Assembly: GCA_023053545.1 (NCBI GenBank)
Contig: JAKZAN010000001.1
Coordinates: 7,522,565 to 7,586,564, forward strand
DNA length: 64,000 nucleotides
Direction of reading: 5' to 3'
From: Lepidurus packardi
Lineage: Eukaryota; Arthropoda; Branchiopoda; Notostraca; Triopsidae
The translations under genes were made by a program, and so were the position numbers. This document shows positions 1 to 64,000 of this stretch, in pieces (position 1 is the first letter of the stretch; every line of letters begins with the position of its first letter). The notes below the pieces were generated by a model. The model was not told the DNA's origin. It saw nothing but the letters and a program-made list of their open reading frames with translations, and did not search any database.

Positions 1-1
1 G

Positions 2-2407
2 TCGCTGGGCTGCCTCGCAGACGCACATATCACAGCGCATGCGTCCTCCTCCGCCCTGGGAGGAGGCGGAGCCCTACCTCCGCCCTATTTTCCCGCCACG
101 CCCACTCTGGATAATGCCCTCATCGACCCTTTCATGATGGATGAACCCCATTCCAATGCCCTCATGTGGGCCAGTCCTGAAGACGCTCAATACTTAACTG
201 TGCCATGCCCCGCCCTCTCCCACACCCGTACTTCCAACCACACCCACAATGAAAACAACCAAACGGCGCTCCTTCTAGAGCCTTGGGCGACCTCGCCCAA
301 CCCAGTAGTGTCCTTCGCCACGGCCGTTTCCACGCCCACTCCCACGCCGTCGGGCAAACTCTTAAGAGCGTTGGCGTTGAAAAACAGTCAGAAAGAGAAG
401 AAAGCCAAAAAGGAGAAAGTCAAGCCATTGAAACTGAAAATTGAAAAAGGAGCAAAACAGCGACCGAGTGCATGTAGTGCCGGAAACGAAAGACGAGCAT
501 ATTGGACCGGTTTTCCTTCGCTCTTGCGAAATCCCAAAGGCTTGGCCGCGAATGGCCTCGCTGTGACCAGTTACACGCCGGCGCCTTGTTTGGACCCACG
601 GAGGTTAACAAGGGGATGCTATTACACATATTGGCGGACGGTTGAAGGGGGGCCAGGAGCGGAAACGAGGACTGAAGTGGCTACTGGGACCGTAAAAGTG
701 GCGCGCAATCGACCACGGATCCATGTAGGCAATTCCTTCCAATGCAGTATCCCGAGCTGGAATCCTTCCATTGCCGGCAAAGATTCCTTTTATGATTATG
801 ATGGGGACGCAGAGCGGCTAGAAGCTGGAGAGCAAGACGAATTGTGCTGGAGCCCTGAGATTGAGGAACGTATAGGAACAAAACAAGGTATTGACCAATC
901 CGAATTAATAATTATACTCCTGTTGGATAATTACATTTCTAGAATTTGGAACCATTAAACGGTATTCTGAAAGAAACTAGCTTTTAAATAATGACAAAAA
1001 GTATCTGTTTACACAGAATTGGTGAAAAATTGGGGTATTTTCGTGGTGTCCCGTTGAAAATTACTCTTGCATTAGATGTATTGTTCCCCATCGAAATTCA
1101 TAGAACACGTGTGGTATTTGTAAGGCTTCGAAAGGTTATTAGCGACTTTATGCTATTTTTTAGTTCGCTGTAAGAGGACTTAATGCTAAGACATTAATTC
1201 ATGAAACGAACTTGGGAGAGTTAAATAAAGAGGGGTTAATGAGGCCGAGTTTGTGTATCATAAAACTGTGTAGGTTATACTTAGAGCGTGAAGGTGAGGG
1301 ATAGGTAGCTTTTTTTTTACCAGTTTGGGTCTAAAGCTATCTGTGTGGATGCTTGGGTATTAGGTTATTTCCGGTCTGAAAATTGTTTCTCCTGAGCTAA
1401 TTGTTTGTTTGTCTTCTTTTGTTTTTTAAAAATTAGTGGAGCAGTTTTTACTCTGGAGCCAAGGCCAATTGCCCTGTGGACCGAAGACAACCGAAGAAGC
1501 CTTGACGTGTTTGAGCCGCTGCCAAAATGTCTCCCAAGCCAAGTTACGCCTTCTAGGAATGCATAGCTCAGCGTCGGCTGGCAGAAGCTCCGCCCATATC
1601 CTTTGGTCCGCTACTGATATCGAACGTTTTACCAAGGCCTTAGCGAGTACAACAAAAGATTTTACGGCCGTGGCGCAACAGGTATAAACTTCATTCATAA
1701 TTCATTTTCTTGCGCTTATTTAGAAGTCTTCTAATCTTTCAAGAATTCTTTAAAGTTTTCTACAAAAAGCTGAGAGATGACATGCGAAATTCAAATATTT
1801 AAAAATTAGTGAGACTTTGATTCTTAAATGGTCATTTGAAATGTTGACAACTTAAAGTGCATCCCGTTGTACACATTTATACCTTATTAATAAGGTGTTA
1901 TTTCCTCGCAGGTACACGGCAAAAGCAGAGAAGATTGCATCAGATTTTATTACACGTGGAAACGGGCGAGTGCCCAAGATTACAGACGAGTGCAAGGTGT
2001 TTGGAAGAGCAACCTGCTGGTTGATCCCCCGTCTTGTTCCAGCCCGGTGTCTCCTTCAGGAGCCTCCAATCTTAACGTCAAGATATTGCACCTCCACGTC
2101 CACGTGCAACATGCTCATCACCGTCAGCAAGATTCGTACCCTTGCAAGATTTGCGGAAAGTACGTTGAATTTTTCTCCTAACCACCTTTTTACAGTGTTG
2201 TTGACCAAGTTTGTGCACTTTTCTTTTCATAGATTGTTCTCTAAAGTGAAGAGTCGCAGCGCCCATATGAAGACGCACAAACCTCCTGAACTGCGGGTCA
2301 AATCAATGACTTCTTCGACACCGCAGTCCCAAATGGGATCTTTTTCTACATCGCCAATGTCTGGCCCCACCTCCTCTTGCCCCACCCCTTCCCCAGTTGG
2401 CCTTTAA
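2..2407 (+). CDS. ELM2-SANT-C2H2 co-repressor (MIDEAS/TRERF1/ZNF541 family), 3' part
   Basis: This is the 3' part of a nuclear co-repressor scaffold gene; the reading frame is open to the left edge, so the start lies outside the window. Exons inferred from splice sites and phase are 2-887, 1437-1681, 1912-2159 and 2233-2407 (518 codons). Seen in order: a low-complexity Pro/Thr-rich region, an ELM2 domain (begins RPRIHVGNSFQCSIP near 697-745 and crosses the first intron), a SANT/Myb-like domain (ILWSATDIERFTKAL, then DCIRFYYTWKR across intron 2) and one C-terminal C2H2 finger (CKICGK...VKSRSAHMKTH) split by intron 3. This order, with the VKSRSAHMK finger near the C-terminus, is that of the vertebrate MIDEAS/TRERF1/ZNF541 proteins, which recruit HDAC1/2 with DNTTIP1 in the MiDAC deacetylase complex. 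Role in this animal is inferred. The family assignment is firm; which paralogue cannot be said. Confidence 0.85.
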
Positions 2408-3009
2408 AAATTCAAACATAAAGATAAATCGGAAAAAGAAGTATTTGGGTACACAGAAAGTTTCACTTTTTCTTACGTTTTCTTCTTTTTCAAGGACAAG
2501 AAACAGTCAAACGAGTAGCTCGTGTATGAATTCTTATTGGTGTGTCTCTTCTCGGGATGCCTTTTAAGTTTTCCACCTCCTCTCAAAAACATTAAGTTTT
2601 TTACTGGTGTATTAAAACTAGCACCTATGTGTGTATACGTGTGAAGTTTTATTTAATATTTCTGTGTCTGGTTGTATGTTCCAGTTTTTGAATTCTTTTA
2701 CCCCCCTCAAACTTCTTAATTGTAGCTTTTTTGCAGGCGTTTTCATCCTAATAATGACCTATGGCTAACTAAAAAGGCGATGCGTCATTGTGATAGTTTT
2801 ATCCCGATGGATTGAAACAACTTACCCTTAACTCATTACTTGAAAAAAGCATGGGGCAATAGCGGTTTTTGTGTGTCGTGTGTGCGCGTGTTGTGTCTCT
2901 TTCGACCCTTCCCTAATTTTACTACGTGTTAATATCCATTTTCGGTCTTGGGTTTGAAGTGCAAAAGCTAAGAAAAAGACAAAAAGGCCCAAAAACAACG
3001 GTTTTTTAA

Positions 3010-3049
3010 ACTTAAACGGGCGTTCCGCCGGTCGAGGCCCCGTTTAAGT
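3010..3049. repeat. 11-bp inverted repeat in the interval after the ELM2-SANT gene
   Basis: ACTTAAACGGG at 3010-3020 is repeated exactly as its reverse complement at 3039-3049, around an 18-nt GC-rich spacer. It lies between the stop at 2407 and the convergent DNAL1 stop at 3426, so it may be a 3'-UTR stem-loop or part of a transcription end. Nothing else was recognised in 2408-3425, which is T-rich. Confidence 0.5.
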
Positions 3050-3425
3050 TGATCGCTGTTTCGTTTTCAAAGTTGAAGTTATATACCATTGTTTTCAATA
3101 CTTTTTTTGGTGGAGACAAGTTAAAAGTTTATGCTTGTTGATTGACTCGCGTTGTGACATGTTTACAGTTTAGCAAGAGTTCTGGCTTTTTTTGTCCGTA
3201 ATTTTACATCCTTTCAACTCTTACGTGTGTCTTGTACCTGGAGTGTTTTAATCCTCAACCAACCTGAAAAACAACAACAACTTTGAACCCCCTTTCGTCC
3301 TGAATCCCCTTTACTGAAAAACCAGCTCGTCCTTTACATGAAACCCCTGTGTTGGTTTTTATTTCTTTTGTAGATATTGTACATGGTTTTTATCACCTTT
3401 TGGGTGGATGAACCCCCTGTGAAAA

Positions 3426-4351
3426 TTATAACGTTGTTGAACCTTTTCGGGGACTTGCTTCTTCTTCGTTAGTTGGTTCGGTAGGTACACTTGTTTTGCC
3501 GTCATCTACACTTGTTTTTGTCGTCTCTAAGTTAGGTTCCTTAGATACCTCCGGAGAAATTTGATCGGAGGTCTGAACTTCCGCTTCTTCGTTGTGAGGA
3601 ATTGTCGAGTCCTCTGACTGCAGTTCGTTTTCGGTAGTCACGTGCCAACCGTCTAGTTTCGCCAAGTTTGGCAAACGACGGACCATTTCGCTGCGCCAAT
3701 TGCCTTCTGTTGAGTGACGTTCTTCGATGGGATTACCTTGAAGTACCACAAGTTGCGCGTAATTCGAGAAGGAAAAGGGTTTTTAGTATTGTATGGTTCT
3801 ACCAACAAGGATGATCTCTTTGAGGTTTTGGAGTTCGACAAGTCGACTGATCTCGCTCCAGTCCCGAATTAAATTATTGGCCAGGGTCAACAAGCGCAGC
3901 TTCTTGAGACTGCCTATACCTTTTAATTTCTCGATCAAGTTGTACGATAGCCAAAGCTCTTCCAGCGTTTCGCCAGCGGCCTCCTATAGAAATATTTTTT
4001 TACGGAGAGAAAGAGTAGACTTTGGATAGTTGTACTATGCCGGAGAGAGATTTAATATTATTGCGTCCCAACGAAAGAATTTTGAGCTTCTTGAGACCAC
4101 TTAGGTTCGCAATTCGTTCGATAACGTTGGTCGACAGAGATAATTTCCTAGTAAAGTAAAGGACTTTTTTTTAACTCATAAATGAAGAAAATCAGCTTCT
4201 ACTCGCAGTTAGTAAAGGTGGATATAATGGGGTCCATTTTCTCCACGGGAGGGGACATTCCGTTTAGTCTGACTTCTACAGCAGACGTGACTTTTTGCCC
4301 ATTCCGCTGCTCCCATTGCTTCACAATTTCCTTCATTGAGGTTGAGTTCAT
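3426..4351 (-). CDS. DNAL1: Dynein axonemal light chain 1 (leucine-rich repeat)
   Basis: DNAL1 is the leucine-rich-repeat light chain of the outer dynein arm, which binds the gamma heavy chain and tubulin in motile axonemes. Exons (minus strand): 4203-4351, 4036-4147, 3803-3983, 3426-3736, giving 250 residues. The start [19 protein letters not shown] matches the family N-terminus (…TTIKEALARWEE in human). The SDS22-like LRR series follows ([51 protein letters not shown]), then the LRR cap ([25 protein letters not shown]). All junctions keep frame. The human protein has 190 residues; here an acidic Glu/Thr/Ser-rich tail of about 60 residues follows the cap. The gene is convergent to the upstream gene and head-to-head with the B56 gene; the roughly 670-bp GC-rich gap probably holds both promoters. 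Confidence 0.93.
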
Positions 4352-5022
4352 TCTTTATTCGTCACTTGCCAAAATCCAAAGGGAAATTAAGCTACTACTG
4401 TAGCAGAGTTCCTTTAAATACCCCGTGTGTTGTTATCGTGCTGGGTGATCCCTGTAATTTATCGATTAAACAAGCGAAGACGGAAACGGTAACCACCTGG
4501 GGATTTTTGGCCAGAGTGAGTTCTGAAAAAGATGCACATACCGTTCTGAACTGTAATTCAGAAGCACATCTAGCCAGCAGAATAATTAGAAACACTACAG
4601 GATCAATTTTGTTACGCTAGATTCCTTTATGCATCTAAAACGCTCATCTTGAGCAATTTCTTATCCACCCTTTAGTATGATGTCTGCTAATTAAACAATA
4701 TCTCTTAAATATGTAAAAAAATAGTTATAAAATTTAACTAATTGATTGTCTGGTCATTTTAGTTTTTAAATTGCATTCCATGTTATCCTAATAGGCATGA
4801 GAAGTATGTTTGTATAACGCGAAAAGTTGGCGGATCTTTAAAACGACCGCCACTGACGCCTACTCGGTTTGCGGTTCGAACGGACTCGTTCGAGTCGTAC
4901 TTTCCAATCGTTTGCGGGTTTGGCGCTAGCGTCGGCCTGTGGGGCGGCCCGGCCTGTGAGCTGTGTGACCTTCGTTAAACGGCTGAGCTTTTTGACGTTT
5001 CTTGTGGTGCCCACACCTGTGA

Positions 5023-9596
<4,574 letters not shown>

Positions 9597-11662
9597 AGGA
9601 GCGTGCGGCTAGTACTACAAAACTGGAATGAAGAGGATTTGGAAGAGCCTTTATGGGGACTGGGAATTTGGGTCGAAAAGTAAGCACTTCACGTTGGTTA
9701 TGTGCGTTTCTTCATTTTTTTTTTCTCTTAACCTGTCCCAGTCTTAATTTTATTATTATTATTTACTAGTGGTTCTAAGGGATATTTTTTATTCTTTTCC
9801 CTCGCCTTTTTCTCATCTGCATTCCGAGGCAGGGGCAACGCAAAGAATGGTTAGCCTCAGGTAGAAAGACTTCTAGCATTAACGTACGTGGGTCGAAAAA
9901 AGAAGTTAAAATATTTTAAAAAATATACATTTACTAACCTCCACAAGGTGGCCATATTGCTTTTGTATTAATTCGTTTTTAAAGTTCCCCATAATTTGTC
10001 AGTTTTTATGTTATCTTTTTTTAAAAGCAACTTTATCTAGCCCCCCTCCCAACCCCAGCATGGCTCTATTACAGTTTTTGGCTTGTGTGCGTGTTTACAA
10101 TGGGCAGCTGTGTGAAGGAACATTTAGTATTGGTGCTGGAATTTGGCAAAGGAATGTATGGACTTAAATCCCGCCGCCACCCAATTTGCAACACACTATT
10201 CCGTTGGCGTTATTGTCATGAAATTTCTCTCCCCTGTGTGCAAGACTACGGTCAGTTTCTTCTGTTTGTTGCTCCATACCGTGCATGCGAGCCTATTGAG
10301 AAAGTTGCAAAAAGAAATTAGTATAACATTTTCGCGAAACATGAAAGAGTCGAGGCAGAAGTTATTGTGGGGATTATTTGAAACAAATAAAATTAACCCA
10401 TTACATGTCCGAATGCTTCAATCCAGTTTTTTTACTCGTAAGGCAAGCTGCTTTTTTATAGATACTTATTACTCTCCGAAGCAATCAGTTGTAGTTGTTG
10501 TTTTTTATCAAGAGCTTTCAATCATTGAGAACATTAGAACCACACTAGTATCAGAGTCCGTGAAAACAAACCTGGAGTTTAAATCTTGTTGGATTTGCGC
10601 GCAATGCTGTGATCGGCTAGTGCGGACGGATAAGTACGTGTTGGAGAATTACAGTGCACATGTTTTGGTATAGTTTCATGTACGAAGCTACTGCCCAGTA
10701 GACTGTTGTGCTTGGTTGACAACGATAGATTTACATCACGTGTAGTTTATTTCTGTCTTATATAAAAATTTCAAAACTAGAAAGTCATATTTCTGTTCTC
10801 CACTCGTCTGAGAATTTGAAGTTGGGTAAATTATTTAAGCTGAATTGTGAAACTTTATACTTGCAATTGAGACGATAATACAGCGTATATAGGGATAGGA
10901 GACGCAATTAAGATATTGGTAGGTAAAGCAGCTTTTAGCTAATTTTCCCAGTGGCATTCTTGGAAATGCAAAATTTCTCATGGAAAATAAACGGGAAAAT
11001 TCGGGACCTGGCGTCCCGGACCGTACACCGAAAACCCGAGTTGGATGTACCGGATTTGTCGCTTTCGTATCCTTCTTCCACACTATTCTCAGTGTTATGT
11101 ACATCAAGGAAATATCTGTATATGTGTCATTACTACAGCTAAGCTGAGAAGAACTACAGTAATAAAACATGAACAAGATCTTTTGGCTTCCTAAAAAAAT
11201 CTGGGGGTTTTCTGCCCACCAACGACAATATGTATATGTAGCATTATTCTAGACGGGAACAACTAAAGAAAGTAAACACATTACATCTAGGCAAAGTTCC
11301 TTTCAAAATATACGCAGTAAATTTAAGATCGATTAAAACCTTTAAAGTTAAAATTCCAGAGCCACGTATGATAGACTTGAGACTGAAAGTTACATGATCA
11401 CGTATGGTCTGCAAATACATGTGCTATGATCGAACATCTCTCCCGCGGAACAAAGAATAACGTCCTACACTTGCACTCGCAAGTTTGCTGGTCCCAGTAA
11501 CGATTCATCATTTCGCACCGTTTGTGAGCAACTTCATCCATACGTATGCAGTGACAATCTTTGTAGTATTATAACAAAATACCCAACAATTAATAACTGG
11601 ATAGGGACTAAACGTAGATGTAGTAACGAGTGTACCTGGTTCTCCAGGCAATCTGATTTAGC

Positions 11663-11742
11663 AATTAATATAAACACATGCTAAATCCGTAACTGTAGCA
11701 ATTTGTTGGTAATATATAACCTGTCATGTGTTTATATTAATT
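11663..11742. repeat. 18-bp perfect inverted repeat (MITE-like hairpin)
   Basis: AATTAATATAAACACATG at 11663-11680 recurs as its exact reverse complement at 11725-11742 with about 44 nt between. The AT-rich arms suggest a small inverted-repeat element or its remnant; no clear target duplication was seen. Confidence 0.6.
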
Positions 11743-11930
11743 TCAGACCTAGTGTATTTATCTTAGGTGTTGTTTAACATTTGTGGCGTTTTGGTTTGGA
11801 TATACAACAAGAGGAGAGGACTACAAAAAGGCCCTAAATAAGATACTTTGCTACTTTCACGATCCAATGGATCTCCTGAGTGTTCAGCGAAAAGGAGCCA
11901 TTTAATATTTCGTTTGGTGACGATATAAAA

Positions 11931-12000
11931 CGCCTCGACCGGGTTTCGATCCGAGGACCTCTCATTCCCAAGGTATGTGCTTTATCCATTCGGTCACACG
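11931..12000 (-). other. tRNA-like sequence (tRNA pseudogene or SINE head)
   Basis: On the minus strand a box-A-like TGACCGAATGGATAAAGC is followed about 30 nt later by a good box B (GGATCGAAACC), with a loop resembling an anticodon loop (CTTGGGA, TGG) between. The acceptor and anticodon stems pair poorly, so it is not a working tRNA. It may be a pol III-derived SINE head or a decayed tRNA. Confidence 0.4.
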
Positions 12001-13373
12001 TTTCTACCTTTCAAGTCTCAAACTTATATAAATATAAAGTATAAAAAAAATTGGTAAACGGCGTATGTAGGCAGCATCCATCTTTGTTCGATTTTTAAAA
12101 ATATGACGGTTCGCTTATAGCCATACCTTGTACTCTATAAAAGTTTGCATAATTATGTTTTTTCTTTGTATATATTTTAAAATATAATAAAAAATCCTAC
12201 TTAGTTTTTGTTTACGTAATCATTAAAATAATTACTATGCTATGTATTTGTTCAGATTAGAGGAGACTCGGGTCAAATTTCGCACTTGTTTATTTGTCAC
12301 ATACATAATTATCATCTGAATGTAGAACCAATAGATGCAGGCATATCTCTGCTCTCTATTAAGCCAATGTATGCTCCATAAAGACGTCAAATAAGATCAA
12401 ACTAGCCTTCAAACCAGTGCCGGATTTAGCGACCCAGGGCCCCCTAGGCAGTAAACTGAGTCGGGGCCCCCATTTTGGCACCTCGCAAAAAAACTGACTT
12501 TACTTTTATTTTTTATTTATTCAACGCACTTTGACTTTAGAAACTAGGCAAGCAGACTTAAAAATGAAATAAGCAAGTACCACGTATACTTTTTCACATT
12601 ATAATGTGTACATTTACATATAATTACAAGATTACACTGATTAACAAGATTAACAAGATTACAAGATTAACTTTCTTCTCTGCAAAGGAACGGATGACTT
12701 CACTATAGTCCACAGACGACATTATTTCTGACTTTATGTACAGCACAGATAGTGAATTAAGTCTGTACTCTTCTGTGGTAGATCTTAAATAATTCTTTAC
12801 TCTCTTTAATGCTGAAAACGACCGTTCTGTCGAACAATTTGACCCCGGTGTACATAACAGCATCCGGAGCGCTATTCCCACGTTTGGGTAAACATCCAAA
12901 AAGCCTTTTTCCAGAATGTACTTGTATACGTCCAGTGACGATAACTCTTTCCCCCATTTAGCCTCAGCCGACAACAAATGAGCTCGCAGGTGTAGACACT
13001 CGTTTTCCAAAGTACCATCCAAATCCCCTGGATAGAAAGCTTGCAGGTTCCGTGCTCCATTACGAATGTCTTGAGATTCCAAATTACGAAGCTTCGTGAG
13101 AAAGTCAAACTTTTGACTTAAATTCTCGTAAGCAGAGCCACGTCTATGTAGTTCTGCAATCAACCTGTCAATAATGACGTTGAAGACGGTGACTCTAAAT
13201 CTGTCCCTGCCGGTCTCGGAGTCGACCGGAGGCGGTAGTTCGACCCCCCTTTTCCTTTATTTCGTCAAACCGGACTTTTCGCTTACGTTTCCTCTTCATA
13301 TCGTATGCGTAATTTGTAACTGTTCACCACTTCTTTCCATAGCTTTCAACTCATACTGATCGAAGGTACCGGC

Positions 13374-15120
13374 CACAGTATAAAGGTTTACACAGTATGG
13401 TAACAGGGGTATCTTCCAATGTTAAGGTTTTCTGACGACCTTCTCGGTCCCCAGAGTAATATTCAGGTAAAAGGCCAGAAAATGAAAGGGTACATTCGCA
13501 AACCTCCCAGTGCAGTTCAAAAAAGGTCACGACGGTTTACAAAGCGCGTAATTTAAATCTATTGCTTTAAACTATGAAGCTTAAAATAAAAGATGAATGA
13601 ACTAGGTCAAAGCACAACACGTATACACATTCTAGACTATTTCGCGTTACCCAGGTTGCACCACGAGGAGGCAGTCTATTTTTCAACCCATACATAGGTG
13701 TTTTATAGTATACAGGTTTAACCCCATATACTATAAAATACCCATGTATATTAATGTCTATATGTGTTGTTATGACTATTTATGTCTATATACGAGTTAT
13801 CCATTACATTGGTACTTTACAACTATTCCTAAATGTTACTAACTTTTGCAAGTTTAGTATTTTTCTTAACACGTTTAACTACGGCTCTTTTCTGCTACAG
13901 CTACATTTTCTTTAAGTGTATAGTAAATCCTAACTCGAACGAACAAATTAAAAAAAATTGGAAAAGCTTCGCATGTCAATTCAGATAAACCAAGCAGTTT
14001 AAGTTTAGCAACAATAACACTAACTATCCCTGGCTCACAAAAGGATTCCTGATAAGTTTCCTGAAAAACGGACTCACACTTAAAAAGATACTGAATAAAG
14101 GCCTCGCTCGGGACTATTAATCTTCCACATGAAGGTCGCTTACTGTACGCCCTTTCCTCGGTGTACGTATGAGCGAATGCTGGGTTACACTGTACAGTAC
14201 GATACTTGCAAAACTGACAATCATGGCGCTGAAAAATTTTACGCAAAAAATACCCAACAACGTAAACAAAACCCGTCTCCTCTAACTCGTCCGGATGCCA
14301 CTCAACTTCTTCTCTTAGCGCCTCTGTTCCCTCGCGAAATTTGGCGTTTTCTTCAAAATCTTCTTCAAAAAGGAACACAACAAAGTACGCTAGGCATGTT
14401 TAATTAACTAGCTTAACTATTATTTTACACTAATATTACACTTAGCTAAAACTCACTTATAAACACACTCACTTATATTACACTTAGCTAAAACTTATAT
14501 TACCGAAATGAAAACTTAATGAAAAAGTTTAATTTAATTAAACCGTAATTCGTCTTGAATAAAAGAGAAATTACAAAGTCGTGTTAAGAAAACGGTAAAA
14601 ATCTGCTTTGAAAGGAATTGCGAGTGAGCTCTATGAAATTTGCAACAAACTGCACGGAAGCGCAATAGCAATTGCTGACGAGTTGATGAGACGACGCTAT
14701 TTATATGAAATTAAAAACAGTAGAACGTAGCAAGTGCTTGTCTTTCTTTGCGGATTAGCAAGCAATGTGAAGTGAAAGATATTATACCGTAAGACTTTAA
14801 TACCAAGATCCAGCATAATCATTTTCGGGAGAAAAACTTTCAAAATCGCGCAATGCTAGTCGAATCTTACGTCAGCCCCAAACTCCCTCGAGAGAAAGGT
14901 CACCAGTCACCCGTTTTGTGAATGTTTTGTTCTCTTTTCGAACCCTTCTTGTAGTAGATTTGGAATGCCTACTTCTGGGGTAGGATGGGCAAGTCTGTGA
15001 ATCCATCCCTCCTATGTTCCTTGTTACCCCCACATCCTCTTGAGACCGAGAAAATCGTCTTAATCCCTTTACATTGGAAGATACCCCCTGTTACCATACT
15101 GTGTAAACCTTTATACTGTG
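13374..15120. mobile_element. P-like DNA transposon nested in the hAT transposase
   Basis: Terminal inverted repeats of about 50 bp begin CACAGTATAAAGGTTTACAC at both ends (13374 rightward, 15120 leftward), differ by one base over the first ~48 positions, and continue with weaker similarity to about 80 bp. The flanks are the perfect 8-bp duplication GTACCGGC (13366-13373 and 15121-15128). Eight-bp duplications with CA-starting ends fit the P superfamily, as does the internal open frame at 13875-14378. Its location inside the hAT coding sequence shows it inserted later. Confidence 0.9.
13875..14378 (-). pseudogene. Partial P-element/THAP9-like transposase
   Basis: A 167-codon open frame inside the nested element. 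GFVYVVGYFLRKI followed by a CQFCKY cysteine pair and a later PSEAFIQYLFKCESVFQE resemble the C-terminal part of P-element/THAP9 transposases (typically x-Y-[IV]-[AV]-G-Y-x(2)-[RK]-K then C-x2-C). The N-terminal DNA-binding and most of the catalytic regions are missing from the 1.75 kb element, so it is a deletion derivative. The family call rests on short motifs plus the 8-bp target duplication. Confidence 0.5.
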
Positions 15121-17356
15121 GTACCGGCTTTTTTTAAATCTTTAAGGTATGTTACCAAGAACCGATAAAGTTCAGCGATCGTACCAAGTTCGATTCTCAC
15201 AGATTGCAGAGATTTGTTCACTTTTTTAAATCTCTCCAGGATAGCATTCCACAGCAGGGTCAGGAAGCACATTTTCAGGGAGTCGATCGAATTAAAAAGG
15301 CATGGAGAGTCAGAACGCGTAGATGGTTTTTCACTTGTCATTAGCGATTATCTGAAGAGCTGCCAATATCTCATTCCAGGAGCAACAGAGACTTCGGCAG
15401 GCGTCACTCCGAGCCGACCATCTTGTCTGAGATAGGCTCTTTACAACTGTTGAGTTTGGCTTCACTTGAGATAACAAAACTTCCCATCTGTGTGTCGAGA
15501 TCGGGAAAAAATTATACAGTTCCTGTAAAGTACCGAAGAAAGATATAGCAGCCTCACAAGACTCAGCAGCACATGATCCGACAAGATTCAGAGAGTGAGC
15601 CGAACAGGGGACGAAAACTACCAGAGGATTCACTTGTTTTATTCTCGCTTGAAGACCGGAATATACACCCGACATGTTGCTTGCGTTGTCATAAGACTGT
15701 CCGCGACAGTTGGCGATATCCAAGTCATGATTTTTCAAGGTCTGGAGAACAACGTTAGCCAGATCTTCTGCTTTATGGCCACAATTCAGTACGAATCTTA
15801 AAAATCGTTCGACAGGACATCCCTCTACAGACACATATCGTACTATGAATGATAGTTGATCCACGTGGGAGATGTCAGGAGTCGAGTCGACAGAGATGGA
15901 AAAATACTTGGCATGCTTTACCTCAGTAACGATCGTGCTAATGACCTTTTCTGCCATGATGTTGATAATTTCATCGCATTTTGTAGACGAGAGATATGAT
16001 GTTGTGCCGTATCCTCTGTTTCCGTGGCGTTTTATGTGCGTGTCCAGAAAAGGGTCAAACTCAGCCAAAAGTTCTAGCGCCACAACATAGTTCCCACCGT
16101 TTCTCGACCCAAATCTCTCATGTGAACCTCTAAACGGCAATCCACGTGCAGACAATGACCTCACAACAGCAACAATCCGCCTTAAAACCTCATGCCAGTA
16201 TTTTATTTCTTCTTCCGTTTGAAGCACAAGACTCTTGTTAACTCTACCGCCAACATTCTTCCTCGCTAACAGCGTCGCACACGCTGACCTGTGATCGTCT
16301 GAATTTGCATGATCCTTCATCGTCTGACCTGCATTTTTCCAGTCGTGGTACCCTTCGTCATTAGCTAGCGACCCCGATTTTCTAAACATCTTACAAGGGG
16401 CGCAGAACACGGTACCTTTGCTCTTTGAAAATACTAGCCAAGGCCGAGGTCGTTTTTCACCATTAGCCAATGTTCGGCTAAAGAGTGTCAGGGATAGATA
16501 CCTCGTTGTATCTGCGTATTCACGCTTTGAAAAGAAAAATCTGCATCAATATTTTGTTTCACACCCATTTTGTACGAAGTGTTCGAGTGTGGCATCGTCC
16601 AGTATCCACTCGGCAGGATCGTCACTAACAGACGGGAATGACGAGACCGCAAAACATGTGTTCGCGTGCGATTCAGGATGTTCACCAGAATCTCCAACGA
16701 CTGCAGCAAAGTTTTTCGGAAATCAAGTTTTGAGGAATTTGAGGTAGCTCGTCACAGTCAGACACGCTTGCCGGTCGATGGTCGTCACTCCAATTGCTAG
16801 AGGCTGATGCACTGCTATTAGGTCTGGAAGTGGCGAAAAACCAATCCAACTTAGGGACATTAGAAAGAAGCTCCTTTTCCTTCTGCAATTTTTCCTTATT
16901 CTTTTTTCTTTTCTGGAGCCCACTCAGTGTTTTGTTGACGACAGACATTGTTAATCTCTAGAAAGTAGCATTGATTCTATAAAGCGGCTGATTGTAATAC
17001 TCAATTATCACAATAATCGGCGCCTACTTTAGTAACTTTCAACTCTCTAACACTCTGCGAGTTCTCACTTTCACTATCGCTGGTCGCTATGATATTTTTT
17101 CTCTTAATCTCTTCTTTTGAACTTACTGTAAACAAGTCAAAACACCGTGTCCTTGTGTAAGATGCTAGAGCTGTGGTTTGCAGAGGGATTCAGAATGTGT
17201 TGCCACCTTCATTGAAGCGCGAATTATGAAAAGCGGAGAAAAGAACCTACGCTGGCTTACAAAAATCTGACTAACTTCTTTTTTTAAATTTGATCACGTC
17301 GTAGGCTTTCAGCCTGTTGACGTTTCCTTTATGGAAAAAGGTTCGAGAAAGCATAC

Positions 17357-17399
17357 ATTATTTATTAGTCAGGTACACAGTACCTGACTAATAAATAAT
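17357..17399. repeat. Perfect 20-bp palindrome with 3-nt loop, plus a partial third copy
   Basis: Left arm 17357-17376 and right arm 17380-17399 (GTACCTGACTAATAAATAAT) are exact reverse complements around ACA. A partial third copy (ACAGTACCTGACTAA) follows at about 17405-17420. Next to it lies degenerate CCTAA-type sequence (about 17420-17480). It lies in the right subterminal part of the hAT element. Confidence 0.85.
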
Positions 17400-17931
17400 A
17401 AATACACAGTACCTGACTAACTTAACCTAATTAAACATAATATAACCTAACCAAACTAAACCTAACCAAGCTCAAACTAATCTAATTACACTTAAACCTA
17501 CATGAAAATACATTACCCCGTGGGCCCCTGGGCCAAGGTCCAAAATGGGCTCCTAAACAGGTCGGGATGGGCCCCTAGCCTCGTGGGCCCCTGGGCCTGT
17601 GCCCAGTTGGCCCACGCGATAAGACGGCCCTGGTGTCGGGACTAGAACTGGTGAACTATAGAACGAAAGTTAGGGCCTTTAACCACTCCGCCAATCACTC
17701 GGTAGGTGAGGCTATAAGACATAACTTTTTCAGTCTCCAAAATGATCTCCAGTTATTTTACATACTATTACATAAATTAATATTTCGTACGGAAAAATTG
17801 ACATTTGCTTTACTTTGTCTTGTGCCCTCAACGTATACCACTTCGGCACCTAGCCCGGGGCCCCCTCCGAGGCTGGGGCCCCTAGGCAGCTGCCTAATTT
17901 GCCTAGGCGGAGATACGGCACTGCTTCAAAC

Positions 17932-20606
17932 CAGGAAGTCCTCCTTTCCAATAACCGTATAACTCGTTCACTCAAATGTAACATCATGTTTAACATGCGT
18001 TTCCCCATAAGAAAATTAGCCACTCAAATTTTTAATGATACACCTAACAGATTGTAATGAAAATGTACATTTACAGTCTGCACCTTTAGTAGAACATTCT
18101 AGCACCATTCCTATCAAGAAGTTGTCTATTCTAAGAGGAATTAATTAAGAACAGAAAAATGCAACGTTGTAAGAGCAGTTTGCCGTTGGTTCGGCATTTT
18201 GAACTTCAAAACAAACCACGTCATGTAGCGATGCAGCGTTGGCGTTTTTCACGATACAGATCCCATGGTCGAGAAATCTGCTGTTACGATCGTTTAAACG
18301 GGTGTCTTGGGATTTCTAGATCTCCTGTAAACTCACTGTAGGCTATGGTGTCTGAAATTTTAGTATGTCATTCTGTAGCATTCGGTGAGCTTACATTTTT
18401 TTCTACATTTTTGGGTAACTGTAACAGCGAAAAAAGTAGCACCCGTTGTTGTTAAGAAAGGTAGCGAAACCCATACTTTATTGAATATCTCTATGAATTC
18501 TCACTTGTTTCACATGTAACTTTTTTTAAAGCTGCCTAGTGGTACGCGGCATGAACGTAATTCTGTACAGCCTCCAGAAACCGTTTGTTAAAGGGTTATG
18601 ATTTTTGTTACTTTCGCGTCGCATTACTTTTGACCCGAGTCTCTTCTGCTTTTATTAAAGACACACAAACATTACACAACCCATTTTCAAATGGCCCTTA
18701 TAGTCCTTAATTTAAATAATATCTACAAGACTGGTACTAGCCTAGTGTGGAGAAAGAATATCATCTAGTAACACCGACTTATGCTTTAAGGATGTTATGA
18801 CTTATGCTTTAGGGATGTTGGACACCGTTTGCGGCTCTGGCTTCCCCGGGCATTTTTGGGAAGTAGACACAAGGACCACTCGACAAAAGGACCGTGTACC
18901 AGACGCAAGGACGACGGGCCTCGAGAGAAGGAGGCCAGTCCATAATCTTTAAGGGATCTATATCTTTTCGATTTCGAAACGTCTCTGCTCATTGGTTAAG
19001 CGCCAACGAGATTAGAAAATACTTATGCCATATTAAAGAATCGTCGCTAAGATGCCAAACCCCGACATAAGGACGCCAAGCTCCGGCGCAAGGATGCCGG
19101 GTCCCGACACAAGAACGCCGTTCCCTACAGAAGGACAACGGACTCCCAACACTAGGAAGACAATAATTGCTAGCTATAATCTCGGCATGAGAGTATCTTT
19201 GTCTTTCCCAATTATAGGTTTGTTCCAGCTTTTAAAAAATTAACGCTGCGTGGTTTAACGCTACCTTTGGTCACTTTATAGAGTAGCGGAGGGACAGGAC
19301 AGTTGAGACGCCGGACCAAGCGTACAAAATCATAACTAATTTACTACAAACGTTGTGGAACTGGAAAAAATCAGACACTTAGTGAATTTGACGAAGTCCA
19401 CATGGGGAAAGTTTCGCCAAAAAAGAATTCAATGTACATGATAAATTAAATACAAACTAAATCCATGGCATTTTGTGTAAGAAACGAGTCCTGTTAATTT
19501 CGTTGTACCGTTCAACATAATTATCTAAAAATTAAGTATAAATACCTTTGTTGTAGAAGACAAGTCAAAGAAGAACCCGTCCAAAGATTAGCTACTAATT
19601 CACTGTAGTGATTTTGCACGAGATTTTAGAAGTCTAAAGTTATAATTTACTACACTTTGGACATAGCTATTTTACCATGAGGAACATGCTGTGGAACTCG
19701 ATTTGGCAACGCTACGCTGACCAACTCCCGCGCTTGAGATACAGCCGCTCCCCTACAACGTTGCCTTTCCAGGTTTTCATTAAGCTTTTGGACAAAATCC
19801 TGCTTCTTATTGCACAAATTAGAGCTAGAATGTTTCCAGCATGGACAATGAGTATATGCAATATGTATGCTGATATATATGCAATATTTTTAAGAACGCA
19901 ATCGTCTTAGTTTCCTTATGACAAAACACAAGGACAAATCGTCCTACACCCAAGTCCAAATTGTCTACCCATCATTTCGTTCTGTACACTTGGAAGAGCC
20001 TCTAGTTTCCGTGGTCGTTTGGTGTTACTTTTCGTCTTCTTAAAGCGTACAATGCATCATTTGATAACCAGGACACTAGCACATCTAAGGAGTATAATTT
20101 TGGGCTAGAGTTTTATCTGCATGTGACGTGAAAAATAAAGAGTAGAAAAAGTGGCCAAACTGTCCTGTACCTCTACAGTTGAAGTCGTCGGTTGAAACGA
20201 CAAGGGAAAATTTCTGAACTACGACAACAAAACCGCTACTTATATGAGTCCGGAAAGCCACGGTGACTAACAGCAAAGGGTACTTCTTTTTGAACATCGA
20301 TTGTAAGGATATCTTTGACGTCTTTCAAAATTCAACCACATGCAAAACTTTATTCGCAGTGCTATAGCGACTTACTTTTGAACCCGATTTGTTTTCCTAC
20401 TCGTGGTGAAGCTTTAAGGAAAATTAAACCAAGAAAGGATGGGGTAGAGCTTCTGTCTATCTAAGTAGAATTTATTTCACTTACTTTTGCCCGGGATGTT
20501 AAAAAATCATAGTGTGTACTTAGCCAAACAATACGACAGACAGTTCTAAGTTGAATAGGTTAATTTGATGAAGGTTAACCTTCAATCGTTGAACTGCCTT
20601 ACTGCA
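17932..20606. other. Gene-poor region
   Basis: No exon with recognisable domain content was found on either strand apart from the short degenerate tandem repeat at 19052-19165. The sequence is AT-rich; upstream exons of the VEGF-like gene could lie here but none could be supported. Confidence 0.5.
19052..19165 (+). repeat. Degenerate 21-bp minisatellite
   Basis: Successive 21-nt units such as AAGCTCCGGCGCAAGGATGCC and GGGTCCCGACACAAGAACGCC share the frame CC-GAC-CAAGRACGCC. Five units are visible. Similar CAAGGAC motifs occur at 18868-18930, so the array was once longer. It is open in one frame with a 7-residue period, but there is no other evidence of translation. Confidence 0.6.
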
Positions 20607-20960
20607 ATGAAGAAATGGATTACCCTATAACTGGTCACCGTAGCTACAGCTGGTGCTGCGTACGTGAAAGTATCGGACACTTTCACTGAAGCAGGAAGTT
20701 TTGATCACTTTGCTGACGAAGAAACTTCAGATACCTTCGCTCTAGATGAATCAGTTGAAACTTTCGCTGAAGATTAATCCGAATCACTAGATACTATCGT
20801 CGACAAAGAAATATCGGCCCTGGAGCAACGCAGCGATAACGATATTGTGAACGCTTTACAGCATTGGAAGAAAGTAAGCATTTTCCAAAAATTTCATTTG
20901 GAAACTAACCAGAATTCTGAGGCAGACTTCATACTGACCAGAAATCCTGAAGGTGTTTGA
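20607..20960 (+). pseudogene. Decayed frame of a secreted acidic protein (tentative)
   Basis: From ATG 20607 the frame begins MKKWITL, meets TAA at 20628-20630, and continues LVTVATAGAAYV, so read as a whole it looks like a signal peptide. It then runs through an acidic Thr/Phe/Glu-rich stretch, a second TAA at 20775-20777, and on to TGA near 20960. A possible splice donor (AAA|GTAAGC) lies at about 20873. The composition suggests former coding sequence, but no family was recognised. It might be the leader exon of the VEGF-like gene downstream, which the stops would then break. Low confidence. Confidence 0.3.
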
Positions 20961-21203
20961 AGTTGAACCAGGAAGTAAGATTCTTGATTTACTTTTCAAA
21001 TAATTAGTGTACATCTGTAACGTTGAAATTCCAGAATGCAGTAAACCTGCTAAAGGGAATGGGTTCATAGGAGGCTGTAGCCTCGGCTTCGCATGGTTTT
21101 CTTAGAGGTCCAACCCACACATTTCAATATAAGCTCATTTTCATGCTTTCCGGCCCATCCTTATTCGCCTCATTAAATTTACCTCTAATTCCAATGGAAA
21201 TAG

Positions 21204-21432
21204 ATCGTTACCAAACATGATTGAAGTGCTCCGCTGTGAGGGTTCGTGTAACAACCCAGGCCTGTCCTGCATGCCCACTAAGATATCCAAAGCAATAGTA
21301 CCTGTAACGAAGGTAACTCACCCTAATGCTAGAATGTCTAGTGACGATAAAGTAATTCAACACGATTCTTGTGACTGCCTTTGCACTGTGAATGCCTCGG
21401 ATTGCCAAGAAAATCAGATACAGAATAATTAG
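21204..21432 (+). CDS. PDGF/VEGF-family growth factor, terminal exon with second half of the cystine-knot domain
   Basis: After acceptor AG (21202-21203) the frame reads RSLPNMIEVLRCEGSCNNPG, then LSCMPT and, about 35 residues later, QHDSCDCLC, ending at TAG 21430-21432. It aligns without gaps near the knot to VEGF-A ([20 protein letters not shown]...QHNKCEC). Four of the six intrachain knot cysteines are obvious (RC, the second of GCC, LxC, and the CxC pair); the first would lie in an upstream exon. The two positions that form inter-chain disulphides in VEGF are Met and Ser here. Such factors are secreted ligands of PVR/VEGFR-type receptor tyrosine kinases. Upstream exons and the signal peptide could not be placed, so whether the gene is intact is unknown. 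Confidence 0.65.
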
Positions 21433-24400
21433 GAATAAGCGGCGATTTTGAATTATTTATTTGTCTGTAAATACACTACTTATTACCAAAGACTGTCGTT
21501 GCAAATGTAAGGACGAAAGAAAGCCCAAAGAATGCCATCATGGGAGCCATTGGGACGAGCGTACTTGCACGTGTATAACTTCCAACATGGAAATATTTGA
21601 TCGCTTGTTATGTACTTGCCGGTAGTATAATCCTACGAAACTGGGAAGATAAATTCGCTCTTCACTATTGTTATCGACAAGCGCGTTCATAAACTGATGC
21701 CTTGTAATAGTATTATCGAATGACTAATTACGAAGCCAGTACTGCAAACAGTTATGCTGCTGATACCAATACTGGTAATTGCACAAGTGTAATGTAAAAC
21801 CCCCGTTATTGTGAATAAAGTTGGATTTGAAACAACTGCTTATAGGTCTGCTGGACGGTAATCGGTAAGCCTCGACAGAGTGCTGTTTTCTGAATAGACG
21901 AATTCTCCGTTCTTGGCTGTCTCCCTGGTCATGTGCGGTCAGCTCGTTATAATTGAGGGAAATTTTTTTTGTGATCGAGCTTGTAAATTAAACAAAGCAC
22001 CTACAGACTAAATTGAGGATTCAAAAGAAATGTGATGGTGACGTCCCTATGAATTCAATGTCCGATTTTTAATGCGCCAATAGGCAAAGGCACTAGCTCT
22101 CCGGCCAACTGTCCCCAATGCTATAAGGATAGGAAATTCTGAAATTTGTCGGAAAGGGGCGGAGCTTAAACCGATAAATAATTAGTTACTCAATTAATAT
22201 GCATAATTGACATAAGGGTTCTTCGTCCAGAATACTTCAGTTGGTCTCCTCTATAACGCTTTTTCTTTAGACCTTACTCCCCCTTTAATATTGCATTTGT
22301 TCGATGAGCGAGTATGTAGCGAAACCGTTCACTTTGTTTTAACCCATTTAACCCAAAGGTGTGGTACGTGCAAATAGATTCTCTATGATTATTAAGCTAT
22401 TTTGCTTTAAATTTCCTAGAAGCCAAAATCAATAATTATGGAAAACTAAATTATTTTCCTGACAAATGTACTATCCGTAAATCTTTACAGGAAAACAGTT
22501 TAGTTCTTCCAATTTCATAAATCACTCAAGATAACTTTTTCGTATAATTTCAAATTTCAACGAATTCCTGTTGCCTGGTCTGCTAAGATAAAAAGAAGTT
22601 AATACCAAGTACACATTACAGACCATATATTATGTAGCTTAGACGAAATATTTGCTGGACAAAGATGCGTTTGGGAGGCAGAAAAAATGGCCAGCTTCGC
22701 AGTCCATCACAGATATCACTTCACAGTTGATATGATTTAGTTTTTGAATATAAAATGACGAAAAACTGTTTTAGCCAAGTATAGTTAAATATAAATTACT
22801 AAATACTTTCGTCTAACTGCACTGTTAAATAGTAGCAAAGGTTCATATAGTAGCAAAATATCAAATAGTAGCAAAAGTTCATATATTCGTCATGTACTTA
22901 AGCTAGTTCGAAATGTAGTTTGTCTCCGTTCTGCGGCGAACAGATCTTGGCCGACAGAAAAGACAAAAACATGTATTTGATTCCTCTGGTGTAGCCATGG
23001 CAAACATCAAAAACAGAGCTATGAAAGGACGTGCATTTGCCGCAAAACGTGGAATGCGTGTCAATAATCGAAAATATAAGTCCAATACAATAGACCTATA
23101 CAAGTCCTTCATATAGAATCTTATACTAAAGCAATATTTTCTTAAGCTGTCTTTCTCCCTCTCAAATAAAGGGCGGAATCCATATCTGTTTTCGTTTCCA
23201 ATCTCAACTGACTCCAATTTCCATCAGAATCCATTCGAAAACAACACAGTCCATAACAAACTATAATGACGTCTACAGAATCCAAGAACGAACAAACTCA
23301 ATACAAAAGACATCTCTAAAACGTAAAAGCTAACACATCACATTGGTCTTAGCAAACTATATTGACGAAATTGGTTTTTACAAGAAACTAAAACCGTTCA
23401 TTAAAGAATCGATCCCAGTCTTGTCCTTTTTCAGTCGATTGGAAGAACAAAACTGCAAACAAATTTGGAATTAAAACAATCAAGTAAATGGTACGATAAT
23501 ATTAACATTTTGCATTCGATCAATTTTTAATTCACTATTTTTAGCGTACTGACTTGGTTTTTAAGTGCTATTCATTCCTCAATAATCCGATTCAGCCCCA
23601 TCCGTGCAGCAAAGGGAATTCTTAATTAAAATTTTCCATTCAATCTTGTGTACTCTCGACCTCTTCCCTCATGCTCAACAAAAGGCACTGACAAGGGGTC
23701 TTCGCCGCTACAGTTTAGTGTGTTCCATGACAAGACTTCATTAACCACATTGGGCATGTTGCCCAATCAATTGTCCTTGGTACAGTCAATCGAATAATAC
23801 CATCCCTTCCAGCATACCCCTACCCCCCCTGATGCCATTTGTGTCGCAAAACCTTAATGTCTCCAGCAGAAGTTAGAAAACTGTGCCCTACTTTCCTTCC
23901 TCGCAGCATTAGAAACGATTCATAGTAGCCGTTTTTTGCTCCATCATTCTTTTTGGACTTGTTCATTCGATGATTACACGCTCCCAGCGATATGTCATGT
24001 GTGGCAATCTTGCAGGAAATGCAAGCCCGTAGGGGAAACCCGCTAAGACGTTTATCTTTCAAGGCACCTGCTTCATTGACAGATTGTCAGATTGTGTCGT
24101 TTTACGGACAAAAACTTGCTCCCAGCTTAACTTCTAACGCCTTTCATCCAGAAAACTCGGTACTCGTTGATTCATTTTCTTGCCCACACAACCGTTGAAG
24201 TCTTCGAAATACTGGCGTTTCTTTCGGGATGCAATCAATTTCCCACGCATGCGTTCCCACCTTGCCATGATTAAATTTGGCACGAGTTCTAGATGAAGAG
24301 ACCTTAGTTAACTGCATCCCCTTCACCTAGGAGGACACGTTTTTGGCGTTCAAGCATGCTCCCGTAGTTTCCTTTTATTACATTCGTTTGGAAAGCTCGT

Positions 24401-24437
24401 GTTATATAAGAAATAAAATCCAAACCATCTCAAAGCC
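21433..24437. other. Gene-poor region
   Basis: No supported exon or RNA gene. Short frames at 22903-23217 (minus) and 23820-24062 (minus) contain scattered cysteines but no recognisable domain, and they lack convincing splice partners. Confidence 0.45.
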
Positions 24438-25544
24438 ATGTGGACTTGGCTTTACGGTGTTGCTGCCGTTGTCCAATTTGCAGGTAAGAACACAAACAAA
24501 TATCGGAGAAAAGGAAGCCAATTTCTCTCTACCTGTTCGACTATCGCCTATTGATTGGAAGAAAGGCTCTAATTAGCCCATAATCCGATTAAGGCGAATA
24601 AGGCAAAAAACGACAGGGTTAATTCAGTTACATTGAATGCTTCCTTAAACAAACAAAATAATTTGAGGACTAAAAGGTCCATATTGGCTTTCAGTTTCAT
24701 TTCCTCTACCACTGCAAAATACAACAGCAAATCACAGTGCGCCAGACAGCGCAGAAATCTTGGATCTAATCATGAAAATCGCGGAACGTCCAAGTGCCTG
24801 GCACAAAATCCATCGTGTTTTAGGTAAGGACCCCAATCATGAGAACGAGGACAATGGCAATCGAAGTTTAATAAACCTAATGATACAGAAACCTTGGAAG
24901 CCAATAAGCTGGCGTACGGCATGAAAAAGAGTTCCCACGCTGTGGGCAAAAGCCTTGTAAATAGCACCACGGCTGGATTGGGTCCCAGTGAATCTTCCTC
25001 GGATCCTACCTCAGTTCTGATGCACCCACAATGGCAATTCTTGGTAAGTTTGGATCATTTGTCAGCTTTAGAGACACTCAATCGTCCTCATCGCTTCAAC
25101 ATTGAAAAACCTTTTGGCGACGAGGCTTCTTTCACGTCTCACAAGAAGAAAACATTCGAACAAAGTTTGCAAGAAATCGAAGACGAATTGCATGCGTGGG
25201 CAACGGCCACCAAAGCTAAACCAAAACTTCCAACTACTCATGCATACAATAAAACACGCGCCAAAATTAAAATGAAACACAAACTCATGGAGAAGGCGTG
25301 GCTTAATTGGAAAAAGAACAAAACCGCTGCTCTTAAAACGTTCGAAAAGTCATCAAGTCACCCAACTTGGTCCCGTAACCCCCTAACAATAACCACCACT
25401 CATCCTCGATTTGTTTACCATCGAGTTATAGCCAACGCTAACCAACACTCCCCGTTGAACCCAAGGAAAGATAAAGCGGCGTTCTTAGCCATTGCAATCC
25501 CTTCAAAATCTAATTCTAGTCAACGTATAATGCCTCATCCCTAA
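24438..25544 (+). CDS. Unrecognised secreted protein, Lys-rich, cysteine-free
   Basis: Proposed exons 24438-24483, 24695-24823 and 24889-25544 join in phase to 276 residues. The start MWTWLYGVAAVVQFAG looks like a signal peptide, and the next exon has an amphipathic stretch (SAEILDLIMKIAERPSAWHK). The long last exon is basic, with NKTRAKIKMKHKLMEKAW in its middle, and Thr/Ser/Pro-rich near the end. No cysteine and no known domain were seen. The 65-bp second intron is short but has a good donor (GTAAGG) and a CAG acceptor. Function unknown; a secreted matrix or precursor protein is only a guess. It is convergent to legumain. Confidence 0.5.
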
Positions 25545-25716
25545 ATCTTAAACTTATTCCTAGCTAGATTTCCGAAAGCTGTATAAAATATTTCAGAATA
25601 ATTGTTACAAGCTCCACCCATGTTAACAGTTTAGCATATAAAGCGAGATAACACATCAGATGCAATACACTTTGTAGTACAAACATAAAATTAGTTGAGT
25701 TTCTACGTCAAACGGT

Positions 25717-27927
25717 TTAGAAGATTCCTTTCACGGAAGGATGAGTGCAAATCTGCTTCATCGCTTGTTCCATTGGTTGTGCCGAGAAGCCAGCTTCGCA
25801 CAAGTTAACCAAAACGTACAGCTGTCGCAAAACAAACTCGTTCTACAAAAGAAAAAAGGATATTACATAGGTGGAAAACGGCAGCTGGAAGAGTCTCAAT
25901 GGACTTACTTCAGAGAGTTTGAAGCACAAGCGAGAGAAATTCTTGACTGCTTGTTCATAGCACGGAAAATTGACCAGGCGCTCCCGTTTATGAAGTATAG
26001 CATGCACTTGGGGTTTCTCGATAGTAAAGGTATGAACCAGGTCTTTCATAACGTCCATAACAAACTTGCGTTTCTACAAAGAAGAGGGTGAGTCTTGTCT
26101 AATCTTGTCACTCTTTCAGTTCCTCCACTCTCCTCCTCAAAAAAGTTTTTTTTTTACTTTTTTCAGGGATTTAGATTTCTCTCGTAACTGATCTTGCTGT
26201 TCATTAGGCGCCGATTGCATTTTCTTTTGCATAATGTGTAGAGGCACGTCTCCACTTGGAACTGCATCAAGCTAACGCAACCAAGTCTCATTAATTTTAC
26301 GGGAGCTAGAAGCTTACATCTACACTTGCTAATGAGGTTACACCTTCATGTGCAAGTGTTAGCAAGTCAGGAAGACCAGCTTCGCTATTGCAAATGCCAG
26401 TGTGTATACGTACCAGTGGACTGGAGGGGAGCGCAGAGACGCCATTTGTACCATTTTTACGGCCAGGAGACTTGCCCTGGAATTCCGCCACTTTTGACTT
26501 GCCCATACTTAATTGTCCGTATTCTTGAACATGGGAGGTATTCGTTTCAGTGCGAACTATCACGAATTGGCGCCACAAGCTCTCCTTCTCAAGATTTTCC
26601 TTCCGAGACAAGGGGTTTTATTTTTACTTTTTTTAATATTTTTAGATTACTCGGTCGGAATCTTCCATCCAAAATACACTGTAGACATCTCCCAAGTATG
26701 TTTGACGTTGCGCATCAAAGTAACAGGCATAAGAATGTTCATTCGGATTAGCGGCAGTGGTAACATAGACTATTGCAAAACGTAATTGAATATTTGTCTC
26801 TTTTCCCTTGGATAAACAAGCATCTTAAGGTACTGTTCATGTTGGGGGGCAACAAGTTCTCAAACATGGATCCCGACTCGCAAGCTTCGATATACAAGAC
26901 CATCTACGACAGAGAGATTTTAGTGAAAAACCGTAGAGAAGGATGTTTGCATAGGCACCTTGCCGTATTTTTTTTGCTGGTACATATCGAGCAAAGTATC
27001 CTGAAAGTCTCGGGCGTGCAACTCATCGTCCGGAAAGGCTAGAAGCCCGGGGGCACCATGATCCACGAAATTTATGAAAACGTGATCATCCGCATCACTA
27101 TAAGGCGCAATTATGGAGCACTTTCAGCTCGGAATGAGTTAAAAAGCGATATACCTTAGCAAAACTTTGCCTGTTCCAATTTCTTTTAGACCTTTAGCGT
27201 CTCCCAGTAGTACTTTGAGAAAGTTTTCAGGGGTCACATCCTATTCTCAGGTAGAACATGCAAAAATGGATCAATACCAATAGATGCTTATCTACATTCA
27301 GTGCTTTAAAATGTACTTTGCCAGTGTAGTCTTTCTTAACTCCTGCGTAGACGTCCTGGCCGCCTGGCTCATTAATTATGATGCCTTTGGTAGGGTTTCT
27401 GCATTGATACCCTTATAATTAATTAACTAAATTCTTAGGGAGTTCTTACTCGGTTGCATTTGCAATATCATCGTACATCATAACAATGATATTCTCTTCA
27501 GGGATGCCATTACGGCGCAAGATTTGATATGCATGACAAAGGTCTGCCTGTACGTTACCCAAATTAACATTGAACAAACATTATTAGTATTAAAAAGACC
27601 TGAATTCAACGTAAGAAAATGTCTTGAAGCTCTTACCTGGTGTCTGTAGTTATAATAGCCCTGTGAGCCTGCTACAAGAACAGCCCATAGCTTAATATTT
27701 CCATCAGGTTTGGCAGTTACAACGGCTTCGGTGGGTAATGCTGGAGTGGCTGTTGTAAAATTGGTTTCTTCTTGGCGGTGGTTAAAGTTAAGTTTAACAC
27801 GGTTTACATTATTTAAAAGACTTTGATACGCCGCTTGAACTTTTCCATGCTTTGTGGTATGCAAAGCTTGGAGGGAACTACAATTAAGCACTATGATCAC
27901 AGCACAAAACAGGAAACACAACCTCAT
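25717..27927 (-). CDS. LGMN: Legumain (asparaginyl endopeptidase, peptidase C13)
   Basis: A lysosomal cysteine protease that cuts after Asn. Eleven exons (minus): 27637-27927, 27450-27547, 27317-27398, 27166-27240, 26959-27120, 26834-26903, 26651-26769, 26461-26599, 26158-26261, 25909-26073, 25717-25842, joining in frame to 476 residues. It starts with signal peptide [21 protein letters not shown], then the C13 fold ([20 protein letters not shown]). The catalytic His is in [10 protein letters not shown] and the catalytic Cys in [10 protein letters not shown]. The pro-domain (LSM helical) ends with [15 protein letters not shown] as in human legumain (433 residues). A typical Asn-rich activation region ([22 protein letters not shown]) is present. 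The pro-protein activates by self-cleavage at acid pH in known family members. Reelin ends only 230 bp upstream on the same strand. Confidence 0.95.
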
Positions 27928-28155
27928 TTTGAAGTAGTTATAAACGCAGTATATTGCGTCGTATGCCAATGCCAAGTCAACAGTCACTATCTTTTTTTAT
28001 TTCAACGTATTTGTATCGTGTCCTAAGCAATCAAACTAATCGACAAAATTGAGGGCGCCAAGTATGAAAAGTCAACTTCCAGAATCTCAAAAACATTTAC
28101 TCTACGTCGTTGACATAGTAGTTTTTACTCGATACGCAAAAAATTCGACATAATT

Positions 28156-31100
28156 TTAAAGTTTCGGCACTTTCCACTGTAAATTGTTGAACCAGGATTT
28201 GGATTGCACTGAATTACGTTCAGTTAACAACGGCTCCTTCACGAATTCCACGTTGTCCAGGGCCCATTGATCCCAACCGTCTCCTCCGTGTTCGGGTTGC
28301 CACCACCTCAACTGCAAACCTGCTTGACGAGCCTTGACAGGCAAATGTAGCGAAACAACTCTTCCCTGCCAGGAAAACTTGATAAGATATTTTTAGTACG
28401 CCTATTTTTCTTACTTGAGAATAGTCTGCTTGGCCATACATCCCCAGTAAGTACCAATCTACCCCATGATTGGTGGTGAAATGCAAATAAATCGATTTTT
28501 CTAAAGCCAGGGTGGTCTCATTTTTAGCCCGGCAGCTTTTCCGCCCATTCACAGCCCCAGTTCGCAACGCAAAAAGCATCTTGCTAGAAACGCGAAAAAG
28601 AGATAAACTGAACAAAAATCAAGCATCTAATTTCCGAACCTGACTTCCTGGGCACTGAAAGGTTGAGTGATAGCCAATCTTTCCTGACATCCTCCAAAAT
28701 ACAATTGCTTTCCTTGCGCTACATTTCCACACTCGTGATTAACTTCCCCACCGTACACCAAAGCCCATTTATCCCCTTCGATCTCGGATTCAAATGGATC
28801 AAGCCAAGGACTTGGCAAAGCGTCAACCCATTCTCTGCCAGGAGAGCAATCGAGCTCTATCAATGTAACTTATTAGCCAAAGAACCTGTCCCATTACTAA
28901 CCAAAATATCTTTACTTTCGAATCCAGGATCGCACTCACATTTCCCATGGACACAATCGCCATGTCCGTAGCATAATTGTGGACACGCATTTCCTATATA
29001 AATGTCATCCAAAGCCCACAAATCCGAGCTGGCATTCACTCCCGATTCCTGAATCCAACGAAACTGCGTTCGCCTAAAAACATTCTTTTACGTAAAAAAA
29101 CACCAACGCTGTTTCGTTCCTCTTCAGAAAAACGAAGAAATAGAAGATAATTACCCTGAATGGGTCATATCCGGCAAAGCGTAGGTCACCCTCGTCCACG
29201 AAGAATACAAGTTCACTGTAAACTTGGAAGGGTACTGGGGATCGGTATTATAGCACTGCGGAGAATTATGGTTGGGCAAACAAGCGGGAATCACTTCAGT
29301 CCAATTTATGTTAGGAGTGCGAAATTGTAGTCTTACAGGCTCCGCTAGTATACAACTGCTCGGTATTCTTCCGCAGCCCACTCGAATCTACCGAAGTTGA
29401 TTTAATATGATTACAGATAGTCAGAGCTGAACACAGAAGGTATTGTTACTTTGAACTGGATCATAGTTCCAGCAACGACAATAGCTGGTTTGGATGTCAA
29501 CGATCGTTCTCCTTCTTCATTAGCCTCGGGCCATTGCATAGTTGGTCCAGAACCCTCTAATGCATTGCATTGCTCTACCGCCATATCGCCTTGTGGGTGA
29601 AACAGCCACCAATCATGACTTGCAGACTGGCTATCTGCAAAACTATCGTAGATATCCGCAGCACGTACATCCGATCCACCCATGTACACGTTATCCAAGG
29701 CCCAAGGTACGGTAGCGTTTTGTGCATTTTGGCCAATGGGCTGCCACCACCGAATGAGGGTCGCAGCTGTGTGACCCTGTTCTGGTATGTTCAATACTGC
29801 ATGAATAACTTTCCCATACCACCCATATTCCGCCAGCAAGTACCATTCTAACCCTAAAAATTAGAAAAGTCATCTGCCGTTTTAAGGAACCTGCCTTCAT
29901 TGCCGTTTTTGTTTGTATTCCAAACTTTTTGTTGTAAACTTTTCGAGAATTTATTATTATTTATTTAGATTTTTTTTTTAGTATTGCTTATTATTATTAT
30001 TTATTTATTTACATAATTAATTATTTTTCTATATTTATTACTATTATTTTATTTATTATGAATTATAAAAACATTATTTTAATGCAAATTATTTATGAAA
30101 GAGTAATTTATGCAAAATATCTACCATTATTGACTGAAAACTCGACGTAAACACTTGTAGAAGTACTATTCTGATTCTGGCAACTGCTTCGGTTGTTCTC
30201 GGATCCAATAAGCAGTACAAATTGCAAAGTAGGCGAAATGCGTAAGTCGACAGGTTTGCTCACTGCCATTCGTAAGCCCGGTCCAGAGAAAACTAGAGCT
30301 AGACCATCCATCAGCTTCTGACAAGGTAAAGTCACCTCTCCGCCCATGATTAAGGACCAGTGAAGTGGGTCCACATATCTTAGGTTGAAGTCGTCTTTAA
30401 TCCACATCTAAATTCAAGCGAAAATAAATCTGCAGTGCTAAACTAGAATATAAATAAGTATTTACGGGTGATTCTTCGTTGACAATGCTACAATCCGATC
30501 CGGAATATCCCTTTCGGCATTGGCAAGATTCTTGGACGCAAATCCCACGACCGAAACAGAGCCCAGGGCAGGAGGCCGAGCTTAAATGCACATTAGCTAA
30601 TGCGAAACGTGGTAAGCCTGGTGACGTCATTGGCACCGCCCAATCAGTGTAAGGAAACTGAATCCAGCGAAGTCTCAACGTTCTGCAAATATAAGAAGCA
30701 TTAGTACAGTAAATGGTCAAATCCCGGAAAGGTTGAACAATTTATTGTTAAAAATCACGTAAAAAATTATCAATAAGGATTAAAACTTCGAAAAAATAAC
30801 TTACTTGAAAGACGTCAATGGGCTACCGATGACATAAACGAAATTAGTCCAATTGAGAGGCGCATTATAAACGCTGGGAGCAGAAATAATTCCTCCTGCT
30901 GCTCCATGTAGTTTTTGCTCTCGGAGTAAAGACCATGTTACTCCACCATCGGTTGATCCTTGCAGCCAGACTGGCGCGTTTACAGCTCCTTCAGCCAGTG
31001 ATGTCTTTCCGCAGCCCAAAGCTAAAGCAAAGTTAAGGACAAGAGTTTCTATCTTGGAAGACATGGGAATGTCTGCAGTCTCCATGATAGCTCCATGATG

Positions 31101-34100
31101 GGCAGTAGCTTTTCCCAACCATAAACTGCCGTTATACTGACAATAAGAAGAGGCTGAGGTCATTTCGTCTTGCCGAAGCCAGTATTGCGAGTCCTGGAAA
31201 GTTCCCAAACTTATTTGCAGTGCCGGTACTGCTAAAAAACTGTCTATCGCCCAGTCAGCTTCCGCATGACCAGTATTTACCGGCTGCCAGAGCCTTAAAC
31301 GTGTTCCTACTTTCCTAGCTTCGTTTGGCAGTCGTACAGTTACCAGTCTATCCAAAACGTGCGCAATGAACATAAAAAAGTCACGAAATATCCTACTTGG
31401 GTTGATTGTAGTCCCAAAGACGTAATTCTAGCAAGGTTTTCCATTCGTTATGCAAACTGAATTGCAGGACAACATTGGTGTTTCCACTTCTGGTCAGGTT
31501 TCCTAGACAACCAGCTTGGAAATGAAACTGCAAAGCTCCAACAGCCATTAAATTTAGCGGTCGAGTTTCAGCGTAACGACTACATGCCTAACAGGCATAA
31601 ATGCGTATTAGAAAGAGACAATATGCATATAACTCAATTCCGACTAAAAAAAAAAAAACAGATTATAGAAAGCATGCTTTGTACCCCATAAAAATGTAAA
31701 GCGGTATCGGGTCCTACTCGAGGACACAAATCCGATATTTGTCCTCCGGCTACGACTTGCCAATATGCTGAATTAGCAGTTCTGTCGAACGTTTCTTTGA
31801 TGGATTGCGGCAACGAAGTTTGCGTGACGTCACAAGCATCGCCTATTATCAAATCAAACATTCTTAATTTAGAAAAAATTAGTTCCAAATGCTTACGCAC
31901 CTTCCCAAGGGAAATCGCAAAGACACTGACCAGAATCACATCGACCATGGCCAGAGCAAGCTCCGGGACATTCGTCACCTACATAAACCGAACTGAGTGC
32001 CCAACTTGCGCCAGCCACGCCTCCCGTATCCCTCCATCTTAAGCGCAAGGTTTTGGTCCTAAGAGAAATATAATCTCAATCTGAATGACTTTGTTTTCAT
32101 CGTTGAAACGTACAATGTCACTTCAGGCAAATCGAAAGTATAACGTCTACCAGGCAACGTCATTGACAGATCCGCAGGTAAAACCGATCCCAGTTCATAA
32201 TCTGTGCACTGCCAGGAGCTTTTGCCACTATTGGTTCCATAACCATACAGACAAGGTTGTTGTAATACTTTCCAAGTTTCACCCATGTCTACCGAGTATT
32301 CGACAATCACCACTAAACAGTGAAAAGAAATAATGAAATCGTAAGATTTCGGAATCATTTAATTTTTTTTTTACTGTAGCATTGAGAATGATGTTGGCAT
32401 CCCGTAATAAGTTGGAATTGCACGTAACTCTGTTCTCCTAATACAATATCCGTGGTAATAGCCACACGATTTTCTCCTGCAAAATAAACGTAAATAATAA
32501 ACATAATTACACATAAACAAAAAACATAAAGAAACAATAATTACACAAACATAATTACATAATGGTGATTTAAAAGATAGCACATTCGAGAGTCTTGAAC
32601 TTCGCCTACCATTGAAATGTAGAGCAGTTACGTTGCTCTGACAAATAGGTCCAGATGTTCCTCCTACGCGCAAGAGCCACTGACTGGCTTGAAGTGTCCT
32701 GAAATCATCCGACAAGGCTATTACTGCACTATATTCTCCGCCTACGAAGATATCATCTATAGCCCAAGCGGAATCGGGCTTTGGTTCCGGTTCCCAGAAC
32801 CTTAGCCTTGTCAAGCCGCCTAGAGCCTGTATTTCTGTTGGTAAAACTATTGAAATGAACTGCGAGGGCTTGTCGTACTCCATCAGCAAACTTTCTAAGC
32901 TTTGCCAATCTATTCCACCGTTGGAAGAGTACTGAATTAGTATCGTGGCTGAAGAAGTATTGCTCAAGGCGCACGACTTTATGTAGATCTGAAGAACACT
33001 GTAAGGGAAAAAATCAAAACATCAAGGATTTCATCGGAGAATCGGAGAAAAAAAATCATGTCACCTGGGCTGGGTAAGATTTAAATCGTATGTTTCTAGT
33101 AATCTCATGACAGGATCGTGAAAAACGAAGGCTGTACCAGCCGCCAATTGGCCACACCCACCGCTAATTTGACCTCCAAGTGCCCTTTTCCATTTGAGAC
33201 TGTCCGGGTCTTCGCTGTCAAAGTTTTCTCTTAGTCCAATTGGAATCTCGGAATGACTGATCTCTTTTTCGCAAGCATCCCCCTCGTAGTTCGTATCACA
33301 AACGCAGGTTTGGTTCTCGGTACAGAAACCGTGTCCGTTACATCTATCCAGACAAGGAGGGCCGACATAAACTGCGTCGAGGGCCCAATGAGGGGCTAAA
33401 AGGGGCCAAGGTGACCTTTCTTGCCTCCACCTGAATCTCGCCGGCCTATTATAAGATTTATATCTATGATTTATTTAATTTTTTTAAGATTTATTTGATT
33501 TATTTAATTTTTTAATATTTTAATTTTCTTTTAAATTTCTGTTTTAAGTTGCATAATTCTCATGATAGAGCAGTCATCACTGCCATCTTTTGACAAAAGG
33601 GATCTACTATTTGAATACACCCTGGCCTTCAGCAAAACAGATTGCATACCCAATAATCTGCAAGGACTGCAGCGAATAAGTCGAGCGTTGCCACGTACTC
33701 TCCGCATTTGCATAGTATATCGATGGCAAATCTTGAACGGTGGAATCTTGGCTATTTTTCTCTCGCAAAAGGGCCCAATGAGCTCCTCCATCGATGGAAT
33801 ACTCCAAGACCACGTAACCTTGGCTATAAAATTGACCACGACAACCAACTTTGATCTAGAAATACATTCTGAAAAAGTTACATTCCCCATATTATGTTTA
33901 TTAACTTGAAATTGGAGAACGGAGTTTTCAGTTACAAGTATATCTCGAGTGACGGCGTAATTATGCCCGGAGCTCGTCGAAAAAACTAGCGCCATTTGGT
34001 CTTCGGGCCTGCAGAAATTATTCAGAACGAGAATTATAGCGACGCACACTAATTTTCATTTCTTTTTAAATTCACGTGGTACAAAAAGCTTCTACGCGTC

Positions 34101-37100
34101 CACCAGGGTACGTTAACCAGCCTTCATCTCCTGGCTCGCCCGATTGCAAAGTGCTCGAGAATAAGCCCACAACCCCTCCGACTACCAAGAATTCGTCCAA
34201 AGACCAAGAATAGTCCTTCTCTTCTAAAAACACCAAAGGAAATTATGGTTCTTATTGTAAACAGATCCAATATTTTCAGACGGATTACTTGAAAGCTGTG
34301 GTTGCCACAATCGGAAACGTGTGGCGTTAGTTCGTATTTGGGGATGCCATTTCAGTGCAATAACATGGGTTTCGGGTTGAAACGAGGCCACCAAACTCTG
34401 TTAGAAGTGCATTAGTGTTAATAATGTCAATAGTGTAAAATAGTTAATAGAATAGTTAATATGTCAATAGTGTAAAACAGCATCAATTTTATTATAAGGG
34501 GTAAAGTACCTTAACTAACTCCCATGTTATGCCTCCATTCGTCGAGTATTGGAACAAGACGGTGACGTTCTGTTCCATACATGCCTGCCATGTCCATTGA
34601 ACGTAATTCGCACTAGCAATATCCAGGTCTGGAGTTTCAATCAACCGAGAATTTTCCTATAAAAAATGAATACTCATAATAAATTACAGAAGGTGAATTC
34701 TATCAAGTAATAAGTTAATTTATATTACTTGGTTAAACATAAGCGCTTTGCCATTCACAGGAACACATTCTTGAGTGCTTCGCGCACCACGAATTTTAGG
34801 CCAATAGGTTTGTTGGTCAAAAGTTTCTTTTAATTCGCAAGGTAAGGCGAACTGCGGAACACAGTGCAATCCAAAAAACCCGTCATCGCACCTAAAAAAC
34901 ACCAATTTGAATTAAATGGATAAAATTATTCCGTAATACAATGAACCTATTTCCTTTTTTTTTTTTTTTTTTTTACCTACAAACGCCTTGCACACATGCC
35001 CCATGGCCTGAACACAACCAAGGACACTGGTCACCTAAAGCCACACCCCTCAAAGCCCATCCAGTTGTTAAATTCGTGGCTGTAGCTTTGGAAATCCACC
35101 GAAATCGAGTCTGGCCTGACCTTGGGTGCACAAACCGAAACTGTAAATATATATTCTCAACAAAGAATAAGCATTTACCATGTGGGTTTGTGTAAAGGGA
35201 CCGTAAGACGCATCCACTCCGTATAATGCTGTGCGTGATACTCTGTAGGTAAATCGTAATGTGGGCAGCCGCGTTTGGGGGGTGTGCAGCCTTCTTCCAG
35301 TAACTGCCAGCTAACTCCCCAGTCTCTAGAATACTCCAAACGTAACTTTGGAAGTTTGCGCGTCCAGCGCAAAGTCTCTGTGTCGAGATTACATCCAAAT
35401 CGAAGTTCGAATTGCAAGAAACTGGACGAGCTTACTTCAAAGTCCCATGTTTCCGCAAATGTGTCGCCTTCTAAAATAGCAAATCATTTAACTGAATTAT
35501 CGAAGACTTGTGAAGTATACTTGGTAAAACTTCTAAATATAGTCCATTTTCAGGGCAGGGTATTAATGCAGGCTTCTGAACGTCGAACCATGGATGAGGG
35601 AAAGTTCCTATCACTGAATCCGCTTGGTATTTTCCTGTGTCTTCGAAAGATCCCGGATTGTTATCCTTCAAGGTAACCACGTCAGACAAAGACCAAGCTA
35701 CTTGGTCTACAAAATATATATACTTTTAAAACAATTTAAATTGCAAGAACTAACGTACCATTTTTCTCTGATTCAGCGTATTGCTGCCATTTGATGGACG
35801 TCGCTCGTGTCTTCATCTGGGCTGGAAGCGGCAACAAAACGCGTTGTCGATTGCTGAATTCAGAACCAGAAAGATTTTTCCACAACGTCCAAATGAGTCC
35901 GTTATGAACACTGTAGAAGAGCTGAACAGAATCCAAATCTTTAGCTTGGGAGCAAGCTAAACTGCCAGGTAGCTTTCCACCAATTTGCATCCGAAACGAC
36001 AGGGTTCTATAACGGACACAATATATCAATTTGGAATCGTTTAAGGTCGGAAATAAACCAACGCTTACCTAACATGTGACAAGTCTAACTCGCGAGTTTG
36101 GGCTACACGTGGCCGTTTCTGGTCCATTAATAACGCTGTTTCTAAATCACAATCAGATCCCATAGTTCCTCCATCCACAAACTGCCAAACATCGAGCAAA
36201 TGTTCTGCTCGCAGGTAGTCCACTATTCCGGGATCATTTACGACGCTCCCATCGCTGCAGTCTTCCCCTACAAACACATATTCACGCTCTTACAGACCTC
36301 CGAAACTATTCTAAGAAGTTACCGTAAAAACCATCATGGCAAGCGCACCGAGTGTGATTACAAAAGCCATGTCCGGAGCAGAAATTCGGACAGGAACCGA
36401 TACTCAGTTTTGCTATGGCTAATGGCCGTGACGAATTTGAGGATATCCAACGCAGTCGAGCAGTTCTATAGAAATAGACAATACGTCTCACAAATACGGT
36501 ATAGCTTGCACGCATTTTTGCATTACCTGTTAAATAGTGACTCCGGTATTGGAGCAGCAAAGTTTGTCCATCTACATAAGTTTCGAAGGTGAGAATCCGT
36601 GAGATTAAACCACAAATTTCCATCAAGACTGTATTGCAAAGTCACGCTTCCTAAAACTGTTTCGTTGCAACTAGAATGTATCTATACAGTGTAATGTTAA
36701 CATGAAACGTGTTGCTTATAGTATGTTTTGAGAAAAATACTTGGTATTGGACCACGAGATCAGTAGTGAATAGTATTGGGTTCGTAAGAAGCATATGTTC
36801 TCCCAAACTTCCCCACAGAAGTACATCTTCTTCACCGCAGTACGACGACAGCTGCAAATCCGACTTCAGAGGCAAAAGCCATAACGATTCTGAACCCAGC
36901 ATTTCCTAAAAAAAAAAAAAATAAAAAAAAAATCCATCGAAAATTGGAAAAGAAAATCTTACAACTCCGGAGATGGTTGTAAGATTGACAGGATTATCTT
37001 GCGACTCTAGCGAAATAATCCTTAAGGTCCACGTATGGTTACCAGCTAATTGCGGTTTTTGCCAAAATCGGAATCGAATCCAACTAGTTTTAGAATTCTT

Positions 37101-40100
37101 AGGAAATTCCAAGCTTTCTAGACTAGATTCGACCAACACATTTCAGCATCCAATTAATTAAATTATATGGAGAAATTACTTGGGTTCTTTGAAGTACCGG
37201 GAAGTGAAAAGTTTCCAAAAAGTCCACTCTGCCCCGCCCTTTTCAGAAAACTGCAACTCAAGCTCGAAATCTTCCTTGGGGAATGACATCTGAAGTGTAA
37301 AAACCAATCGCCCTTGAGTGGAGTAAGGCATGTCGTTGGTTTCTAAGCTACGTAAGCCAGCGTGAACGAAATGTACCCCACCGCTCGTATTCCAATTCCC
37401 TCCAATGGTTTTGTACTCCGGAGGACGTTGCGAAGGTATACATTCGCCTTTAAAGTTAGTTTCGTCACAGCTTAACATAAGAAATTACTTGGGGCTTCGT
37501 TCTTAAATGCTACTTTTTACCTGCAGCCTCCTTCAGTGCACTGCCCGCGATGCCAGCAATATTTTGTACAAGGTGGCCCTACGTATAAGCGGCTTAAACC
37601 CCACGGAAGCTCTTTCGATGTAAACGACGTTTGTGTGAATTTTAAGCGGACTGAATTTCCCCAACTATTCCTCGGTAACGGAACACTAAGGCGTGTCCAA
37701 TTTTTCAATGCGGTTACATGGTATGGAAACCCGTATTTTTCTTGCACATTCAGCCAGGCTACGCCTTCATCCAAGGAATATTCCAAGCCGAGCTATTAAA
37801 AATACAAAACAGAATCATCATTGGGAAATTTGCAATGAAGTCCAGTAAAACGTACCTCACCATCGTCAATGCCTGAACAGGTAGATAATTCAGCTTGCAG
37901 AACCCAACCAGCACCAACTTGGATAGGTCCGGCTTCCAACTGATGAGATACTAACCACACACTATCCCTGCCGCAATAATGCCCCCACTGGCCTGACGCA
38001 GGGCGCATTAAGTGCAAATTTGTGGTCGGTTGAGTTGAATTCCAATATAAAGGGCCTGGTAAGGACTCAGCTACATAGAAATCATCAATGGCAAAAATGT
38101 CTTGGTTTTTGCCCGAGTGTAATGGCTGCCATAAACGTAACTGACAGGATGGGCCTCGCAATTTCTCCGGTATTGAAATTCGGTATTGTCTTTACAAAAA
38201 AAAGGAAAAGAAATATGTTTAAATTTTTTAGTAGTTTAGTAATTATATTAGTTTGGTACAAAGTATAGCAAAAGTAAGCTTAATAGTAACTAAAAAAGAA
38301 AAAGATTTGTCAGAAGTGGGATTTGAACCCACGCCCTCTAACGAGGACCAGAATTCACCATAGCCCGTTGCGGGGCAAGCTTGCACTTGAGTCTGGCGCC
38401 TTAGACCGCTCGGCCATCCTGACATACGAGTATTATCAACTTGTAAGGATTATATTACAAATTATGACCTTTATACGAAGCGTTGGGGGTAGTCGCTGCA
38501 AGTAGATTAACGGAGAGGAACCTTAACAGCGTTCAACTTGAGAATGCTAGCAAACGTTTAAACTTAAACGAAGCCTCTTATGAGTTTTTAAAATTTTTAT
38601 CCGTTTTGAAAACAGTGACAGCGAATGCAGCATTACAATTCAAGTACCGAAAACCAATACAGAGAACAATTTACCTTGTTTCTTGTCCACTGGTTGTTCC
38701 AAAGTGCTGAATTAGGTCCCAGGTTAATCCTCCATTACAGGATCCATGTAAGTAAAGTCGTTCGCCTGGTCTATCAGGCCCAGGACATAAGCTACGGCTA
38801 CTAGCCGGTCCTCCTACCTTGATGGTCAATTGTAGTTGCGTTGCTCGTGTAGTATTGACGGCTCGAGTAAGCAAGAGTCGGCTATGTTCTCCCGCAAACA
38901 CAAAGGCGTAATCCAAAGAAACTATTCCACACTGGAGTGAGGAAAAACCTCCCACAATCTAAGATGAAACTGATTAACTATCCAAAACCTGGCGTGCTAA
39001 ACTTATTTAATTATACCTTGGAGAAAGTTTTGCTTAAATCCGATTGACTATCGAAGTTTTCTTTCAGACTCACCGCAGTGCGCACCAAAGCCACTTCGCA
39101 AAACGCCCCAGTGAAACCCAAATCGCACCTAATTAAGCCTTTTAAATAAGCAATCAACTTTCCGCCATCCTTTGCGGTATTACCTGCAAATACCCCTAGG
39201 CTGGCAATCCCCTTTGCCGTGACAAGAATTAGGGCAGTGTCCAACATAAACCTTATCGATGGCCCAAGAAGGTCCTTTTTGCTTTAAACGCCCCTTTTGT
39301 GTAAATCGAATTCTTGTGGTCGCACTCAAAGCCGCGTAGGGTAGAATTGCACTAATTCTCTGCCCCCTATAAAGACACAAAATTACGTTACTACTACGGA
39401 ATTACGAAATGACCAAAATACTTACGGATCAATTTCTAAGCTAGAATAAGACGTTTGCTGTCCCATATGTGCCCCAAGGCAAACAGGGGGAAGACATGAA
39501 GTTTGCAGGTTACTCCAAACACCCCCTTGATCATTCGAGAATTGCACTGAAATTTGCAAATTGGTAGACCCGTTGCCCTGACAGTCTAACTGGGCACTAA
39601 ACTGCAAAGCGTGTTGAGGACGACTGGGTAATATGGGTAAAAGTATGATCTGGCCAATAGTCCATGCTGGATTGAAAAGCGGATTCTCTCGTCCCAGTTG
39701 CCAGCAAATTCTCGCTTGCGATTTCTGAGCACTTGATGGAATGACTAATGAAATCGATCGTGCTTCCTACGGCAAAAAATTCAAAATTAAACACGCAGGT
39801 AGAAATGTTAACCCACTTTTCGGACGAGGAGAACGTTTTGCTGCAAATAGTGCTTCTCGCCTTGACTTTCAAGCCACACGTACATCCGGGCAGCTTGAGA
39901 CATGACGGAAGCACTTTGGTTGCCAAAGCAGTCTTCAAAATACGGCGCCAACCGATATCGTAGGTTTCCCGCCAAACTCGCGTTCAAAAATCCCGTACAT
40001 GCAAAAGCAGCGCTGTTATTTTTTTCCATCCTAAACAGAAGCTTGTCTTCTTGGCAAAAAACTGGCGCTACTCCTTGCAACAACCATCTGAATAAAACTT

Positions 40101-41671
40101 ATGATTAACTTGCCTTACTTGTAATTCATTTTTACCCTTGATTAGCAGGGGTTTTCAAATCCGCCTTCCATAAAATGTCATCCGTCAATGGTACCGACGA
40201 TAGTTGCAGATCCCTCGTTGTGGCCCAATTGGGTTTCTTGTTATTGCTATCGAATCGTAACGAAAATCCCGACCCGCCACAAGTTCTCTAAAATTTTGAA
40301 AGAATCGACATATTTATACATGAACGCCACCTTATGAAGCAATACATCAATTGTTCCTCCAGGGAAGAAGATCCATTTCGAGGGATCGAAAGGATCGAAA
40401 TTAGCTTGAAGAAACGTTGGGCGGCGATCGGCATTGCTAATAGCCACATCGTCTAATCCCACACATTCATTTCCGTACGATTGTAACTGGAAACAAACGT
40501 CCAGCTTCCTAGTTTGGATCGGCAACGGAAGAATGTGTATCGCGACATCTTTGCTCTTAGGACTAAAATGAGAAACTTCTCAATCACTATCAGTTTACTT
40601 TAATTCAACTAACTTACTAACCTGAACTTTTGGAGTTCGGTAATGTTTACACACTTGCCGTTTTTCCATTGCCCATACGAGACCGTCAAATTAGCTTCGG
40701 TTTCCGCTAGGGGCGTCAAGTTCGAATGATTGCCGCAGGGAGATTTGGCTAGGGCGAACTGTAATACTCCGGCAGTAGTGCAGTTTAAGACATTAGTAGT
40801 AATACTGCCGTTACATAACTGCACGCCAGAATTATACAAAACCGAGCCGCATTCATCTCCCACTTTAAGATTATTCGATTCACTCCTAAATCCGAACACC
40901 ATAAAGAATTGTCAACGAAATGATAATAAATTTACCATAGACTTATATCCAAATCTTTTCGCATGGCAAAATCGTCTCTAAAAATTACTCCCTCTTCGTG
41001 AATCCCAGCTAAGACCACGTTTACATCGTTCAAAGATCCTTCCTCGCATATCTGGTAGACTGATACGTCTTTCATCAAAATCTGCCCCTGAAACGTTGCA
41101 GTGGCACTACGAAAATGCATGCAGTAAATATAAATGAAATTATGAATGTACAAAGCAATTTACATAAACTGAACACAGCCCGTGTTTGCAGGCGGAGCCA
41201 TCCACAAGAACGTCACGTTGGAATTTGGTTCTCTTCCAATATACGAATGCACTACGGAACACAATTGTCCGCTGGATTGCTTCTCAGGAAATGAAAATAG
41301 CAGAAATGAAGGAGCGGTAAATGAAGGGGGCGTGGAGTACACCCCTGTCATGAGAAATCCGTCGAAAGGTGTACTCAACCAGGCATTGACTGCAAGTAAT
41401 CAATCGAAATAACGTCACTCTTATGCGAAATTAAGGGATTCAATCATGTATACAACAGTTTAATAACTTTACCTTCATAGATTTGCCCAGGGGTGTAAAA
41501 CATAGGATTTTCCGATAAACTCAATTTGAATGACGTCGCACTTGAAATGGATTGACCAGGGGCGTGGTAATCGCAGAAAAAAAAAAAAGGTGAAAGCATT
41601 CCTCCAGATTTAATAACCAAAAGAAACAGAAAGCCAACAACACTTCTCCATTTCGCACCGCGGGTCTCCAT
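28156..41671 (-). CDS. RELN: Reelin, full length (reeler domain plus eight reelin repeats)
   Basis: Reelin is a large secreted matrix signal; in vertebrates it binds ApoER2/VLDLR and guides neurons. The start at 41671 gives a hydrophobic leader, then the reeler domain over exons down to about 40935 ([34 protein letters not shown]). Eight reelin repeats follow, each with an EGF-like module near 39240-39085, 37575-37440, 36400-36270, 35020-34865, 33357-33270, 31970-31890, 30575-30490 and 28990-28925 (for example [14 protein letters not shown]). BNR/Asp-box motifs recur ([33 protein letters not shown]), as do RWxQ/WALDxVYVG strands before each EGF. About 40 short exons give an estimated 3,300-3,500 residues (human 3,460). 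The last exon ends [12 protein letters not shown]...VPKL and lacks the Arg-rich C-terminal tail of vertebrates. No frame break was found, but not every junction was checked base by base. Confidence 0.95.
38308..38423 (-). tRNA. tRNA-Leu(CAA) with intron
   Basis: The minus strand reads GTCAGGATGGCCGAGCGGTC with D arm, anticodon arm (CAGACTCAAG, anticodon CAA at 38387-38389), a ~32-nt intron (TGCAAGCTTGCC...), the 3' half TTCTGG, a long variable arm, and T arm GGGTTCAAATCCC; the acceptor stem closes perfectly (GTCAGGA/TTCTGAC + A). Eukaryotic tRNA-Leu(CAA) genes commonly hold an intron just 3' of the anticodon. A T-rich pol III terminator follows (CTTTTTCTTTTTT). It lies in a reelin intron on the same strand as reelin. 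Confidence 0.97.
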
Positions 41672-42073
41672 GCTCTTTAACTCGCTCTTTTAGGTCTTGA
41701 AACACTTATTCTGATTGACCATGTGTATATTTCGAAAAGGCACACTTTGTCTTCGTAGAGTTACAAAGGCCAGCAGATACTTGACTGAGTAGAAACAAAA
41801 ATACGAACTGTAGAGCATTTCGGATGCGCTTACGGCCTTGATAGGTGGTTTTATCAAGCGGAAGTGGGGCGGGGTTATCTTGAAAAGGCCATCCGAGATC
41901 ATCCATTTGCTCTGGGTTAACGGTTTCTTTCCCACAGCATCCGTATGAACGGCCATTAGTATATTGAGTCACAGCAATTAAAGTTTTAGGAAAATATCTG
42001 TTAAGCGTTTACGTAGTATAAAAGAGATATTCTAAGGGAAAAGGAAGGCAAACGGTGTATTCAGAGAAGCCTA
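41672..42073 (-). promoter_or_regulatory. Reelin 5' flank / ORC5 3' flank
   Basis: These 402 bp separate the ORC5 stop from the reelin start on the same strand and must contain the reelin promoter and 5' UTR. An 88-codon minus-strand frame (41706-41972) shows no domain and is more likely leader sequence. No TATA box was clear. Confidence 0.4.
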
Positions 42074-43727
42074 TCAGTCCGTACCAGCGTTGTATAAATA
42101 TCTCACAATATCAAACTGTACAGACCTAAAGAACACAAATATTAAAATGTAAAGGGAACTAATTCCTAATAGTCTTACTTTGATAAGGCACGTACGATGT
42201 CTGAACCTAGAGCACATTTGTACTTTTGGCTCGTTTGCAAGCCAACGCTTAGTCCATGGGTTGTGACTAGGTGTAACCCTTGTAACGCTGCAATTTGGGT
42301 TAAAAGAAGCGACGTAGGCGCAATTTTCTCTTCCACGATAGCGAAAAATATAGCTAGCCAACGGTTTAAAGGAAAGGGTTTGGGACCTAATAGGGCAGTT
42401 AAGTGTTTCTCGCGAGCAGCTTGTGTTTTAGGGTGTTTGCGCTGTTTCCCACTGTTCTTCAAAAACAAGCGTCTATCGTACTTAGACGGGTTATACGAAG
42501 CAAGATAAGCGGCTATGAGGAGGTACTTTGAGAAGAATGGCAATTCCAAAATTAGTTGTTCTCTATACATGAGGGAAACAGAAAACATAATAAAAATGAA
42601 ACTTGTAAGGCATCCAATAATACTGAGATATGGTTCCTCGTTGGTAGATCGTTGGCAAAACTTGCTTCAAGTAAGGCTCAATGTTTCGCCACAAACGCAT
42701 CACGTCTTTAGCATCACATTCACCAGAATCAACCGGCTTTTTAAAGGCTGGCCAATGTAATCGACACTAAGGAGAAAAAAGAAACGTTAGTATTAGTGAA
42801 GGTGAAGCTACGTAATTTGTACCATGTGCTTCAATTCTGCGAAATCTCTGCAAGCTAACCAAAATACGCTTAAAAAAAGCTTGATAAAATGTTCAAATAA
42901 ATCTTTGGATTCTTCGGGGGCTTCTCTCACCAATAACTGCCGTATTTCCTCTGAAATGAGACGAAACTATAATAACCTTAAATAACAGAATTCGGTTTAC
43001 CCAATGAATACTGAGGGAAATGAATGGGTAACGGTTCGACTACATTGGTACCGCTGTTGAATTTATGCCAAGGAACTTGGGATAATAAAATAACGCAAAC
43101 GTTAAGTCGACTTAGGCTCTGTAAGGATAAAAGCCCTGGTAGGAGATGAGTATCGTAATCCCGAAGAACTTCGACTGTATCCAGGACTAGGCAAAAGGGG
43201 TTGTTTTGCTTCTCAGGATCCTCGTCCGCCCAAGATTCGAGCGCTCGTATAAACTGCATTAAATTTTCACATTGCGCATCTTGATGAGTAAGCTGCGCCA
43301 ACGAGGACTCGAATAAAAGCCGGGAATCATAGCACTCTCGGCAATTAATTATCGCGTTGGGAATTGCAATGGCCTGTAAAACTTCTCTAATTACAAGAGA
43401 TTTGCCTGTGGCGGTGCTTCCGTATAAAAGCAAGGCATGTGGCAAAGGGTCATCTGCCTAAAGAATAACAAAACATTAAGATTAATATACTAAGTTAATA
43501 ATAATATGCAAAGAAATGGGTTAGTTAGTTGTTACTTGTGCCAGTAAAGAAAGAAGAACTTCGACTTGACGATTGCGGAATGGTACTGACACACAAAGTT
43601 GATTTACTAATGGGTCGGAATTCGTCATGGAAAGCTTTTTAATGCGCAAGATAGTTCTTTCCTGCACAAACACTGTACTGGCGCTCCAAATGTCCTTATC
43701 ATTTACTGCAGATTTGTCCTTCTGCAT
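42074..43727 (-). CDS. ORC5: Origin recognition complex subunit 5
   Basis: ORC5 is an AAA+ subunit of the complex that marks replication origins and loads MCM. Exons (minus): 43536-43727, 43001-43457, 42823-42950, 42624-42766, 42179-42562, 42074-42125 (451 residues; human 435). Walker A is GSTATGKS and Walker B CLVLDTVEVLRD. The C-terminal part is very close to the family: ELPFFSKYLLIAAYLASYNP, LLGPKPFPLNRWLAI, and the last exon VQFDIVRYLYN. The first ATG (43727) gives about 33 residues more than the human start; an internal Met (MTNSDPLVNQL, near 43628) fits the human N-terminus better, so the start is uncertain. It is head-to-head with a plus-strand gene at 44130. Confidence 0.95.
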
Positions 43728-44129
43728 TATACCGCGTTATCGTGTTGACTAAAATTGGGACGCTAGAAAAAAGCACAACGCGAAAAGCAAACTGTTTGAC
43801 TTATTTCAGAATAACGAACCCGGTTGGAATTCCTTTAACCATTATATACCTCTCCCACCAGAGGGTTGCCAGATGGTGTTTCTCCCACAACACGTTCTCC
43901 AAAGTCTAGCACAGCTATCTCGTGTGGTAGGTTTGAGAGACTTGGCACACGGCTCTGGTGTGCTTTTTAGCGGGACGAAATCAAGTGAGAAATTTCAGGC
44001 CTCAACCGCTTGGTGCCGCCGCAAACTGTTTATGTACAAATTTCACATTAATTTCCACGTGCGCTTGGGAGCACCGCAAACTGTTTATTTGCAAATCCCA
44101 CGTTAATTTCCACGTGTTGATTTCCAAAA
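43728..44129. promoter_or_regulatory. Divergent promoter region of ORC5 with a 53-bp tandem duplication
   Basis: The ORC5 start and the next plus-strand gene are 400 bp apart. Two 53-bp units (44009-44061 and 44064-44116) are about 85 percent alike; each carries CGCAAACTGTTTAT and ends with CACGTG, the palindromic E-box bound by MYC/MAX/USF-type bHLH proteins. A role in expression is inferred from position only. Confidence 0.5.
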
Positions 44130-44952
44130 ATGAGCTGGATTTGCGACACTAAAAAAACGTGTCCGAACTGTGCATGTGTGCAACAGTTCAACATTTCATG
44201 CGTAAGACCTGCACGAAATGTGGCGTCAATACTCAATTTCGAGACAAAATTGAGCAGAAGCGCGCATCCGAACTGGAAGCGTGCTATGAAAAAGGAAGAC
44301 AGGCTTCCGTTAGTCGTAACAATGTAAACCGCATTAAGAAGCAGATCTTGAAATACGTAAGTGAAGCTGCAATTAACAAACATAGGTCAAGATATTAATG
44401 TAATTTACAATACATTGCAGATGGCACAGCTTGAGGGGGCTGGGAGTAAGTGTGTGCTCTTCATAGTTGGAAAAGAGCCAGTGCACCGGTGCAGCCTGAT
44501 GACGTATAATAAGGTCTTGGAGAACTTTTATTACACTACGGACTCCGCTGGTGATAAAGTTCTGAACGACAAGGCGAAAGGAACTCTGGAAGGTTTGAAA
44601 CGAAATTGTCTTTCCGCGCTCAACAGGTTATGTGCTGAAGTATAATTAATTTCTTTTCGGCAATAATGCTATTTTTTTTTTTATTATAGCCTCGACCCTG
44701 AAAGACCAAACCCAGGTGAAGCTACCGGTGCATTGGATCCTTTAAATGTTGAAGAAATGACTGCACCAGCCGATATGGTACAATTGAAATCGGCCTTTTT
44801 CATTAATTTCTTTTTGAGAATGCTGCGAAAATATATTTAAAAAGGAATATTCGTAGGCAATTCAAAGCTCTGACGAAAGCCGTGGCTGCTATGACATGGT
44901 GACCAGCAACACTGAAGTACCTAGCCATACACATCCTCAATTTTCTGAATGA
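44130..44952 (+). CDS. Small zinc-ribbon-like protein gene with an apparent frame break
   Basis: Proposed exons: 44130-44356, 44421-44626, 44690-44777, 44857-44952, with good splice sites. The first exon has two cysteine pairs in different frames: TKKTCPNCACVQ from ATG 44130, and RKTCTKCGVNTQFRDKIEQK in the +2 frame that runs on to the donor. Together they look like a CxxC...CxxC zinc ribbon interrupted by a one-base shift near 44195-44205. An in-frame start at the ATG of MCATVQHF (44174) would keep only the second pair. Later exons continue in frame (AGSKCVLFIVGKEPVHRCSL, KAKGTLEGLKRNCLSALNR, then an acidic tail to TGA at 44952). Family not recognised; it may be a lineage-specific gene or a young pseudogene. 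Confidence 0.45.
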
Positions 44953-45305
44953 ACTTATTTCGAAGTCTAGTTTGCAGGAAATGCAAGGGATGTTAAATTC
45001 AGTTAGATTATATTAGGTTATACTAAGTGTGAGAGAAAAATGAAGATAAAAGGGGGAATCCTGTGTTGTGTTTGTGAAAAAAACTTGATAGGAGGGGATG
45101 GCAGCCGTAAATCTCAACCAACTGTATTCAATACTAAGTCAGTATTAATTAGATTAGCACTAGCAAGTTTTAGTTAGGTAAGAAGCAAACTTTTTCCTCC
45201 TGGGTAACATTTGAAAACATAAAAAAATTGATCAGGATATAATGGAAAGAACCCTGAAGCAAAACATGTTTTGCCACTCCCCAATTTTGACTATGGACCA
45301 TCTGG

Positions 45306-45948
45306 GTGAGATTGTTTTGCGTAATGAAAAAGGAAGCCGATGGGGAAAGGCTGCGGATGCATGGGACCAAAGGCTCCCAGATGATCAAGAAGGTGACCTC
45401 GAAAGCTCTTGAAAAAGTTGCCCAAGAGCTGAGTAATAAGAATTTGTCGATTCTCATTGATGAATCGACAGATATCAGAGCAGCTATGAATGTATGTTTG
45501 TAAAATTGTTCACTGATTACTCAACTTCAGACCCAATAAATAGGCGGCAACGAGCAGTGCTCACGCTGAGATAAACTAAAAAAAAAAAAAAAAAATCAGA
45601 GCAGCTAAACACCTCTGGTATGTGTGCGACACTATTCAGAAAAAGATAATAGTATCCTTTATGATTATCTGGGTTTAATTCCCGTATTATCGACAACAGG
45701 CGAAGATCTTTTTCTTGCGTTAAAAGAAAAGCTAAAATATGTTGGGCTTTCTTTTTCTGATGGCATTGGCTATAGTTTTGATGGCGCGGCAAATGTTATT
45801 GCAGCCCACAATTCAGTTTGGTCCCGAGTTGAGGCCGAAGCCCCGAATTGCGTTCACTCAGATGCATTTCCCCTCTCTGAACCTCGTTGTGCAACCAACA
45901 CGTTCTCCGGATTTAGTTACCAACGTACGTAATGTATCCCGGAGTTAA
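45306..45948 (+). pseudogene. Relic of a second hAT transposase
   Basis: Two frames match the DUF4371/RNase H-like core of hAT transposases: SILIDESTDIRAA (about 45450-45485), then YDYLGLIPVLSTTGEDLFLA, and SDGIGYSFDGAANVIAAHNS (about 45755-45815). The reading frame changes between them and a short retro-insertion splits the coding sequence. Terminal repeats were not found, so the copy is truncated. It is a different subfamily from the element at 12415. Confidence 0.75.
45486..45594 (+). mobile_element. 109-bp poly(A)-tailed retro-insertion with 12-bp target duplication
   Basis: ATCAGAGCAGCT occurs at 45474-45485 and again at 45595-45606. Between them are 109 bp ending in a run of about 17 A. 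Removing the insert restores the hAT reading frame around IRAA-KHL. This is the signature of LINE-machinery retroposition of a short RNA or a 5'-truncated element. The source RNA was not recognised. Confidence 0.8.
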
Positions 45949-46024
45949 AAATTTACACTAGTGTGTCACTGTCTAACAATGAATTTTTATTTTTTTCAGC
46001 TGGTGGAGTGAAAGTGCTAGTTTT

Positions 46025-46060
46025 AACGTTTCTCATCAACTTTCGTTGATGAGAATCGTT
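46025..46060. repeat. 16-bp inverted repeat abutting a telomere-like array
   Basis: AACGTTTCTCATCAAC (46025-46040) and GTTGATGAGAATCGTT (46045-46060) pair with one mismatch around TTTC. The right arm runs directly into the CCTAA-type array. Confidence 0.75.
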
Positions 46061-46145
46061 AACCTAACCTAAGCAAAGCTATAACCTAACCTCTAACCTA
46101 AGCTAACCTAACCTAAGCTAACCTATCCTAACCTAAACTAATTCA
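46060..46145 (+). repeat. Degenerate CCTAA/TTAGG (telomere-type) interstitial array
   Basis: About 80 bp of AACCTAACCTAAGCTAACCT-type units; the complement is TTAGG, the arthropod telomere motif. A weaker tract of the same kind lies at about 17420-17480. The array is imperfect, so an old interstitial tract is likely. Confidence 0.7.
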
Positions 46146-46534
46146 TTTCCAATCCAACAACAATTTTCAACTCGAGTTACACCCATTTGTCATTCTTTTT
46201 CCGGAGAACGTTTTGCAACAATAATACACACTAGTGTCAATTTTATCTCCGAGTTCCGAAACTGGAGAACCTGTTGTGTGCAACATGCCTTTGAGGTTAT
46301 GCCATCCAGCGTTGGATTTTTATTGTCAGAAATCCCCGCCTTTTTTTTCGAAAAGCCAGCTAAGGCGTGAGGATTTCCTTGGCTTATTCGAAACAATGGA
46401 CGTAAACGGCGAGAGCAAAGGTACTCAAACTCCCTTTCAGAAATACTTGGCTGGTTCGGTAGGGGTAAGGTTCTGTACAACTTGCTGGTAAACTGGCAAC
46501 AATTGAAAGCTTATTTTAGACAGGTAGAACTTAA

Positions 46535-48458
46535 AGGGCAATAGCCACCAAAAAACAACTTTGTCTTATTAAAAGGAGTAAAAAATATATTTTCTAACTT
46601 TATGGGTCTTTTTATCATACGCGAAAACATAACCTAGATAATAAGAAAAAAATAAGTCTAAAATTCAAACGATACATATTTTGCCATTGGCCAACGCGGT
46701 CACGTGGCCTTGATGACGTAGATAGTGGAGGGCTAAGCTTCCTGGGCGCTCAGCTGACCGTGTGTTTTGTGTACTTTCGAAGTGTCAACGCGATATTCAA
46801 CGAGTAAAATGGCAGAAGGTTTTGACGTGACCGATTATTGTGATAGAAGCCCCTTTGCAGAAGATGAAGGGACGGAATTTGACCAGGCTTTTGTCATTCC
46901 TGTGCCCGTAATTCAACAATGTGTTCAGGCCTACCAGTTTGAGCCATATAGGGCTCAAAGGTCGCCACCACTTTGAACATTTCAAAATTGCTACCAGATA
47001 GTTACCAATTACGGTCGCAATCCAAGCATTTTTGTTCAACTAGGAGACAACTCCCTGTGAGTTTCAAATCGATCCGCGTGTTTTTTGCCCGGCAGTAAAA
47101 ACAAAGATCAAAGAGAGTTCGCAACTGACTCTCGAAAACCATAAATTTGCGTTCTTTGTTTCTTTGATCAAAAGGTGGAATTGGAGAGCTAGCTTGTTCC
47201 ATAGAAGTAAATGCCTTTATATAGAATACATTCTTGGATCAATATAATTTACTCTTTCACGGGTGAAATGTCCGATTCCGTGTCCTCGTATTCGTCGTCC
47301 GGTTCAAAATCTACACCGTCGTCAAAGGGATAGCCCTGTTCAGTTAGGGTACTATTCAGGTTTTCTGAGGTAAAGGTACTGCTTCTTGGAAGCGGGTTCT
47401 TTTCCTACATATAGTTTCTCCAATTTAGAACGTTTGATATGCATTGGTATCCTATTTACCGGCAAAAGTAGCCCGTCCTCAGGAAACTGACAAGAGAAGT
47501 CTTGGGTCGTCATACCGGAGAACTGACAAGAAAAGTCTGCCATTTCAACTCCGGAAAATTGACAAGAGAAATCTTTCATGTTAGCTTCGGCCAAAGTCAC
47601 TTCTTCTTCATTGTTTTCCAGATCAATTGCGGGTGTGGACTCCGAAAAAACTAAGTCAGGCACCGAGTCTGACGTACAAGTGCTTGTGGCAACTGTTGGG
47701 ACAGAACTTGTACTTTCGCTTTGAAGCAGCAATTCTTGGATAATCTAAAACGTGCATATGTCATTACCCTATTTGGTCTTCAAACGTTGGAGTATATTTA
47801 CGTTATGGCGTTGTCTTTTCTCAATAGCTGAGGTTTTCCGAGGTTTGGGTGGACTTCGCACCCCAGACACAGTAGCCGGCCTATCAAACTTAGTAGGGAT
47901 AGCGGTTGGCAACAAACTCCTACCACGACGTTTTGCCCTAAGTCCCATTGCTAACTGTCGATCAACACTACTGTCGAATTGATCTTCGGTGAAATGATCA
48001 CCACAGAGAGACACCCACTTGCTCATTTGGGCTTCCACAAAATCAGCCCTAGTCCTTTGTACTTGCAAAACCCATTGCCGTCTTCTTTGTGCATCTTTTG
48101 GGAATTTATACATCCCTACACCAGCAGTAACATAGTTTTTACAACCGTAAGCAGCACACTGGTTACCAGAACTTTTAGTAATCGACTCTGATGGCAGCTT
48201 ACTTGCCATTTTTTCACTAAAACTTAGGAAGCACAGAAGAAGTCTATACAGTGCCAGTGAATAACAAAGCGCTCCTGGGCCGCGCCTCCACTATCTACGT
48301 CACGCGCCCGTGGCGGGAAAATGCAAAAAACTTCGCAAGCCCATAACTCAGGAACGGCTAGTCAGAAAAATTTTAAACAAATTTTCCCGTTTTTAGAATA
48401 ATGTGTACAATAAGAATCCATCCAAATATCAATACGCTATACTCGTGGCTATTGCTCT
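46535..48458. mobile_element. Kolobok-like DNA transposon (TTAA target site) carrying a THAP gene
   Basis: Terminal inverted repeats AGGGCAATAGCCAC (46535 rightward) and AGAGCAATAGCCAC (48458 leftward) are flanked by TTAA at 46531-46534 and 48459-48462. A further inverted pair, GACGTAGATAGTGGAGG near 46720 and its complement near 48286, suggests that long terminal repeats have diverged. TTAA duplication plus a THAP-domain protein are characteristic of the Kolobok superfamily. The minus strand encodes the THAP frame (48209-47352) and a fragment with FESQLRTLFDLCFYCRAK ... CLDCDRNW (about 47170-47040), resembling the cysteine-rich segment of Kolobok-type transposases. Most of the catalytic region is absent. 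Confidence 0.8.
47352..48209 (-). pseudogene. THAP-domain protein of the Kolobok-like element
   Basis: Exon 1 (47802-48209) encodes a THAP zinc finger: CAAYGCKNY, FPKDAQRRRQWVLQVQR, CGDHF, and the AVPTIF-type box LLPTAIPTKF. Exon 2 (from 47744) has three near-identical DFSCQFSG/DFSCQFPE repeats and then a TAG at 47352. Just beyond, the next frame stays open with a coherent acidic sequence (EQGYPFDDGVDFEPDDEYED), so a frameshift has probably cut the protein short. THAP domains bind DNA and serve as the site-specific module of several transposases. Confidence 0.75.
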
Positions 48459-48714
48459 TTAAAGCTCCCGCTAGCGTGAGGTACAAGTGTTCGTCGATCA
48501 GCAGTATGCTGAAGACGATTCTGTGTACCTCCTGATTGTATTTCTAAAGCCCCTCGTGAAAGAATTCGAACAAATTAATGCATTGTTCCAAAGTGCCAGT
48601 GTGGACCCCGAGAAGCTTTTCTTTGAGCTCTCTCCATCACAAAAGTGTGAAGGGGAGAGTTTTTGACACTAGAGGTTACCAAAAACCTCTTTCTCATGTA
48701 GACTTCGGTGCAAA

Positions 48715-49203
48715 ATGTTCCTCCGATTGTATTTTCGTTCAAAAGCAAATTTGCGGAGCGAAAGAGGGAGCCGAGAAAGTAGTAGGAACTGTGCAGGTAA
48801 GGTGTTTGAAGGTCACTTGAAGGTGTTTGAAGCTCTCCCTCGGTGGTCGTCAGTAATGGCAGGGGAATTGTACGCTATCGAAGTAGCACTAACAATTATA
48901 GTGAAACTCGTGCGCAAACAACTATCTTATCCTGTCGGACTCAAAAGCGGCCTCGGTGCTATTGCTTCTTACGGAAGGAGGGCATACTTAGAGATAGTCC
49001 AAGAAATCGAGATCAGAATACGGACCTTACAAACAAACAATTTTGACATTATGTTGCAATGGGTTCCAGCTCACTTAGGAATCGCAGGAAATGAAACAGC
49101 AGATACGGCGGCAAAAATTGGCAAAAACTCCAACCAAATAGTGTTGAGACATCACAAGACACGAACTTCTATTTTGCTTAACGATGAGTATAACTTAGTT
49201 TAA
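48715..49203 (+). pseudogene. RNase H remnant of a non-LTR retrotransposon
   Basis: The frame contains SSVMAGELYAIEVALTI and LQWVPAHLGIAGNETADTAA, typical of the RNase H domain near the 3' end of I/Jockey-like LINEs. The usual central SDSxSAL motif appears as GLKSGLGAI, so a catalytic Asp is lost, and no reverse transcriptase is present upstream. It is a truncated, inactive copy. The flank to 49660 holds nothing else recognised. Confidence 0.75.
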
Positions 49204-49675
49204 TCCTGAAGATTTTCCAACATTAATTTAATGGGAAAATAAGTCGCAGTGGTATCGTAGAAGTTTTCCACAATTTAGTGAAGTAATTGCTTTGGAACTT
49301 CGATTTTTAAACGCTTTTAAAAAATGGTTTGTTTTGGAAGGCCGGTGGTTTATTTTGGTTTGTTTTTCAGGTTACTTTGGTTTGCTGACTCAGAAAAAAT
49401 CTGGCAACCCTGTCTCTCACTTTCCCAGCTATGGCCGTGGCGTGCCGTTGACCCTCGGACGAAAAAATGCACGGTCAATCGTCGTAATCCAAAACCGGAT
49501 AACAGGAATTTTGTGTATGCCAACGTGGCCAGTCAGAAGCACGTTCCAGAGCGAGAGGTAGCCGAAACATGTGCTGGCACTCAAGGCAAAATTCCCGAAG
49601 TTACGTCTTTAGCTAAAACAAGTTTTATGTAGTTTAGTATTTAAGTTCTCGTAAATAAGTAAAAAAAAAATTGTG

Positions 49676-50926
49676 ATGGCTCGGCAAATTCTATTGGTGC
49701 TTTTTACGGCTCTTGCAGTTTCGCAAAAAGCTTTAGCATCAATTGAAGATTTATACTGTGGCGAAGATAATTGCTATGATGGTAATAACGCAAACGCATA
49801 AAGTTAAACATGTAATTGGACGATGATTGTTAACTTGTTTTTCTTTGATAGTCTTGGGCGTTAATAGAGAGAGCCCCAAGCAAGAAATTGCACGCGCTTA
49901 TCGTCAACTGGCCAAAAAGTTTCATCCTGATATGCATAGATCAGAAGAGGCTAAACAAGAAGCTGAATTAAAGTTCAAGAAAATTGCTACTGCGTAGGAG
50001 AATACGGATACTGTCTTTAGATGAAACCTAATTCCATCGTTTTACCTTCCAGTTATGAAATTCTAAAAGACGACGATGCACGCAACGATTATAATTACAT
50101 GTTAGATAATCCTGAGGAGTTCTACTTCAATTACTATCGCTATTACCGACGAAAAGCTGCACCAAAAGTCGACATTCGCGTAGTTGTAGTGGTTTGCATA
50201 ACCCTAGTTTCGATTATCCAATATTACACGTCTTGGACAAGGTATTTATCAAGCTTATTTACCTTCAGTGTATTCTTACACTTTCATAGATACGATGATG
50301 CTATTAAATACTTAACAACTGTAACAAAATATCGTCTGAGAGCTATGGAAATAGCTAAAGCAGACAACTTGCTGGATACGGATCCAAAAAGCCGCAAGAA
50401 GAAAACCAAAGAACAGCTCCGACAAAAGGAAGAAGCCGTCATTCGCCAAGTCATTGAAAACAAAATGGATATCAAAGGAGGTTACGCCAAACCGAATTGG
50501 CGTGACATTATATGGGTGCAACTTATCTTCTCTCCTTACACCTTCGTAATGTATCTGCGCTGGCAAATTGTGTGGGTCTGGAACTTTTCAATCAAGAAAC
50601 TGCCCTATGGGGACGAGGAAAAGCTTTATCTTATTCGCAAGAACATGGGACTAAATGAAACGCAGTGGCAGGTGAGTAAAGATTTTCTTTCTGGGAGCCT
50701 AAGGTATAATATCGTGTTTTTTTTTTTTCTTTTATTACAGGCTGTTGAGGATGACAAGATAGACGAATACATGGAATCTGAGTTATGGGTTAAAGAAAAG
50801 TACAGGATTTGGAAAGCTGAGCAAGAGGAAGAATTTAAACGTACGATGGCCGAAAACCCTCGCTATAAAGCCTATAGACGGTTTATGAAAAAAGGTCCAG
50901 GTCGGATGACATTTGACGATTCGTAA
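49676..50926 (+). CDS. DNAJC25: DnaJ homolog subfamily C member 25
   Basis: An ER-membrane J-domain co-chaperone. Exons: 49676-49781, 49852-49993, 50053-50241, 50290-50671, 50741-50926 (334 residues; human 360). Seen: signal peptide MARQILLVLFTALAVSQKAL, then the J domain (YDVLGVNRESPKQEIARAYR, LAKKFHPDMH with the HPD that stimulates Hsp70 ATPase), a membrane segment (VDIRVVVVVCITLVSIIQYY), a Lys/Glu-rich coiled part, a second hydrophobic segment (FSPYTFVMYLRWQIVWVW), and a C-terminus ending RFMKKGPGRMTFDDS. The third exon is phase-joined after GC|T. Convergent with ALDH5A1, 309 bp apart. Confidence 0.95.
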
Positions 50927-51234
50927 TCTGATTATCAAATCTATGGACTTAATTTAAATCTGATGCTATTTCAGAGTTTTTTTTTGCGGGGTTTTACATT
51001 ACGTGTGGGGGTCTGACAAAACCATTTAAAAATTCTTGCAACTTGTCCAGCCTTTTTGAAATACGTGCAATGCTTGCGCGTAAGGTTTAAAAAAACTGGC
51101 TGTCATACAGCTTAAGAAATAGAAATACAGACAAGCTCTTGAAACGAATATCATGCAATATTGGAAGACTCGACTAGCAAATGGCACTCATGAATGGCGC
51201 TTCACAACATGGCAGTAGCTGCCTTTAGTTGATG

Positions 51235-53347
51235 TTAGTTGTTTAGGCCACCCATGCAGATGTATTTAAAGTGCGTGTACTCGTCAATCCCATGCCTGGA
51301 TCCTTCACGACCCAGGCCCGACTCTTTAACTCCCCCAAATGGCACTTCTGCTGCGGAAATTAAGCCTTCGTTCACGCCAACCATACCAGCCTATTAAAGA
51401 AATAATAAAAAAAACAAGTAAAGTTTCAATTTACTTGTAGCTTTTTGGCAACTCTCCAAATTTGCTGGTAATCCTGGCTATAGAAATACGAAGCCAATCC
51501 TCCTCGTGTACTGTTTGCCAGCTTCAAGCCTTCCTCTTCCGTTGAGAAACTAGGAAGACCGAAGACTAAATATTAGAAAAAAATACAGATTATACCCGAA
51601 AATTACTTATAAAGCGGTAGAATAGGGCCGAAAACTTCCTGCCCATAAATATCGATATTCGGCGTGACGTTCGTTATCAAGGTGGGCGCGAAGAAAAGAC
51701 CACCGAATGGATGACGTGTCCCACCTTCCAAAATATTGGCTCCTTTGTTAGCTGCATCGGATAACAAAGATTCTACCTACGCATACATACCAAGCGTTAA
51801 AACTTCATTGGAAATAATACAATATAGTATTGGAAAAACAACAAATATTAATTAATATTATAACTTATATTATAATTTATATTATTGTACAATTAATATT
51901 AATATTATACAATAGATATTGGAAATATATTACTTTGTTGAATTGCTGCTGATTAGCTAATGGTCCGAGAGTAGTTTGTGGGTTCATTGGATCCCCAGGA
52001 ATAAGCGTCTTTTTCATAGCGTCTTTCAGCATAGGAATAAGTTTTGGCATGAGTTCGTCATGGATAAAAATGCGATTGCTAGCAACACAAGCCTGAAATA
52101 GTCCACATTTCAGTTGTTTACTTTGTACGCAACACCAGTTTGTTTGCAACACACACCTGACCGGCATTACGGAATTTTGAGGACATGATACCCTGGACAG
52201 CATTCTCTAAATTGGCGGATGGGAAGACAAGTAAAGGTGCGTTACCGCCCAATTCAAGCGAAAGTTTCTTCATAGTGTTGCTGGATTGTTGATATAGAAT
52301 CTTACCAACTGTACTCGAGCCTAGGAATGGGAATTATGGATGAAGAAGAGCTTTCACAGAGAATAGTAAATGAAGTAACCTGTAAATGAAATGCCCGAAA
52401 CTTGGTCGCTTTGGCAAAAAGCTTTGCCAATGTCTGCAGCATGGTGGCGTGATGAAGTGATGACATTAAAGCTGCCAGCAGGAAACCCTGCTTCCTGAAC
52501 CAAAGCTGCTAACGCAAGGGCAGACAATGGGGTGGTTTCAGCCGGCCTGGCTACACAAGTACAACCACATGCTAGAGCTGCCGACATTTTTCGTCCTAAC
52601 ATGGCCAAAGGAAAGTTCCACTAAAACGATATTTAGTTAGTCTTGTGTGATAATAAAGTTGGGTTCTACCGGCGTTATCATGCCTACGACTCCAACTGGC
52701 TCGCGAACGTAGATCAGCTCACGGGTCCGGGAAGGCGAAGGGGCCATTTCTCCCTTCAGAGAAATAGAATATAGTTGCTAGGAACAAGCTAGGAAAAGCT
52801 GAGCAATTACATAGATCCGTTTGGCTTCTTCCGAGTACCATTCCACGTAAGCTGCTGTGTAGATAACCTCTGCTTTGGATTCCGAAATCGGTTTCCCGCA
52901 TTCTGCGGTTATAATTTTTGCCAGTTCATCTGTATGGGATACTAGTAGATCATGCAGCTTTCTTAGTAAATTACTCCTTTCCTACAACAAGACAAGATCA
53001 GCGAGAATATAAGGAGTAAAATAGAGTTCTACTTTAGGAGTAGTTAACTGGTACGATTGGAATGCATCATGAGCTTTTTTGATGGCTGATTCTGTGTCTT
53101 GAACATCCGAATCGGGAACCTCTGTCAATTGCTTCCCATTATACGGGTTATAAATAGGGTATTTCTTGTTGGTTGAAGCAGCAGTCCATTCTCCATTGAC
53201 GAAATTGCTGTCACGAAAAACTGACACGCTCCTTGCTTGTACTATTTGCAAGACCTATCAAAATTTAAAAACAACGTTACACGAACGACAGTAATTTTGT
53301 TATACTCATACCTTGACCAATTTTTTACCACGCAAATAGAGCGCCAT
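51235..53347 (-). CDS. ALDH5A1: Succinate-semialdehyde dehydrogenase, mitochondrial
   Basis: Oxidises succinate semialdehyde to succinate with NAD, the last step of GABA breakdown. Ten exons (minus): 53312-53347, 53033-53254, 52811-52981, 52670-52753, 52380-52620, 52157-52320, 51934-52092, 51607-51776, 51435-51549, 51235-51390 (505 residues; human 535). The short basic N-terminus ([12 protein letters not shown]) fits a mitochondrial leader. Motifs: [13 protein letters not shown], general base in [10 protein letters not shown], catalytic Cys in NAGQACVASN, and [20 protein letters not shown]. Two deviations from human: the second Cys of the redox pair (CVC) is Ala here, and the KPAE Lys that contacts NAD is Arg (ARPAETTP). 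Divergent from the bestrophin gene with about 300 bp between starts. Confidence 0.94.
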
Positions 53348-53649
53348 TGCAGACAAACAATAAAGAACCACAACAACTCCTAACCAAAAGCCACGCCTTC
53401 AGTATCTTCAATGAAGAATTCCACGGAAAAGCGGTGCGAATCAAAGCGCGATCCTCAAACCTTCCTCACTGTTCTCCCTGTGTTCACTTACACGCAAACT
53501 TCAACAGGTAATCGATAATTTAACTTGAAGAATGCTTCAGCTTAAGATTAAAGTATAACGAACACGAAACTCACATATATCCTTGCATCGTATTCCCATA
53601 ACTATCTCAAGTATATTTTCATTGTTGGCTGTTTGGGCTCTTCGTAGCA

Positions 53650-55290
53650 ATGCACGTTTTCGCAGGAGAAAAACCAAAGAACACTAAACGCGGCAATCAC
53701 TACAAATACAGCCTACCGGAAACACCCGTGGACAATTATGCACGGGATATTGCTAATGCGTCCGTTGTTGGAACCATTCCCACTCTGATAAGGTATTATT
53801 TCTGTGATTCCGCTCGTGATTAACGTTCTTGGTATGAATTCTAACAGATGGGACGGCAGCTTGTATAAAGCGTTATTTCCCTGGATGCTGGCCTACATTG
53901 CGTTCTACTACGGTGTATACGCCATTTCCGTCCATGCTGTAACCTTTTATCACACAATGTAAATCATTAACTTTTTCGAAGTTAAACTCCTTGCTACTCA
54001 TTTTTGCCATAGACAAGTCCGCGATATAGCGATCAAATACGTAGCTGTCTATCAGGAAACCATCCCAGTCCTGGTGGTTTTGGGGGTATACATTCACTAC
54101 GCACTCAAACGTTGGTGGGATTGTGTGGTCCTTTTACCTGAGCCGATCAACGCAATACTTTTGGCGTGCTTTGTGTTCCAAGAAAATGTAATTAACTGAG
54201 AATAACTAATTACGTAGTATCATTTATAATCATACCAAATTACCCAACGTAATGAAGGCGTTTGGGGAGCGTCGAACGTTTTGCCGCTACATCAAAACTT
54301 GCTGGCTTACTACTATGTGTGGAGTTTCGCAATCATTAAAGGAGAAGTATCCCGATAACGCCAGTTTTGTTGAGCAAGGTAGCACCGTACCCCGCCCCCA
54401 AACATAAGTTAATTTCATGCGAAACTGCTTTTTGCCAGAATTACTTACTGAAGAGGAATGCGAAATTCTGGACATGGCGGACAGCGAGACAGACAATAGT
54501 CCTAAACCTTGGTTACTAGGGCTCTGGGCTCGTAACTGTATCATGCATAACACCATCGAGGCTCATCAAACGGACGACCTTCTCTTGGGGCTATTAGAAA
54601 CAAAGACAAATAGCTTCCAGAAAGATTGCACCAAGTTTTTAAACTCATTTCACACTGGGGTTTCCCTTTATGCCACTCAAGTGAATTGCAAATTCAGCTA
54701 CTTTAATTTGGGCAGTAACTAACTAGCTACATTTAGTTCTGCGTCTGGACTGTGCATACTTACGGACTATTAGCTCTAGTGGGTGATTCGTTCGTCCCAT
54801 GGCTAGACACACCTCATCCGTATATCCTAACTTTCGTTGGTCTTTTCTACGTTCCATTCTTCAGTTGGCTGAAGGCGAGTTTTTATCATTCTTTATCTTT
54901 GAATAATGAATATTTCTGCAAAAATCTAGTACATTTACTTCTGTGGCGGTTTGCAATGTGCCCATGTAATTTTGCATCCCTTTGGACGCGATTACGAAGA
55001 TGTCAAAATGATAGAGCTAGCTGAAAGCCATTTTAAGGTAACAAACGTCACACTCGGGCTTTACTCACATTTTAATTCTAAACTCATGACTTATTTATTC
55101 CACACAGATCGTTGAAGTCATACAGGAGCATTTCGATGACCCCGGGATACTTGATTTAGAATCTGTCTTCTTCATCGAAGAGGGCGAACTACGCCCGTAC
55201 TTTTACGAAGAAATCCCTGAAGAGGAATTGGATATTTTCCTTCGAGACCTGCAGCAATACAAGTTTGGACGTTCACACATACGCCGCTAG
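53650..55290 (+). CDS. Divergent bestrophin-family channel
   Basis: Bestrophins are pentameric, calcium-gated anion channels. Exons: 53650-53792, 53848-53958, 54013-54187, 54258-54378, 54439-54680, 54737-54874, 54930-55037, 55108-55290 (406 residues). Landmarks: LIRWDGSLYKALFPWML (family RWKGSIYK), IPVLVVLGVYIHYALKRWWD (IPxSFVLGFYVxxxVxRWW), RRTFCRYIKTCWL, LLTEEECEIL (MTPEE), PWLLGLWARNCI, and ILHPFGRDYEDVK (NPFGEDDDDFE). Intron 6 must use a GC donor (AAG|GCGAGT) to keep frame. Neck residues F80 and F84 of human BEST1 are Val here, and the acidic calcium-clasp run is reduced. No cytosolic tail beyond the core. Clearly the family, but far from BEST1-4. Confidence 0.85.
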
Positions 55291-55363
55291 AGGACAAGGA
55301 CTGGTTTCTTCTGTTGTTCCAGCAAATTGTTGTATTCTATTTGATTATCCCGTAACGGGCACA

Positions 55364-55644
55364 ATGGCAAAGGCAAGACCATTCTTGTTTTACTGAGCAC
55401 AAGTTAGGTATATAAAATTCACTAGTACGCTTCATTCGGTATCGTTGACATCCTAGAAAACAGAAAGAAAAAAGAAGCCTCTGTTAATAGCACGGGAGAA
55501 TTCGAAGTCTCGAAGAAGAAAGGAAAGGTCGAGAAGTTGTCATTCGAGGTTACATGCAAGGAAATCGTTCATGCGCACTGCAAAAAGCCCACAAGCTTTG
55601 AATACGCCCAGTTTATTTATCCAATAAATCCACCTGGTTCGTAG
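55364..55644 (+). CDS. Possible two-exon small protein
   Basis: An open stretch from 55426 to TAG 55642-55644 follows a good acceptor (TTCACTAG) and encodes 72 residues, Lys-rich with VDILENRKKKEAS and KLSFEVTCKEIVHAHC. The only nearby start is ATGGCAAAG at 55364-55372, which would need a GC donor (AAG|GCAAGA). That gives MAK plus the exon. No family recognised. It could also be an alternative 3' exon of the bestrophin gene. Low confidence. Confidence 0.3.
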
Positions 55645-55984
55645 TACGCATAATTACGAAACAGAAAAGGTTTCAAGGTTTTCTAACATGTTCCGAATAA
55701 GACATTCCCTATTTGATACGTTTAAATCATCACAAGCACATGAGATCCATAAGTGGAAAAGGAGAATTCCCCGAGAGTTAGTACCCACCACAACCAGTTC
55801 CCATCTCAAGCGTACCCAAGCAATATACAACCCCAAAAAATATCAACGAGTTTTGTCATAAATATTCCTCTAAAAGCTTCCGAAAATAAGCCAAGTCTTT
55901 CATAAATTTTCTTTACCCTTAGTTTCTTTACGCACAGCGAAAATCAACGAGTAAAAGGAGCAATACAAAGCACAAGTTGCCATT

Positions 55985-58900
55985 TCAGTCGCCGTCTTCG
56001 TCGTCATCTTTATAGTCACGATTCAAGCCTTTAATTCTTACGTACTGAACAGCCTTATTTGGTGTAGCAGGTACATCCGTATCGGCGTTGCTGTCGAACA
56101 TTTTACAGCCATTCTGACAGTAGGAGTTGCAGGACCATGGGCGATCAAACAACATCTGTACCTCTTCCAGAGGACGACCACGTGTTTCCGGTAATATGGC
56201 TGTGAAGAGCATCAAGCCTACCAATGCCAGGCCGGCATAAAAGAAAAACGCGCCTTGGCTGCTCAAAGCTTGCGTCAAAGACAAAAATGTCATGGACACG
56301 ATCAAATTGAAAAACCAGTTGCACGATGTGGCAATACTCGTGCAAGTACCACGTGCCCACATGGGATAAATTTCCGCGTTGATAGTCCACGGCATGGGAC
56401 CCATACCTAATATATTAACATAAATAAAGTAACTTTCTTTTCTCGCAGCAATACTGCATTACCTGGCGCGAAGAAAAACAGGTACAAGACTAGTCCCAAA
56501 ACCGTAATCCAGGCATAATTAGATGGACAGTACGATGTGGCCCATGTAAACACCTCACTTTCAAGTACAGCACATGTACCGTACTCTGCAAAAGTACCAT
56601 TACTCAGGGCACAGGATGCATTTGCACCCGAGAAGCTGTCAAAGCAAAATCCACAGCCGGCTGATAGCAAGCAGTCACCGCATGTCCTTCAAATTATGCA
56701 AATTAGTCATAAGAATTTTAGACACGAAACCTCATTAACATACGTGGCCTGACTGCAGACATCTATCACGCCATCAACGTGGACTTGAACAGGAGGCGAA
56801 TTCAAAGCGGCGAGTAAGAATCCCACACCCAAGAATGCGAGTGACAAAACCACACCTAAACCAAATCATGTCGTACTCCGTATCCCCTCTTTTGATCATT
56901 AAAAACACCAGTAGTGAAAACGAAAACCAATCATTCTTCACCTGCTAGCGATGAGAGTGTAAGTGGCCTCCTGCCTAGCTTTTCTACCAGGTATAACCCA
57001 ATAAAGGTACAGAAGAAATTCACACCAGCAGTTAACGCCGCCAGCCAAATGGCTGTATGTGTATCTTGGAAACCAGCCATTTGGAAAATACTCGCTGAAT
57101 AGTACCTAAAAGCGGGACATTTGCCTCGAGTTTAGCGCCGAATTAGTACTCATAACAGGGACTTATTACATGACTGTGTTGATGCCTGAAATTTGCTGGA
57201 ATGTTTGCAAAGCACAACCCAGGAATAACGCTCGACGAACCGAGGGCGTGGTCAAAACTTGCAACAACACTGAAGTGGATTCTCCCCGATTTCGTTTGCT
57301 CTTAAAATCCAGGTCAGTTTCTCTTCTTAGAACTCTGCACGATTCAAGAAAATAATGCACTTACTTGCATCTCCAGTTGGGCTTCCTGGCACGTGGTTTG
57401 AATTTGCTCAATCTCATCTTCGACAGGAAACTGAGCACCACGGATTCTCTGTAACACTCTTCGGGCTTCGTCAGACCTTACGACCCGCAATGAAGAAATT
57501 ATTGATATAATAAATAAGTACACAGATTACATTCGATTAAAAAAACTCCTTGTCCCCAACCATAAGTAAATCACATGGTTTAGTTTCTTTGTTAAAATAA
57601 TCATAATAAATTATCAAAAACTTACTTTCCTTTGCTGACTAAGTAACGCGGGCTTTCGGGCATGAAATAGAACCCGATGAGTTGAATTAACGCTGGGACG
57701 GCGGCCAATCCCAGCATTAACCTGACAATGCAAATTACTATTACAAATCCAAACAACTTTGACGAAAAATACATGGACGAATAAATTGAAAAGTTGGAGA
57801 CTAAAAATGCCTACCTCCAACCATGTTCATGGAACGCTAATGCCCCACAAATGATTGCTGCTATGAATTGTCCCCCAGTAACGAAAATAGTATTGAGAAT
57901 GAGTAAATAGCCACGTGCTCCAGGTGAAGACACTTCGGCTAAATACAAAGGCACAATCATGCTGGCAATACCTGCAGGGAAAAGGGGAAATAACACAGAA
58001 AAAAAGCGACATCTAAAAAAGTTCCAAAGATTCGTACAACACACTTTAATTGAAAGAAAAGGAAGACAGATCCAAAGCACACAGAATATCGATTGAACTC
58101 ACAAGAGGCTATGACGAAGTGGCACGGCACGTGATAAAGCACACATTCTTATTCTTGGATCAACAACAGCAGTAGGAAAGGACTCTTCATGACTCGAATT
58201 ACCTTAATACAAGCCTAAAAGGCTCGGCTCTTGTGCACGCAGTTGCAGAAGCAACTCGCAAGTACCAAATCAAAGCTAAGGTTATCGTAACAGACGTAGT
58301 CAAAAGGCCATTTGTGATAAATTCCGTATTGAAGAATGCATGTTTTAAAAACAACGCCGATTTCAACCTACTTTTCCTTTTAATTCTTTATTCTATTACT
58401 ATTGATTACTAAACATTACAGCAGTAATGCTATAAATGAAACTCGGCGAAGTACTTCAATTACTTCAAAGATCCATGTAACTTGATATAGTGGTGAAAAC
58501 AGACTATGTGGAAAAATAATCCCGAAACATCACCTCGCTTTTAGCTTTTCTACTTTGTTTTCCGTCGTATCTGCGTTTTTTAGTTGTCGGGATGACGTAT
58601 TCATAGGCTATAATTTACAATTCTGCAGAGGCTGACTGAAATTCTTAGCTAGATTGAGTACAACGTATCGAATTCTATTTCAACAACTTTGACAGGTACC
58701 GACTGAACTTCAATTGTACGTTCTACGGTAGCTATATTGACATTTGTGGGAATTTTGAAGAACCCTTCTTGTAGTGGTGCGCTTATTGGACACAATTTAG
58801 CACGTTGACAAGCATTTCACATATAGCCCCTTTACAGAAGGTCTTACGATGCCAAATGTGAGAAAAGGTCAGGAGTTCTTCAAGGGGTTCGAAACTCGGT

Positions 58901-61900
58901 TCTTCGGTTTCCCGTACAAGGTTATACAGTTAAAATGTTCAGCTATAAGGTTCCAAGTAGCTTATAAGAATAAAATTTCTACACGATTGGTAAGGTTGTA
59001 CGGAGTTACCAGCGAATTGCGAACCCCTTGACGTTATTTTTAATGATTCTAACCTCCACGGTGCATCCGTTCGATGACCCAGTAAACCATATCGATATGG
59101 ACAGATTCCGTGTCCGACTGCCGCATGAATACTACCCAAAGCGCGCCCAAAAGTGAGAAGAACTCCTTGCAAGCAAACTAATCTTCCTCGAAGACTCATG
59201 GGGGCACATTCCGCCACATACATCGGCCCCGTTCCAAATCCCAAGCCTGACATTCGTCAAAATATTAACGATATTACAAACAACAACCCTTCTGCGCATG
59301 CGAAAGTCAGCTAAACGACTTCTTGTTGACATGTAAGATACAAGGATAACGTTAATGAGTAACGTCATAATTCCTAATTCCCACAACGTGGCCTGCACCC
59401 AGTACTCTACGGCCAAGATAAAAAAGCGAAAGTGATCAATAATAAAGCTAAGCTCATTACACAATTTGCAATTCTCTGGGGAGACCTGGGAGTGAGAAAG
59501 GTAAACCGGAACCGACGCTTGACTGAAGATATAGAAATATACGAAACCAGAGTACGTTTCGTGATATCGTGCCACCATGCGTCTTGTCCTTCTGGCTATT
59601 AAATTTTCCTCTATATTCTACATAAGGGTAAGGCTCTTATCATCATTTTCTTGCTTTCCCAAGGTGAACGGTTGAACAAGAACAACAAAGCACGAGTAGT
59701 TTTATGTTTTACGGGGAATCTTAGGAGGGGGTTATACCTAGGCTAGACGGGACGCTAATTATCATTAACTTTTAATGTTGATCAAGTCGTCCCAGAACGG
59801 GGAATAGTTGTTGAGTGTCCAGACGACAAACTGAAAGGGCACTTTCATTGAGCGTAATCCTATGCTTAAGGCTACACCTTCACATATTTTACCTTCACAT
59901 AAACACTTTTCTGTCAAAAAGTATTTTTCATGTCGCTTTCCTATCAGAAAGTATTTTGAACCGTAAACGATGGACGTGTTTCCGCTTACACCTTTAAGTG
60001 AAGTTGTTTTTCCAAGTTTTCTTGGAGAAACTTTAATTCTAGTCCAGCTGCTTATCTTGCGCAAAAGATTAGCGAGAAATAGGAGAGACAAGTGTAATGA
60101 ACGACATTTAAAATTAAAAGCTATACTTTCATTAATAAGCAGTCTCCTGATTTGTAAAGGTAAAGAGATAAGTAGTACATTCAGAAAACCTTCACATAAT
60201 TAAACACATTATCGACAGAAAGTCCATTCGAACGACAAAAAATGACGTTTTCACGTATGGTCGATGATTTTTTTTCACAACATTATTTGCGTGCATTCGC
60301 GATCAGTTAAGGCCTACACTAGAAAAGAGACTGATTCCGGTTTTTATTCGTATTGGTTTTTTTTTTAGATTTATATGAGAAAAACGTTTTATGAAGCTAA
60401 GAAATGCTATTTTGTCATCCTAGTCCTAACTTAATCAGGTAAGTTGTCTAGACGGGGCTTTAATTAGGCATTAGCTAATGTTGGTCATAGTTAATGTACT
60501 TGTGCCAACTTCATTAAATCAGAACCTTCATTAACAGTTGATTATCATTAGCGTTAAGGTTGTTGTTTCTAGACGACTCACTTAAACATGTTTAACTCAG
60601 GTAGTCGGCGTTGATTATCATTAAATCGTCCCGTCTAGCCTGGGTATTAAGGGAACAAACTCACCAATTCCGATGCCCACAATGATTCGTCCCAACAGTA
60701 GTGTTACGCGATCCGGAGCCACGCCCATCACGATAGAACCTAATGCAAATACAAAACTTGCAACCAAAATAACCGGTCTTCTACCCACGCGATCTGCAAG
60801 GGGAGAGAAAAAAGAATACAGTGAAAAAAATAAACCTAAGCAAATAAGAAATTAAAGTCGATTATACCAGCGAGTTGGCCCGCTACTAAGGCAAATACCC
60901 ATGCAGCGCCCACAGTACCCGAGACAATCGCTTCATGCCAGACTGTGTCCAATTCGAAATCGTCCCTATTTTCAAAAATATCTCGTTTAATCCGTGAGTT
61001 AAATACTTCGTTAAACGAGCCACCAGCTTCAGGTTTATTGCTCCGCAAAATGCAGTAACATGAGTAAAAAGAAAGGTTATCTTTATTCATAGAAATATTG
61101 CGTTAAAATCCCGGCATTTGACAGTTTTATTCACACATATTAAATTGTAGTCAAAAGAACTTATGGGACCAAAAGTTTCATATCGCATTTGCTAACCCTA
61201 TTTGTCACAAACGAACATCACAACAGCTTTTGTACGGTTTATATTTGCTTCCGAGGCAGGGAAAACGAAATCAATCAAAAAGCAACAGTGTTCTTGGAGT
61301 CGAAACTCCAAACAATTCTTCCTTGATTGATAGTGACACGAACCTAAGAAATCAATAGAAAATGTCAGACTGACCAAGTATTGCTATGGGAAACCGCGAA
61401 ACGTTTCCCATAGTGGCATCCCTAATAGGAAGTGTACTTTTTCTTGTTTTCGTTGTTCTGGAAGCCTCAAAAACAAAGCTCAGATTTGTCGATAACGTAT
61501 ACTGAAGACAGGGGACACTCTGTTTGCTTTGAACGCAGATAAAATTCAACCGCGATAAAACTCGAAGCTATCTAAAACTCAATCATAACTTACAACTAAT
61601 TTTTACTTATTTCTCCTGCGAAATCTTTTCCATTTTCCCATCCATAAAGGCTCTCATTACTAAGCTAATTATTGCTAATAGCCTCCGTTGCTACTTCGTA
61701 CCGGGTCCCTGTCTAACCCAGGAAAGCAAGAGAACAAGAGTTGCAAGCTTACTTAATGAGAAGCATGGCGCCGGAAACGACTCCGGTATCATAACCAAAC
61801 AAGAAGCCTCCAATGGCGCTGAGCGTGGCTAAAAGATACAAGAATCGCGTGGATTTCACATCCGTAACTTGGGCTGGAGCCGTGGAGGGCCCATCATCAC

Positions 61901-62036
61901 CTGGACTCCCTAACAACGTCATCTACGAAAATATAAAAGGAAACAAAAGAATATGTAAACAAAAAAGATAAAACCGCTACACTAAGAGGTTTCCATAAGG
62001 ATAATAGAGGGAAACGGGGCGAGATCTTACCGTCAT
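55985..62036 (-). CDS. SLC2A13: Proton/myo-inositol (sugar) transporter, SLC2A13 type
   Basis: A 12-helix major-facilitator protein; vertebrate SLC2A13 (HMIT) moves myo-inositol with protons. Exons (minus): 62031-62036 (MT), 61753-61922, 60868-60965, 60665-60793, 57815-57971, 57626-57721, 57365-57476, 57170-57300, 56942-57105, 56744-56855, 56463-56686, 55985-56406 (606 residues; human 648). Motifs: [67 protein letters not shown], and [19 protein letters not shown], which is diagnostic of this subgroup. A Cys-rich extracellular loop ([14 protein letters not shown]) matches HMIT. The tail is acidic. An alternative version of the fifth exon lies at 59054-59246. The first exon codes only two residues and is spliced to an ATG immediately after the acceptor. 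Confidence 0.93.
59054..59246 (-). CDS. SLC2A13: Alternative (probably mutually exclusive) SLC2A13 exon
   Basis: After a TGTCAG acceptor this exon reads [20 protein letters not shown] and ends TGG AG|GTTAG. The standard exon (57815-57971) reads [20 protein letters not shown] and ends TGG AG|GTAGG. Both enter in phase 1 and leave in phase 2, and both encode the helix 4-5 segment with the P-x-Y-x-A-E...RG signature. The alternative is 12 codons longer near its end. Including both would duplicate a helix, so use of one or the other is inferred. It is open throughout, which suggests it is used. Confidence 0.65.
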
Positions 62037-63662
62037 GTTCAGGTCTCGAAAAGAACTGTTGTGCGTCAGGGCCTGGCAACACGACGACTAGTGAGTACGC
62101 CGGGAAATCCAAAGACGATATATAAAGCTGGGGTCGGACGGCGCGGAATCCGGTGAGATCAAAGGTAGCTTTTGATCGAAAACAACCAGGAACAGAGCAC
62201 CGAGCAGGTGTCAGGAACGCGCAGAAGCCCTGATGTGATGTGATGTGGGGCTATTAGTGATAAATTTATCGGCTAAAACGCACACCATCCACAAAAGCGT
62301 AAACTATGCGTTGCGATTTTAAACCCGTGCTGCACAAAGACTTGGTGTTGGCAGGCAGGTTCAAGGCTTTCCTTTGCGTGTGACGACGAACAGCCGGAAC
62401 ACGACAGGGAGCCCACGAAATGAGCACCGAAAGTTTTTCAGATACGGGTTCTTAAATTTTTCATGGCTTTTTCACTAGCATCAGCAACGCACATGACGGG
62501 CGCCTTGGGTCGAAGATTCTTACTCGTGATTGTAGAGATCTCAGGTCCCTCCTAAAAAGTGCATGACAAAAAAAGGAAGAATGGGTAAGATTCAATGACA
62601 CAAAAATGCAGGATATGACATTCCCTGGCGAGCACCTTCACAAAGCCGGGCTATTAGTCCTTGCTGGCTCTATTAGTAGCTTTTCCGAGCGCTTTTTCGA
62701 CGCCAAACAGGAATAAATGAAACGAAGAAGTGAGGGAAACTAGAGGAAAATTAGATAATATGAAATGAAGGGGGGAGAGGTGGGCCATTGATCCGTTTTC
62801 TTCCTGCAACTCGACACCTGATCACGTGATTCCTAGTTTTGGGATGGCTCTAATGGCGTTTTATGGGAACACTGAGGGCAGTTTTAGTGTTGCACCAGTT
62901 TCCGAATTTTTGCCACTGTGACGTTATAGCACCCAGCCAGTGCCAAAGCACAGTTCTCAAAGGAAGACGCTTTGTGCAACAGTCTCCTGTGTTTTTCTGC
63001 TTCTTTGTCTACATGGCTGCGTCGGATTCAAAATATTTTTCGTCAGAAAGTTTTTTGCGGAACGAGGATTACAATTCTGTAACAAACGGGGCAGACTTTC
63101 TGTGCATAGTTACAGTACTTTTTTTTACTTTGATTTATAATGTGTTTCTAGTAATAATGTGTTTCAATAATAGTATATAATCTAGTACAATTTCTAGTCA
63201 AAATATTTTAATAATAATTTCATATTTGACGCCTAAACAACCGCACTCGAACTGTGACTGAACAAAAAGTCATTCCAGCAAAAGTTGCACTTTCCCCAAT
63301 AGACTTCGCTCAGTGCCTCTAAACTTGAACTGGATTCCCAGTGGAAGCCGCTAAGTGCATTCAGTTCAACATTACGGCTCCCCCAAGGAAAGCGCTATAA
63401 ATTAAACCCCGCCCTCTAAACCAAAGTGACCAAAGAAACGGAACCTCAAGCGACACGGGATAAGCGAAACGAGAGGCGAACGACTCGAGGCCAAGAAACT
63501 CGTCGAGGTAGACGTGGAACGGGAGCACAAAGGAGCGTTTTTCGAACAAAACATCGAACATAACCCCTAAAGACAACGACTCAATAGCAGTACCAGTAAG
63601 CCGATTTGTTCAACATAATTTTGCCCGTAGCCGAGAAGTGAACGTGTGTGCAGTGGTGAAAA
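62037..63662. promoter_or_regulatory. Divergent promoter region between SLC2A13 and the edge gene
   Basis: The 1.6 kb between the two starts contains no recognised exon. It must hold the SLC2A13 leader and both promoters; sequence just upstream of the edge gene (63,300-63,600) is GC-richer. No TATA box stood out. Confidence 0.45.
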
Positions 63663-64000
63663 ATGGCGGAAGTGGACGTCTCAATATTTGAAGACGGGCA
63701 AAAAACGGTCGATAGTCACCATACATTAAATCCGAGTCACGAAGCAGAGATCGCTGCCTCGATCAACAGTTTAACAGGGAGTTGCGGCAAGAACCTACAC
63801 TGCAAATATTGGAAACCCCTTCAGGAACCCAAGTAGGTTACCCATCAAGAAAAAATGCTTCATCTGTGTGTACACCTTATGCGCTCGTGTCTGATTTCCC
63901 CGGAAACCTTCTTTGTTACTATCAATATATCCTTACCGACCCGAAACCGTTTTAGACTAACGGCATTGTGTACAGATTCGGAGTCGGCCAAATACCCGAA
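63663..64000 (+). CDS. 5' end of an unrecognised gene running off the right edge
   Basis: ATG at 63663 in a good context (GTGAAAAATGG) opens MAEVDVSIFEDGQKTVDSHH and runs 56 codons to a donor (CCCAA|GTAGGT at 63832). A second exon after TGTGTACAG starts at 63976, stays in frame (KFGVGQIPE) and continues beyond the window. No signal peptide and no known motif in the visible part. Stop-free frame, splice sites and position opposite SLC2A13 support a real gene. Confidence 0.6.

Follow-up and report, generated by a model that had tools for sequence, protein, structure and literature searches.

The knot exon that starts at position 21204 of the window, by which we mean the whole 64,000-nucleotide stretch of DNA analysed (C1:7522565-7586564), is very probably exon 4 of W, a pseudogene of an invertebrate PDGF/VEGF-like factor (PVF) with a Cys-rich, BR3P-like tail, and its lack of both inter-chain cysteines was inherited. 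At least four related copies lie on C1, the contig of the window: A and B, two intact paralogues in tandem, and two broken ones, W itself (the window copy) and P, its nearest copy. Because the pair is missing from A, B, W and P alike, the comparison of their sequences shows that the loss of both cysteines preceded the decay of W. The loss, which the first-pass annotation had noted for this exon, is already in print for the family, as passages of PMC10328876 describe.

The open reading frame at 21133-21432 (+) consists of 99 open codons from the preceding stop, and its translation includes SLPNMIEVLRCEGSCNNPGLSCMPTKIS, followed by QHDSCDCLC. With the Pfam profile of the PDGF/VEGF family (PF00341), it scored 39.6 bits (E 6.6e-10), exceeding the curated cut-off of 27, and residues 22-82 of the frame matched profile positions 19-82. 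This was the profile check that the first-pass annotation had proposed; together with a phmmer search against solved-structure sequences, in which exon 4 of W was aligned to VEGF-A chains, it bears out the earlier description of a VEGF-A-like knot exon. The top chain, 1mjv, has Ala in both inter-chain columns where the W stretch, PNMIEVLRCEGSC, has Met and Ser, so the Met of PNM and the Ser of GSC occupy the first and the second inter-chain columns of W, respectively, and the replacement of both cysteines, read earlier from the letters, was confirmed. The same two columns are thus without Cys in 1mjv and in W, but 1mjv is canonical VEGF-A in an altered, engineered form and not a natural subfamily.

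With Met and Ser in place of both inter-chain cysteines, the full eight-cysteine pattern is absent from W. All of the knot cysteines that belong to exon 4 are kept (5/5), in agreement with the earlier claim that the visible intrachain cysteines are preserved, and the additional Cys behind the CxC, also pointed out before, is real and is found in this genome's two canonical copies as well. The codon of the sixth knot Cys lies in exon 3 of W and is split from exon 4 by frame changes and a lost donor, whereas in A and B all six knot cysteines are in one frame. The exon span given previously, 21204 to 21432, was right at its start but not at its end: the homologous exon stops at 21417, and 21418-21432 is read-through that arises because the donor of exon 4 is gone. 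Relative to A, B and P, exon 4 of W has one extra base at 21208/21209, so that the phase in which its open frame meets the acceptor is not that of the family. In addition, a loop Cys that is encoded by TGT in A, B and P is Ser (TCT, 21337-21339) in W.

The exons of W are spaced apart as in A and B (Table 1). With flanks included, exon 1 is identical to that of A at 176 of 266 aligned positions and exon 5 at 119 of 156, and the latter was also found by tblastn with A and B. Both stops in exon 1 are TAA, and in exon 3 one base is missing, relative to A, just past the first knot Cys codon. Exon 5 sits behind the lost acceptor; its repeat is shortened, with C-x10-C-x-C and then Thr instead of the last Cys, and it runs into an early stop at 21623-21625. 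Compared with A and B, W has eight lesions, namely three in-frame stops, two single-base frame changes and the loss of three of the eight splice dinucleotides (5/8 are kept). The stops at 20628, 20775 and 20935 and the other lesions leave no intact secreted protein to be read from W. In its lesions, the little sign of selection and the retained introns, W is a duplicated (unprocessed) pseudogene, and it would make no protein and most likely makes nothing. The earlier suggestion that a factor is made at the window locus fails on these eight disabling changes. An internal donor of exon 4 that would link it to exon 5 was also considered and was rejected, as the sole in-phase junction seen by eye would replace the first Cys of the CxC.

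Table 1 Coordinates of W, its relatives on C1 and a second relic in the window (W and the second relic in window positions, the other copies in C1 positions).
Feature	Position	Strand	Description
W exon 1 relic	20607..20873	+	Signal-like start, acidic leader; stops 20628-20630 and 20775-20777; donor GT kept
W exon 2 relic	20926..20974	+	TSY*PEILKVFEVEPG; in-frame stop TGA 20935-20937; acceptor and donor kept
W exon 3 relic	21035..21128	+	First knot Cys codon 21076-21078; donor AT, not GT (21129)
W exon 4 relic	21204..21417	+	Knot core, Met/Ser in inter-chain columns; donor AT, not GT (21418)
W exon 5 relic	21482..21625	+	BR3P-like repeat of the Cys-rich C-terminal tail; no AG at the acceptor
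Second relic, same family	11053-11661	-	Tail of exon 4 and exon 5 (both A-type), intergenic stretch, exon 1 (B-type)
A	C1:4175273-4176310	-	Exons of 243, 52, 83, 222 and 183 bases; 260 aa
B	C1:4173869-4174919	-	Exons of 138, 52, 101, 210 and 198 bases; 232 aa
P	C1:4209717-4210361	-	Nearest copy to W; aligns in two pieces of 79% and 75% identity

The second relic lies 9 kb from W and holds the tail of an exon 4. It is identical to the A-B tandem at 503 of 604 aligned positions, intergenic DNA included, and its exon 5 has lost one base. Since the match spans the DNA between A and B, the window holds the remains of a duplicated A-B tandem besides W. Elsewhere in the window, reelin-like exons were seen on the minus strand at about 30000-41000, where the one ORF tested (30801-31424) matched Reelin_subrepeat-B with 61.6 bits. 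Inside this stretch of exons lies a tRNA of 116 bases (38308-38423, minus strand; Rfam, 48.1 bits), which was not reported by ARAGORN and perhaps bears an intron.

A and B stand in tandem on C1, at 4.17 Mb, each with five open exons. Their exon models were drawn from homology and splice signals, and all eight introns can be drawn as GT-AG, although this is partly by construction, as splice signals guided the placement of the exons. Exon 2 is 52 nt long in both A and B (SLYRPESHQVFGIENQS and STYRPEIWNVYEIYDEK, respectively), and that of B was picked among four open candidates of the right phase for having the same length as exon 2 of A and a similar sequence. The layout read from both sequences is a signal-like start, an acidic leader, the knot and a Cys-rich tail, and each protein contains 20 cysteines. 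Exon 5 of A and B carries a repeat of the C-x10-C-x-C-x-C type, but 11 residues separate its first two cysteines. The whole A protein scored 41.2 bits for PF00341; the whole B protein matched no Pfam family at E up to 0.1, and exon 4 of B alone scored 31.7 bits in the genome profile search. Over the whole frame, dN/dS between A and B was 0.32, a rough value since dS is high (1.29). Judging from their sequences, A and B are predicted to be secreted, to act as ligands of a VEGFR/PVR-type receptor and to dimerise either non-covalently or through other cysteines.

Two additional cysteines were found in A and B. One precedes the first knot Cys, with 8 (A) or 12 (B) residues between, and the other is a loop Cys about 10-11 residues ahead of the CxC, counted to the first Cys of that motif (NTC in A, VSC in B); P has the loop Cys, as TTC, at the same spacing to the CxC as A and B. 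In the open frames read for the canonical copies on C6 and at C3:11.07 Mb, neither of these cysteines was present at these places. The N-terminal segment of each chain in a VEGF dimer lies close to loop 3 of its partner. One conceivable but unlikely interpretation is that the N-terminal and the loop cysteines of A and B form a replacement inter-chain bridge, which would give a covalent dimer with relocated disulphides.

In the whole assembly (108.6 Mb, 344 contigs), the search with PF00341 identified 10 places, of which 8 exceeded the cut-off. Both inter-chain cysteines are present (PAC/PGC, RCGGCC) in the copies on C6 and at C3:11.07 Mb, the latter of which is split over two exons and was aligned by its first exon alone. 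Four copies at C3:12439913-12460949 (12.44-12.46 Mb) are without the first inter-chain Cys only and keep the second (PPAAVLHVC...GGCC), and on C1 all of A, B, P and W are without both, Met occupying the first column in 4/4. Genome searches with exon 4 of W and with A and B detected no further full exon 4 among the best candidates scored.

The same assembly contains many pieces of mitochondrial COX1 with internal TGA on C1, C2, C4, C5, C6, C21 and C38. These are mostly on C1, C2 and C4, suggesting that they are probably nuclear copies, and the one that was examined fits the invertebrate mitochondrial code (AGA = Ser, ATA = Met). Long stop-free COX1 frames were observed on C52, C43 and C214; the one on C52 is closest, among the 80 loci listed, to Flavobacterium (92%), which means that some bacterial sequence is included in the assembly.

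P is broken as well: its exon 1 has stops, exons 2-3 are absent and exon 4 carries an additional base. One of the exon 1 stops coincides between W and P in the alignment, where it adjoins a gap in P, suggesting that the decay probably began before W and P separated. In exon 1, the differences between W and P are spread evenly over the codon positions (10/11/11 of 76 each), and dN/dS for the first 48 codons is 1.07. The corresponding counts in exon 4 are 20/12/17 of 71 each, and dN/dS is 0.68 over the part that precedes P's frame change, a value based on a small number of changes (9 synonymous, 23 nonsynonymous). Between exon 4 of W and that of A or B, dS is saturated and dN is 0.38 and 0.36, as expected if the lineage of W was constrained and then decayed.

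A functional gene that uses a different start and different splice sites and makes a short VEGF-like protein, non-covalent or monomeric, would accord with the 99 open codons, with the Pfam score above the cut-off and, as far as so few changes can tell, with the W-P dN/dS below 1 in exon 4. However, a stop or a frame change is present in all three upstream exons of W that can be recognised, the donor of exon 4 and the acceptor of exon 5 are gone and the differences in exon 1 are even over the codon positions, and we consider such a gene very unlikely. The open exon as evidence of selection was rejected by neutral simulation of exon 4 of A or B (3,000 runs each), in which the frame was still open in 49-52% of runs at 10% change and in 34-37% at 15% change; since about half of the runs remained open at 10%, an open exon 4 does not speak for function.

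On the view that W is functional, sequencing or assembly errors could account for its two lesions that are single-base length changes, a common type of error, but the three stops and at least two of the splice-site changes are substitutions. P, moreover, has its own, different lesions and one stop in common with W, and the flat codon-position pattern between W and P in exon 1 also speaks against errors, which makes this explanation extremely improbable. As for the inter-chain pair having been lost through the decay of W, the change of the loop Cys to Ser means that W did lose one more Cys than A, B and P, but the intact A and B are without the same pair and all four copies have Met in the first column. 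Unless the gene models of A and B are wrong, these two paralogues refute a loss by decay, which is almost certainly not what happened.

The reading of W as a decayed PVF that inherited its cysteine loss can be set beside what is known of the family. Passages of PMC10328876 report that one or both inter-chain cysteines are frequently missing from invertebrate members, for example from cnidarian VEGFs, Drosophila PVF-2 and C. elegans PVF-1, and that some of these absences may be alignment artefacts. In the same passages, invertebrate PVFs have the PDGF/VEGF knot, as the family of W does, and the knot of the cnidarian ones is followed by BR3P Cys repeats. For Xenacoelomorpha, PMC10328876 found no PDGF/VEGF-like proteins, an absence to which it attaches no weight. 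W differs from invertebrate PVFs in being a pseudogene, and A and B differ in the cysteines of the N-terminal segment and of the loop before the CxC, which the genome's two canonical copies do not have. A Cys-rich tail after the knot, as in the family of W, is also seen in VEGF-C and VEGF-D with their silk-homology (BR3P) tail. Unlike the family of W, vertebrate members except PDGF-C are described in PMC10328876 as keeping the eight-cysteine pattern; according to those passages, VEGF-C can still form non-covalent dimers and a stable VEGF-A can be made without inter-chain cysteines. Without the standard cysteines, A and B would dimerise non-covalently, as described for VEGF-C in that source (PMC10328876), or via other cysteines.

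Our observations on W caution against taking a dead exon for a new kind of signal. It is the A and B pair, and not W, in which dimerisation without the standard inter-chain disulphides could be tested.
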